From positions 47,041,892 to 47,105,891 of the forward strand of contig NC_081835.1 of the NCBI RefSeq assembly GCF_030867095.1: DNA of 64,000 nucleotides. Reading direction: 5' to 3'. This DNA comes from Alligator mississippiensis. Lineage: Eukaryota; Chordata; Crocodylia; Alligatoridae. This document shows positions 1 to 64,000 of the stretch, one piece after another. Every line of letters starts with the position of its first letter. Position 1 is the stretch's first letter. The notes beneath the pieces are model-generated. The model ran no database searches. It worked only from the letters and a program-made list of their open reading frames with translations, and had not been told where the DNA came from. Position numbers and translations under genes: made by a program.

Positions 1-63
1 CACAAGCAGAGGAAACCAGACCGTCGGAAACGCTCCCGTCCTTACAAAGCCAAGCGCCAGTAG
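1..63 (+). CDS. BAP1: BAP1 C-terminal end (partial, last exon)
   Basis: The first 63 bases read in frame as 20 codons ending in TAG. The peptide ends in RRKRSRPYKAKRQ, which I recognise as the extreme C-terminus of BRCA1-associated protein 1, a nuclear ubiquitin C-terminal hydrolase that removes ubiquitin from histone H2A. The RRKRSR cluster is the known nuclear localisation signal near human residue 717. The catalytic and ULD domains lie upstream of the window. The gene points toward the end of DNAH1, the same tail-to-tail pairing as in human 3p21.1, which supports the call. The fragment is short, but the basic tail is very distinctive. Confidence 0.93.
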   Translation, partial: HKQRKPDRRKRSRPYKAKRQ

Positions 64-2075
64 CATCATCCTTGGAGTCGGGGCTGTGAGCAGAACCCTA
101 TGCCTGCCTTGCTTGCTTTGGCCAGTGTTGAGATCCAGGCCCTCAAATATCGTGGTTCACCCTTGCCCAGGGAAGAGGGACCTGATGCAAATCCATGGCT
201 GGGACCTTCCTGCTCGTGTCCTTGTTGCTGCATGTAGAGGCAGAGATTGGACTTTCCTCCCAGCCAGGTACCCTGAGTCTTGAACAAGCGAGGGGTACTC
301 CCAGAGAGTGAGGTCCAGCAGCAGGGCATAGACCCAGGGGGTACAGTCTGTAGTGTTGGCTGCCTAATTTGGGGCCACAGAAACACTCAGATCTATGTGG
401 TAAGTGTGTCCCGGGCTGCTTTGCATAACACTTGGCAGGAGGCAGTGGCTTTCTGGCCAAGGACTGAGGCAGAAATCAACTGGGAGAGGAGTGGACAACC
501 CACTGACTTCCAGCCTATGAGGGGACAGGCAGCTGGAGTTGTCTTAGCAAGGCCTCCAGTTCCCCAGCAATGCTGGCACGTGTCCATGTTGACCACAGCT
601 GGCTGTGGCTCGTGGTCTTAAGTGTCTGGGCCTTGAGCTCTGTCCCCCCCCTGGACATTCAGATATCTATTTTCTATGTTGCAAATGTTTATTTTTGGTT
701 CTGTCCTTGTTCCCAAGCCTAGCAGCTCCTTGGAGGCCTCACCCTGAGCACTGCTGCTCAGCCTTCCCCATATAGGACCAGGCAGCTGCCCTCACATTAG
801 TCGTGCCAATATGTACCCCTTCCATGTTGGGCTGGGCTCTTCCAAGGCGGCCTTCTGATGCAGAGCTAGTGCCCTTCCATGTGGGGGGGGGAGATTCCTA
901 GGGCCTGGCTCAGTCCCATCTCCCTCTTCTTTACTGTGGTCACCATCCCCAGGTGAGCTCAGAGCAGGTTTCTCCATGACCTGAGCTCATGTTTCTCACT
1001 CTGCCCCTTTCTCGCTGTGTGGCTCGGTACAGCTGTGCCTGCCTAGTTGTGGCTTTCCTGCACTGGTCTGAGCAGCTGTGTGACCTGTTGTAGAAGGACT
1101 GCCTCAGGCAGGACATGGTGGGCAGTAGTCTCCGAGACCATCTCCTTCCCTGTGCAGAGGCCAGTACTGCTGCTCGGGCTCCGTGAGGCTGGAGGGACAA
1201 GAATGTGTCCATAGCTTCAGGAGATCCAAATGAGACATGAGACACTTGGGTAGGGGCACAAGCCCACTCCCTTTGGGCTTGGCAAGTCTGTTTCCAAAGG
1301 ACTATGGCTCGAAGGAATCTTTTGAAAGGGGCCTGGGAAGGAATAGTCTGTTGCACTCACTGCAGGCCTGGACACATTGTTCTTGTGTCTGTTCCCAGGG
1401 AGCATGTGTATTCCAGCGTAAGGGTGGCTTTCCCCAGAAACTACAGCTGTGTGACTGAGGAGAGGAGGAAACAGCAGGAAGACGTAGGGACCAAAGTGGG
1501 GCTCACAGCTGCCCAGGGCTGAAATGGCATTGTGTTCGTCTTTTTGTCTTGTTTTTTTGTTTCGTTTTGGGGTTTTTTTTAGTTGAGAGCTTTTCTCTTG
1601 TGTGAGGTGAGCCCCTTTTTACACAGGAATAGACTGACATGCAAACAGGCCTCCCCTGCTCTAGGTGCTGCCTCTATCCTATGTTCCCCTCTCCGTTTCC
1701 TTGTGCTGATGCTGACTGTCACTGCTGAAGGTGGGTTTCTTCCTGACCCTAGCAGCTGTCAGGCTTGTATCGTAAGGGGAAGCATGGTTCCTCCCGCTCC
1801 AGGACCTGGCTGGCCTGACAACAGGCTGCCGAGGCTGTTTAATGGGGCTCGAAGGGGAGAGAAGTCTTAAAGGAAGATGTAGATGCAAGTGAAAGCAGGG
1901 CAGCCTCCCTGAAGATCTGCAGCCCACACTTGTGCAGATCAGCACAGTAAAGTGAAGCTGTTTTGATACTTGTTGATGGGAGAAGAACATCCCTCTGTCT
2001 CTTGCCATGTCGGATTTTAAGCGCTGTAAATAATGGATCTGCTGGAAAGAATAAAGCTGTCCCATACCACGTGTC
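64..2075 (+). other. BAP1: BAP1 3' untranslated region
   Basis: About 2 kb follow the BAP1 stop with no plausible coding exon on either strand. The stretch ends at an AATAAA at 2050-2055 with GT-rich sequence just downstream. Short open frames here lack coding character. The extent of the UTR is inferred from the poly(A) signal. Confidence 0.75.
2050..2055 (+). terminator. BAP1: Poly(A) signal of BAP1
   Basis: Canonical AATAAA, the only one in a sensible place downstream of the BAP1 stop. It lies about 195 bases before the opposing DNAH1 poly(A) signal. Confidence 0.7.
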
Positions 2076-2248
2076 CTAGAGAGAGGTGTTTAACAAGTGG
2101 TGTGCTTGAACAAGATACAAGCTTGTTTTACGAGTGGGATGGGGGGGGACTTCCTGTTTCACAAAAAAGTGAGATGCATCTGTGTGAATGGACAGAAAAG
2201 AAGCAGCAGCAAGGTGGTGGCTGTGCCCTGGCCAAGGAATGAGCTGAT

Positions 2249-2254
2249 TTTATT
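2249..2254 (-). terminator. DNAH1: Poly(A) signal of DNAH1
   Basis: TTTATT on the + strand is AATAAA on the minus strand, about 560 bases past the DNAH1 stop. An overlapping ATTAAA (2258-2253) could also serve. This fixes a 3' UTR of roughly 0.57 kb. Confidence 0.65.
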
Positions 2255-2936
2255 TAATCTCTAAGCCTTATCTGAGCAGGTGCTTCTTTCCTGCCCTGTT
2301 TGCTTGTTTCACAGTAGTGTTGAAATTAGCCACAGTGACTCTCCAGCATGATGCACAACACTAGCACTGTTAGGTGTGCAAACACCTGCATGATTCACAT
2401 GATAAACCCAGAGATTTCAAATAGGAATCCACAATGTTGAAAACACTTTGACCAGTCAGGGTCTTACTAAGTTGCTCTCTAGTAGTTTTCACTTGCTTTT
2501 TGACTACAGAAAAATAAGCTGGCATTTTCTGAAAGGGACTTTGAGTCTAAAAAACAGAGCCTTATGCTAGAGCAGTGGTTAAGAGACTGGCTAGAAAGAA
2601 TCAAGCACAGTATTTTGGTGAAACAGAACAGCTCTGTATTAACAAAACAAGACTAAATACATAACAGCTCTGAGGGGGAGGGAGAAATAATTGCAGGGTT
2701 GCTCAAATGCTTTCCCAGTGCACAGGACTACAGGACAGCAGCAACACTGGCTTGCGTCTCATGAGTTGGTTGCATCGTTGCTATGGCTTCTAAGATTAGG
2801 TGGCATTTTGGGAGCTAGAAGTCCAGGGCACAGATCAAGGCTACACCCTGCTTAATCCAGTGCCTCTGAGACTTGCTGGTGGGGATCTCCACGGCAATTA
2901 CGTAGTTGGTGGAATGACCTGTTGTTGACAAGGTTC
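2249..2936 (-). CDS. DNAH1: DNAH1 window exon 31: last codons (2815-2936) and 3' UTR
   Basis: Residues 1690-1729: [20 protein letters not shown], then [15 protein letters not shown] and a TAG stop at 2817-2815. Acceptor TTTCCCATCCCAG. The part from 2814 down to about 2249 is 3' UTR. Confidence 0.95.
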
Positions 2937-5900
2937 CTGGGATGGGAAAAAATAAAGATTGTAGGATGAAGATGTACAGATAGTAGAGTCCTATAGCATG
3001 TACAGTGCCTTGTAGACAATCCTGCTGCTACTGCAGTGTCAAGGAGATCTGACTGCTTGTTAGCAATGGTCAATAACCAATGGCTGAAGGAGCTTCCTAT
3101 CTTAGCACTGCCCTTCCCACACTGCATCTTCACCCTGCATTTCTCCTTCCCTGTTCCAGAGCCAGGTTCAGCTGCTAACACTTCTCCAGCAGGCTGGGAG
3201 TTACCAGGTCACTTGCTGACTGGTAACAGAACAAGCAGGAGGATTTTCTTATAGTCCTGTGAACAGGTTCTATGTACATGTTCTGGGGCCTTAAACAGGG
3301 AGGCTTGTGTGTTTTGATCCTAGGTTCAGTCCTTGCGGACAAGTCAACCAGGGGTGTGGTACACAGGGAGGCCATCTGGCCGTGCTGTTAACTAGCTATT
3401 CATGCAACAAGCTGATCTGGGTAGTGGGAAGCACAAGGGAGTAAGTGTGGTGCTCACTAGAGCTGTGTGAAATTTTGGCAGCCGTTTTGTTTTGGAGGTG
3501 TTTCAGGCCATTTTGGTGCCTGAAACGCTGAATCTAAATCGAAACTGAAGGCTCTGAAACAAGTTGGAAGGCTCCGAAACGTTTTGGAAATGTTTCAGAG
3601 CTGGGCTTGCGGGGAAACAAAAACTAAGGGGGGGGGGGGGGGCGGGACTGCGCTGATATTGACATCTAAGCTCCCAGTTTGATTCCCTAGCTCTGACTAT
3701 TTCCCCAGCTCTTCCCAGGGGGTGTGGGCCCCCAGCCTGCAGCAGCAACCTGCTGAAACCTAGCGTGCAGATCCAAGGGCCTGTGCCCCCCAGGAAGAGC
3801 TGGGGTAATTGGACCAAGGGCTGGGCAATCCTTGCCACGAGACCTGGCTCCGCAGGAAGAAGAGGTCCACACCAGGGTCTCCTTGCTGCGGCTGCCCATT
3901 GCTGGGGAAGCGTGGGGTGGGCAGCAGTGACAAGGAGACCCCAACACGGATCTCTGCTCCCTACGGAGCCAAGTCGCACGGCAGGGACCAGCAAGGCTTG
4001 CTCACCACTCTGTGCTGCTTCCCTGTCCCATGACTCAGTGTGACAGGGATCAAAGATCTGCACGGGGGTCTCCTTGCCTGCAAGGAGGGCAATGGTCCTT
4101 CCCAGGAAGAGCCACCTATGGCCCTGGCCCCAAGCCCTTCCTGGCTGGGTAGGGTTGTGTGAAGCTTCCCTTGCACCCTGTTCGAAAAAGATTGGAAGGG
4201 GATTCAGCAGAAATGAAACGGCAGTGATCCAAAACACCAAAACAAATCGCTGTCCTCCGAAACTGAATCAAAATGCAGCCATTTTGCACAGCCCTAGTGC
4301 TCACATATGAAATCTAGTGCAGTGTTACTGTTTAGTGTGAGGCCAGTTATCAAGGTGAGCAACTAATTGCTTGGGTCTTCATAGTTTCATAGTTGGTAGG
4401 GTTAGAAGGGACCTGAGCAGATCATCAAGTCTGACCCCCTGCCATGGGCAGGAAAGAATGCTGGGGTCAAATGACTCCAGCTTGGTGATTATCTAGCCTC
4501 CTTTTTTAAGACCCCCCAGGGTAGGAGCGAGCACCATTTCTCTTGGAAGTTGGTTCCAGATCCTAGCTGCCCTGACAGTGAAGTAGTGCCTCCTGGTGTC
4601 CAACCTGAACCTACTCTCAGCCAATTTATGGCCATTATTCCTAGTTACTCCTGGTAGTGCTCGGGGGAAGAATCTCTCCCATTCCTGCTGATCCCCCTTA
4701 GTAAGTTTATAGACGGCCACCAGATCCCCTCTCAGCCTTCTCTTGTGGAGGCTGAACAGGTTCAGGTCCCGTAGCCTCTCCTCATAGGGTCTGCCCTCCT
4801 GCCACCTGATCATACAAGTGGCCTTCCTCTGGACCCTCTTGATGCTGTCCACATCCCTCCTGAAGTGTAGCACCCAGAACTGGATGCAGTGCTTCAACCG
4901 TGGCCTGACTGATGTCACATACAGGGGGAAGATCACCTCCTTGGACCTGCTCGTGATGCATCTATGGATGCATGACAGGGTGCAGTTAGCCTTACTGACC
5001 ATGTCCTCACATTGGCGGCCCATGTTCATCTTGGAGTCTATAATGACTCTAAGATCCTTTTCTGCTTCTGTGCTGACGAGAAGGGAGTTCCCCAGCCTGT
5101 AGGTATGCTGCTGGTTCTTCCTCCCCAGGTGCAGTACCCTGCGCTTGTCAGTGCTAATCCAATCCTGTTCTTATCCGCCCACCACTGTAACCTGTCCATA
5201 TCTAGTTGTAGCCTGTCCCTCTCTTCTAATGTGCCCACTTCTCCCCACATCTTAGTGTGAGCCGCGGACTTGAACAAAGTGATTTTCACCCCCTCGTCCA
5301 AGTCGCTGGTGAAGATGTTAAACAGTGCGGGCCCGAGCCCTGGGGAACCCCATTGCCCACATGCCTCCAGGTCAAAAATGACCCGTCCACCACCACTCTC
5401 TGGGTGTGGCCCTGTAGCCAATTTGCTGACCATGTAGGTGACTGTGGCGTCAATGCCTAACTTTTTGATGAGAATGGGGTGAGAGACAGTGTCGAAGGCC
5501 TTCCTAAAGTCCAGAAAGACTACGTCCACTGCTACCCCTGCGTCTAAGGATTTTGTGACCTGGTTGTAGAAGGTCACCAGGTTGGTCTGACAGGACCTGC
5601 CTTTAATGAACCCGTGTTGGTTGCTCTAAGCATAATCTCTCCTGCTGGTCCCTCACAGATGTTTTTGGATAATTTTCTCAAAGAGCTTCCCCAGGACCAA
5701 GGTAAGACTAACAGGCCTATAGTTTCCTGGGTCCTCTTTCCTCCCCCTTTTTTGAAAATGGGGACCACGTTGGCCCTTTTCCAGTCCTCTGGCACCTCGC
5801 CAGAGCACCACAAGTGCTCATAGAGCTGTGCCAGGGGTCCCGCGGTGGCCTCTGCCAACTCCCTCAGCACCCTTGGGTGGAGATCATCTGGACCTGCTGA

Positions 5901-8900
5901 TTAACAGCCAGTAGTTATGCAGTACAGGGAACAGTATCCTGACCTAACTGAAGAATGCTGCTTTTGATTTCATGGTTGCTAGCAGCATATCCTCACAGGT
6001 GCTGCCTCTGGAGAACTCCCTCCACTGGAATCCTTACCTGCTCGAGTCAGTGTCTTGTAGATTGGGCACAAGTAGATGCCTGTGGTTGGGGGTTTGCGGT
6101 TGGGGACAGGAATTAGCCAGATGATGGCCATCTCTGTGTAAAGCTCCTTGGGACGTGACTCCACTAGCTCAAAGGTAGAGGGGTCCCATCGAGCACCTTC
6201 AAGAAACAGGCCATGAATGTAACAACCCTCAGCAGGGCGCTGGGTCAGCTCACTCACTGACTCCCTCATCACCTGGTCGGGACAGGAAGAGCAGAAGTCA
6301 GTAAGATGCCTGCAGTGAAGCACAGGCTCCAGGAAAGTGCATTTAAGCCAGGGGGTGGTCTGATGGGTCTGTACTAGGCCCATGAGCAGAGACTATCTCA
6401 GCAGGGTGTGAGCCCCCACTCCCACGGCACACGTATGCTGGGGATTGAAAGCCCCGGCACACTGGCTGTGGTGGGATGGGTGATGGTTGGAACTTCTAGC
6501 CGCAACAGGCAAAGACATACAACCCACCAGGTGGGAGGGTGGGTCAAACTTCAAATGCAGCAGCCACATCCTCTCTGCCTGGCTCTGTGGGGGGGCCCCC
6601 CAAAGCACGGAGCCCAGGGTGGTTGCTCCGATTTGCCCCCTGCTAGGGATGGCCCTTCCCATGGGCATTGTTGGAGAAGAGGCTTGCCAGGTCTGCAGTG
6701 AGAGCGAGCTAGGTGACCTCGAGCTAGGGACAACATCTGAACTGTGTTCCAAGCTAGAGGCTTCAAAGCACATAGGACCCAGTGAGGTGGCCCTAATGTA
6801 ACAATTGCACAGATCTACCAAGGCTGCATGAAGACTGTTCAGAAGTACCTCTCCAGCAGCTGTTCCCCTGCACTAGCCAAAGCACAGGTTTAGTGCTAGA
6901 TGCTTGACTGTATAGGTTGTGGTTTTGGAAATGTTAGTAGTTTTTTTTCTGGTCCCTTGGTCCTGTGTGTGGTTTCTACTGCTGAACACTAAACCACTGA
7001 GCAACAACAGTGACACCCTGGATTACTGACCTGAAAGTCGAAGGAGATGGTGTCGATGGAGATGATGGATTTTCTGGCAAAGTTCTGCAGAGTCCCAGTG
7101 AGGAAGGCTTGGGGGAAGAAGAATCCACTGATCCAGAACACAGGTGGGATCCCATTATTGATCCATCTTTGCAGGAAATCAATCCTCTGCAGCAAGTCAC
7201 TGACCCATGAGGCCAAGGGCTTCAGTGACGGGTAGGCCTGGAGAGACCAACACGAGTTCTTTGCACAGAGCCAAGCTTAGTCACCCTTCAGATGCTTTTA
7301 GTCTCCAGCCAAATAACCTAGCCAGTTTGGGGACTACTGATCCCAAAATTAGCCTGCCAGAGGTGGGGCAACCCATGGTGCCAGTTGAGGTGCGGGAAGG
7401 CAAGAAGGCTTGTTTCCTTGTTCCAAGGTCTGTGCTGTTCATTTACTACATGCACCAGTGTAGCGTGTTCCACTTTAAATAGTGGCCAGTCTTTGTTAGG
7501 GAAATATTTATTTGTTGTAGTAACCACAGGGAGTTGGAAGAGTTACATATTTTGTATATCATTAAGGAATAATAGAACTGTAATTACACAAATCCCTGCA
7601 CTGCAGCTAGCTAATGACCCCCAGCCAATCAGAGTACAGGATTCATTTGATGAAGAGCTGAGTAACCGTATGGTCACTATACAAATATGACTCCTACAAC
7701 CAGTCAGAGCAAGGAGTTACAGAGAAGCAAGAAACAGTGCTGGTCTGCTTTGATCTTTGCAAGGCTGGACCAGTCCCATGCAAGCTGCACAGCCCTGCTA
7801 CAGCATCTCTGTGAGCCTGCATCCCTACTATTCCACCCAATTAGAGTACAGGATTCATTGGACACAGGCCTGAGAAATGGCTGCCATTCAGGCTGAATTC
7901 CTTGGTGGTTTTCTCATGTGGGAAGTGCTGTAGGAAGTAGCATACAGCCCCCTAAGCTTGTTTCAGTGTGCAACCAAATTGGAACCCTTTGAAAGGAGAA
8001 ATTCTAGTGTCGTTACCCCACTGTGCCTGCAATTTAGTCATCTTTGTTCGAGTCACAGGCTTCCTCACTGCAAAGAAAAGCACTTCACACTTTGCTGTGG
8101 TAATGTCCCTTACTTGACTGGCCTAGCACTATGATGGCTACTGTTGGTAGAGCAGCCTGGTGGACAGTACCTTGGTGTTCCAGATCTCTGGGACAATGTT
8201 GTTATACAGGCTGTTGGCCATCAGCTCTAACTGGGAGGACATCACCACAAGGCCCTTAAGAGCTTTCAGCAGATCCTTCAGAGTCTGTGCAATTATCTCC
8301 AACAGCCGATTGTACCTGAGCAACAAATGAGATTTTTGAGGCAGCGAAGTGGCCCAAGTGCATCAGCAGTGCCTGAGCTTTCTCCCAAAAACCAGTGCCA
8401 CTCAGCGACACCATCCTTGTCTTAATGTAAAAACAAGATCCTATGTGATACGCGGTTCCCATTTTTAGTCTTACTGCTCAGGCTGCCTGTCTAAAAATTC
8501 AGTGAACATTCTTGTGGTAAGTGCTGCCTCATAAATGTAAAGCCCTTATCTACATGACTACCACAAGCAGGCTTTCTGTTCTGAAGTCCTTTGCTCCAGC
8601 TGCAGGGTGAAACCCACTGAACAATCTGAAGCCCTGTATTGAGACCCAACAGAACAGGTGAGATTTTAAGGCCCTGGGCCTTAACTGCAGCTGCTCTGGC
8701 AATGTTGACACCTGAGAGGGAGAGGTACAGGTACTGCAGCCCTACCCTGTGCAGGGGGCATGTGGTACCTTCCGTAATTCCTCATGGTCAGCTGCAAGAG
8801 GCCTCGCATGGTATTTCTTCCCCCAGGATGACAGCTTGTGGGGGGGATGCACAGTGATATCCCGCCCCAACAAGGGAAGTTGGTCACGTGCCTATGCCCC

Positions 8901-11900
8901 TACAGGTGGTTACAAACCTTTACCTGATCACCTCCTGCACCAGCACCGTGTTCATGGACTCCTCATAGAGCACTGGATACTTCAGCATCACGTCCTTCAG
9001 GTTAATTGGGGCAGGGAGCTTCTCCAAGATGTCTTTCAATGTCTCCTCTACCACCTAGAAGGTAGATGGAATAGGATGAGAAGATGCTGTGGAGACTGCT
9101 TCTGGGAAGTGAATTTTGACCAAGGTCAAAGAAGAAATGAACAGGTTTTTTTCAGGTCCACACTTATAAGTTTAGCAGGAAGGTTCTTTCTACTTATGTC
9201 ATCCAAAAAATGCTCCTTGGGGGAATTGTTGGGTATCTCCTGACCTTCTGTGGAGGTCTCCCTTTAGGAGAGTCCTTAGGGGACTTAATAGACAAGACGA
9301 GTGGGGAAAGACAAGACAGCAATGCCTGGAGTGTTAAACCTCATTTAGGGAAGGCAACTCATAGCCAGAGACACAGGGTTGGTTAGTGTAAAATAAGGTG
9401 ATATGACACTTGGAGAAGCACCCGTCTTGGAGACTGCCTGGTTAAAGGAGCCTTTCCTAGCACACTTCTGGTTATAGTCTCTACATGTGGAAGAAGCTTC
9501 TTGTTGAAACCTAGTGGACTGTCTGCTGAAGGCTGTCAATGTATTGTGGCTAGTAAGTGGTAGCACAGTTTATGCTGCTTTCCTGGTTCTTTCTGTGAGG
9601 AGGCACAGCCTTACCCTATGGGTGGGTGGAAAAATGGGCTCTAATCTTAACCCAGTTGTCACAAAAGCAGTGTTTCAAGTATGGATCTACTAAATACTTG
9701 AGAACTCAGTGCCCTGAGTTGGTGGAGCAGGAGAATCTATCCCAGTTGCAACTGGTAGTTATGTCCACCAAAGTTTTGGGTGCCAAGAGGTGGAATCAGG
9801 AAAGGTCCTCACTAAGCATGTTCAGCTGGAGTTCTTTCCAGAAAATGTAGAACATGTCTAGGAAGCCAGAGACCAATGGCAAGAGGTGCATGAAGTGGAG
9901 GGATGCAGGAGCCCAGGTCTCTGCCTATTCCTTCCCGGACATCAGATGTCTGTGTCCCTGGTGAGAAAGTAACAGCCCTTGAAAAAGGGGGAGGACTAAC
10001 TTGGCTACCTGCAGCTAGTATTGCACCAGGTACAGAAATCCCCTTAGTAATGGGGTGGACATGGATGCAACAGATGATTATTGTGGTAAGTCACAGTAGG
10101 AAGGACTCCAACCTCAGGGCCCCAGTGAAGGAAGCGGGGGAGGAGACTGAGGTTACTGAGTGTGTAAGCAACTAGCAGAGATGCTGCTGGAGCTCACAGC
10201 TTCCAGCAAGGGGAGGCTTCAGTTAGTCCTGCAAGCAAAGATAATTGATTCTTTGATGGAGGATGCCATATATGTGGGAGTAAATCCCTTTCCAGACAGC
10301 CTGAGAGGCATGACTGAGTCTTGATTCAGATTAGGAGTGCTGAAAGTTTTCCTAGGATGAGTAGGACACAAATCAAAGATACTCCAGTAGAAGGGGAAGG
10401 AGACTCCAGAGAGGCCCTTGGACAGCAGGCAGTACCTGCAAGGAATAGTGTAAAATTACAACAATAGGAACAAGCTTGCCCTATTGAACACATGGAAAGT
10501 TTACTGGACTTGACCAAAGGGTATTGGCAAACCCATTTGGGCGAACTTGCCAAGAGGAAGTCTGTTTTCAGCATGGACTTGGGATTGTATGAGTTCAAAG
10601 TGCTATTTTGAACTGAAGTTGGTCTAATAAAAGATACCAGATTTACCGAAAGAACCGTGTCTGCCATGTCCTTAGACCAACACGGCTACAACCTACACCC
10701 CAATAAGTCTGAACTGAAGCCATCTTTGAGCCCTGTCAGTCAAGGGTTGACTGCGGTGTATTTTCTGGAACATTTGGTACCCCTGGGCTTTCAGGCCTCA
10801 CAAAATTGCCAGGTCTCAAGGGCAGCAAAGGTTTTCCAGGTGTTCCAGGCCACCTTGGCTTGAATGGGTTGAAATGACAAATAGCATCTCCAGTATTAAC
10901 AGGACTGCCAGGTGTACCAGGCTTTCCCATCACTGAGCTGTACAAAAAGGGTAAGACAGGGTGATCTGGACTACACCAGTATCTGGGGGAACGTTTGTTC
11001 ACCAGAGCGCCCCAAGGGATGACGAGGTCGAATGGTCACAAACTACTACAAGATCGTTTCAGGCTGGACATAAGGAAGAATTTCTTTACGGTCCGAGCCC
11101 CCAAGGTCTGGAACAGCCTGCCACCGGAGGTGGTTCAAGCGCCTTCATTGAACACCTTCAAGATGAAACTGGATGCTTATCTTGCTGGGATCCTATGACC
11201 CCAGCTGACTTCCTGCCCTTTGGGCAGGGTGCTGGACTTGATGATCTTCCGAGGTCCCTTCCAGCCCTAATGTCTATGAAATCTATGAAATGTCAGAGAG
11301 CTCTTTGTTCCTTAAGCAGAGACCTGGTTTTAGATAATTCAGATGTTGACAAATCCCTTGTGGTTTACACAGAGGTCTCAGAAACCAGGCTGGGGGCAGT
11401 GTTAATGCAAGCAGTTCCCCAAAGGGAGAGAGAGACCCCATTGAGTATCTGAGGGATAAAACCTTTGCTACATTTGAAAATGTCTGGCTCTTAAGATGTG
11501 GGCTCTGAAGGAGTTGCAACCCTATCTATATGGAAGATGGTTCACAGTGTACACAGGTCATTCATTCATTACTTGCCTGGTTAAATCAGATGAAAGGCGC
11601 CAAGACCAAACTACTGAGATGGAGCCTGGCCCAATCGGATTTCAACAAGTAGGTATTTCACATTCAGAGTAATTAAAATATACTACAGATGCACGAAGAG
11701 GAAAAATTGACAATTCCTGGTTTCCTGCATGCAGTAATCTGGCTCAGTTCCATTTTTAGAGGGCCAGATATGACAAAGAAAGGCTCAGTGGGTGGGGGGT
11801 GAGTTCTAGCCTGCAGTTCTGGTGGGGGGCTCAGTGGGATTAGGCTTTGCTGTCAATAGTTTCATAAACAGGACACCTTTATGCCCATTTCAGCCCAGGG

Positions 11901-14900
11901 AGAGATGGCAGCATGGGCCTGGCAGCAAGGTGCTCCCTGCCTGGTTCTCCACAAACGGACTACCTAAGTCACAGAAGCTGCCTCCATATTTTGTGGTCCT
12001 GGCGCAGAATCAGGTGCCATTTTCACGACAGAGAGCAGCGCCCTGCCCCTCCCTCCATGCCTCTGATTAGCCGAGGGGCCCTGGAAGTCTCGACCCTTCC
12101 TGGAAATTGATAGATGCCCACCTGTCAATCTCTGGGAAGAGGTTTGGGACTTCTAGGGCCACTCAGCCAATCAAAGGTGTGGGGTGGGGGAGCCTGCTGT
12201 GATCTGCCTCGAAAGTCTCCCTCTCTTCCCCCCCAGTGCTTCAGGATGCCAGGGCTTCCCACCTCTGTTTGCAGCTCCCTTTTCTTTTTTACCCTATTCT
12301 TTTTTGCAGTCCCTGTGCTTATTTGTGGCAGACCTACCAAATTCACAATGTCCATGAAAACTGCAAAATTGTGACTTTGTTAGGTCCCTACCCATGACCT
12401 TCTGTTTCACTGTATTGGGCAAGTGTTGTCCCATAGGTTAATAACATAGTTTTGAAACTTTCATTGCACGTGTGGCTGACTGGGCCTGAGGAGAACGGGT
12501 GAAGGCTCTGAGAGGGCTGAGAAAAAGTCTCAAGGAAGAAGGAGAGAAGGTCCCAGGGAGGACTGAGGGAATGGGAGTGGCACAGTAAAGACAGCTTGTT
12601 TTGAAGCAGAATCTGCAGTGCTGTTTGGGGCATCGGCAATCTGATACCCCTCTTCTTTGAAGAACAAAACATCCCCCGCCATTCCACGTTGCTGATCAAA
12701 AAGAAGGATCTCTTGGTGGGGGTGCTGCAAAGCACCAGGGAAGCCAGGGCCTCAGAAAGGCCAGTCTCAAAGCCAGAGGCTGCCCCTTGTGAAGCCACAC
12801 CAGGGATGGCTGCAGGGGGGACTCTTAGGAGAGGGAGGCCAAAGAAAACTGCTTCTAGGGGAGTCCCAAGGCAGAGCTTCTCTGCAAAAGCAGCATTGAT
12901 TTTGTATCACCAATGCAGTAATCCCATTGGGAAGCAAACCTCTCTGAGACGCTAACGCCAGATCAGCTGTTGCAGGACTTCCCAGATTCCCATCAGACTT
13001 TTTACCTAGTTTTGTTCCAAATGAGTCTGCAGTGGGGATGACAAGGGTACCAGATTCCTTTATCTGAGGAGGCACAACACTGTGCCCCATCAGAGCTGCT
13101 TTTCCTGCAATATCCTTTGCCATGTACATGATGCCCACAGGAGCTCAGTGAGTTTTCTATGAAAGGGAGACACTGAAAGGCAGGCCTCTGGGGTGGGAGG
13201 CAGCAACAGTTGTACCAGGTTACTGGTTTTTTGCATGAACCTTCAACTAAAAGCAGGAAGGATGCTATAATCCATCACCATAGCAGGTGTAAATTCCCTG
13301 TGCTAGGACAAGCTGAACCACAAACATCAAGGATTGGACAGGATTAAAACTGACTGATTGTACAAGGACTGCAAAAGACTAGGAAGAATGGAAGAAAGTT
13401 ATTGCTACATCAAAGGTGCCCCAACAGTCAGTATAGCCTCAGCACTGACTTGACTTGACTTGACTTGACATGAGACAAGCCAGGACTGAGGCTAGCAGCT
13501 CTATGAAAATCATCAGGGGATATGTGAGGAACAGACTAAGTCTGGATTCCTATTTGATATCTGAATGATACCCAGGGTTGTATAGTGCTCCCTAGCTTCA
13601 ATCCTGACTTGGGGTGGGGGGAAGTGCACCATCTATGAACCACTGGTAGTACATTTTGTAACACCTGCATTTTCCTTGCATGGGGAGCCTACGGGGGGAG
13701 GTGGGGGTGGAAGGATCTTCCCTCCAAGAACCGACAAGGTCTGACGATCCTAGGTCTAGAAGACTCAGCATGGGCAGAGCTGGGGGGTGATACTGCTATA
13801 GTAAAAAACAGTATCCAGTGTGGACTTCACATTGCACTGTTCTACCTGGCAACACAAAGCACAGAACAGAGCATGTTATCATGCATGTGGCAACCCCAGG
13901 CACTACAAATACGCACCTCCTCCCTGCTTTGGCCTCCTGAGGCGGATGTTTTTGGCTGCAGCTGAACAATGGCCCCAAGCAGGGCAAAAGTCTCATTCTG
14001 AGCAAAAGTGATGTTGGCATTATCATGCAAACCAAAAATCTCTGGGATGTCATTGAGTGGCAGGCTCTTGATGTATTGGAGGTAGCCCTAGAGAAAAAGA
14101 AGCATGTAGGTTGGAGGAGCAGAGCATTACTAAAGATGGCTGAAAGGAAGCATAGCACAGCTATGGAGGTATGGGGTCTGTTCAGATTGTTGTTGACCCT
14201 GTCTGGTACATGTGCATTTACCTGTTACCCTAATTTACTGGCCTTTCTACAGCCTTGGTTCTTATCAGGTGATACCTGTTTGTTACAGTAAAATGTAACA
14301 CTCCCCTCCAAGTTAGCTCAGGGTTACATAATGTTGTTCACTCTCAACGTGATGGCTCAAAGGCAGATGAAGGAGAGGGGAGAATTCAGAGTGATGAAGG
14401 TTGTGGCAGTGCTGACATATGAGAGAAGGTGGTGAGAAGCCAGCACGTGCTATGTAGTTTGGCTCCAGGAGGTTGTGAGGAGTTTGAATGTGAGGGGAGT
14501 AGTCATATAGGCATTACGCCTATAGAGTGTTACAGAACCTAGAGCCTAACAGCAGTAAGACTTGCACTGCTTTCTTCACGTTGATAACCAAATATGCTAA
14601 ATAATAAACTATACCAATACTGTGCATTTTACAAAGGCTAACTTCCTATTTGGGGCATTCTGCTGATAGCTACCCACATATCCAAAATCACTCTTCCCAC
14701 TTCTACTGTCAGCAGAGACCTTTATACAAATTGTCTTCTACTGTTCCACTGGACACCTATCATTGTGCCTATTGTTAAACAGGGCACAGATTCTGATAGA
14801 TGGTATGGCTTTGTGGGCTGTTATCATCCTGTGTTTTCCTCTAGTGAACAGGAAGAGTACAGCATTGTTACAGATGACCTCACAACATTACAGTCACATG

Positions 14901-17900
14901 ATTCTGTTTTGCCTTTTGCTCTGTGAGTTTAGGAGCATGCGTGGTGTTCACTGGCTGAATTACTTACATTATGGTCATATGTAGTGCTGATCTGTTTGTA
15001 GATTCCTGACTTGGAATAAGCAAAATCTGGAGTTAGAACATCTGGCTGGTAGAAATCTTCTAAAATATTCATGATGCAGCGCCTGTCCCAGTCATCAGTC
15101 ACTCGGCCTCCATAGTTAATCTCACCAGCTGTGTACTTCAGCACCTGTCAAAGAAAATAGAGAAACTACATTAGAAGTGCTATCCTACCCTAAGCAGATA
15201 GTGGCAAATGTCCAGCTGGCACATCAGTGTGGATTTCAGCAAGGAGGAAAATGAAGGAAAGAGTTGGCAAACCCTTGGCACAGACTGCCTCGCTGAATGG
15301 TCAGGTACAAATTTCTAGTCCTTAGCAGTAGGGAATACTGCAGGAACTGCCCACAGTGGTGAGGGTGAATACAACACCTCTAACTTATGTGGTGCTTGGA
15401 CTTGTGGACAGTAGGGCCCATCAGAGCAGAGCCTTGTTTCACCTCCAGCATACCTGCTGTGCTCATGACCTTTTGGGGTAACCAAGAACAGCCTCTTTGG
15501 AGAGCTGTGCAATGGGAGTTAGGATTTGTGCCTGGAACATGCAGCACAGAGCAGGCCTAACTGCATCTTTGGCTGCACCTGGGCTCTTGTGTGACTGCAA
15601 AGAATCCCACTGATCTTTCCACAGAATTCAGATGAGAAGAGGAACAGCTGTAGTTGGAGGCAGCTTCTGAAGCTCCAGCCATCTAGCCAGTGTCTGCTAA
15701 ATTGCTCTGGTACAGCTTCATTACTGTCCCTACACTGTACTTGATAGCTGTTAGGCGCTTAAATCTCTTTCCTGACTTCCCTAGATGCAACTAGTCCCCA
15801 CACACGGACTCCATGTATGCACATGTATTACAAATACGTTGCAGGGGACTGAATCTTATTTTGCGTTCTATGCGTAAATGGCACACGCAGCTGCATAACT
15901 ACAGTCTGTGATTCTATTTTACCTGGCATGTGTACCTGCTGGAAAGGAAGCGGCAGTAGTAAGGGCTGAGGACAGTCCAATAGCTAAGGGCCCAGGGCTC
16001 TTGCCCAGTGAGCAAGAAACCCAAGTTCTAGACCCTCCTCATCCAGAGGAGGCCTAAGCTCATGTTTTATACTTCTCAGCACAGTATCCTAACCACCAAG
16101 CCATGATGCCTCAACAGTTCTTTTGCCCTCCTCTTAAAGCTGGTCTACTACACCTTGCACTTGACAGTTATTGGGTAAAAGAGAGAGAGCACTGGAGAAA
16201 TTATCTGTCCTATGGGGAATAAGAAGAGTCAACCTAGAACCCAGGGACTACTCCCTCCCAGGGCAGCATCCATCTTACTGAGCCACACACCCTCTAGTTT
16301 GCTTTTTCTTCCCAGCCTTACGTACTCCTCCATCTTACCAGTCAGGTCGGCCAACTTCAAGGAGAGCACTGGAAAATAGGCTAGGTCAGGGGTGGGCAAT
16401 TATTTCGGCTGGAGGGCCACTTAATGAGTTTTGGGGACCTGTCAAGAGCCACATCCATCTCTGTCTCTGCTCTTTTTTCTTCTCTTTCTGTCGCTCTCTC
16501 TTCTCTCCCCTTCACTTCAGAACTCTGGCAGAAGCTGTAGTTCGCCAGGAGCCCAGACGCTCAGCTGTGGACCCAGGCAGGAGCTTCTGCCACACCAGGT
16601 GGGCAGTGGCATCAGAACCTGCTGACAGTGTCACAGCTGATGCTGACACCCACCTGGCATAACAGAAGCAACTGCCTGGGTCCAGATCTCAGTGTCAGGG
16701 CTCTTGGCGAACTACTACTTCAACCAGGTTCTGAGGAAGGGAAGGAGGGGGAGAGAGAGATACACTGCCACCCACCTAGCGCAGCAGCTCCTGCCTGCAT
16801 CCATGGCTGATGCTGCTGGCAGGTTCCACGTTGGGGCACTGGGAAGGAGCTTCCACCATGCTGGGAGTGCAGTGGATCAGGTGTGGACGCTGCCAGCAGG
16901 TTCTACATCTAGACTCCTGAACCTGTCCATGGCATCCACAGCTGAAATGCTGCCTACCCGCTGTGGCAGAAGCCCTGCCTACGTCCACAGCTGATGCCTG
17001 ATGCTGAGCAGAAGCAGTCCTGCTTGCCTGTCCAGCACCATGTGGCAGCCAGAGCTGGCAGCCATCTGTGGGCTGGATCCAGCCCATGGGCCATATTTTA
17101 TAGAATCATAGAACCGGCAGGGACCTGTAAGATCATCAAGTCCAATTCCCTGCCATAGGCAGGAAGTGATTGGCCTCAGACGAGCTCAACAAGGTGCCTG
17201 TCCAGCCTCATCTTGAACACCTCCAAGGAGGGTGACTACATCACCTATGCTGGGAATGTATTTGAGATTCTTTCTAGAAAGTTTTTTCTTATGTCTAGCC
17301 TGAATTTACTCTCTATTAGCTTATGCCCACTGATCCTTGTCCTCCCTTGAGGTGCCTTCCTGAAGAGTTGCTCTCCTAGATCTTGATACTCACCCCTGAT
17401 GTACTGGTAGGCGGCTATCAAGACACCTCTCAGTCTTTTTTTACTCACTGAACAGTTCCTGGAGTCTCTCCTCATAGGGCTTATCCTCCATGCCCTTAAC
17501 CATGAGTGGCCCTTCTTTGTACCCTCTAAAGTTTATCCACATCCTTCTTGAAGTGCAGCATCCAGAACTGGACACAGTACTCCAGCTGTGGCCTCACCAG
17601 CACTAAACAGAGAGGGAGGAGCACCTCCCTGGATCTACTGGCAACACATCGGCTGATGCACGCCAGAGTTCTATTTGCCCTTCTGGCGACTTCATCGCAC
17701 TGTTGGCTCATATTCATCTTCCGATAGATTGTAACCCCCAGGTCTTGTTCAGATGCTGTGCCAGTCAGTGGACCACCACCCATTGTGTAGTTATGATGAG
17801 GGTTCTTCCTACACAGATGAAGGACCTTGCACTTCTCCCTGTTAAACCTCATCTGATTCCATTCCACCCATGAATCCAGTCTGTCAAGGTTGTCCTGGAT

Positions 17901-20900
17901 CTTTACCCTATCCTCTGATGTGCCTGTGTTTCCCCATAGCTTGGTATGATCCGTGAACTTGATCATCAACATTTCCACCCCCTTGTCCAAGTCATTAATA
18001 AATATTAAAGAGCACAGGTCCAAGCACTGATCCCTGAGGGACACCACTGGAGACGACCCTCCAGGATGAGGCCTTCCCATCGATTACAACTCTCTGGGAG
18101 CGGCCCCTAAGCCAGTTGTCCACCCACCTCATTGTAGACTGATCCAACTCAGTACCCTCCAGTTTGCTTGAGAGAATCTCGTGGGAGAGGGAATCAAAGG
18201 CTTTGCTGAAGTCTAAGTAAATGATGTAAACCTTGTGCCTCTCATCCAGATGGCTAGCTACCTGGTCATAGAAGGACAAGGTTTGTCAGGCATGATCTAC
18301 CCTCAACAAAACCATGTTGGTTGCTTCTTAACATCCTGTCAGTTACCAGCTTGTAACTGATGGTCACCTTAACAAATTTTTCAAAGATTTTACCCAGGAC
18401 CAAAGTCAGGCTGACCGGTCTGTAGTTTGCAGGGTCATCCCTCTTATGTGCACCACATTGACAAGTTGTGGAACTCGGGAGTGGTCCCGGATGACTGGAA
18501 GAGGGCCAAACAACTTGGCCAGGTGGCACTGATATAAGCTCATCCAGTTCTTTCAGTTCTTTGCAGGTCATCAGGCCCAGCAGACTTGAAAACATCCAAG
18601 TGTTGTAGGAGATCCCTCACCTATTCAGGACTGATTACATGTAATCTGTTGTCTTCCCCATGTTCCCTGGGCCTCCAGTCTGATTTGGGAATAGTGACAT
18701 GGAGTATGTATTTAAGAGTGCTGCCTTTTTGCAGGCATTGTCTGTGGGCTGCCCCTGAGTATTCAGTAGGAGTCCCAAAGTGGATCCTGATTTTTTTCTT
18801 GCTCCCTATGTATGTGTAGAAGAACTTTTTGTTGTCTTTTATGCCAGTTGCCAGCTTGCTTTCTATGCCTGCCTCAGCTTTCCATGTTTCATACCTTCAG
18901 GCCTTGGCGATACAGGTGTATTCCTCTCTGGTTGACGAGCCATTCTTCCATTGCTTATATGCTTCCTCTTTCTTTTTCAATAGCTCCCAAATATTCCTGT
19001 TGAGCCAAGCAGGTCTCTTGGCTCCTTTCCTACTTTTTGTCCATGTGGAGATGGCCTGTTTTTGAGCCTTGAGAATTGCCTCCTTAAGGAAGCACCATTG
19101 TTCCTGGACTCCCAAGTCATCCAGTTGCTGGTTGCAGAGGGCCTTTCTAACTAGCCTCTTGAATTTGCCAAAATCTGCCTTCCTGAAGTCCAGGACTTCT
19201 GTTCTGCTGACTGGTTTCCCAGTCTTATGATGGATGGTGAACCTTATCAGGTCATGATCGGTGTCACCCAGAGTACCACCAATCCTCAGGTCGCCTATGA
19301 TGTCCCCCAACCCTTGGTCAGCACTATATCCAGAGTGGCCTTACCCCTAGTAGGCCCTTCCACAACCTACGTCAGAAACAGATCATCTACTGTTGCCAAG
19401 AAGTTGGCTGACCTGCTAGGGGTGGCTGAGCGGTCCTCCCAACACATGTCTGGGTAGTTGAAGTCACCCATGACAATCATGTCTCTAGTGCTAGCTGCCT
19501 CAATCAGCTCTCCAGAGAATGCCTGATTGCACTCTTTGTCTTGGGAGGGAGGCCTGTAGTAGACTCCCACCATCAGGTCTCCCTCTCCTGATCCCCTTTG
19601 TATCTTGACCCAGAGAGTCTCAAGGGATCCATTCCTGTTCTCAAATGTGATCTGCAGGGAAGGGTACCGCTCTTTCACATAGAAGGCCACACCTCCTCCC
19701 TTCTTCCCAACCCAATCCTTCTTATAAAGCCTATAGCCCTCAATATTTAGTGTCCAATCACGTGTGTCATCCCACCAGGTCTCTGTCAACCCAATCAGAT
19801 CGAATTCCTCAACCACCAGGAGTGCCAGTTCCTCCTGTTTATTTCCCATGCTTCTGGCATTCCCATAAAGACACCTGAGCTCTCCCCTAGCCGCCTCAGC
19901 TTTTCTGTCATGCTGCCAGTGTCTCAAGATGTCAGTAGTTTTCTGGATGTTCATTACTTGAATGCCCTCTCGTGTGTCATTGTGGCTAGAGGATTCGTGC
20001 ACAGCAGTGAAACCTTCTCCCCAGCCCCAAGACATGCCTAGTTCAAAGCCCTCCTCAACAAGTCAGCCACTCTTGTAACAAAGAGCTTCATCCCTCTGCC
20101 TGTGAGATGAAGATCATCCCTTGCATGTAGACTGCTGTAGTTAAACCACGTCCTAAGGTTGAGGTATCCAAAGCCCACATGGTGACACCATCTCCTAAGC
20201 CTTCGGTTGACCTCCTCGATGCACTCCTCCCTCTGACGGCCACAGCCTCTGACTGGGAGGATTGAGAAGACCACTTGTGCTCCTATGTCCTTGAGCTTCA
20301 CCCCCATGGTCTTGTAGTCTCTCATTATCCTCCCAGGGCTACTTCTTACCATGTCATTGGTGTGCACATGGACAAGAAGCATGGGGTAGTGGTCAGTAGG
20401 GCAGACCAGTTTAGGGATCCTTGCCATAACGTCTCTGATCTTGGCTCCTGGAAGGCAGCAGACCTCTCGAGCAAGGGGGTCTGGACAACAAATGGCTCCT
20501 TCTGTGCTCCGCAGCAGGGAATCTCCTAGGACTATCATCCTACGTTGTTACCTTGCTGGAGTTGGCTGACCCCGCACAGATGCATCATCTATCTGTCGAT
20601 GGTGTGAGGGCTTCATAGCTGTTGTGCAGGGCTATTGGTGGGACAACTGATGCACGTTGTGGTTTCAGTCCTGATGTCATCAATGTCTACCTGCTCTCAG
20701 TTGGGGCACCTTGTTCAGGTGCACTCTTCTGTCCAGTCTCCATGGCTTCCTTCTTCAGGCGCAGGGCCTGGCAGTAAGCATCAGTCTCTGCCTCGTGTTC
20801 CCTAATGATCCATAACCTGTCCACCTCCTCCTGTAGCTCCCTCACCCAGTCCTCCAGTCTCCAGCAGCAAGCACATCCCACAAGTGGGAGTGCTCATGCC

Positions 20901-23900
20901 CCTAATCCCAGCATCCAGCAGACGTGTTTGCAGCCCTTGCAGCCTAGAGTGAAGGGTTCCATCTGCATGGAGACTGGGACCATAGGTTCTGTCTGGGTGG
21001 AGGGCTCTCAGGTACCAGGGGAAGGATGCCTAGGGGTGCAGCGTGTACCCATCACCATATTGCAGGGTGAACGCTGGTTGCATGGCTGCCTGGGTGTATG
21101 TATAAGTGGGAGACCAGGTGGGTGTTATGCCTAGCCCATGGCCTGGTGGCTACAGCACTGTGTTGGAAAGCAGGAATCAGGTTCAAGACCCTTTTGGTGA
21201 GTCTCCCACTGCCTGGCTGTTAGGAAACTGCCCGGTCTCTAACTTCTGCTAGTTGTGGTTCTTCTGTGACTAAACATATGGGGCTTACCCAGACTTGTAC
21301 ACACACCTGAACAATCCTATTGGCCAGAGACAGGCCTAGTGAGTATGTCCTAGAGTTTGGCAGGAACTTGCATGTACCCAGCTAAACAGCAAACTGTGCA
21401 CAAGTGTCAACCACTGCATATGTGTCATTTTGATGCATAAAGGGGAAATACGATTTAGCTCTTGCTACATGCACTAGGACCCTCTCCATGGCCCACTCTA
21501 AGGCAAGGCAGCCCAGCAAACTGTCCCTACCTTGTATGGAATGTCCGTGTACTCATTCAAGAACATCTTTAATTGGCTGATGCAGATGCGGAGATCTCCG
21601 TCTGTGAACTCATACGGAATATTGAACCCCAGGGGTCCAAATTTCCTACGCTCCAACACGTTGCCATGGAACAAGCAAAGTGAAAGTAATAAGACTTTAA
21701 ATTCTGTGACCTGCGGGGCATAGGAGCAAGGAAAGGAGTGTTAGTTGATATGGGATTGGCTTATAAGGAGACAACTTTGGAGGCAATGTACTTTCTCTTA
21801 GGCATGATGGCAGATGGACAAGCTAAGTACTTAAGTGATCAAATCTATCCATTTACTGAAGCTGATAGGAGCCTGATGGTGCAGAACATAGGCTCAGGCT
21901 ACTCCATGGGGGATAGTTATGGTCCAAACTTTTCATACTTGGATGCCTAGGATGGAAGAATGGAACTCATTTCTACAAGATGTTGTGGCAGCTGACAGTT
22001 TAACCAAAATCAAAAAGGAACTGGACAAACTCTTGGAGGAAAGGGGCATCAGTAGCTGTTGAGCATGCGAGTTAGGGGTACAGTCTCTGAATCAGAACTT
22101 ACTAATCCTTAAACGCTGGAGATTGTAAACAAGAAAGGAACAGTGGAAAAACCCTTGGTCATACCCTGTTCACTCTCTCATTCAGCATCCACTCTTTGCC
22201 ACTGTGGGACACAGGATACTGGGCAAGATGGACCCATGGGACTCCTATACATGAGTGTGTCAGAGCAGACTTGATTAACTGAGTCTTCTGAAGTGTGGCA
22301 ATTGCTGTGCTCCAGCAGCCGCCTGCATCTCGTGAATCAGTGTTCCCATGCTTAAAAATGGCAGTGGAGTTTCTTGAAATAAAGCTTGTCAAACAAGCAT
22401 TAGGTCAAGTTCCCCCACTACCATTTTTAAGCATGGGGACACGAAGGTGCAGCGGTGCTTTAATTAGAGCAGCTCTCAAAGTGCCCATGGTCTGACCCAG
22501 TAAGTGACAGTTCTTGTGAAGTAAACATCTAATTTAGGTAATGCTCTTTAAAAAATGTGGGGCACACTATTTACACATGTGAACTCTCACATCAAATAGG
22601 CTGCTCACAAAGACAATGTTGGCTTTCTAGCATGAGAAGGAATTTGTTGTTGTTTAGATGATATACAGAGGAGCAGAAAGCTGGAAAGGAAAACTCAACC
22701 AGGGATGCTCTACAAAACCGTTAGCAGAGAAACTTGCTATGATCCATGATGAATGTGGCAAGCTGGCCATGGTGGAGAAGTGGAAGACAGGACATGGCTC
22801 TTACCTTGGAGCAGGAATTCAAGAAGTCATCACTCAGATTAGTGTACGACTTCAACAAATTTGCCTTGACCCCTCGTGGGGGCTCAATGGTCATCTTGGA
22901 GCCATTCTGGAGGATAGACACTGGGAACTGGTTACTAGGTAAACTAGTGAGCCAGAGGCGAAAGTCTCGGTGCACCTAGACAATTAAAAGGTGGCAGGTG
23001 CTTTAAGTGTTAAGTAAAGATACAGGAATTTGGGGGAAGTCCTCCTAACTGTGGAGATTGTCCTCCCTCATGACTGGCCAATAATCTTCCATCACAGATG
23101 ACCCCCAACCTCCCCAGAAGACCCTCTTCCTCCTGACATCACCTGTCCTCAGAACCACAGGGATTTCTTTCAACAGAGGTACCCTGTTCATCTCTCCAAC
23201 CCTGCAAAAGGCTTTTCAACTGGAAATGAGCACTGAGAATTCTCTAGCCCAACTATGGAGCTGTCTGTCAGGTTCTTCCAACAAGAGGGAAGAGTTCTAT
23301 GGCAAAAATGCCTGGGCTGCATTCCTCCCCCAGGACAGTGGCAGTCACTGCCTTTGCCAAACAGATCTGGTGTAACGCAAAAGCCATGTTCCTTCCCCCT
23401 GCTGGGAGCCTGAGCAAGTGATAAGATGATGTCTCTCACCAGCAGGCAAATGGAAGGGGACGCACCAATGCAATGCTGTGTCTGCGGGTAAGAGTGAGGT
23501 GGTGACTGATAACAGACTCGCACATGGGGAGGAGGCAGTGATAGCAATTGATATTGTTAAGTTGAGATATAAATGTTAAGTCTTCACTATGGGGTGGAAC
23601 TGCTCCCTAATCACACAGAGCAGCAGTGCATTGTGGGATTAGGGAGCAGCTGTGGCCTACTAAATAGGCAACTAGCCATAGTTGTGCTAAATGGTTTTGG
23701 GAAGTGGGGCTCAGGTTAGTCTCCTTTCTGTTCGCAGGAGTCTTCCTCTCCTTCAAAGCACAGGATGATGGTTAAAGCAATGGGCAATAAGCCTTAGCTG
23801 TGATTCAGATGAATGCCCCTGCATTCAAGAGTGTAACCTTGTCAGGATTGATGTTCTCAATGAGTCTCTCTAGTGCCGGCATCCAGCTTGGGGCCAGGTG

Positions 23901-26900
23901 GCAGTTCTGGAAGAAGACCCATTTCCCACGTTCCATTGCACTTCGCATCATGGCTTCTGCTCGGGGACCCTGCAAAAGGAAACAAGATCAGCCTCAGCAG
24001 CACCAGTTTACCAGGGCAACTGGATGCAGCACAACTTAAACCTGTTGGAATGTACCAACCTGACAGCTGCCATCCGGTCCAGCACAAAGAACTGAACTGC
24101 AGACCTGTAGAGCTATAAGTAGAAGGCTCTGCAGCTTGAATTAAAGGGCTAGGATCCAAAGCTGGAGCTGTATCAGTTCCAAATTTTCTGGGGGATCCTT
24201 AACATCCATGAACCAGAAACCCACTCACCACTGCATAGCCTTAGCTTTGCTTAACTGAGGGCACATGCTCAGCTTTCCATATTCCCAAACATGAGCCTAG
24301 CTAAACCTTATCAATGAACAAAGGGCAGAGGTTGGGTAAAATTCTGTGCCTGCCCTTTAGAAGTTAGTTTTGCTTTTCATGTTTTGCTATGTGCAGATTT
24401 TAAGTCTGTTCCACAAAGAGAATCTCAGAAAGAAACTACTGACTTATAACTAAAGGCATTTGAAGATGAAGGAGGGACCCACTGGTGAGTGTGTGAAGAC
24501 AGAAGCACTGAATTCATTTCTCAGTTGGCAACAAATGAGACAGAGTGGTAAACTAGGGCCCTGAGGGGCATTTCCATTGGGAGTGGGGAGGGCTTAAGAC
24601 TTTCTGGAGTTCTGGGGATAAACCCTGGTGAACGGGGATGGCTATTTCTCACAAAGAATGTGCACAGCAGTGCCGCTGGCTTACCTGACCCTGGCCCAAA
24701 GAAATGGCAGCGAGCTTCTTGGAGAACTTCATTTCTTCAGCAAATTTGTAAAGATCAGCAGCAGGGTCTGTCCCAGGAGAGAGGACGAATATCAGGGGGG
24801 TGGTAGAAGTGGACTCCTTGAATACCGCAGAGAGATCTGTGGTCTGGAAGAGAAGATGGATTTTCACTTAGAGTAAAAACTAACGATTGACACAGGGCAG
24901 GGTTGGTAAATGCAGGAGCCATTCCTTCAGAGCCAATGCACAGACTCTACCCTTATGCCCACTCCCCTGTCTGCCCTTGGTAATCAGTCAGCCTGACAAC
25001 TGGATTGAGCCAGGACCTGATCTTGATGATCCTTCATGAAGCATCATGTCTTGTCCCCCTCTTCTTTCTGTGCAATCTACTTGTCGATGAATCTTCTGAA
25101 GCCTGATCCACGTATCAATACATTCAAAAACAGTCTTTCTATGGACTGCAGTAGGGTTCGTGTCTTGGTCCTTTCTCTTTAGTATCCATTCCAATTCCTT
25201 CCTCCTTTCCCTGCATCAGCCACTGTCATAAACCATATGCTTTAACTGAAGGACAGTGCCTTCCATTATGTGTTTTAGAAGCTCCAAGGAATCATTACTT
25301 GGTACTACAGTGAAGCCCTTCTGACAGCCAGGACCAAAGTCTACATTTAAGTGCCTAACTTTGGACAGCCATGTTTGAGATGCATACCTGCTTTTGGTGT
25401 TGCATTTTGAAGGCAGCCAGCTGAGCACACATACTTCCATACGCATATGCACATATATACATACACTTCTTTGTGCCCTGAACAACTGGGAGCCATAGCT
25501 TGGCAAATTCATATGTCCCTTCACAGATCATGTTCAACAGGGTGGACTGAACTGCTAAGCAAGCAGAGTCTGCAGAACATCTGCTACTTATTCTTCTGCC
25601 TCTGCATGTGTCAGGACTTCCTGACATCGTGGGCCTGGATTCTACATGCGGACACCTTTAATAAGAAATTAAAATTGCACCTTCAGATACCAAATTCCAA
25701 TTCGGGCCCATCCAGTGGGAACTTCAGCCTGGCATGTGCTTGTGTTGCTGTGTGTCAGTGAGGTGTCACCAGCACAGCCCATAGCATAAATGTGTCCCAT
25801 AGGAGACTGGTTATATCTGTATAATGCATCTTTATACTGATATAATCGTGTCTATACTAGGGGGATATATATTAGCTGCTGTTACAGTAAAGGGGTATAG
25901 CTTTCTATGAGGCCCTGCATGCACAAATGCTGATCTGAGTGTCAGAGCTGTCTATGAAGGATGTTGCATCTGAAAACTCTGCTTTGCTGCACCTGAGCAT
26001 GACAAGTCTTTGCACTTCTGTGATACCTTTTACCCACTGATCTCCAAGGATTTTAAGCAGGTGAATAACTCCTTGTTACACATGGGGAAAAACACACAGC
26101 AATCCAGCTAGGCAGAAACAAAACAGAGAATGAACTTAAGCCTCCTGGCTCCTACCCTCAGTTGTAATCTCCAGCCATGCCTCCCCTGTGTCTGCCTTGG
26201 ACCCTGCTTGCTAGTTTTCAGTATGGAGCTATTACTTTTACTAGTCGTGTGCATTATGACTACAGAGGCAGGGTGACCCAGTGAAGAGAGTGCTGACTTG
26301 GGACTGAGAAAACATGGATTCGCCCCATTCTCACCTCTGCCACTGGCCTGCTGGGTGACCCTGGGCAACTGACTTTACCACTCCATGCCTCAGTTTCCTC
26401 TTCTGTAAAAATAGGCACAATAATAGCAAGCTTTTTTACAAAGCACTTTGAGCTCTAAAGATCTAGGTAGTATCGCCTCAACTACAGATGCTGTGAAAGT
26501 CTATTCAAGCATCTGCCTCCTATAGTTGCCAGTCCTATTTGGGGCAGAGTGCAGTAGGTTTTGCATTACTCCCATCCCTTCTCAACCAAAGCATCCTCTG
26601 TGGCTCTTGTGCATAGTGCTGGCCAGCTACCTGTGGTTCAATAAAACGTTCATCCAGATTCTCAGTCACGAAGTCCTGCATGGCATTAGTGACCTTATCT
26701 CCTCTCAGGCAACGCAGGACCAGAAGCTTCTGGAATGAGTCCAACTTAGTGTTCCAAATCCCAGGCAGGGGCTCCCTGCAAGAGAATTACGTGATGAATT
26801 TGGGGGTTATATTCTGGGAATAAAGAGGGCTTTAAACAGATGCCACGTTCACTAGACTCCAGGAAAACAACTCTCCTAGATACAACTAGGTATGTATCAG

Positions 26901-29900
26901 GATCTTCTGAAGTCATTAATTCAGCTCCTTTTACAGGCTATTTTACTGTAACCTTAGCCGATCACAAGTCAGAATTCAAAACCCCTGATCAAAGAGGGAC
27001 TCACCTGTGCGGCTCGGGGCTGTCAAAAATTGCTTGGAACTCTGAGATATTGTCCACAAAATCATCTGCAAAGCTGGAGAAATTGTTCAGGTTGCTTAAG
27101 GCCAAGATGTCGCCCCATGCTCTCTCATACAGCCATTCAGGAGATGGATTCTCTTTCATGGTTTTAATGGCACCTCCAGACAGTAGGTAACGCCATTCAT
27201 CCTGTGGACAACAGGACACATTTGCTATGAGTGTATTCAGACTTGATGCTCTTGGTTGTGACTATGTCCAACACCATGAACCCACATCAAGAAAGTCCTA
27301 TAGCAACTTCATGCTGTGGCTGTGTCCTATGTGTGTCTGCTAGATTCACAATGTGGCAAAGCTTATGGCAGGATACATTCGCCCATTCAGTCACTGGATC
27401 TGGTAATCACACCTCCTTCCCTTACAGTGCTCTGTAAATGAACTTCAGTCTTAACTCTCAGGGCAATCTCTGCTGAATGTGAGAAAGCAGATTAAATTAT
27501 CTAGAAAGCCTACATCAGGTTGGCATACAGGTGATTCATTCCTTGCTACAGTCCTTCTTTCAGACCTAGGAGAAGGGAAAGGGTGTCCAGTACTGGGTTC
27601 ACTCAGAAGCAACTCCAAAGAAGAAAAAGAAGAAAGGAAAGAAATGAAAAAGATGATGGCACTAGCCAGATGCCAAACAGGAAAGGAAACCTGGAGACTC
27701 ATAATGTTGAGCCTGACAGCTTTATATGTTCTTCTTCTCAACCCCATTCAGCTTGGGAACAAAGCTATATCTGAGAGCCATTCCCTTGGAAACACCAGGT
27801 TATTTACATGAGATGAGATATCCTGCCATCACCCACCATGCCCTTTGTGTATGCAATCAAAAGGTTTTTTGATGACAGACAAATTCAGCCACTCATTACC
27901 CTGTGTTCTCTTAGTCATTCCCTGAGCCTTTTCCTCTGCCAAATTCTGCTGAAAGGTTTATTTTGCAGGCTAAACTGAAAGGCCAAATTACCCAGGAAGG
28001 ACAACTCAAGGTTCAATTAGTCTTTTAATATGTTTGGACAACTCAGAACTTCAGCTAGTTCTTAACAGATGATCAGGATGAATATTTTTTGCCTCATGCA
28101 TGGGAACTGGATGGGAAATATAAATCATCACAACCTGATGAAAAAATATAAGTACAGACAAAGTACGGCATCTCCAGTTTCAGGAGTAGGAGCAATGTAA
28201 ATTTCATCAGCCATGGGGAATCATCCTTCAAGAGCCAGGGAAGCTGCTTACTCACCATGTTGATTTTCCCTTCATTCATCATGATCCTGACACACAACAG
28301 GAAAGCAAACATGAGCTTGTGCTTCTCAAACAGACTGCGGCACACGTTGCTGTACAGACTGAAGGTGACGTAGTTGTTTATGTTCACTATCCGCTTCTTC
28401 AGGGTGTCTGAAAATAGCCAAATGCAAACCAGCAATGCCAGGAGTAGAAAGATCTACTCTCAGTACCAATCTTTTGCACCCTATTGACTGGGAACAGGTC
28501 CCTTTTCAGCATACATGAGTGTCCTTATGTAAACTCTGTGATGAACTCTAGGCCCTCTTATGCCTTTCCCACCATGTCTTGGCTTCTGCAGCAAAGTCTG
28601 CTCTCCCTCAAGGAAGAATGGATCAAATCCTAGGCTATTTACACAGACACATGCTCAATTACTGACGAAGAACCTCAAGCTCCAGCCCATCATGAATGCA
28701 CTTGGAATATTTCTGGTAATGCAGGTGCAAAGGCTGCTGCCATGGTCACCAAATCATGTCTTTAAAAAATCTCACAATTTGCATCTGGCCCTGGAGTTTG
28801 TATTACTTGTTGGATGCTTTTCCAGGGATTGCAGCAACATGACAGTGACAAAGAGAAAAGGTTGTCTAGGCACCAGTTTCAAGGGTATGCTGTGCTGCCA
28901 GCATCTTAAATGCCCTCATTTGTGACATTTTTTGGGTCCAACTAACAGCAACACCCTGCAGTCTTTGCCTGTGACTGGCACAATGGTCCAACAGCAGTGA
29001 GAAATGCTCTCACAGAGGGGTCCCCAGCAGGCCAACAGGGTTCCTTGCATTGCAGAAAACCATGCTGATGGCTTGCCATTCATAAACACTGGATTGAAGA
29101 TGTCTGGACTCAAGGGCTTATAAAAGTTTGTTGCAGGACTAAAGCAGTCTCCCCAAAGAAGCAGCAGATGTCCTGACTGAAAAGGACATGCTCCTTATTC
29201 ATGTTCTTATTAGGTGAGAAGTTGCCTGCTCAGATGAAAGTCAGTGTGGGGTCTGATCCCAGCAAGACTGCTTAGACATGACCTTGGACAGAATGAGACC
29301 CATTCTAGAGCTTCTCAGAATAAAGAGTTGGGGCCACTTGAGATCTGGCATAAATACAACTGCATTGGCTTTGGTGAGGTGCTTGCACAACTGATCACCA
29401 GTTTTTGAGCAAGAAAGGGAAGTGATCAAGTTTTCACATGTGCAAGGTGTCTTTTCAAGGGTCCCCTGCCCATGGCTCTAACCCGCCAAAGGTACCTGCT
29501 CTCTCGGAGTTTGCGATTCCTGACAGGAAGATGTTGAGAAACCATTCAAGAGAATACTGATACATGGGGTCAACGTTGGACAGGTCCGAGACACAGAAGT
29601 AGAGGATTTGTGTGCGCACAGCAACAGGCACATACTCCAAGCGAGTGATGTCAATGTCTTTTTCTGTCTGCTCAGCTATCTTCACTTTGGCCTGCAGAAA
29701 TGTTTGGAGGCATCACAATGGGGCATTGTCTCATTTCTGTGAAGCAAGATGGGATGGGGGAAGTGACAAGTCACTGACCTGGATTTCCCCAGCTTTTAGC
29801 TTGGAAGCCTCCAGCACTTTGATGAGCTCCAAGTCATCAACAGGGTTTCCCTCAGAGGAGCTCAGCCGGTACAGGATTTGATCCTCTATCCCCTTTAGCT

Positions 29901-32900
29901 CTTGTCTCATTTTGGCATTGCTAATGATCAGCTGGTTCTTGGCTTCTTCTAAGTCAGGCCGCTCCTCAGCTACCACTTGTCCCAGCAGCTGGTCTTCCAA
30001 GCCACTGTAAGTAAAACCTTCAGCTGTCATAGCTGGGATGTTGGATCAGTGGGATCCAAGCTATGGAGTTTCTGAGCAGGTAGGGAGATCACACCCATTG
30101 GACTTGGGAAAATACAGGAAGATGCCACACTTAATGTAAAATCCAACATGGCTGCAAATAGGGAAGGACTAATGATCTTATAAGACTAGAGGAATGAAAA
30201 GGAAGAGAGGCAGGGGGAAGAGGTCTGAACACAGAGCAGCAAGGAGTACTCTCAGGACAGAACTGCTGCAGAATGAGAGAGTCAGGGAGCATGTGAAGTA
30301 TAGCAGAATATAATGATACTACACAACCTTAAATTGACACCTTTTTTCTGGAGCCACATGATACAATTCTCTGTGGTAGTGCCATGCCCTTATCACTGAG
30401 TCTGAATACTCACTGCTTTCCTGTTTGCTACAGCAATGCAATAGAGAGGAGAAACTGAGGCACAGAAGGACTAATTTGCCCAAGCTCAGATAGGGAGTCT
30501 GTTTAGACAAGGGATCTGAAGTCAGGGATCCGAAGTGTCCTGACCCCATGAAAACACCCTTGCTTCCTACATGCTGGCTTTGATTTCTAAAGCTAAGGAA
30601 AAGAACTCTTCTTCCCCCTCTTCATCCCCTAGAACAGAGGGCAAGAGACCAAATGTCATAACAGTTAAATAGCTACAGGCACAAGTGGGTGACCGGTTAC
30701 CTGGGAGAGAGGGTGAAGTTAATCAGTGTGAGTTTGGTGGATATCTCTGGTGTATAGTGGGGATTGGGCAGGTTGGTGGTGATGTACATCTTGAAGTCAT
30801 CATGGTATGGAATAACTGCGTCACCCAACTTCAGCACTGTGCTGCCTTGCTGTTTATAAGTCTGCACAAGAGAGGAACAAGTATGACACAAGCAGAGACT
30901 CTTTCAATAAGGATGTGAGTTGGGAGAACCCACCTAAGATGCAGCCTCACTGTTCCTCTGCCATCATTGCCAGGGCAGGAGGGCAGCTAGCTAGACAGTT
31001 CCAGTCACCTTGGAGGTCTGGGGACCCAGCTGCCATTATTTCACCTGAGCATCCCAAATGCCATGAATCCAAACTCCCAATCTAAACATGCAAGTTCCTC
31101 ATAAAGGAAGGAAAAGTGACACCTCCAGTCTACCCTAGTTCCTGGCTTGCCAGGACTTCCCTAACCAACAGAAGGGAAGGAACCTGTTTCAGCAAGACTG
31201 GTTCAAGAGCCGGATCCAGCTCCTCCCCTACGTTCTCCAGCAGGAATGGCTTCCCGAAGCGAATGGAGTTCTCTAGGCTGCGCAGGAAGTCTCGATCACT
31301 CAGCTTGGCCACCTCCAGGCTATTCTCCTTTTCCTTGGGGAAAACAAGGCGAGTGGGAGTCCAGCATGTGTGTATGACCAAAGCGGGAAAGCAAAACTTT
31401 GTGTACACACTGTAACCTTTGCTAATGCACCACTAAAACTGCAAATAGATGTAAAAGGAATTAAAAGAGACGTTTCTGTGTTACATCATTTGTGTGGCAC
31501 TAACTGAACATAATATATGCAACTCAGCAAATGCCTAGGACATGCCTCATGGCCAAAGTAACATAAGAATGTTTTGCTCACATCTGTAGCTGCAACCCTC
31601 ACACTTCATTTTGCAAGGGCCTAATCCTTCCCCCTTTCAGTGCTAAGGGCCCTGCTACTTGGGGCTGCTAGGAATGGAGAACTGAACTGACAGTGCTGCC
31701 ATGTTCCATCCCACTGATTAGCTCACAAAAGGAGCAGCAAGTACTGAAGGCCTTTCCCTCTGCATAGACATCAACTGAAGAAGGAAGAAAATGGGGGGAG
31801 TGGAAAGAACTGTTCTGCATCTCCCGACACTGAACGTAGATCGGAGTAGCCTCTTTTGTATCAAACAACTTGGCTCCCCAATGGTCAAAAATAGAATTTT
31901 GGTAAGAATCCTTACCAAATTCTTGATCCACTTGTTGGCTTGTCCTTGGGGGTCTATGAAATGAGTCCAGCGCTGTGAAAACTGTGTTATTACTCCATTC
32001 TCCACAGACAGGGTGTCATTGGGCAAACCAGCAATCTGAGTGCAGATGAAAAAGCATCATGGCAGGTATCTAACAGCAGCAGCATAACTCATCTCTAGCT
32101 GTCCCTACTAGTGCCAGGGATGTTCCTGTGCTTTTAGAAGCTGTACAGATGGTCCTTTTTGGGATTTCTTCCATGGTCCCTCCTGAACTACCTAAGCTAT
32201 TTCAAGCTCCTCTTAGCCTCCTGGCCTCATCTTCAGCCTTGTCTTCAGGTTTCAATGACTAGAAGCTGGGAATGGGCTGACATTACCTAATCCCTCAGCC
32301 TGCATTACTGCATTTGCCTACCACATACCTGCCAGGATCGGATTTTTACAGGGTCTCCAAGAGTTCCTATAAGGTTGGGTTCCTTGGTGTGTGGAACACC
32401 ATGTTCCTCCATTTTCTGTATCCAGTCCTCATACAGTGCTGTGCGGTATTGTCCCTGTCAGGAAGAGATTAACTGTTATCTGCAAATTATACATGGCCGT
32501 GTGTTGCTTTAAAATTAAGATCCTTTTCCTGTTTATAGTTAAATCAGGTTCCATAACTTACCATCACCTCTTAATGTAGCAAAGGGAGGTGGTCTAAGGT
32601 GAAACCTGGAGCTCATTTGTCAGGTTGCACTCCTGCTCCTTCACAGGTTTCCAAAGAAGCCAGGCTTTCAGCATGACAAACACAGAGTGCAGGCTTTTAG
32701 GAGCCTGGGAGGCAGTTGGAATACTGCCAAAACTGGTTGTTAGTGATGAGCTTGGCAGTTCTTGGATGCTAGACTAAACTGTGCAGTAGCACAGTGCAGC
32801 CCCATTAGCTTCACTATAACCGTTTCACCATCACTAAGAGCCAGACTTGGCTCAGTTATGTTTTCTGCTTGGGATATTTGATAAAGAAAAGGCTGGGTTA

Positions 32901-35900
32901 TAGGCCCTTAGGCTAAGAGAGATGTAAAGCTGACCTTGGCTCCTTCAGGGAAGGAGTTTCTGTTATCTGCTTACTGTGAAAGGACCCAGGTATGCCACGA
33001 AGCCAGCCGAAACCAGCACATCTCCTGCAACGTTGTTGATCATATAATCCAGGTTCTGGACTGTGTCCTGCCAGCGCACCCTCTCATCTGCTAGCCCGTT
33101 AATTAACTGAAAAGGCCAGACACAACATGTTATCATCCAACTTTCTCCTAGTACAACCTTGTTCCGCTGAACAACACACCTCTAAGGAGTGCTTTACTGG
33201 AACAGTGGTCAGGACCTTGCTACATGCCCCCCTCAGTGCCAGAGCTCCTGGAACAACTTTAAATTGTGTCCAGCTGCCCTGGCAGTATTATTAGAGCACA
33301 ATGATGCTCCAGTTCTGTCCCTAGCCTACCTCTGAGGCACACACAAGGCAGTGGCTGGAAAAGGAGGTGATCAAAGGCTGCCTAGCCAAAACAATCCCCA
33401 TTTTTTAAACTCATTTCCTGACCCCTTTGTGTACCAAGTGGGGCCAGGAGCTGTCTCAATGGCTCTGTTCTGTTGTTTATTGTGAGTGTGGGGGAAATGC
33501 TAAAGGAAGCAGTACATAGAAGCAAGACTTTTACCAACAGGCCTTTGTGCCAAAGCACCAGGTTGTCAGATTATCTGAAAAGAATACGCTACAAGCTGAC
33601 AGAGTTAGAACTAGGACAGGGCTCCCTCACTGACCTTGTCAGCCCGGCTCAGTCTCTGCTCACACTGCTCACACTTCATCTCCAGCTCCTCTTTCTTAGC
33701 AATGTAGCTCCTATATTTGGCCTGCATCATGGCAATGCCATCCTCTACGTCTCTCAGACGCTCTTTGGCTTCATCGAGGATCTTCTGAGTAACCTGGAGG
33801 TCCTCTTCTGCCTCCCGCAAGGCTTGCTGTGAAAAACACATAGGATTTTCAAATGTTAGCACCAAACAGGAGGGCTGAGGCCTGAAGCATACTCAGGTGG
33901 GCCTCCTTATTCCAAAGGCTGAAGTTGTCAGCTCTCCATCCAAACATCATTAAAAGGTCTAAAAACACTAGCTGAAAATTTTCTAACTTCATTGGTATTG
34001 CATGCAACAAAAGACAACTACTGTAGGGGCTGAAATACTTCGTAATCTAGTACAGAAAGGCAAAACAAAAACTGACGGCTGGAAAGTGAAGCCAGGCAAA
34101 TGCAAATGAGGAGAGTGAAAAACCAGCGGAACAAGCTACCAAGGAAAAGAGTGGACTGGATGCCAGTCTGGAAGATATAATGTTGTCAAACACACGGAGT
34201 GAGACCCATTGCAGGTATAAAAGTGCAATTTAATGGTCTATACTTTGGGTGCTCAAACCCTGGCCCATAGGCCAGGTTCAGCCCCCAGTGCCATGTCATC
34301 CAGACCACAGGATGTGGGGATTTGGGGTGAGTCCCATGGGCTATGGCCCTGCAAGCTATATTAGGTATGCAGGGCTGCATGGGGCACAACCCCTGTGTGC
34401 AGGGACAAGGAGGGGCCAGATTGCCTTCTATGACAAGATGACTGGTTCTATGGATGCAGGAAGAGCAGTGGACATGATATACTTTGCCTAATGATATGGT
34501 CTCCCATAAAATTCTTGCAAGCAAGCCAAGGAAGTACAGGTTGAATTAATGCACTGTAAAGTGGATAGAAAACCGGCTGGATCATTGGGCTCAAAAGGTA
34601 GTAGTCAATGGCTTTATGTCTAGTTGGCAGCCAGTATCAAGTGGAGTGCCCCAGGGCTCAGTCCTGGGGCTGGTTTTGTTCAATGTCTTCATCAATGACC
34701 TGGAAGATGGGATGGAGTACAAACCTCAGCAAGTTTGCATATGACACCAACCTGAGGAGAGTAGTAGACATGTTGGAGGGTAGGGTTAGGATTCAGAGAG
34801 ACCTTGACAAATTGGAGGACTGGACCAAAAGAAATATCATGAGGTTCAACAAGGACAAGTGCAAAGTCCTGCACTTAGGATGAAACAATCCATGCACAGA
34901 TACAGGCTGGGGACCTACTGACTACGCAGCAGAAAAGGACCTGGGGGTTACAGTAGACAATAAGATTAATATGACTCAACAGTGTGCCCTTGTTGCAAAG
35001 AAGGCTAACAGCATACTGGGCTGCATTAGTAGGAACACTGCCAGCAGATCAAGGAAAGTCGTTATTCCCCTCTATTCAGCACTGGTGAGACCACATCTGG
35101 AGTATTGTGTCCAGTTTTGGGCCCCCCACTACAGAAAGGATGTAGACAAATTGGAGAGTCCAGCTGAGGGCTATGAAAAATGGTTCGGGGACTACAGCAC
35201 CTGACTTAAGAGAAGAGGCTGAGGAAACTGGACTTATTTAGTTTGGAGAAGAGAAGACTGAGGGGGGGATTTAATAGAAGCCTTCAACTACCTAAAGGGT
35301 GGTTCCAAAGAGGAAGGAGCTAGACTGTTTTTAGTGGTGGCAGATGGCAGAACAAAGAGCAATGGTCTCAAGCTACAGCAACGGAAGTTTAAGTTAGCTA
35401 TTAGGAAAAATTCTGTCGTGAGGAGGGCAATAAGCACTGGAACAGGTTACCTAGACAGGTTGTGGAGTTTCTATCCTTGGACGTTTTTAAGACCCAGCTA
35501 GACAAAGCCTTGGCTGGGATGATCTAGTTTAGGATGGTTCTAACTTGAGCAGCGGGTTAGATTAGATGGCCTCCTGAGGTCCCTTCCAATCCTAATTTTT
35601 TATGCTTCTATAATCCTGGTACATGCGGGTGTCATAGTATCCCCAGAGCCCAATCCTGGCATGCAAGGGCAGTGTGGGGCCCTATCTGGCCTTCACACTG
35701 GCCCCATGCCATTCACCTGTCTTGTAGGGACAAAACTGAGCATCACTGTTCTATAATATAGAGGGGGTCAGACTAGATGAATGAATCGTTCCTTCGATCC
35801 TTAAACTCTATGACAGTATTTGACCTCTATGTTGTCACCACAGGCCTGGGCTCACCCAATGCTTAGGTTTGGGTTTGTTTTAAGGGCAAGTGGTTGCCTA

Positions 35901-38900
35901 TCCTACTGAGAATTTAGGGGTGGCAACAACCCCCAAATTTGAAAAACGAAACATGTCATTCATCAGAAATGGTTGTTCTTTAAAAATAATAATAAAAAAA
36001 TGTCAATGTTACAGAACTTTCTTTATTCCACTTCAACTGATTCTACTCGCTGCAACTGCTGCAAGTAGTTTAACTAGAGAGATTTAGTGTCAGCTTGAAA
36101 TAGTGTTCAAGCCTGGAAAAAACATATCAACTATCCTGCAAAATGTCCAAAAAAGGCAGATCAATATAAACAGCATGTGGATAGACTTAGAAATAAGTCT
36201 GAAGTCAGACTGTCCAATTCATAAAAAAGTAGTATCAAATTCTTTGACAGAACACGAAAAAACTGATTTGGTAAAGCTTTTGATTTGATCAGGCTGCATG
36301 GACTAGAAAACAATCTCCAACAAGGTACATCAGACAAGCTCTATATTGCTCAAACTGTTGATATTTGTGGAGTTCCTTGGGAAATATGACCTTGTGATGA
36401 AAGATAATCTCTGATGAATTGCATCAAAGGAAATTCATGACAATTATCTGGGTGGATGTATTCAAAACAAAATTATTCAACTCCTTTGGAATAACAACAG
36501 GAAAGAGATTATTTCTATTTTGAAAGCTGAAAGTATTATTCTATTATACTTGACTGCACCCAAGACAAACTAGATGAAATGATTGTTAGATTTGTTTCTG
36601 CAGAAGAAAGCAACAAAGGCGAGAGGAGGGAAATGTTGTGATCAAAGAACATTTTGTTGGAGTTTTGAATAGGACCAATTCTTCTGGCACTGCAAGACAG
36701 CAGCTCTCTTTGAACAGTTATAAGAAATGGGAATTTCACTCAGTGATTTGAGAAGTCAAAGTAATAACAAGGGAGGAAAAGGGAAGGTGAAGGCTGGAAT
36801 TCAGAAGAAAACTGGGGAATCTGACCAGAAGAGTAGCTTTTGTCCCTTGCAAACACACATTCTTTGACTCTTGTACTGAATGATACTGTAAATTATTGCA
36901 CTTGAAACTGTGGTATTGTTTGATGCAGTTCACAGTATTTTTCCATTTTTGCAGTCTCACTGCAAGAGAGAGGTAATGTGCCAACACACAACCAGCCTGT
37001 TTCCAAAACCCTCAAGTGAAATGTGATGGGATCTACTTCCGTTGGCACCAAATTTCAGAAGTCTATGTCACTTTAGTTTTACATATCAATGCTTCAAAAC
37101 TTAAGGGATTTGAAGGAATAAAAACTCAAAGCAATGCTAAATTGCTGACTCATGAAATCTGTAACCACACATTGTGCAGTGTGTTGTTCTGTCATGATAC
37201 AGATTATAAAGTCAACATTGCATGCATATCAGCCTCTGGCTTTACTATTCATTCCATCCAGGAAGAGCACACACCAACTGCAGATGCTTCCTCAGCCAAA
37301 TGAAGGGTACTGTACCCGAAAGCTTGCAAAGAAGAACATTTCCAACTATTTAAGTTGGTCTAATAAAAGGTATCATATTTACCCAAAGAACCTTGTCTGC
37401 TACACTGCAAATAAAACACTCCAAGTGGATATTGAACAAACTGTGCATCAGCTAAAAGCCTCAAAGGATTCCCTTATAAACTGTCCTTGTGTTAAGGGAC
37501 ACACACATGTCCTTATTAACAAGGAGGAACTTGAAGTGAGTTTCCGCACAGGAAAGAGAACTTAGAACAGAAATCAAAGACAGAATGTTTGATTATAAGT
37601 CCAGGGATGAATTGATAACTAATCCAGAGAAGAGCTATAAAATAAAAAAATGTCTATTATACTTAGAAGTTTAGCATTTTTACAGTTACACCATCACTAA
37701 GAAAGATATTTTGCAACCTGAGGAGAACCATAAGCTGTCTGTTGTTACTTCTTTTTTTTATGATGACTCAAATACACCCTGCAAGGAATTATAACATCAT
37801 TGTACTGTTTTATGCAAAGCATTAAAAGATGGGCAACATGGTGAAGAGAGATCTTCTGACACACATGTACTGAATCTCTGCAATGAAATTCAACCCCCTG
37901 CCCAGAGACTGGATCCTGGAATAGGCTCAAAAGCTAGGTTAAAATTTCTGTGCAAAAATAAACTTTGGCCTTCCCTTCCAAACGTATCTACCACCCTCAG
38001 GATTCTGCCTATGTTTCTTATGAGAGAAGAATGCATTTTTTCAAGGTGCTTTTGCATTGTACAATGACTTCGTCTTGGTTGATGGGTCCTGTTTCAATTT
38101 CAGTTGAAAAACATCCATTAGCTCACATATATTAAAGCTAGAAAAATGAAGTTCAAAGATGCTAGCTGCTAGGCCCAAGGCTTTGTGAAAAAAAGGCTTT
38201 GAAGGACTGGCTGTGTGTTTCATTTTCACATTCTTCACTTAGTTCCATGCTTGCATTGCAAATTATCAAGTGATGAATCTAATTCTCTTAGCAATTTACT
38301 GGGGTGTTAGGTAGCTAATGGAGAAGGGAAGCAAAAAGTACTTCTGCCTGCCCTAAAAATTAAGCTGTAGCTGGTACAGATATATATTACTTGGGTGCTT
38401 AAATGTTCAGAGCCTAACTTTATATTTAGGCACCTAAAGAAAAGGCCTGATATTCAAAAATGTTGAGCACCTGGAGCTCTAACTAAAGAAAGGGCATGGG
38501 GGCACTCAGCATATTTCAGGTCTAGATCTAGTTTGATTAATTCATTTGCTTCTAGGACCCTGCTGTCAGTGGCAATCACAGACTCAAAGAATTAATCACA
38601 AAGTTGACTCATTTATATGGTTTACCCTTTTCTCCTTAAAATCATGACTCCACAGAAGGAAAAAAAACCCAAAAGTGGATAAGGATGAGGTGAGATGAAT
38701 CCTTTGGGTAACTCTAACTAGGAAATGAAGTGCCTGAAGAACATCACACTTTCCAAGTGAAATAAGGTACTTGAAAATAGATAACATTTCATATGGAGTA
38801 CAGTAATAACTAACAAGTCCCTTTCCACAGAATTTTCCATGTTTAGACATCAGCTAATTGCTCCTCTCAGAACACCTCTGGGTAGGTCAGTGTTACCTCC

Positions 38901-41900
38901 ACTTCACGTATGGAGAAACTGAAGCAAAGGTATTTAAGTGTCCAAGCCTGACTGCCATCTCAGCTGAAACCCCAAGCTCTTGCTTGCGTCTAAAGTAACC
39001 TATGCTACATTTTACCTTCAATTAGTAAATGCCAACAACAGAGCCCAGTTTAGTTACCTTACCAGCATTACTCCTTAACCACTCCCAGGAGCATGAGAGC
39101 AAGAAGTGACTTCAAAAGAACGCATGGCTATTTCTGCCCATTCATAAAACACTCAACCACAAGAAGTAATAGTCTAATTTGAATGCTTACTGAAACCCTG
39201 GGACAAAAAACAACAGCATTCTAATATTATAAAAGCTTTAGTCTGTCTGTCTGTAACACTTTATTCGGACTGACAGAGACACATGGCAGAACAATGCCAT
39301 GACAGTGGGGACTAAGGGGCCAGAGCAGGGTGGGGGAGCCAGGTCAGCAGAGCTAACATGCCCCCCCCCCAGCCCTGCACCTTAGAGGCAGAGGGGGACA
39401 ACAGGGACTGGAGCACTGCCATGACGGGGGGCAGGGGGCAAAGCCAGTGGCGCTGGCCTCTCTCCCCCTGCCCAGCCGCTTCTTGGAGGCAGCAGGGACG
39501 CGGGGTGCTGGTTGTGCAGCGCTGGCCTCACCCTACCCCACATGGAGGAGCACCGCCATAACAGTGAGGACTGGGGTTGGAGCTGGGAAAACTTGTTCTC
39601 TTCTTTTCTAAACAGTTTCTGGTCTTCCCCTTGTGCCTGGTAATTCTCAGTACATACCTCCCTTAATGGGCTGTAAGTTCCCACTCCCTCACTGGTGCAC
39701 TAGTCACCAAGCATCTCAGTGTGTCATAAGCAGCGCTATAGCTCTTACCCGCTTTGGTTCCACTGCCTTGGCCACAAAATGGTATTTGTGCATGGCACGC
39801 ACCCACTGGCAGATGGATGTGCAAGCTTTGGACACTTTGGCTATAGCTGCTGGTTGAAATTCCTCGCTGTCAATATATGGCTGGATGGCTTTAATCACAG
39901 CATCTGCAATGTTGTCCTGGAAGAAGTGATCAAAATCAAGGTCAAAAGACTAGTACAATTGGAAAGACTAGTTTCCATAGCCAAGAGCATACAAGTGAGT
40001 GCCACAGCTAGCTTCATGTACAGCTTCATGTCCAGCCTTTAGCTAACCAGGTCAAATGAGGATACTCTTCAGAACAAGTTCAGAGCAAAAGTTTTAACTC
40101 ACACCTCTGAAGATGCCTCAGTCACTCTGCCTTGGAAGAAGTAATGGGGAGGAAACAAGAGATGAAGAATGCAAGGCTGAGACAATGAAGGGTTCAGCTC
40201 TGAGATGGTACAAATTCCTGTGGGGATGGAGAGAGCAAAGGGGTGAGAGCACTAGAGATGGTGGGACAGAAGGAGATTGCTGAATGACAGAGGATGTGCT
40301 GTAGGCTCAGCAGTGGGATAGTGCAAGACCCTGCAATTCTGTTGGGAGAGATGACAACAGAGGCTGTTGAACTGAAACGTGAACTCTGTGTCTGTTTGCC
40401 TTCCCTCAGAATGGCTTTGTGGGTGCAGAAATAAAATTTTAGAGTTAAGTGGGGTTTTACTGAACAGGAAAATCTGATTAAAGTAATTGTATCTCTCTGC
40501 TCTTGTGTTTATACTAGCCCTGGCAACAAGGCCTATAAAGGCTATGCTTGCTACCAAATGTCAGCAAATTCAAAGAGGACTAAGCATTTCCCCTAACTTC
40601 AGATATGTTATCATTGACTTCCTTCAACCTCTAAACCCCCTTCCCTGCCAGACCCAGTAAATGATCAAGGCATCCTCTCCTAGTGAATAGGCTTCTGTCA
40701 CTGCTGCTGACTGGACCAGCTCACACAAGACCCATCTGTAGTGAACAGATAGCCACACTCCTGCTAAGCCCCCAAAAAAGCTATAAGATTTCACCTACAA
40801 CAGTTATGGTGGAAGGAATACAAGGCTGTTTGAGTCTGGCTTTTTCATGCATGTAGCCCTGCTTCTACAGTGCCAAGGATCTGGGCTGGCCAGACACATT
40901 TCCATGTTGCTGGTATTTAACAGTAATATGAAATAAATTACTGCAGTGCAGAGAAAGCAGGGCTTCTAGCTCACCTGCTAGTGCATGAACACTTGCTAAA
41001 ACTGTGCAGTCAAGCTTGCTCCAGCCCTGCGTTTGATCTCTAGCAATTTATCGTTGCCCAAAGCAATCAAACTCACCTCAACAATTTAAGAACCAACAAT
41101 GCCCATATACCTTGATACTGTCTTTGCTCTCTTTACAGTGTGAAGCCAAGTTGAAGTTTAGCTCCAAATATTAGTATCAGAAACACTATCATCATAGGAT
41201 CACTATTATCATCCATATATGACATCACTGCCACTTACATTTCATTTTTCCCTCCTGGAGCACACAAAAGAGGCCAGATCTCTGGGCTTCACACTGATGC
41301 ACCATCATCCTCTTTACTTCTGCCACTGCTTACCTTGTCATATTTGAAGAGGCTTTCCAGGAATTTCCCCGGGTCCTGAAGAAGGCCTTTGCCTGGCTCC
41401 CAGTAGTCATCAACCTTGGAGCCTGGCTTATCACCTGCCACTTTCTTGGGCTTGATTCCTTTCATAATACAGACGGCTTCAATCACCATCTTTACACCAA
41501 CAGGAGGACGCTGCATTGCTCGAACCTTAAAAATATACAAGTGAATGTAAGAGGCAGAATAATCACCTTGGCCTTATCCCTGCTCTCCACACAGCATACT
41601 GGCAACTATGGCAGGCCAAAGGACAGTGTTGATGCAATACAGAGGCTGAACTAACTGAACAGAAGTTCTCAACTAGGGTGCTATGATGTAGATACTGCCA
41701 CCCCTGCCACTGCAGCCAAGTAAAACTGCCCCACATGCATGGCTACTGCTTTAGGGGTCTCTGATCAGCTTAAGGCAGGGAAGCTCAACTCTCAGCCTGT
41801 AGGCCAGATCCAGCCCCTGGCTTGTGGGGCTTCTCATGGGCCCCTGGAGAGCCCTATGGGCTGCAGCCTCATGCACTAGATTGGGCAAGCAAAGCAGCTG

Positions 41901-44900
41901 TGGGACCTAACTCTGGCATGCAGGGGCTGGATGGTGGTGGTGCAGAGCCCCAGGGCCCAATCACAGCATGAAGGGGCCAGGTTGGGGTGGTGCAGGGCCC
42001 TAGAGCCTGAATGGACAGGGGTGGTACGAGGCCCCAGAGCCTATCCCAGCGCACAGGGCCAGGTGAAAGTAGTATAGAGCCCTGGGGCCCAATTCCTGTG
42101 AACAGGGGCAGCGCAGGGCCCAATTCAGCCCATGGACTGGCCTTGCCACCATACATGTGACCTGTAGAGCCAAAACCACGAGCAGCGCTGGCCTAAAGCA
42201 GTTAGGAGCTGTCTCGTGCTGTATAGCCTTTCCCAATCCAGCCCCTCCCATGCTCCTCCTAGAAACGGATGTATGCAGGGCAGTTACACCTGCAGGCCTC
42301 TGTTTCGAGGAGGAGCTGGACCCAGAACTGCTACACAGCATCCTGCCTGCCTTAGGCTGATCTAAAGCCTAATGTAGCAGGGGCATGGGCATGTGCCAGA
42401 GTCTTTCCTGGGTTGGCTGTGCAGCAGGTGGGGGATAGTTTTACCCTGGGGGAAGCAACACCCAGTTGAGAAGCATTTAAGTAACCTGAGGCAGCACCAA
42501 CAGTGGTTCTCAACCAGGGATGCCACCACATTCAAAAAGGTAGAGAATGGATGCTGTGACTCTAAAATGGTTGAGAGCCACTGCACTAGAGACTCAGGAC
42601 CTTACATCTGCCTTTGTGCAGATAACCATAAAGCAGGGTCTCTGCTTATGGGGCAGATCATCTGCTCATGCATGCTGAGGAATGTACTTTGCAGAGGTGG
42701 TGATGGTAAGAGAAACAGTATGGAGGGAATAATTCTCCCCACCTGTGTGGAACACCAGTTTGTCAAGCCCAGCTAGTTGGGCTTAGCACAGAAAGGTGTT
42801 AATCCTATATTGCTACAATATTGTCAGAACATATACAAACAGGAATTTCTTATCACACCCTTCCAACCACAGAAGCTGAGTAAATTACCCTAAGCCACAA
42901 CGTCAGTCAGTGGCAGAACTGGGAACCAAACCTAGGGAAATGCCAAGTCCTGTGTTCTGAGTGCCAGAGGCTACACCCCTCATGATATCCTTTAGCTTTG
43001 GATTTCGTAATTCCCTACAGTCAGACGTGGTATCTGTTTGACAGGATTTCTCTGTTTCACTGAAATCACCTATGGTTATTCCTTAAACTATGAAAATTTA
43101 CTGCTTGTGCTCATCTGTATTTAATGTAAAAGAAGATTTGATACCACATATGTGCTTAGGCACTGTGCAAAATAACAATGAGATCACTAATAAAGTGATG
43201 ATATATGGGAATTAGCACCAACTATGCACAGTTAGCACCAAGTTCTTCTATGGAGTCTGATGTGTGTATATTTTCTACCCCTATGTAACTAGAACTCACT
43301 TGGGTTCAGGCTACATTGTCTGTCACAACGCAGTTTGGATTCCCTGCTTTATGCATTTTTCGAGGCTGAGATCACAAGCAATTGATCACAGCAACCTGAC
43401 ACCTGCTGGGAAAATGGCTCACCTGAGCTGCCAGGTGTGGACTCTGATTACGGGGGCAGGAGGAGATTGTGCCCTCCCCTGGCTGCAGGTAGAGAGCAGA
43501 ATTACTGATGATGAGTAAGGATCTACTTAACTGAGCACTTGAGTGCTGTGCTCACTGTTGCTGGCTGTTAGAGACAGTATAGGTGGCTCTGGTAAGTAAT
43601 TCCAGGAACTTGGCTTGATGCTTAAAGAGAGGTGTCTTTCTAGCTTCTTTAGGGCTGAAGATGCCCTGGTAAAGAAAGGCTTAGGTGGTAGCTATGTGAT
43701 TTGCCCTAAATGGAAAATCCCTAGATCCCACAGGGACAGAACAATGTGGCTCAGTCTTTATACCTGAGGCAATGGGTGCTATGGGAGAGGTGGGGTTTTC
43801 TCACTGATCTCCTACATCTTTGGGGGGTCAGGTGTGCCAGATAGGTCTCTTCTGAATCCTAGCATTTAGTCTTTCAGTACTGGAAAAGATGTGGACTGAG
43901 TCCCTGAGCTGCAGTTTGCGTTTGTTGTTCAAGATAGATCTGGTACTCTCTGGTTGCTAGGTGGAAATTTGGGACTGTTGTACCTCTACTTGGGGAATAG
44001 ACTGGAAAGACAAACCACGTATCTGTCTCTTCCAGCATTCACAACTCTCACCATGTTCAACCGGAGACGCTCCAGATGTTTCCTACTGGATACAGTCAAC
44101 AGAGGAGCAGAGTTTGTGGAGACCTTGAAGACTATCTACCCCAAAGCAGACATCCTCCATGAGAAGGACTTTGACTGGCTCTTTGACTGCCCCAAGACAG
44201 AGATGTTCATTGAGTGGTTCTGCAACGCAGTGGGTGAAGAGAATGTACTGAGCCCCACAGAAGTGGCAGCCTATCAGAAGCTGGTCAGCTCAGGGAAGCC
44301 TATTTTGGAAGGCAAAGCCCTAGACCAGGTGCTGCAGACCTGCCACCAATCTCCACAGCTGATAGGCATGATGCCAGAGGAGGAGGGCCCCTCCCTGGAA
44401 GCTCTAAAGCATGAGACCCAAGCATTGCAGAGCTATAATGCTTGCCAGCTCCAACGGCGAAACAAGCTTCAGATCCGTGCAGCTAGCATGAAGCAGGAGC
44501 TGTGCCACTTAGCAGAAGAGGAAGAGAAGGCAGTCTGGAAGCTGAGAAAGGCCCAGCTGGATTTGGAACTGGAGAACTCTCAAACCAACATTGCCTTGAA
44601 CCAGGCCTGCAAGACAGCAAAGCAGCTGGTAGAGTGGCATAGGGAAGCTGGGAAAGGGAGACTGCAGGTGCTGATGTCTGCAGCAGACCTGAGCCACTAC
44701 ATGGAGATAGAAGAACTGGCCACAGGGGCTTTAGAGGGATTCATCCAGAAAGTGCTGCCAGATCTTCATCTAGGAAGTGCAGACATACTGCCAGTGAAGG
44801 GACAAGGTACCTCCCAGGAAAAGGTGGACACTGAGGTCAGGGCAAAGTTGGCCCAGGATGTACTGCCAGAAGATGCAGGGAATGTCAGGGATGAGTATAT

Positions 44901-47900
44901 GAAAGATGCCAAAGTGAACCTAGGAGCACTGGAGGGCCAGGGCAGCTGCCAGGAAGACTTAGTCAGGAGACTGTTAATGTCAAGGCTTACCTGGAAAACC
45001 CTACTAAAAGAGGAGAGATACTTGAAAGCAGAGGCTGGGGGGGTGGAGGCCCTGGATGTTCAAAATAGCTGCCAGGATGCAGTGGAGATGGTCGCAAAAG
45101 CAGACCAAATGATGCTGGAAAAAACGGGGAGCCCTAACACTGTACTCCTGGAAAACCTGGGTAGCCACCAAGAGGAACTGGGACGTCTAAAACTAGTTTA
45201 TATCTGCAGCCAAAGACAGCTGATCACCATCTCGGCAGAAATGGAAGGCATCTATGCTGGCTTGCAGTGGGCAAGGATCCTGAAGACCAAGAAGGAAAAC
45301 TGGGTAGGTCTTGCCTTGTCTGTGTGTCATTGTCACAACTCCTGACTCCTATAGTAGCAGCACCAAGCAAGCTATGGGGAAGCTATTAGTGACCTCTGTT
45401 TTAGGGTATTGGCCAGGATTTGTCCTCAAAGGTTAAGGCCCATTTTGTTACCTGTAAGCAGATGTCTGCCATTTTGTATTCTCTTTTTCAGCCAGTGAAG
45501 GACAAGGAAGAGCTAAGCCTTCACATTGCCACCTGCCAAGAACAGCTGCAAACAATCCACAGTGACATAAATCAGACCCAGGCCAACAAACTCATGCCTC
45601 TGCTTCAGGCTGGTAGCCACTTCTTTTGCTTGCCTATCCTGTCTGGAGAGCTTAATGTGGAAGCTGTTCGCCTTGGGTATATTGCTTCAAGGCAAAAGGA
45701 GGTTGCGGTGCAGCTAATGGACCAGCACAGTCGCTTGGAGCTGCTAGAGCTCCAACTGATGCTGGAGGAGAGACAGTTGCATAAGGTGGGAATGTTATTG
45801 GAGGAGATGGTAGCTACCCTGCAGGAAGACTCGGACAAGCTGCAGGAAAGGCTGGTCTGCTTTGAAGATCCCAGCTTCCAGGTTAACCAGTGTCCACGGA
45901 TACTGTTAGACTCTGGTGATCTTACCACCTTACGGTAAAGATGGCTCTGCCACTGGGCTGGTGACTGGGAGAGGGGTGGAGTTGAATGGAAATAGTTAAG
46001 TCATAAATTAGAGGCTTGAGAAGCTGTCACAAGAAGAAACTAATACAGAGGGAACTTTTGGGTATACGTAATGAAGAAAAGGTAACTCTTCGATTTACCC
46101 TCCCATAATACAAGAGTAAAGACCAGATTCTGGGCAGGGTTAAGCTTCTTCCTAGGTAGATCATTTTGCAAGACTGAGAAGTATCTGCCAGGCTAGCATC
46201 ACTAATACAGGCAACCCCTGCTTAACATGGTTTTAATTAGTGCTATTTCACTATAGCACTCATTTAAAATTGATACCTGATTCCACTGAACACTGTAGTG
46301 AAACTGGCTGAGCACTCAGTGAAATCAGCGAGTTTTGGCAGGAAGGCAGGGAGAAGCAGAGGTGCCGGGGCAGTAAGTGTGCAGTGGGCGTGAGCGTGAG
46401 GTGGGGGAGAAGCCAGGCATGGCTGGTGAACTCAGACTGGTGAGGTGGGGGAGGGGGGGACGGGTTGCAGCTGGCCGGGCACATAGTGGGGGGGCTACAA
46501 ACATCCACCCTGCTCCTGTGGGATGCTCCACCGCCCCACCAGCCTGAGTAGTGGAGATGGTGAAGAGTGTGGGACCTGGGGCCTGCACCCAGGGTGGGGC
46601 AGCAGGAGTGTGGGGCCTGGGGCCAGGGCCAGCAGGGGCCCAGAGCCAGAGCAGTCCAGCAGGAGTGCCGGTACCCAGGCTGGTACGTGGGGTTGGAGTG
46701 GCCGGCAGGTGCGCGGGCAGGTGGGTGGGTGGGGTGAGGCTGTGGTGGTGAGAAGTGGAGAGTGGGGAGGGGATGGGCATCAGTGCAGGGCCTGCGTTGG
46801 TGCCTGGGGCCAGGGCCAGCAGGGGCCCAGGAGTGCAGGCCTGGGCTGGCACATGGGAGTGGAGCAGCCAGCGGGTTAGTGGGGAGAGGCGGCAGCGGGG
46901 AGAAGCAGCGGTAACCAATTGCCTATATTTACATTCATTCCTATGGGCAAATCGATTTTGCTTAGCATGGTTCCGCTAAACACTTGTTTTTTCTGGAACC
47001 AATTAAGAGTGCTAAGCAGGGGTTGCCTGTAGTCTCCTACAGATGCTGTAACTCAGCTGGGTGCATGTTTGGGCCTGAGGAGGAGGATGGACATTCCATG
47101 CTCATTTCTCTCCTGAGGCCACAAGGTATAAAAGGGCACATGTTCGTGCAAACAGGAAGCTTTAGGTCAATGGAACTTCTTTATCAACATAAAAGCTGCT
47201 TCTCTATTCCATTAACATAATGAAAAAATCATAGAAAACTAGGATTGGATGGGATCTCAGGAGGTCCTTTAGTCCAACTCCCTGCACAAAGCAGGACCGT
47301 CCCCAACAAGGTCATCCCAGCCAAAGCTTTGTCTAGCTGGGTCTTAAAAACCTTCAAGGATGAAGGTTCCACAACCTCTCTGTGTAACCTGTTCCAGTGC
47401 TTTACTACCTTCCTAATGAGAAAATTCTTCCTAATATCTAACTACACTTCCCTTGCTGCAACTTGAGACCATTGCTCTTTGTTCTGCTGTTTGGCACCAC
47501 TGAGAACAGTCCAACTCCATCCTCTTTTGAGCCCCCTTTCCATAGTTGAAGGCTGCTATGAAATCCTCTCTGTCTTCTCTTCTCTACACTAAATAAGCCC
47601 AGTTCCCTCAGCTTCTCTTTAGAAGTTATGTGCCCCAGCCCCCTAACCGTTTTTACTACCCTATGCTGGACTCTCTCCAATTGTCCACATTAGGGCTGTG
47701 CAAAACTTCGGTCGCTGATTTGATTTGGAGGAGATTCGTCCAAATTCAGCAGCTGAATCTCCAAGTCCAAATCCAATCAGGAGACCCTTTAATCTCTTCA
47801 AATAGAATTGGAAGCCTCTGAATCTATTCAGAGAGATTCAACGACTTGGCCATAGACCCAGCTTTATTTATAAATATACATAATAAATATATATATATAA

Positions 47901-50900
47901 GTTGGGTCTATGGCCAAGTCATTGAATATTTATTTATTTATTTATTTATTCCTACGTACCTCAAGGCACCAGGCATGGCTCATGAGCGTTGAGATGAAGC
48001 ATCCCATGGAAGCAAGGTGGGGGTCCCCCCCACATGCTTGGCGGTAAACCCAGAAGCGGACCAGAAGTATGTCTGGTCCACTTTCAGGTTCGCCGCCAAG
48101 CACACGGGGCACCTCCCCACACACCCGTGGGATGCTCCATCTGCCCCACCTTCTCAGTGCTTACGAGCTGTGCCTGGTACCTTGAGGTACATGGGGGGGG
48201 GGAAAAAAAACATACAAAGCTGTCTATGGCCAAATTGCTGATTCTCTGAGTCAGAACTGAATCTTCAGATTTGCCTGAATCAAATCAGGACAGCGATCCA
48301 AATCAGCGAATCTAATCACTGTCCCTCAAATTGGGCTGAATCCAAATCGAATACAGCCCACTTCACATACCTCTGGTCCACATCCTTTCTTTAGTAGAGG
48401 GCCCAAAACTGGACACAGTACTCCAGATGTGGCCTCAACTGTGCTGAATAGAGGGGAATAATCACTAGGCCTGTGTGAAGCAGAAAGTATTTGCTTTGGA
48501 TTCGGCGATTTGGAGGGACAGTGATTCGATTCGGTGATTCAAATCGCTGTCCTGATTTGATTTGGCTTAATCTGAGTGTATTCGGTGCCAAATCTTATTT
48601 GGCCATAGACTACAGAGGCAGGCAGTCCTGGCAGAAGCAGCTGGGGAAGCAGCTAGATGAGCCCCGGCTTGAGCCAGCAGACCCGGGAGAAACTGCGGCT
48701 CATCTGGCTGCTCCCCGGACAAGGCAGGCAGTGCTGGCAACGCTGGGAGAAGCCACAGGGCCTGGAGGAAATGATCGGGGAGCTGGGGACTCGAACTGGG
48801 AGCGGGCGGAAGCCGCTGTTCACTCCCCCAGCTCCCCAATCATTCCCTGCAGACCCTGTGGCTTCTCCCAGGGCTGCCAGCACTGCCTGCTTCGCCCCAG
48901 CGGTGGGGGCAGCCGGAGGAGCAGCTGGATGAGCTCCAGCTTGAGCCAGCAGCCCTAGGAGAAGCCATGGGAGCTGAGGGAAATGTTTGGGGAGCTGGGG
49001 GAGTGAACAGGGGCTTCCCTCCAGCTCCCGGTTTGATTCCCCCAGCTCCCCAATCATTCCCCCTCAACCCCCATGGCTTCTCTTGGGGCTGCCAGCACTG
49101 CCTGCCTTACCCTGGGGGGGGCAGCCAGACAAGCTGTGGCTTATCTTGGGGCTGCTGGCTCAAGCCGGGGCTCGTTCAGCTGTTCCCTCAGCTGCTCCCA
49201 CCGGCTCTGCCTAGTGCCTGTCTGTACAGCCTATGGCCGAATCTCTCTCTGAACCGATTCAGAGGCTTCCGATTTGATTCGGAGAGATTAATGGGTCTCC
49301 CAATTTGATTTGGATGCCGAATTGGGCCAAATCAGCTACTGAAGTTTTGCACAGCCCTTGACCTGCTGGCAACACTCCTACCAATGCAGCCCAGTATGTC
49401 GTTAGCTGCCTTTGCAACAAGGGTGGTATACTGCTGGCTCATATTTAGCTTTATTGTCCTCTTTACCACCACCACCCCCCCCCATGTCCTTTTCTGCAGA
49501 GCTGCTGCCCAGCCAATCAGCCCCTAGCCTGTACCAGTGCATGGGACTGTTCTATCCTAAGTGCAGGACTTTGCACTTGTACTTTTTGAACTGCATGAGA
49601 TTTCTTTTGGCCCAATCCACCAATGACTGACAATTATGGGACTTCTTAAGCCTTCCAATGAAACACCAGTTTCTGGCCACTGTCACTGATGTGATATTGG
49701 ACTTGGAGAGTCCATTTCAGTCTGACAGCTCTTAAACATGGGTAATTTGCCTTGATGGCCATACCTTCTGCAACCCTCAGTATGACATGGCACACCCCCT
49801 TCCACAGACAGAGGAATGTGTAGGCAGCTCACCTGGAGCTGTAGTCCCCTCTGTGGAAATTCAGGCAGACAGTACTGCATCTGTTCATGTTCCCAACTCA
49901 ACTATTACAACCAGTCTCACTTCAAGTGAAAGCTTACATTCTGAAAAACCAAAGGCCATGGTAATGTGGTGGCACCAACTCAGACCAGTGGCAGCTGCCC
50001 TCCCTGTTCTCATTGGCTTTCCCCTCTTTCAGGCTCTGGGAGATGCTGGAGAAGTATGGTCATGAAAGGCGACTTTTCCTCACCTATGAGACACTGGCAG
50101 GCCGGGGCTCACGCCTGTGTCAGGAAGCAAGGATGCTAGAAGTACAGCTGGCAGTGCCGCCATCCAAGCTACCCACACTAGAATATGAGAACACAGTGCT
50201 ATATGGGATGATGTACAGTGATTTCAACCAACTACAGCTTAACTCCCAGGTGAGCAGAGACCTTGACTCTTCCCATGTCTCTCTCTCCCCTGTAGGTAGG
50301 TCTATGGTCTTGACAGGCAATCAAATGTGAAGAATCTTTCTACTGATGCTGTTTTACTTTTCTTGTAGAATTCTCATTGGGCACTAGAGGTTCCCAATAG
50401 GATGGTAATAGAATGATAGAAAATTAGGGTTGGAAGGGATCTCAGGAGATCATGTAGTCCAACCCCCTGCTCAAAGCAGGACCATCCCCAACAAGATCAT
50501 CCCAGCTAAAGCTTTGTCTAGCTGGGTTTTGAAAACCTCCAAGGACAGAGTTTTCACCACCCCTCTGGGTAACCTGTTCCAGTGTTTTACTACCTTTCTA
50601 GTGAAAGAACTCTTCTTGTTATCTAACTTTAAACTTCCCTTGCTGTAACTTGAGACTGTTGCTCCTTGTTGTCATCTGCCACCACTGAGAACAGCCTAGC
50701 TCCATCCTCCTTTGAACCCCCCTTCAGGTAGTTAAAGGCTGCTATTAAATCCCCTCTCGGTCTTCTTCTCTAAAATAAATATGAGGAAAGACCGAGGGAA
50801 CTGGGCTTAAGTCATGTCCCTCGGCCCACTCACCATTTCTGTTGCCCTCTGCCGGAGTCCCTCCAATTTCTTCACATTCTTCTGTAGTGGGGTGCCCAAA

Positions 50901-53900
50901 ACTGAACACAGTACTCCAGATGTGATGGATTATCACATCTGGATTCTAATTCTCCACCTGATGGATTATCCCAGGAAGCACAGATTTGGGCAGGGAACAT
51001 TCTTTTCCCTTCTCTTTCTACAGTTTTGCAGCATGTTTCCCATCTTCCTGCAGGAGCTATCTGAACTTAAGGAGCAGCTCAGTACCTCAGAGGCCAAACT
51101 CTATCAGATGCTGATGGACCTCCTGAATGACCTGAGGGCCAAGCGCAAGTCCCTGAGGACCCATTTCCAACAGACAGAGCGTGACCTCTATGTGCACTTC
51201 TTCAGCAATGCTAACCACCTGCAGGAGGTGGTGCAAGAGCTAGAGAAGCAAGCTCTGTCCTTCTCCTAAGGATATGTAATAGGGCAGGTCAAGGTGGCTT
51301 TCATTGTTTGCCCATCATGTGGCCTTTTGTTTCCAAGGGAAGGAAACACTGGTGATTCCAGGTGCCATGGTGGGCTATAGTGGTTTTGTTTTGATCCTGT
51401 AATTGGGAGGCCTTGCAGAGAAATGCCACATCCCCCATTACAGGGTGAAGGGAGTGCACTCTGTGGTAAAAGGAAGGGGATTATACTTGTATTTCTCTGC
51501 CCCAGGCCAGCAAGAGGTGTTTTGTTTTGTTTTTTTTGGGGGGGGAACAGGGACTCGTTTGGGGATAGCATGGGTGGGGCTCTGATGGAGGGGTAAAATT
51601 AAAGACATGGTATTTTTCTATTTGGAATGTTCACCCATGATTACAGAGTTGACGTGTGTGTTCACCCTTCCTGCTTGCATTTGTCCGTCTTGTGTTGCGT
51701 GACCCTTTCTACTCTAAACCCAGTGCTGCAAAGGGAAGATGAAGCGGAGCGCTTGAAGCAGTGGAAGTGGCATATTATCTCTTTGGTCTGTTGGACACCA
51801 GCCAAGGTTGTCTTCTCTGGGACGCCTTCCCATAACTTTTCCATGCTGAAAATGGTGGTTTAGCTCATAGCTATCTTAGCTACAGACAAGCTGGCATGGT
51901 ACAACTAAGCGCTGGTGAAATCAAGAACATCCTCTCTCTTCCTTGGTCTTCAGTTCACAGTTGACCCATTGAAGTCAGTTAAACTACACTTTTTTTCACT
52001 TCCTCCCTTGTCTACATAGGGGTCTAGTGTTAAGCAGAGCAGCCAAAGTGTCAAGCCTACAGTTCAACTGAAATAGTGTTATGTCTTCTCTGGGGAGAGA
52101 TGGTTTATCTCAAAGAACACTGACCTGCCACTGATCCTCAAACCCTGTTCTGATGGGACAATTACACCATCTCGTTCAGAGCAGGTGGCTGAAAGTCGGT
52201 TACAGTTACACTCCAAGCTCTAGTGACAACTCTGATCTACCTTCATGGACCATTAGAGACATATGCTGACTAGAAGGTAAGATGACTGTGATCAAAGATC
52301 TCCTTCCTAGATTTATACTTAACTAGTCTAGTAAATGGCACAATACCAATCCCCTGCTGTCCCTGATGATCTAAGGCAACCTATTGCTGTGTGACAGCAG
52401 TTTATTCCTTGTCTTGAGTGTAGGGTCAAGCTGCTGCCAGTCTAGTGGTGACTGGAATGTGGATGCCTGGCTAGTTCCTAAGGTCTCTAAATATATCATG
52501 TCACTTTACACACATCATCAAAATGCCTTCAACTGGTACACATTTCTCTGATCATGCCCTCCCCATGCTGGCTTTGAAACCGTGACTTTACTGTGGAAGC
52601 TCAGAAGACCACTGCTGTTCCCTTGGCTCATCTGGTTTAATTAAACTGATTCACTTTTAATTAGTAAACATTACTGTAAAGCACTTGACTTTGCAGCAAA
52701 GCAAGACACTACACCAAGATAATTAAGTTGTTTTAAAGGGATAGGAATTTTGACTGCTAGAGCTCTCTCATGAGTTCAGAAGAAACAAACAAAAAAAAAA
52801 GCAATGGAAGGAAACAGCTAGGTGGGCTTTATAGACTCCTCTGCTGGTTACCTTTGCATCCATGCTGCCGTTTCACTATAACCCCTTGTCTAATGGCACC
52901 CTTGTTACAATAATGCATCAGAGAAGGCAGCACAAAAAATCCTTTCCCCTGAACAGGACTGACTACTTTATTACCTCTGTGACATCATTTTTGTTGAGAT
53001 TTCTTAAGCTGGCTAGAGCAGCATCCAGTGCAGGGAGGGCTTCAGCAAGGTCCTTCTGAGCATCATCTGCAATAGCTTGGGCTGTCTCAGCTTTCACTTT
53101 GGCTTTCATCTCCTCAGCCTGCACAGCATTGCGAGTCTCTTCAGCCACAGCTGTGTCTACCTGCAGCACCAGAAACAATCTCAGAACTAAGTTTTTCAAA
53201 AGATCTGATCCAAAGTACCAGTTTGGGTTGGCCCAGACACTTGTCTGGATGATGCTCAACCCATGACCAACCATTTCCCATCAGAAAGTCTGTCTCACTG
53301 AGGCTGTATCAAATCTGCATAGCATATCAAAGATTCTCTCCCACTGCCAGCACTGTAGACTTGCACTGAAATTGGGCTATTAAGAGAGAATCTCTCCCCA
53401 AAAACAGTGCACTGGTTGCAGTACAGATTATCCAGCATGAATTTATTTCACTGATCTGTCAAGGGATGAGCCAGAGTAGTAAACAAAGGAGCAAACTATG
53501 ATAAATACTCAAACTGCAGTATTTGAGTGCAGTACAGTGAGTGAATATGTCTTAGAATGCTCATAAACAGAACTGAGTAACAAGCTTTTTTAACAGTTGC
53601 CTTGCTGACTACACCTATGCTCCATGACAACTTCAGATTTGCACTGTCTGAGGGGAAAATCTAACTAAGGCAGGGCTTTTATTACAAGTAGATTAATTCA
53701 CCTCCAGAAAGGAAGAGGTGTGCAAAAAATAAAAAGACTGCATTTCTTCTCAATTATCTCACAGGCTCACAGTAACTCTCCAGTGGTGTGCAGATTCTGG
53801 CAGCTTTTTACAAGCAGTCATCAAGTTTTGCACTCTTACCTAGCATATCCTTCTAGGTTTAGTCATCTTACAATAGGCAAAACGGGCAACAGACACTTGA

Positions 53901-56900
53901 GGAGCACCGCCTCTCTGTGCTTTCTTAAGGAAAAATGGAGTTACAGAGAGCTTAGAAGAGCATCGGTTCTGGGATTCCAGCAGAGGGCAATGCTGAATTT
54001 CAATCATTTTAATTGTAAGAGGCCTAGCTCACCATAGCCTTGGTGACACATTGTGAAGGTAGTAATATTTTATATGCTCCATACACATCAATTGAGGATG
54101 CACTAAGACTTGGAATGTAAGAATGATCAGGTGTTCCCAGAGATATATTCTTTTTTTATTCACATGTATAATAATCAAGCCAGCTCTTTGTCTCGAGCAT
54201 CCCATACCAATTTCACCCTGTGATGGAAGTGGAGGAAGGATCAATTTTAAAAATGTTAAAAACACCCAGCTAATACTTCCCATGTCCCCCACTGTCTCAT
54301 TTTGGGGGGAAAAGCTGCATCTTTAGATAAATATCCTGTACCTTTATTTGCTCCATAGTTGCCAGCGTTTCTTTGGCTGCTTCTGCCAGGAGGGGTCGTG
54401 CTGATTCCAGCTCTTCCTGCATCTTTGCTACATCTTCTGCTGTACTTAGTAGCTAGAAGAAATAAAAGAAATCCAGTTCCTCAGGTACCCTGGTCAATGA
54501 GCTCCAGCTATAAGACACCACACCATTTAGAAAGGAAAAGTGAAGATATGGCCTGTCTGGTGTCTGACAATGTAAGTACTTGCTTGGGAATGTCCTTTTC
54601 CATGAACAGTCTTCTCTAAAATAGAGATTTCACTGGATCTGAAGAATGGGTCACATTTTCAAGAAAAGGTGCCCAGTTTTCCCCACACAACATGCACGGG
54701 CTTGCTGCATGCAGTGAGCAATTCTGTTGTGCTTCTACAAACATAAACATTAACAGCTCTTTGAACAGTGGGGCAAAACTGCTATGAAGCTGCAGTGATA
54801 AATTTAAACTGTGTCTGGGGATTAGTCTAAGCCTAAATGCTGGTCCTATATTCAAATCTGGAGGGCAGCTCTATTACAGTGAAAGCCCCACATCTATTTG
54901 ATGACTGCGGAAAGCTTATGTATGCAAGTACAGACTTGGTGGGAGGGAGGGAGATACAGGGGATTCAGAACCAAGTCTAAGCATGAACATACACAATAGT
55001 GCACAATATAGGACATCCTAGATGGGTCACTGACAGCAAGGATTAAAACTAGGACCTACAGATCTAAAAGTAGGAACTGTTCCCACTTGAACTAAAAAAT
55101 TAGTGTCATGGCTATAACAGATTCCAATCTTATAGGGGTATAATTGCACAGTTGTTTGCAGTAAAGCATGCGCTACTTACAAGAGATGATGGAAATCCAC
55201 AGCTCTCCTAATTTAGAGGAACCAACCTTGTCCAGGCCACTCTTCATCCTGTTCTTGGCTGTTTTCAGCTCTTGTTTCTTCTTCCCAATCAGGAATGTAA
55301 AAATGCTAAGGAGCTCCAGGTAGCTCTTGGGAGTGACATAATTGTGTCTGGCCAACTCTTCCAGGTACTCTTTGCACTTCAGTGCCACACTCTGGTGGAT
55401 TTCTACACACATCTGAATCTACACAAATCACAGAAAGACAACAAATGCAATAGGCATTTTCTGTGCAGGGTACAGGCACCAGGCAGAAGTTGGAGAGAGT
55501 AGCAAAAGACATGGAGAAGAACAAACGTACAACTGCAGCCAAACATTTCCATCACATACAGCTAAGACTCTATGAGAGAAGAAGATGGAGTAGCCCCATC
55601 TGAAGGTCAAAATGGCAGAGAAGGAGATTGGATAATCATCTCCAAAGTGTACCAAAGGTAGTTCCTGGCTTGAATAAGGCCATCCTTAAACATTTCTCCA
55701 TTACAAACAAAATACAGCTTTTTCACATAGGGCACATGTCACCTATATCTGCTTTTAAGCAGAAGAAGGTGTATAACATGCATAGACCTGCACTGTGTTC
55801 TGGGGATAGCACTTACCATTCCATCTATAACTTCAGAGGTGGCTTCAATATCTGGCATTTCTTGTAAGAAGGAGGATGCAACGCATCGCAGGGCTTCTGC
55901 GGGCCATTCATTAAACCAGTCAATTGTACAGCAGTTCACTAGAGAGGGGAATTGTCTCAGACGGGCACGGAATACCTCTCCAATGGGACTAGGCAGGAAG
56001 GAGTGGAGTGGGTGACGAGGGAAGAAAATAAAGAATGCAGGTCAGGACAGGCTACCAAGACTTATGTGAAATACTGCACACCTACAGCATAAGAGAAAGG
56101 TGTTTTATTGTAGGTTAAAAAGCAAGAGGTGAGAGAGATGTTCTTTAGCTCTCCAAGAAAAAGGTCATTATTGATTGCCTTGGAAGTGATGGCTGTAGTA
56201 AGTATATGCCTCACTAGAAGGATTATGGAATGTATTCTGGGAATCCTCCTTTGACCAGCAAAGAGTGAAGAACTGTATTGGAATGCCCAGGCTATATGAA
56301 CATAACTAACAGCAATTGATTGCAGAGACTATATTGCAAGACACTGGTTCTGCCAACTCGATTCATGCTGAATAGAACCCATACCCCTCCAGTGATCCTA
56401 TTAAAAGCAATGGAATTACTCATAGGACTATGGGGTCATAGGAAAGTAGGGACCTCACAAGGTCATCTAGTTACAGCTCCCTGCTCATGGCAGTATCATG
56501 CCCGACTAAACCATCCCAGCCAAGTGTCTGTTTAACTTGCTCTTGAAAGCTTCCAAGGATAGAAAGTAACCAATTTCTCCAGGTAGCCTGTTCCAATGCT
56601 TTACTATCCTAATAGTCAGAAAGTGTCTCCTAATCTTCAAACTAAATTTCTCCTGCTGAGCCATTGCTCCTAGTCCTGTCCCCTGCAGCCACAAAGGAAA
56701 GCCCATATCCATCCTCTCTGTAATCACCCTTCAGGTATTTGAAGACTGTTAGCAAATCCCCCCTCAGTTTTTTTTTCTCCAGACTGAACAACCCTAGTTC
56801 TTTCAGCCTTTCCCTGTAAAATGTGCCTCTCAAGCCCCTCAGTATTTTTCTTGCTTCTGTAACATTCATGGATAAAGTGCTACTCGCATGAGGAAGGGTA

Positions 56901-59900
56901 ATAGAGCTGCTCCCCAAATACAAGTAACCAAAGGGTTAACTGTGCATGAGTGATGGGGAGGCCTTGTGTGTACTCCAGGAAGCTTTAGTGTCCCCAGCAC
57001 TGGAATGAGTACAGGACTGAAAGGGACAACCCACTTCCCTACTACTGCAAGCAACTACCTCAGATAATCCTGTTCATCTCCATTTTAAAACTAGTTGAGG
57101 TAAGCAAAATAACTCCTTTTAATGGAAGGTTGCTCCTAAACCTCACCCCTCTAATGGCTAAAATGATTATTGCCTGCTGGGATTGAAAAGTTCCTCTGAC
57201 AGGAAGAGCAGCAGCACAAATGAGAGAAAGAATTACTCACGGTCAGGGAAAGCTCATACCTCATGCACAGGACAGTATGGATGTTACTGCGAACACGTCC
57301 TGTGTAGGCAGCCATCAAGTTGGCTTTGGTGGGCTGCTGCCCTAGATCTTGAATGATGGGCTTCATAGCAGTCATGATCTGGTCTTGTTCATCAGGGGCA
57401 TACAGGTTGGGAATATCTCCTGAGTTCAACACATTATTGATATCCTCAAGGAAAGACTCACTTTTAATCTAAACAGAAGGAAAAAAAAGTAGATTTTCTT
57501 GGTTATAACCGAGGATGTTCTCCAGACGTCCTATAAATCTTTCCTCAAACAATATCCCTTCTATATAGCTCAACTTCCATCATAGGGGAACTATTTTTCA
57601 AATTACTGGCTTCAAATGTAATGTGCTAAGACAGAGAGAAAATACCAACAGCCAAACAACAATGTTCAGCATTTCTGGGGTGTTTAGAATGGTGCAGTAG
57701 AGTATCAGAGAGTGTGGCAGAGCATCAGAAAGTGCAGTACATCTCCCCCACAAGTTCATCAAAAGCTTGTCCTCTGCTCTTTGTACTAGCTTCTCAGAGA
57801 TGTGAAGACCAGCTGGAAACTGCAGCTGGTGCAGAACAATGGTGTGCCTTCTGACAGGGGTGGGTGACCAGGAGCACACAAATCCAGTGCTCCAGAGCCT
57901 CCACTGGCTCCCGATAGCTTTTGGGCACAATTCAAGGTGCTGGTTTTGACACACAAGGCCCTACCAATGCCAGTCTGGGCCCTATATACCTAAGGGGCTG
58001 CCTTCTCCCTTATGTCCCATCACAATCCTTAAGATCAGCCAAGAGCAACCTCCTGCACATACTATCAATATGCCAAATCTGGTTGGTAAAAATGTGTGGG
58101 AGGTTGTTTTTAGTAGTAGTCACCCCTCAGCTCTGGACCTCCCTCCCTTGAGGTCTGCCAGAGCCACCTTCTTTCAGAGGCACCACAAGACCAATCTGTT
58201 TGCATAGGCATTTAGCAAAAAAAGACAGGTTTGTTTAAGGGGTTTGTAAGAGGGAGCCAGAGGCTCCTGTTAGGAAACAGAACCAGACTCATTGGAAAGG
58301 CTATGGGGGGAGCAAGCAGGTGAGATAGAATGCCACAGGGAACTGCCCATTAATCCTTAATTAGAAAGATGATCACCTGAGGGCCTGGAAGTAACTGTCC
58401 ACAGGTGATAATGGGAAGACAGAAATAAGGGCTTGCTCTGAAGCCAGGGAGATAGCAGAGGATTGCCAAAGCAGAGTGTTGCACAGCCATGCGAGGAAGT
58501 CCTGAAGAGGAACAGAACCCAGCAAAAGAGACAGACAGTGCTGGGGAACTCCAGTATGGGACTGGACTTCAGGAGCTGGGTAATGAGAAGCCCCAGGGTG
58601 AGTTGCTCAGATGGACTTCATTTTCCCAAATAGACTGGCCAGTTCTACTACTTGCTGGGGACTGCCCCACCTGGGGCAGGATGAGTTAGAGACAGTGTAC
58701 CTTTTTTTTTTTTTTTTTGCCCCCAAGGTGAGATGTGTTGTGTTAAGGCAAGAGCTGAATCTTCAGCTCGTTTTCCAACTGGTGGTTTGGGACTATCAGG
58801 AGTTGGCAGAGGTCCTAATAGTGCCTGAGGGCACACAAGTGTCCTGAGCCTTGTAGGAGCTAGAAGCCCAGGACATAGACTGGGCTTTGGCACAAAAGCA
58901 GGCTCACTGCCTAGGGCTGGGCACAGATGGCCAGGGACCTGGGCTGGCAGAGCCAGAGTGGGCTCTTTGCCTACAGCAGGACAAAGATAGGGCCAAGAGG
59001 CCCAGCCCGAGGAGGGCAGAAACCAGGGCCAGGGGCCCAGCAGCCCAGGAGGGGCTGAGACTGGGCCAGAGACATTTACTACTAAAGACTGAGGCTGAGA
59101 GAGCCTGATCCGAATCAGTGGGCCAGGTTTAAAAGCCTTTAGGCAGAGAAAAGGGGTGGAGGCTGAAAGGACTGAGGCCCTGACAAGGGAGTAATTGTGC
59201 AGTGACATCTGCGAGGCATAGGGATGGTGTAAGGGGCAGCTGGAGCCACATAATAAGCCCTGAAGGCACTGAATAGCGCGACTGAAGCTCAGGAGTGTAG
59301 GAGATCTCACTCAAGGATCCTCAAGGCAGCCTCCCTTTCTAAGTACTTATTTACATCAAGGAGTGGCAGAAGGGGAGAGTACTTGAATGCCTGAAGACCC
59401 AACAGGAGCAGGGTGACCATCAGGGGGCACCAGGCCTACTAGCAGGGTCTTTGCCTGTTACAGGGTCTCCGTCTTACATTGCTATTCTCTAGTTCCCATT
59501 TCAGTTATTGTGTCATTCTCCTGTTTTATAAATATCTTATTTCTCTTACTGCAAGCCAATAGCCATCCCGAGTCTTGTTGGAAAAAGTGTAGAAATGGAA
59601 CAAATAAAATAATCAAGGTCTTGATCCTTAATTCCAAAGCATTCCATGGTTATGCTCATAGGCCTGTGGAAGAGTTGGGATCTGTTCAAATCTGGATATG
59701 AATTTTAGCAAAACTATTAAAGAGAGAAATACTACAGGAAATTATAATATTTATGGAAAATTTTAAATTCCTAGATATAGACTAGAGGAAAAAATGCTAC
59801 AACTAAATAGATGGCTCAGATATTCCTGGACGTGACAATGAACGCATTTTTCAAGTAGATACTGAGACAATTGGAAGCACTGGTCTAATTTAGACTTTGT

Positions 59901-62900
59901 TTTGGAAAGTAACAGAGGCATTATAGAAGAACTGATTGTAGAAAAATAATCTTGGATTGAGTGATCGATCATGAATCAATTCCGTTTAAATTAAATGGAA
60001 GGATAAAAAATAACAGTAACTAAAGTTCTTGATTTCAAAAGGGCGAACTAGAGAGTGAAATTAACTGGACACAGGATTTAAACACAGAAAAGGCCTGAAA
60101 TATCCCTAAGTTAAAGGTGTTAAATCAATCGGGAATCTATATCTCAAACAAGGAAAAAAATGTAGAAAAGGGCTCCAAGCGTATGCTGCTCAAAAAAGCT
60201 GATGACACAAAATTAGGAAGCACTGTCAATACTGACCAACAGTGTTACTAAGCGATGGGTAGAGAGGAGGCAACTGGGGCAGAAGCCCTGAGTGCCAACT
60301 TAATGGGTGCAAAAACAGCAGCTGATGCTGCCAGTGGCAGCCCAGCCACAGCTGCTACACCCTGCACCACCACTGCCCATGGCACAGAACTGCCCTTTTA
60401 TGCCTCTGATATTGATATTCCAGTCCATCTCTTACAGGAAAAACTGGATGACCTTGAGGACTGAGAAATAGGAATAGGATGAAATTTAATAACACAAAAT
60501 GCTAAATTATGCTCTTCAGAAACAAGAGAAATTATCTACTCTAAGCTGAGAGCTCACCACAACCCATGGAAAAGGAAAAAGCAAGCCTATAAATCAATAC
60601 AGGAGATGTTACCAATAAAGATAGGAAAGTATTAATGCCACTACACAAGTATTCAGAAATCTTGGTAGGGTGATGTATTTTATTAGACCAACTAGTTGCA
60701 AAAAAACAAAATAAATTACCACTATGCAAGTATTCAGAATTCTTGGTAGAGGTGTTACTCTTTATTAGACCAACTAAATAGTTGCAAAAAAAAAAAAAAA
60801 TCTTTTTTGCAACTATTTAGTTGATCTAATAAAAAGTAACACCTCTACCAAGAATTCCAAATACTTTTGCCTGTAGACCAATATGGCTAAAACTTGTATC
60901 CCTGCCACTATGCAAGGCATTTGTGAGATCTCATCAGAATATAATATACAATGCTGGTCAGGATCAAGAAAGATGAAGTCACACTGAAACAGGCACAGAG
61001 GAATACTGAGATGACCATGGAAATGGCAAACCTATTTTATGAGAGAGGACTACAATAGCTTGGCTTGTGTAGCTTGGCATAAAAAAGGCTGAGGGAGATA
61101 TGACTGTTCTTTATAAACACAATGTGTATTCTAATAAGAGTTTGGGGGAAAATTACCTACTTGCTTTCAAGATGAAGCTTGGTAAGTTTCTGGAAGCAAT
61201 TACATAGATATGGTACCTGCGATAGCAAAAAAATCTGAGCTCCCAGGAGCGATGATTTCCCCGCCCCCTCCCCCCACCCCAGTTGTATAATGCTTAAAAG
61301 AAGGTCTAATACTCTCAGAAAAAGAAGCTAGTCAACAGTTTTGCTTCTATGACACAGTTAAACTCACCACAATAAGGACACAGCTTGTCCATGTAGGAGA
61401 CACAGCGTTCTCAGTGGCCAACCTGAGATTGAGGAACAAACTTCCCCAAGAATTAAAGACCATCATGAAATTTGCTGCCTTCTGTTCCAAGTGCAAGGCA
61501 CATTTCTTTGACTTGCTTTCTCCAATATAAATATATAGGAAGAGGTAGATTTAATAAATAAATATATATATATATGTATGCTACTGAAACAAGACACTCC
61601 ATTGCACATACTTCTCCCCTTGAGGAGAGGATGAGAGAATGGATGTGTGATACTCATGTTGCTTGTAAACTACTAGAAAATAAATATGACATTAATGAGC
61701 TTTGTAAAATAATCAATAATAGGACAATGGTGAAATTCCAGAATTTGATTGTGTTTATTATGTAATGATAGTTTACAGGAACTGGCCAACATGTTCATAC
61801 TCGGTTCCCAAAATGCAGGCTCCTAATTCCACATTAGGCACTAAACAAAAGTGGCCTAATATCACTCAGCACCTTTGAACATCAATTGCCAATGAAGTCT
61901 AAACCAGGGGTTGGCAATGTTTTTGGGCAGAGTGCCAAAAACGCCCATAACCTCGACTTTGTAAGATGCTGGTGTACCAGAGGCAGACAGCAGGGGAGCC
62001 GCAAGGGGCCTAAAGCTTGTTCTGGCCGTGCAGCTCCAGCCCCTTTCCTGCCATTCACCCCAAGGCATGTGCACCTGCCAGAGCCAGGGTTGCTCACAGC
62101 AGGTGGTGGGGTGGCTGCAATCAGCTGCACCAGGGTCCATGAAGCCCTGGCCTGGCTTGTTGCAGGTGGTGGGAGTATATGCACCTTGAGGTGGATGGTG
62201 GGGAAGGGGCTGGGGCTGCACTGCCACAACAAAGATCAGGCCCCTCATAGTTTCCCCCACCGTCTGTCCTAAGGTGTGCATGCCAAGGAAAATGTCTTTG
62301 CGTGCTACACTCTGGCACATGTGCCAGGGGTTGCCTATCCCTGGTTTAAACAGAGATGTAAGAACCTGACTTCTGCCACCCAGAGTTGAATACATTGAGC
62401 AATGGTTCTGGTGTTATAACCACTCCAAAAGGTGGAATCCACTGGTATCAAAGAAAGTTCCATGCAGCTGCAGAATCAGATCCTTCATACAGTAAATGTT
62501 GTTATGATTCCTGTGAAAACCCATGCCCCACTTTCATTTCTTGTGATTATATTGTGAGAAGATGAGTGACAGGACACTGAGGAAATCAAAGATGAAACTG
62601 GCTCAAAGTGAGGCTATCATTTATTTGGAATTCTAAGATTCTTTTAAAGAATTTCTCAGATTTGGGGATGTGAATGTTTCTCTCCCTATCCTTTCCGTTC
62701 TGTACCTGTGCATCGGTGAAAAGGAAGGTAATGGGCAGACTTTGAAGGCCAGCTTTCATCATGATCTTCTTGATATCATCTCGCCACTCTGTCATGCCAT
62801 AGTTTTTGGAAAGCTCAATCTGGAAGCATTCATAATCAGCCCTAGAAGATGAAACAGGAAGTCAGAAGTCTTCAAAATCATAAAACACAAAACAAGGAAG

Positions 62901-63668
62901 TACATTCTGCAGATGTTTTCTTATACTTTATAATGAGCACATGGCTCTTTTTGTCCACATTCCATCACCAGCCCAATACTGCTTTGCCACCAAAGATAAA
63001 TGAAAAAGATATGATTGCAAAATCTTGAAATTTTCAAACCATTTCCCCTGAAAAAGAATTACAATACATTCCTCTTGGGAACTCTAAGAAGCAATGTTTG
63101 TTTGCATATTTCTAGGGCTGACCTGTATATTCAGCTTTTTGCCCCAGTGTACTCCCCCTATTCTGAAGGATTCACAGCCTCTTGGATCAGAGACTGACTG
63201 GCATTACTTTTTATATTTGCCAAGACCACTCTTTGCTTGGTCAAAGGGTTCACACAATAATTCCTGTTAGCCTGCTCAGTGTTCCTAATATGGGGAAGAA
63301 ATTAGGAAAAGGATTTGAACCTGAGTCTTTCACTTTGTGTGTCAAGCACCATTCAGTCAGTCAGCTGTGCTAGATTGGTGTTCACTATTTTTCTCATGGG
63401 ACAAAAGGGTAAAGGGTGTATTGTCCTGGCACAGCTGTCTTAGCCAACTATCCAGGAGTCTTATTTCTTACATGTGAGATGCCAGCCTGGTGAGAGACTC
63501 TCTCCCACTTCCTCCAACACCCAGGAGGAGAGCGTTGCCCAATGCCTGCCGCAAGATCCGACTAATCCGGCAGATGTGCTGCACTGCATCCATAAAAAGG
63601 ACAAGCTTCATCTTGGTGGTATTGATCTGGTTATATTCTTCCAGGTAGTCCTCAATCACATTCTTAAG
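2815..63668 (-). CDS. DNAH1: DNAH1, axonemal dynein heavy chain 1 (3' part: last 31 exons, 1,729 residues)
   Basis: This is an inner-arm dynein heavy chain, an ATP-driven minus-end motor of cilia and sperm flagella. The 31 minus-strand exons listed separately all join in frame. In order they give AAA4 with P-loop GVGGSGRES (window residues 50-58), stalk coiled coil 1 (about 250-400), microtubule-binding domain (about 402-521), coiled coil 2 (about 522-600), AAA5 with its strut (about 600-890), AAA6 (about 890-1270) and the C-terminal domain to 1729. Sequences such as [17 protein letters not shown]-like [14 protein letters not shown] and the ending [13 protein letters not shown] match human DNAH1 as I remember it, better than DNAH3, DNAH7 or DNAH12. 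The human protein is about 4,265 residues, and its AAA4 P-loop lies roughly 1,700 residues from the end, as here. The 5' half is outside the window. No stop or frameshift was found. Intron 7 holds an antisense HAUS3-like gene. Confidence 0.97.
3458..4296. mobile_element. Non-autonomous hAT-type MITE
   Basis: An 839-base element with imperfect terminal inverted repeats (TAGAGCTGTGTGAAATTTTG on the left, CTAGGGCTGTGCAAAATGG as the complement on the right). It is flanked by a perfect 8-base duplication GTGCTCAC (3450-3457 and 4297-4304). The core has inverted GC-rich duplications around CCCCAGCTCTTCC and no transposase. Open frames inside it are not genes. Confidence 0.85.
4381..5905 (-). mobile_element. 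CR1 LINE, 5'-truncated
   Basis: The minus strand encodes broken reverse-transcriptase pieces: [38 protein letters not shown], and the C-terminal [20 protein letters not shown]. The CR1 3' end (ATGAAACTATGAAG-like octamer tail) lies at the low coordinate. Several frame breaks; inactive. It sits in DNAH1 intron 30. Confidence 0.9.
6038..6272 (-). CDS. DNAH1: DNAH1 window exon 30: C-terminal domain
   Basis: Residues 1612-1690, with [20 protein letters not shown] and [13 protein letters not shown]. This part is strongly DNAH1-like. Phase 1 end, donor GTAAGG. Confidence 0.97.
7031..7237 (-). CDS. DNAH1: DNAH1 window exon 29: C-terminal domain
   Basis: Residues 1543-1611, with [20 protein letters not shown] and [12 protein letters not shown], one of the most conserved dynein segments. 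69 codons, donor GTCAGT. Confidence 0.97.
7618..7885. repeat. Short repeated motif of unknown family
   Basis: A unit like CCAATCAGAGTACAGGATTC recurs at about 7624, in weaker form at about 7698, and at about 7838. It lies in DNAH1 intron 28. I do not recognise the family. Confidence 0.35.
8171..8315 (-). CDS. DNAH1: DNAH1 window exon 28: C-terminal domain
   Basis: Residues 1494-1542, [20 protein letters not shown] and [19 protein letters not shown]. Length 145 completes the previous codon. Donor GTACTG. Confidence 0.95.
8924..9054 (-). CDS. DNAH1: DNAH1 window exon 27: C-terminal domain
   Basis: Residues 1451-1494, [14 protein letters not shown] through [18 protein letters not shown]. The last feature is close to human DNAH1. 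Phase 2 end, donor GTAAAG. Confidence 0.95.
9055..10615. other. DNAH1 intron 26, proximal part: nothing recognised
   Basis: 1.5 kb with no exon, no clear repeat and only short chance open frames. Confidence 0.5.
10617..10712 (+). repeat. Tail repeat 'TTGGTCTAATAAAAG', Penelope-like 3' end
   Basis: GTTGGTCTAATAAAAGATAC followed by CTTAGACCAACACGGCTACAA. The same tail recurs at 37,352 and several times near 60,700. The pattern resembles ends I associate with sauropsid Penelope-like elements; the family is inferred. Confidence 0.45.
10767..10935 (+). pseudogene. Collagen-like (Gly-X-Y) fragment, probably a collagen IV pseudogene piece
   Basis: On the + strand one frame gives Gly at nearly every third residue: [36 protein letters not shown], then a TGA at 10875-10877, and further on TGLPGVPGF. 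Interruptions in the Gly-X-Y pattern suggest a type IV collagen. No splice sites with good scores flank it, it is short and it contains a stop, so it is taken as a decayed fragment. It lies between a Penelope-like tail and a CR1 tail. Confidence 0.5.
10993..11292 (+). mobile_element. CR1 LINE 3' end
   Basis: Encodes the typical CR1 RT C-terminus [20 protein letters not shown] and [15 protein letters not shown], and ends in the CR1 tail TCTATGAAATCTATGAAA. Only 300 bases remain. Confidence 0.85.
11320..11680 (+). mobile_element. LTR-retrotransposon fossil (Gypsy-type, RNase H region)
   Basis: A short stretch resembles the RNase H part of Gypsy-type pol. No terminal repeats are visible. It is old, truncated and has multiple breaks. 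Confidence 0.55.
11681..13916. other. DNAH1 intron 26, distal part: little recognised
   Basis: No exon is supported. About 12,320-12,395 (ACCTACCAAATTCACAATG... TTAGGTCCCTACCC) looks like one end of a hAT-type MITE whose other end I could not find. The rest shows nothing. Confidence 0.4.
13446..13469. repeat. (GACTT)n microsatellite
   Basis: Four to five tandem GACTT units in intron 26. Confidence 0.85.
13917..14087 (-). CDS. DNAH1: DNAH1 window exon 26: C-terminal domain
   Basis: Residues 1394-1450, with [20 protein letters not shown] and a variable serine-rich linker. 57 codons, donor GTGCGT. Confidence 0.96.
14968..15144 (-). CDS. DNAH1: DNAH1 window exon 25: C-terminal domain
   Basis: Residues 1335-1393, with [20 protein letters not shown], the invariant dynein motif before the C-terminal helices. 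59 codons, donor GTAAGT. Confidence 0.97.
15145..16385. other. DNAH1 intron 24, first part
   Basis: No exon. About 15,960-16,110 resembles a tRNA-related SINE in reverse (TATCCTAACCACCAAGCCATG near its end), at low confidence. Otherwise nothing is recognised. Confidence 0.35.
16387..17098. mobile_element. hAT-type non-autonomous element, one end only
   Basis: Begins CAGGGGTGGGCAATTATTTC followed by GGCTGGAGGGCCAC, the usual end of a hAT MITE family. The interior is a GC-rich satellite-like stretch of CTGCCTGC/CACCATG units, ending GGATCCAGCCCATGGGCCAT. The far end abuts the 3' end of a CR1 and is not seen. Confidence 0.6.
17099..20910 (-). mobile_element. CR1 LINE, nearly full length (about 3.8 kb)
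   Basis: On the minus strand, in order: an ORF1 N-terminal coiled coil (20881-20687); an ORF1 esterase-like domain (20538-20038, [14 protein letters not shown], ending [11 protein letters not shown]); ORF2 starting ATG at 20035 just after the ORF1 TAG. ORF2 has an AP endonuclease ([38 protein letters not shown]) and reverse transcriptase ([31 protein letters not shown], then FTDHTKLWG in place of the FADDTKL box) to 17245. The 3' tail is at 17,099. The RT part is split by at least three frame breaks and the catalytic DD is lost, so it is dead. The 5' limit is uncertain and could reach 21,130. Confidence 0.92.
21531..21710 (-). CDS. DNAH1: DNAH1 window exon 24: start of C-terminal domain
   Basis: Residues 1275-1334, with [20 protein letters not shown] and [16 protein letters not shown]. 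60 codons, acceptor CCCCGCAG, donor GTAGGG. Confidence 0.96.
21955..22239 (+). mobile_element. L3/CR1-type LINE 3' remnant
   Basis: [20 protein letters not shown] followed by the typical L3 tail GGGCAAGATGGACCCATGG. The tail resumes at 22,484 (CCCATGGTCTGACCCAGTA) after a MITE insertion. Confidence 0.65.
22240..22483. mobile_element. Palindromic MITE inserted in L3 remnant
   Basis: 244 bases with long imperfect inverted arms (CCCATGCTTAAAAATGGCAG against its complement at about 22,420). It is flanked by CCCATGG (22233-22239 and 22484-22490). The duplication extends to 8 bases with one mismatch, as for hAT elements. Confidence 0.7.
22805..22975 (-). CDS. DNAH1: DNAH1 window exon 23: AAA6 end
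   Basis: Residues 1218-1274, with [20 protein letters not shown] and the conserved [18 protein letters not shown]. 57 codons, phase 0. Confidence 0.96.
23600..23649. repeat. Short hairpin, 13-base arms
   Basis: CTGCTCCCTAATC (23600-23612) is the exact complement of GATTAGGGAGCAG (23637-23649). Probably the core of a small MITE. Confidence 0.6.
23838..23969 (-). CDS. DNAH1: DNAH1 window exon 22: AAA6
   Basis: Residues 1174-1217, with [15 protein letters not shown] and [20 protein letters not shown], the usual dynein 'QNCHLA' motif. 44 codons. The donor is GTTACA, the weakest seen in this gene. Confidence 0.95.
24685..24843 (-). CDS. DNAH1: DNAH1 window exon 21: AAA6
   Basis: Residues 1121-1173, with [20 protein letters not shown] and [12 protein letters not shown], a family hallmark. 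53 codons, phase 0. Confidence 0.96.
24844..26261. other. DNAH1 intron 20, first part: mostly unrecognised
   Basis: No exon. About 25,800-25,910 (TATATCTGTATAATGCATC) resembles a decayed AT-rich MITE. Nothing else seen. Confidence 0.4.
26262..26470 (+). repeat. MIR SINE
   Basis: Typical MIR body: CAGGGTGACCCAGTG start, GGATTCGCCCC, CTGGGTGACCCTGGGCAACT, then TGCCTCAGTTTCCTCTTCTG and TAAAAATAGGCACAATAATA. This is an ancient amniote SINE. Confidence 0.88.
26631..26775 (-). CDS. DNAH1: DNAH1 window exon 20: AAA6
   Basis: Residues 1072-1120. [20 protein letters not shown] is a strongly conserved AAA6 segment. Acceptor CTCTTGCAG, donor GTAGCT. Confidence 0.95.
27005..27201 (-). CDS. DNAH1: DNAH1 window exon 19: AAA6
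   Basis: Residues 1007-1072, starting [20 protein letters not shown] and ending in [12 protein letters not shown]. Phase 2 end, donor GTGAGT. Confidence 0.94.
27202..28255. other. DNAH1 intron 18: nothing recognised
   Basis: No exon or identifiable repeat; a purine-rich tract at about 27,605-27,660. Confidence 0.5.
28256..28407 (-). CDS. DNAH1: DNAH1 window exon 18: AAA6
   Basis: Residues 956-1006, with NICRS-type [20 protein letters not shown] and MMNEGKINM. Length 152 fits the preceding phase. Donor GTGAGT. Confidence 0.95.
28408..29495. other. DNAH1 intron 17: nothing recognised
   Basis: No exon, repeat or regulatory motif could be supported. Confidence 0.5.
29496..29691 (-). CDS. DNAH1: DNAH1 window exon 17: AAA5-AAA6 junction
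   Basis: Residues 891-956, with [20 protein letters not shown] and [17 protein letters not shown], conserved in axonemal dyneins. Ends phase 1, donor GTACCT. Confidence 0.95.
29779..30004 (-). CDS. DNAH1: DNAH1 window exon 16: AAA5 strut
   Basis: Residues 815-890: [20 protein letters not shown], then a helical hairpin to KLKAGEIQ. This is the strut (buttress) that supports the stalk. The intron after it is only 87 bases. Confidence 0.95.
30425..30545 (-). repeat. MIR-type SINE remnant
   Basis: GAGAAACTGAGGCACAGAAG followed by TTTGCCCAAGCTCA is the reverse strand of the MIR core, degraded. Confidence 0.6.
30701..30861 (-). CDS. DNAH1: DNAH1 window exon 15: AAA5
   Basis: Residues 762-815, with [20 protein letters not shown] and the conserved [18 protein letters not shown]. 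Ends in phase 2, donor GTAACC. Confidence 0.96.
31184..31333 (-). CDS. DNAH1: DNAH1 window exon 14: AAA5
   Basis: Residues 712-761, with [20 protein letters not shown] and [18 protein letters not shown]. 50 codons. Acceptor CCCCAAG, donor GTTCCT, a weak donor. Confidence 0.95.
31916..32035 (-). CDS. DNAH1: DNAH1 window exon 13: AAA5
   Basis: Residues 672-711. It begins [16 protein letters not shown], a near-universal dynein AAA5 motif, followed by [18 protein letters not shown]. 40 codons, donor GTAAGG. Confidence 0.96.
32329..32454 (-). CDS. DNAH1: DNAH1 window exon 12: AAA5
   Basis: Residues 630-671, from [20 protein letters not shown] to [15 protein letters not shown], typical AAA5 sequence. 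42 codons, phase 0. Confidence 0.95.
32975..33106 (-). CDS. DNAH1: DNAH1 window exon 11: coiled coil 2 to AAA5
   Basis: Residues 586-629: [19 protein letters not shown], then [17 protein letters not shown], the conserved join of stalk and AAA5. 44 codons, donor GTAAGC after ACA. Confidence 0.95.
33635..33826 (-). CDS. DNAH1: DNAH1 window exon 10: stalk coiled coil 2
   Basis: Residues 522-585, a heptad-rich helix ([20 protein letters not shown]) ending in [13 protein letters not shown]. This is the return strand of the antiparallel stalk. 64 codons, acceptor TTTTTCACAG, donor GTCAGT. Confidence 0.95.
34245..35749. mobile_element. hAT-type non-autonomous element split by a CR1
   Basis: Left end GGTGCTCAAACCCTGGCCCA and right end, as complement, ACAGTGATGCTCAGTTTTG. 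Flanks TCTATACT (34237-34244) and TCTATAAT (35750-35757) look like a decayed 8-base duplication. The satellite-like interior (GGGGCACAACCCCTGTGTGC) is split at about 34,424 by a CR1. Confidence 0.6.
34424..35620 (+). mobile_element. CR1 LINE, 5'-truncated
   Basis: The + strand carries RT pieces [60 protein letters not shown], and a 3' tail near 35,615 (TTTTTTATGCTTCTATAAT). At least four frame breaks. Confidence 0.9.
35930..36760 (+). pseudogene. hAT transposase remnant (ZMYM/DUF4371-like)
   Basis: Pieces on the + strand recall this transposase clade: [20 protein letters not shown] with SNSLTEHEK near 36,175-36,270, then further on a sequence equivalent to the ILDCT core near 36,540 and EHFVG near 36,650. 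Many stops and frame shifts break it. No terminal repeats were identified. The call rests on the order of weak similarities. Confidence 0.5.
37240..37402 (+). repeat. Penelope-like terminal remnant with hammerhead-like motif
   Basis: AAATGAAGGGTACTGTACCC followed directly by GAAAGCTTGC looks like a decayed hammerhead ribozyme core (variable box, stem GGGTA/TACCC, GAAA). AGTTGGTCTAATAAAAGGTA then follows. Penelope-like elements are known to carry hammerhead motifs. The first box has drifted, so activity is unlikely. Confidence 0.5.
38375..38530. repeat. Decayed MITE
   Basis: TTTAGGCACCTAAAGAAAAG, GGCCTGATATTCAAAAATG and GAGCACCTGGAGCTC near the left, with a loosely complementary right half (GGGGGCACTCAGCATATTTC). 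Family not certain. Confidence 0.4.
38870..38985 (-). repeat. MIR-type SINE remnant
   Basis: TACCTCCACTTCACGTATGG, AGAAACTGAAGCAAAGGTA and GTCCAAGCCTGACTG correspond to the reverse of a MIR core. Confidence 0.5.
39225..39560. repeat. GC-rich repeat of unknown family
   Basis: Starts TATTATAAAAGCTTTAGTCTG with a short CTGT run, followed by a GC-rich, satellite-like body (GCCATGACAGTGGGGACT, repeated as GCCATAACAGTGAGGACT). It looks like a mobile unit, but I cannot place it. Confidence 0.4.
39749..39916 (-). CDS. DNAH1: DNAH1 window exon 9: microtubule-binding domain
   Basis: Residues 466-521, with [20 protein letters not shown] and [18 protein letters not shown], the helices that close the microtubule-binding domain and lead into coiled coil 2. 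56 codons, donor GTAAGA. Confidence 0.96.
39917..41333. other. DNAH1 intron 8: nothing recognised
   Basis: 1.4 kb with no exon and no clear repeat. Confidence 0.5.
41334..41525 (-). CDS. DNAH1: DNAH1 window exon 8: start of microtubule-binding domain
   Basis: Residues 402-465, beginning [20 protein letters not shown], the classic proline-containing entry to the dynein microtubule-binding domain. It continues through [20 protein letters not shown]. 64 codons, phase 0, donor GTAAGC. Confidence 0.96.
41776..42190. mobile_element. hAT-type non-autonomous element with tandem core
   Basis: Left end CAGGGAAGCTCAACTCTCAG; right end, as complement, CAGCGCTGCTCGTGGTTTTG. The core has degenerate tandem units like GGCCCAATCACAGCATG and AGGGGCCAGGTTGGGGTGG. 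Flanking duplications are weak. Confidence 0.6.
42501..42583. mobile_element. Short hAT MITE
   Basis: 83 bases bounded by CAGTGGTTCTCAACC (42501-42515) and its near complement GGTTGAGAGCCACTG (42569-42583), the classic hAT/Charlie-type ends. Confidence 0.8.
42850..42985 (-). repeat. MIR-type SINE remnant
   Basis: AGTCAGTGGCAGAACTGGGA followed by ACCAAACCTAGGG is the reverse strand of a MIR core. Confidence 0.6.
43000..44035 (+). promoter_or_regulatory. HAUS3: Region expected to hold the HAUS3-like promoter and first exon
   Basis: The first coding exon is preceded by a good splice acceptor (AG at 44034-44035), so a non-coding exon should lie in this kilobase or further up. There is no CpG island and no clear TATA box. 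A short GTTGCTAGG at 43963 resembles an RFX half-site only. Position is inferred. Confidence 0.3.
44036..45303 (+). CDS. HAUS3: HAUS3-like exon with start codon (coding from 44053)
   Basis: Acceptor ATCTGTCTCTTCCAG ends at 44035, so a non-coding first exon probably lies upstream. ATG at 44053 has A at -3. It encodes residues 1-417: augmin-3 N-terminal domain, coiled coil about 115-200, repeated linker 245-380, and coiled coil from 378. Donor TGG|GTAGGT, phase 0. The human protein starts about 14 residues later, so the first residues ([10 protein letters not shown]) are an extension or the start is further in. Confidence 0.88.
44053..51269 (+). CDS. HAUS3: HAUS3-like gene, augmin complex subunit 3 homologue, nested antisense in DNAH1 intron 7
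   Basis: Four coding exons (44053-45303, 45492-45934, 50033-50249, 51054-51269) join in frame to 708 residues with no stop. The N-terminal part (residues 18-97: [34 protein letters not shown]) aligns with human HAUS3 as I remember it. So do [12 protein letters not shown] (379-390), [11 protein letters not shown] and the end [22 protein letters not shown]3 is a coiled-coil subunit of augmin, which brings gamma-tubulin to spindle microtubules for branching nucleation. The protein is about 100 residues longer than human HAUS3 (603), mostly from a repeated linker at 245-380. Introns at matching places in the alignment argue against a retrocopy. Human HAUS3 lies on 4p16.3, so this is either a paralogue or a moved gene; the window cannot decide. 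Expression is unknown. Confidence 0.9.
45492..45934 (+). CDS. HAUS3: HAUS3-like second coding exon
   Basis: Residues 418-565, [20 protein letters not shown] to SGDLTTLR. It is a long coiled coil that lines up with human HAUS3 from 'KAVDKENLDAKI' to 'TKDYSTHR'. Acceptor TCTCTTTTTCAG, donor GTAAAG after two codon bases. Confidence 0.9.
46208..47029. mobile_element. Tigger-like (mariner-type) non-autonomous DNA transposon
   Basis: Terminal inverted repeats CAGGCAACCCCTGCTTA at both ends (17 bases perfect) and TA on both sides (46206-46207, 47030-47031). The sub-terminal CCTATGGGCAAATCGATTTT also fits Tigger relatives. The middle (about 46,340-46,910) is a GC-rich, tandem-like insert (GGGGCCAGGGCCAGCAGGGG). 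No transposase. Confidence 0.85.
47227..47690 (-). mobile_element. CR1 LINE fragment, part 1 (3' end)
   Basis: 3' end of a minus-strand CR1 (ATCATAGAAAACTAGGATTG) with RT C-terminus pieces such as [19 protein letters not shown]. The same copy resumes at 48376-48465 and 49360-49625 after two hAT insertions. Confidence 0.88.
47691..48375. mobile_element. hAT MITE inserted in CR1 (first)
   Basis: Begins TAGGGCTGTGCAAAACTTCG and ends, as complement, CAGAGGTATGTGAAGTGGGC. It is flanked by the perfect 8-base duplication GTCCACAT (47683-47690 and 48376-48383). It contains a perfect 18-base hairpin (47843-47860 with 47903-47920) around an AT-rich loop. Confidence 0.85.
48376..48465 (-). mobile_element. 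CR1 LINE fragment, part 2
   Basis: GGGCCCAAAACTGGACACAG and CTCCAGATGTGGCCTCA are the reverse strand of the CR1 RT C-terminal region, continuing the copy at 47,690. Confidence 0.85.
48466..49359. mobile_element. hAT MITE inserted in CR1 (second)
   Basis: Left TAGGCCTGTGTGAAGCAG and right, as complement, AAGGGCTGTGCAAAACTTCA. The body is made of inverted GC-rich copies around CTGCTGGCTCAAGC / GCTTGAGCCAGCAG. No clear flanking duplication. Same broad family as the elements at 3458 and 47691. Confidence 0.75.
49360..49625 (-). mobile_element. CR1 LINE fragment, part 3
   Basis: ACCTGCTGGCAACACTCCTA and GCAGCCCAGTATGTCGTTAG continue the same CR1 copy upstream in its own orientation. It is the third piece of one insertion. 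Confidence 0.8.
50033..50249 (+). CDS. HAUS3: HAUS3-like third coding exon
   Basis: Residues 565-637, [20 protein letters not shown] to FNQLQLNSQ. It completes the split arginine codon of the previous exon. Acceptor CCCCTCTTTCAG, donor GTGAGC. The intron before it is 4.1 kb and filled with repeats. Confidence 0.9.
50410..50935 (-). mobile_element. CR1 LINE 3' end
   Basis: 3' end ATAGAATGATAGAAAATTAG with the usual GGTTGGAAGGGATCTCAGGA, followed by the RT C-terminal region in reverse. It lies in the last intron of the HAUS3-like gene. Closely related to the copy at 47,227. Confidence 0.9.
51054..51620 (+). CDS. HAUS3: HAUS3-like last exon (coding to 51269) and 3' UTR
   Basis: Residues 638-708, [40 protein letters not shown] and [20 protein letters not shown], then TAA at 51267-51269. 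Acceptor CATCTTCCTGCAG. The short 3' UTR ends after ATTAAA at 51598. Confidence 0.9.
51598..51603 (+). terminator. HAUS3: Poly(A) signal of the HAUS3-like gene
   Basis: ATTAAA, the common variant, 330 bases after the stop. A GT-rich stretch (gacgtgtgtgttc) follows at about 51651. Confidence 0.6.
51621..52974. other. Intergenic part of DNAH1 intron 7 after the HAUS3-like gene
   Basis: 1.35 kb with no exon or repeat I can name. Confidence 0.5.
52975..53160 (-). CDS. DNAH1: DNAH1 window exon 7: distal stalk coiled coil 1
   Basis: Residues 340-401, an alanine-rich helix ending [18 protein letters not shown], the conserved dynein stretch just before the stalk tip. Donor GTAATA. The intron that follows carries the antisense HAUS3-like gene. 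Confidence 0.95.
53161..54341. other. DNAH1 intron 6: nothing recognised
   Basis: No exon or identifiable repeat. Confidence 0.5.
54342..54452 (-). CDS. DNAH1: DNAH1 window exon 6: stalk coiled coil 1
   Basis: Residues 303-339, 37 codons of charged helix ([20 protein letters not shown]). This is the middle of coiled coil 1. Acceptor TTCTTCTAG, donor GTACAG, phase 0 at both ends. Confidence 0.93.
55227..55418 (-). CDS. DNAH1: DNAH1 window exon 5: entry to stalk coiled coil 1
   Basis: Residues 239-302: [16 protein letters not shown], then [15 protein letters not shown], the usual dynein lead into the stalk. Then a lysine-rich helix [20 protein letters not shown]. Exactly 64 codons. Donor GTTGGT is weaker than average. 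Confidence 0.94.
55817..55988 (-). CDS. DNAH1: DNAH1 window exon 4: end of AAA4
   Basis: Residues 181-238, with [19 protein letters not shown] and the conserved [15 protein letters not shown]. Acceptor CTGCCTAG, donor GTAAGT, phase 0. Confidence 0.95.
56428..56880 (-). mobile_element. CR1 LINE 3' end
   Basis: Reverse-strand CR1 tail (GGGGTCATAGGAAAGTAGGG) and RT C-terminus pieces ([31 protein letters not shown]). Diverged. Confidence 0.85.
57260..57468 (-). CDS. DNAH1: DNAH1 window exon 3: AAA4
   Basis: Residues 112-181, with [18 protein letters not shown] and [14 protein letters not shown], the conserved core of AAA4 after Walker B. Acceptor CTGTTTAG, donor GTATGA, phase 2. Confidence 0.95.
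57795..58215 (+). mobile_element. L2-clade LINE remnant
   Basis: The + strand reads like the end of an L2-type reverse transcriptase: HWLPIAF near 57,905, [20 protein letters not shown]-type sequence near 58,000, and a [10 protein letters not shown]-like end near 58,135. Frames are broken. Old. Confidence 0.6.
58250..59465. repeat. Repeat-like region of unknown family, possibly LTR-derived
   Basis: Runs from about TGTTAGGAAAC to GCCTGTTACA, includes a poly-T tract at 58,701-58,718 and imperfect GC-rich repeats (GGGCCAAGAGGCCCAGC, CCAGGGGCCCAGCAGC). No coding part and no flanking duplication were seen. Treated as an unplaced fossil. Confidence 0.3.
59470..60180. other. DNAH1 intron 2, AT-rich part: nothing recognised
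   Basis: No exon or clear repeat. Confidence 0.4.
60181..61235 (+). mobile_element. L3/CR1-type LINE remnant, interrupted
   Basis: [15 protein letters not shown] near 60,190 matches the RT catalytic box; GGATGAAATTTAATAACAC near 60,477 and GAGGGAGATATGACTGTTCT near 61,092 continue in the same direction. It is interrupted by an alanine-rich piece (60,255-60,464) and by the tail repeats at 60,650-60,900. Many breaks. Confidence 0.6.
60650..60905. repeat. Three tail repeats, two forming a 54-base hairpin
   Basis: The TTGGTCTAATAAAAG family occurs in reverse at about 60,655-60,710 and 60,737-60,790, and forward at 60,804-60,890. The last two are inverted across a poly-A/T spacer with about two mismatches in 54 bases. 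Confidence 0.75.
61378..61520 (+). mobile_element. L2-clade LINE 3' remnant
   Basis: [20 protein letters not shown] followed by CKAHFFDLL resembles the end of an L2-type RT ('FSVA.RLWN.LP'). Confidence 0.55.
61905..62343. mobile_element. hAT non-autonomous element
   Basis: 439 bases, left CAGGGGTTGGCAATG, right (complement) CAGGGATAGGCAACC. Flanking duplication GTCTAAAC/GTTTAAAC, one mismatch in 8 bases. No transposase. Confidence 0.85.
62706..62841 (-). CDS. DNAH1: DNAH1 window exon 2: AAA4 Walker B
   Basis: Residues 66-111. It contains [20 protein letters not shown] and the Walker B stretch [10 protein letters not shown]. Acceptor CTTCTAG, donor GTACAG. The length of 136 bases fits the phase left by the previous exon. 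Confidence 0.95.
63472..63668 (-). CDS. DNAH1: DNAH1 window exon 1: AAA4 P-loop
   Basis: Residues 1-66, starting [16 protein letters not shown]. It holds the AAA4 Walker [10 protein letters not shown], in which the usual lysine is arginine; this is common in axonemal AAA4 sites. Acceptor CTCCACAG, donor GTAAGA, ending after two bases of a codon. Confidence 0.95.
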
Positions 63669-64000
63669 CTGTGGAGGGAAAAACACGTAGAAGCAGTAGC
63701 TTGAGAACCTCATGAGCTTCGCTGAGTCAAACCGTGGAGAAAACTAGTACACCCTGCCCCTCCCTTCCCCCACCATTGCAGAGTTCTTCAGGTATTTGTG
63801 CAGGCGGAGAGAACATGCATCCGATGTGGTGCTCACTTCAAGAAGAGGCCACCAGCACCTCAGGTGACCACTACCAGCTAGGTCACTAAGCAGAATCTCA
63901 GTGGCTACTTGGGTCTTGTTCCCTGGACTCGAAATGGAAAGAGGCACTGCTGAATTGGAAAACCAAACTTGTAGAAGAGATGGGTCTGCATCTGTCATTT
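63669..64000 (-). other. DNAH1: DNAH1 intron before window exon 1
   Basis: The next upstream exon is not within the window. An open frame at 63744-63998 does not resemble dynein sequence expected before AAA4. Confidence 0.6.

Follow-up and report, generated by a model that had tools for sequence, protein, structure and literature searches.

The window, by which we mean the whole 64-kb stretch of crocodilian DNA analyzed here, contains a gene for a homologue of HAUS3, a component of the machinery for branching microtubules in the spindle. It is located within an intron of DNAH1, a motor gene of the cilium and the sperm tail. The host intron (41526..52974, minus strand, 11,449 bases) interrupts the stalk-coding region. 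Its upstream exon covers at least 52975..53160 and its downstream exon at least 41334..41525, both on the minus strand and both assigned from a splice site and a match to DNAH1; together they align with roughly residues 2876-3001 of DNAH1 in 8j07. The HAUS3-like gene is encoded on the plus strand. The original prediction of an antisense gene within this intron was borne out, with splice sites giving exactly the proposed bounds and flanking exons that match DNAH1. The lineage of the genome was judged from a match to 8wix; a second globin exon best matched PDB beta chains, led by 1faw and 1a4f, which are bird haemoglobins.

Splicing and translation of the window gave a coding sequence at 44053-51269 on the plus strand with four coding exons, an unbroken frame of 708 codons, and GT/AG at each of the three coding introns, which confirms the intact 708-residue homologue proposed earlier. 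Exon 1 (44036..45303) encodes 417 codons (44053-45303). Its 5′ untranslated part (44036-44052) directly follows a splice-acceptor-like site, base 44036 being the first past a polypyrimidine-AG acceptor and 17 bases 5′ of the ATG. Exon 2 (45492..45934; 443 nt) is entered in phase 0 and left in phase 2, exon 3 (50033..50249) measures 217 nt, and the last exon (51054..51269) carries the stop codon. An ATTAAA at 51598..51603, also on the plus strand, is a possible polyadenylation signal by motif match. The earlier description of the gene as complete thus holds for the coding exons; neither a noncoding 5′ exon nor the promoter was located.

The encoded protein matched the Pfam family HAUS-augmin3 (PF14932) with an E-value of 4.2e-51 and 174.4 bits, far above the curated cut-off of 29.4 bits, over profile positions 1-259 of 260. 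Searches against HAUS3 of solved structures gave 1.5e-72 for the human and 5.4e-65 for the Xenopus protein. Residues 368-704 aligned with 254-594 of 7sqk chain C at 130 bits, so the C-terminal half is homologous to HAUS3 as well. Weak Pfam matches below the cut-off, such as NleF_casp_inhib (0.0022), were taken as chance similarity to a coiled coil. The structure prediction for exon 1 was too poor to use (mean pLDDT 40).

The same assembly harbors an intact standard HAUS3 gene of 603 residues on a different contig, upstream of probable POLN exons. Among the best candidates scored, the HAUS3 profile search of the genome gave two matches, the window and the standard locus, and the protein search gave seven exon matches, all within these two loci. 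The standard gene of zebrafish, mouse and human likewise lies directly upstream of POLN and shares a first exon with it (PMC4591814). Because a separate intact standard HAUS3 is present, the window gene is a HAUS3 paralogue, neither the standard gene nor a single copy that has moved. The suggestion of a diverged paralogue was therefore correct, and the proposed search near POLN also disposed of a relocation of the only HAUS3 of the lineage. The two proteins share 35% identity, and all three coding introns are at the same places with the same phases (0, 2, 0); since these introns are common to both copies, the paralogue is a DNA duplicate and not a retrocopy. Exon 2 is equally long in both genes, while exon 3 has 229 nt in the standard gene.

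Divergence between the copies is uneven. Identity of the paralogue to the standard copy is 47/92 (51%) in the N-terminal bundle, where Xenopus HAUS3 has 49/89, and 62/161 in the C-terminal part, against 83/161 for Xenopus. In residues 311-434, part of the H3/H5 arm, it drops to 30/124 (24%), whereas Xenopus retains 70/124 (56%). The strong likeness to human HAUS3 previously claimed for both ends held at the N-terminus (52/88, 59%, about 90 residues) but was moderate at the C-terminal end (52/156, 33%). As a separate observation from which we draw nothing, this N-terminal bundle resembles human HAUS3 more closely than it does the crocodilian standard copy (46/88) or Xenopus (40/88). The paralogue, with 708 residues against 603, has about 14 extra residues at its N-terminus and carries an insert built of repeats. 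In the alignment of the two copies, the insert appears as a long stretch (44752..45153, plus strand, codons 234-367) with only a short counterpart in standard HAUS3. A short motif of 14 residues occurs in four degenerate copies at codons 247, 292, 333 and 365 (44791..45174, plus strand); three of them can be made out in the DNA too, as repeats spaced by 135 and 123 nt, and the repeat score was reached by none of 500 shuffles.

Over 589 aligned codons the copies differ at 319, 231 and 413 first, second and third positions (chi-square p 2e-25), a test that spans the whole history of the paralogue and not the present. When the standard coding sequence was decayed to the observed protein identity by neutral substitutions only, at least 13 in-frame stops arose in 100 of 100 runs, compared to none in the paralogue; its open frame is not due to chance. 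At the level of sequence comparison, the unequal codon positions and the unbroken frame demonstrate that the protein was under selection in the past. Of 227 positions at which the standard HAUS3 proteins of the crocodilian, human and Xenopus agree, the paralogue keeps 123, whereas at two-state sites, used for comparison, it matched the majority at 68 of 220.

Synonymous sites are close to saturation. The copies are alike at 23 of 70 fourfold sites (expectation at saturation 23%) and at 47% of 91 twofold sites (expectation 46%), which favors a duplication older than crocodilians and possibly older than amniotes. With the crocodilian fourfold rate of 0.00129 per site per My (PMC7116210), a duplication 245 My old would leave at most 23/70 alike sites with a probability of 4e-5, and one 319 My old with a probability of 0.004. 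Protein trees were computed with four taxa (three topologies, 539 columns; LG+G4, JTT+G4 and LG+C20+G4) and with Arabidopsis added (five topologies, 327 columns; LG+G4 and LG+C20+G4). The best four-taxon tree placed the paralogue outside amniote standard HAUS3 with 47% bootstrap, and the AU test rejected no alternative; bp-RELL dropped only the tree joining the paralogue and the crocodilian standard copy, under JTT (0.033), a rejection made by no other measure. With Arabidopsis and LG+G4 the best tree placed the paralogue outside the whole of vertebrate HAUS3 (AU 0.79); its grouping with Xenopus was the one tree that AU put below 0.05 (0.042). The mixture model was flat for both sets. The protein tree thus settles nothing on the age of the duplication, and we take nothing firm from it.

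We also compared promoters and partner subunits. A strong CpG-rich stretch was found upstream of standard HAUS3 (C2:19640901-19642500), as in human, where a CpG island occurs at the shared HAUS3/POLN first exon (PMC4591814). No CpG island was seen at the paralogue within the 64-kb window, which fits restricted expression without naming a tissue and is the sole hint toward the earlier idea of shared testis expression and a germline role. Searches of the genome gave one locus each for HAUS1, HAUS4 and HAUS6. For HAUS5 they gave one locus plus a truncated copy. These two places, 18.5 kb apart, were considered as a matching old paralogue, but this was rejected since self-comparison of 40 kb identified a recent tandem copy of the 3′ end only, with main blocks of 83-96% DNA identity. 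No old HAUS5 paralogue was found in the genome, which speaks against the alternative complex in so far as it would need to use the same HAUS5 as the standard one.

We consider it rather probable that the window gene is a second protein-coding HAUS3, arising from an old duplication of DNA with introns, that lies antisense in a DNAH1 intron and serves as an alternative augmin subunit of restricted use. HAUS3 would have been duplicated long ago, introns included, and the copy would have come to lie in its present position. In known augmin, HAUS3 and HAUS5 pair along nearly their whole length, their C-termini make the 4H-arm, and the C-clamp of T-II attaches to the H3/H5 arm at its periphery (PMC9512787). 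Since the contact-making N-terminal bundle and C-terminal part are best kept, the paralogue may pair with HAUS5 and join HAUS1/HAUS4 into an alternative T-III half. Its diverged and enlarged arm might then change T-II docking and tune or alter branching. Since no CpG-island promoter like that of standard HAUS3 was seen at the paralogue, its use may be confined to certain cells, germ cells perhaps.

Divergence of the arm could also mean that augmin function was lost. A functional protein that left augmin, with its coiled-coil body serving as a centrosomal or sperm-specific scaffold or as a decoy titrating HAUS5, would accommodate the low arm identity, the repeat-built insert and the very long branch (1.38 vs 0.20 for the standard copy). 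Such a change of job is possible though on the unlikely side, given the preferential retention of the sites identical in three species and the better-kept ends. Decay as a pseudogene or retrocopy might explain the strong divergence, but it is very improbable in view of the retained coding introns, which contradict retroposition, and 708 codons free of stops and frameshifts. Relocation of the only HAUS3 hardly deserves consideration next to the intact standard gene near probable POLN, and neither does an assembly artefact; the copies differ at 65% of aligned residues and are therefore not a duplicated stretch of assembly.

The timing may also be read differently. A young duplication in the crocodilian or archosaur lineage followed by very fast evolution agrees with AU p-values of 0.127, 0.094 and 0.479 under the three four-taxon models for the paralogue joined to the crocodilian standard copy. 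The GC3 values are far apart (0.615 and 0.334), a difference that may have quickened third-position change; a mammal-like rate lowers the 95% lower age bound to 249 My, and 245 My is in good agreement with a rate of 0.003 per site per My (P 0.45). The low probabilities at the crocodilian rate speak against it, as do the quartet sites, of which 13 join the standard crocodilian copy with human versus 4 and 5 for the alternatives, although long branches can also yield this pattern. We regard a young origin as doubtful. The preferred old duplication can be extended to vertebrate ancestors with two HAUS3 genes, of which reptiles, crocodilians among them, kept the DNAH1-nested one as a germ-cell augmin subunit with altered arm and mammals lost it; this extension is tentative and is itself rather unlikely.

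Augmin is generally regarded as a single invariant complex of eight subunits. Two intact HAUS3 genes may give an animal a second version of the spindle-branching machine. If the second gene yields a working subunit, some vertebrates would have an alternative augmin, and its diverged arm would offer a natural experiment on which HAUS3 surfaces serve T-II docking; if the two-gene ancestry is true, augmin has cell-type-specific versions. No paper on such a paralogue was found in the accessible parts of the open-licence literature, while automatic crocodilian annotation may already list the gene.

Among known systems, the closest is standard HAUS3; the paralogue shares coding-intron positions and phases and exon 2 length with the standard gene of this genome, and is similar to human and Xenopus HAUS3 at both ends. 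It differs in position, lying inside DNAH1 and not next to POLN. HAUS5, described as a HAUS3 paralogue (PMC10102177), is a long coiled coil of the same kind and the pairing partner of HAUS3, but it was absent from the three Pfam matches of the window protein (up to E 1), which matches the HAUS3 profile. Insect Dgt3 is a HAUS3 homologue (PMC10102177), and plant AUG3 resembles the window protein weakly (1.2e-6). Both are distant HAUS3 counterparts of their own lineages, unlike the window gene, an extra copy beside a standard one.

The HAUS3-like gene consists of four coding exons on the + strand, at 44053-45303, 45492-45934, 50033-50249 and 51054-51269. Spliced translation across their GT/AG sites gave an uninterrupted protein of 708 residues, which covered the entire Pfam HAUS-augmin3 profile (PF14932) with an E-value of 4.2e-51. 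Searched against all solved chains, the protein matched three distinct sequences (E ≤ 0.1), each a HAUS3 or AUG3: human 7sqk (1.5e-72), Xenopus 8at2 (5.4e-65) and a plant AUG3 (1.2e-6). The first exon is immediately preceded by an acceptor-like TCTGTCTCTTCCAG with its last base at 44035, so that a noncoding first exon probably lies upstream of the first coding exon. An ATTAAA motif occurs at 51598 (+). The large intron 2 is repeat-like (46450-49500), GC-rich in places, and contains TA and TATT microsatellites.

The minus-strand exons flanking the interval 41526-52974 were joined as a peptide, and the best matches were the DNAH1 chains of 8i3j, 9fqr, 9d2f and 8j07 (2.7e-68 to 7.8e-66, versus 8e-34 for the next dynein). 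The splice sites of the host intron are located exactly at 52975/52974 and 41526/41525. Because the flanking exons match DNAH1 and the splice sites fit, the predicted nesting of the gene antisense in the DNAH1 stalk intron is borne out.

The alligator assembly (2.35 billion bases, 195 contigs) was searched with both the profile and the protein. PF14932 hit two places, the window and C2:19638117-19638878, and the 708-residue protein seven, of which four fall in the window gene and three in its C2 counterpart; both searches score the best candidates only, so that a very diverged third copy could escape. The gene on contig C2 splices to an intact 603-residue protein that matched PF14932 at 2.7e-89. 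It is identical to human HAUS3 at 352 of 558 positions of a partial sequence (63%), versus 188 of 550 (34%) for the window protein. Downstream of the C2 gene on the same strand, 19.45-19.51 Mb holds three of the genome's six DNA_pol_A matches, which from family and position we infer to be POLN. This resembles the way HAUS3 and POLN are arranged in zebrafish, mouse and human (PMC4591814). The C2 gene, intact, nearer to human HAUS3 and in this type of setting, is thus the standard HAUS3, which makes the window gene a paralogue. The original prediction of a diverged paralogue thus holds, and the search for a second HAUS3 near POLN found one upstream of the probable POLN exons.

Both genes carry all three coding introns at the same place and in the same phase (0, 2, 0), and in each of them exon 2 measures 443 nt, which excludes retroposition as the origin of the window gene. 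Across 589 aligned residues the two proteins are identical at 207. Among codons for the same residue, fourfold sites were alike at 23 of 70, versus 23% expected at saturation (P 0.04 for exceeding saturation), and twofold sites at 47% of 91, versus 46% expected. With the crocodilian fourfold rate given in a figure legend of PMC7116210 (0.00129 per site per My), the point estimate for the duplication is ~610 My and the lower bound ~380 My; the mammal rate in that legend brings the bound down to ~250 My, and 245 My fits if the rate is set to 0.003 (P 0.45). The GC3 values of the copies are far apart (0.615 and 0.334), and therefore the clock may be off. The AU test rejects no topology, and the best four-taxon tree pairs the standard copy with its human counterpart at a bootstrap of only 47. 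Parsimony sites run the same way (13 versus 4 and 5), a pattern that long branches can also yield. The duplication likely predates crocodilians, and a pre-amniote origin is somewhat favored.

Codon positions 1, 2 and 3 differ between the genes at 319, 231 and 413 of 589 codons, where neutral decay is expected to spread differences evenly. When the standard coding sequence was made to decay neutrally in simulation until it reached the same identity, each of the 100 runs accumulated at least 13 stops (mean 23); the window gene has none. The window protein also keeps 123 of the 227 sites identical across crocodilian standard, human and Xenopus HAUS3. This shows that the gene was under selection over its history, which does not imply present-day selection.

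A CpG-rich stretch (C2:19640901-19642500), reaching GC 0.73 and observed/expected 0.93, lies ~2 kb upstream of the standard start codon. Scanning the 64-kb window in 500-base stretches at 50-base steps turned up none that passed GC 0.55 and a ratio of 0.55. This would fit restricted expression and points to no tissue; a germline role is a guess. The partner search covered HAUS1, HAUS4, HAUS5 and HAUS6. HAUS1, HAUS4 and HAUS6 have one locus each; HAUS5 has one locus, with its 3' end present in a further, recent copy. This 3' end and adjoining DNA stand in tandem at C15:27350238-27353231 (L015) and 27368755-27371909 (L017), with main blocks 83-96% identical and the upstream HAUS5 exons missing from the second copy, which could reflect either a segmental duplication of recent date or the assembly itself. 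Separately, nine of the genome's 14 globin-family matches fall within ~95 kb at C1:482602677-482697307, a beta-like cluster larger than expected. Two of these matches carry a stop inside the matched stretch. The cluster includes two near-identical copies of the exon type matching 8wix, which PMC11294572 gives as alligator haemoglobin. One such beta-globin exon, when translated, aligned to 8wix over 76 residues with two differences (1.7e-49, versus 4.2e-33 for the next chain); one difference sits at the exon edge, and at the inner one another genomic copy agrees too. This fits a crocodilian, probably alligator, genome. A different beta-like exon was closest to bird-type chains, probably for want of a crocodilian structure of that globin type.

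With Xenopus as yardstick, identity of the window protein to the standard copy was 51% for residues 1-93 (Xenopus 55%), 33% for 94-197 (45%), 24% for 311-434 (56%) and 39% for 435-603 (52%). In the alignment, codons 234-367 form a long stretch for which the standard gene has no more than a short counterpart. With its edge it holds four motif copies spaced 45, 41 and 32 residues, a score reached by none of 500 shuffles, and three of the four are visible as DNA repeats too. In the published models (PMC9512787), the middle of HAUS3 and HAUS5 forms the H3/H5 arm, and the T-II clamp binds the arm periphery. Because its residue range corresponds to this middle, the changed part would lie within the T-II docking arm or close to it, judged by matching ranges rather than by a model. 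Most likely the product is an alternative HAUS3 that would still enter T-III and alter what the arm does; that the protein has left augmin is a serious alternative to such an alternative subunit. At their N-termini, HAUS3 and HAUS5 come together in a small bundle in the same models, and their C-termini make up the four-subunit arm. The paralogue starts ~14 residues ahead of the standard start (44053-44094), and its N-terminus differs from standard HAUS3 in carrying a basic MFNRRRSR stretch.
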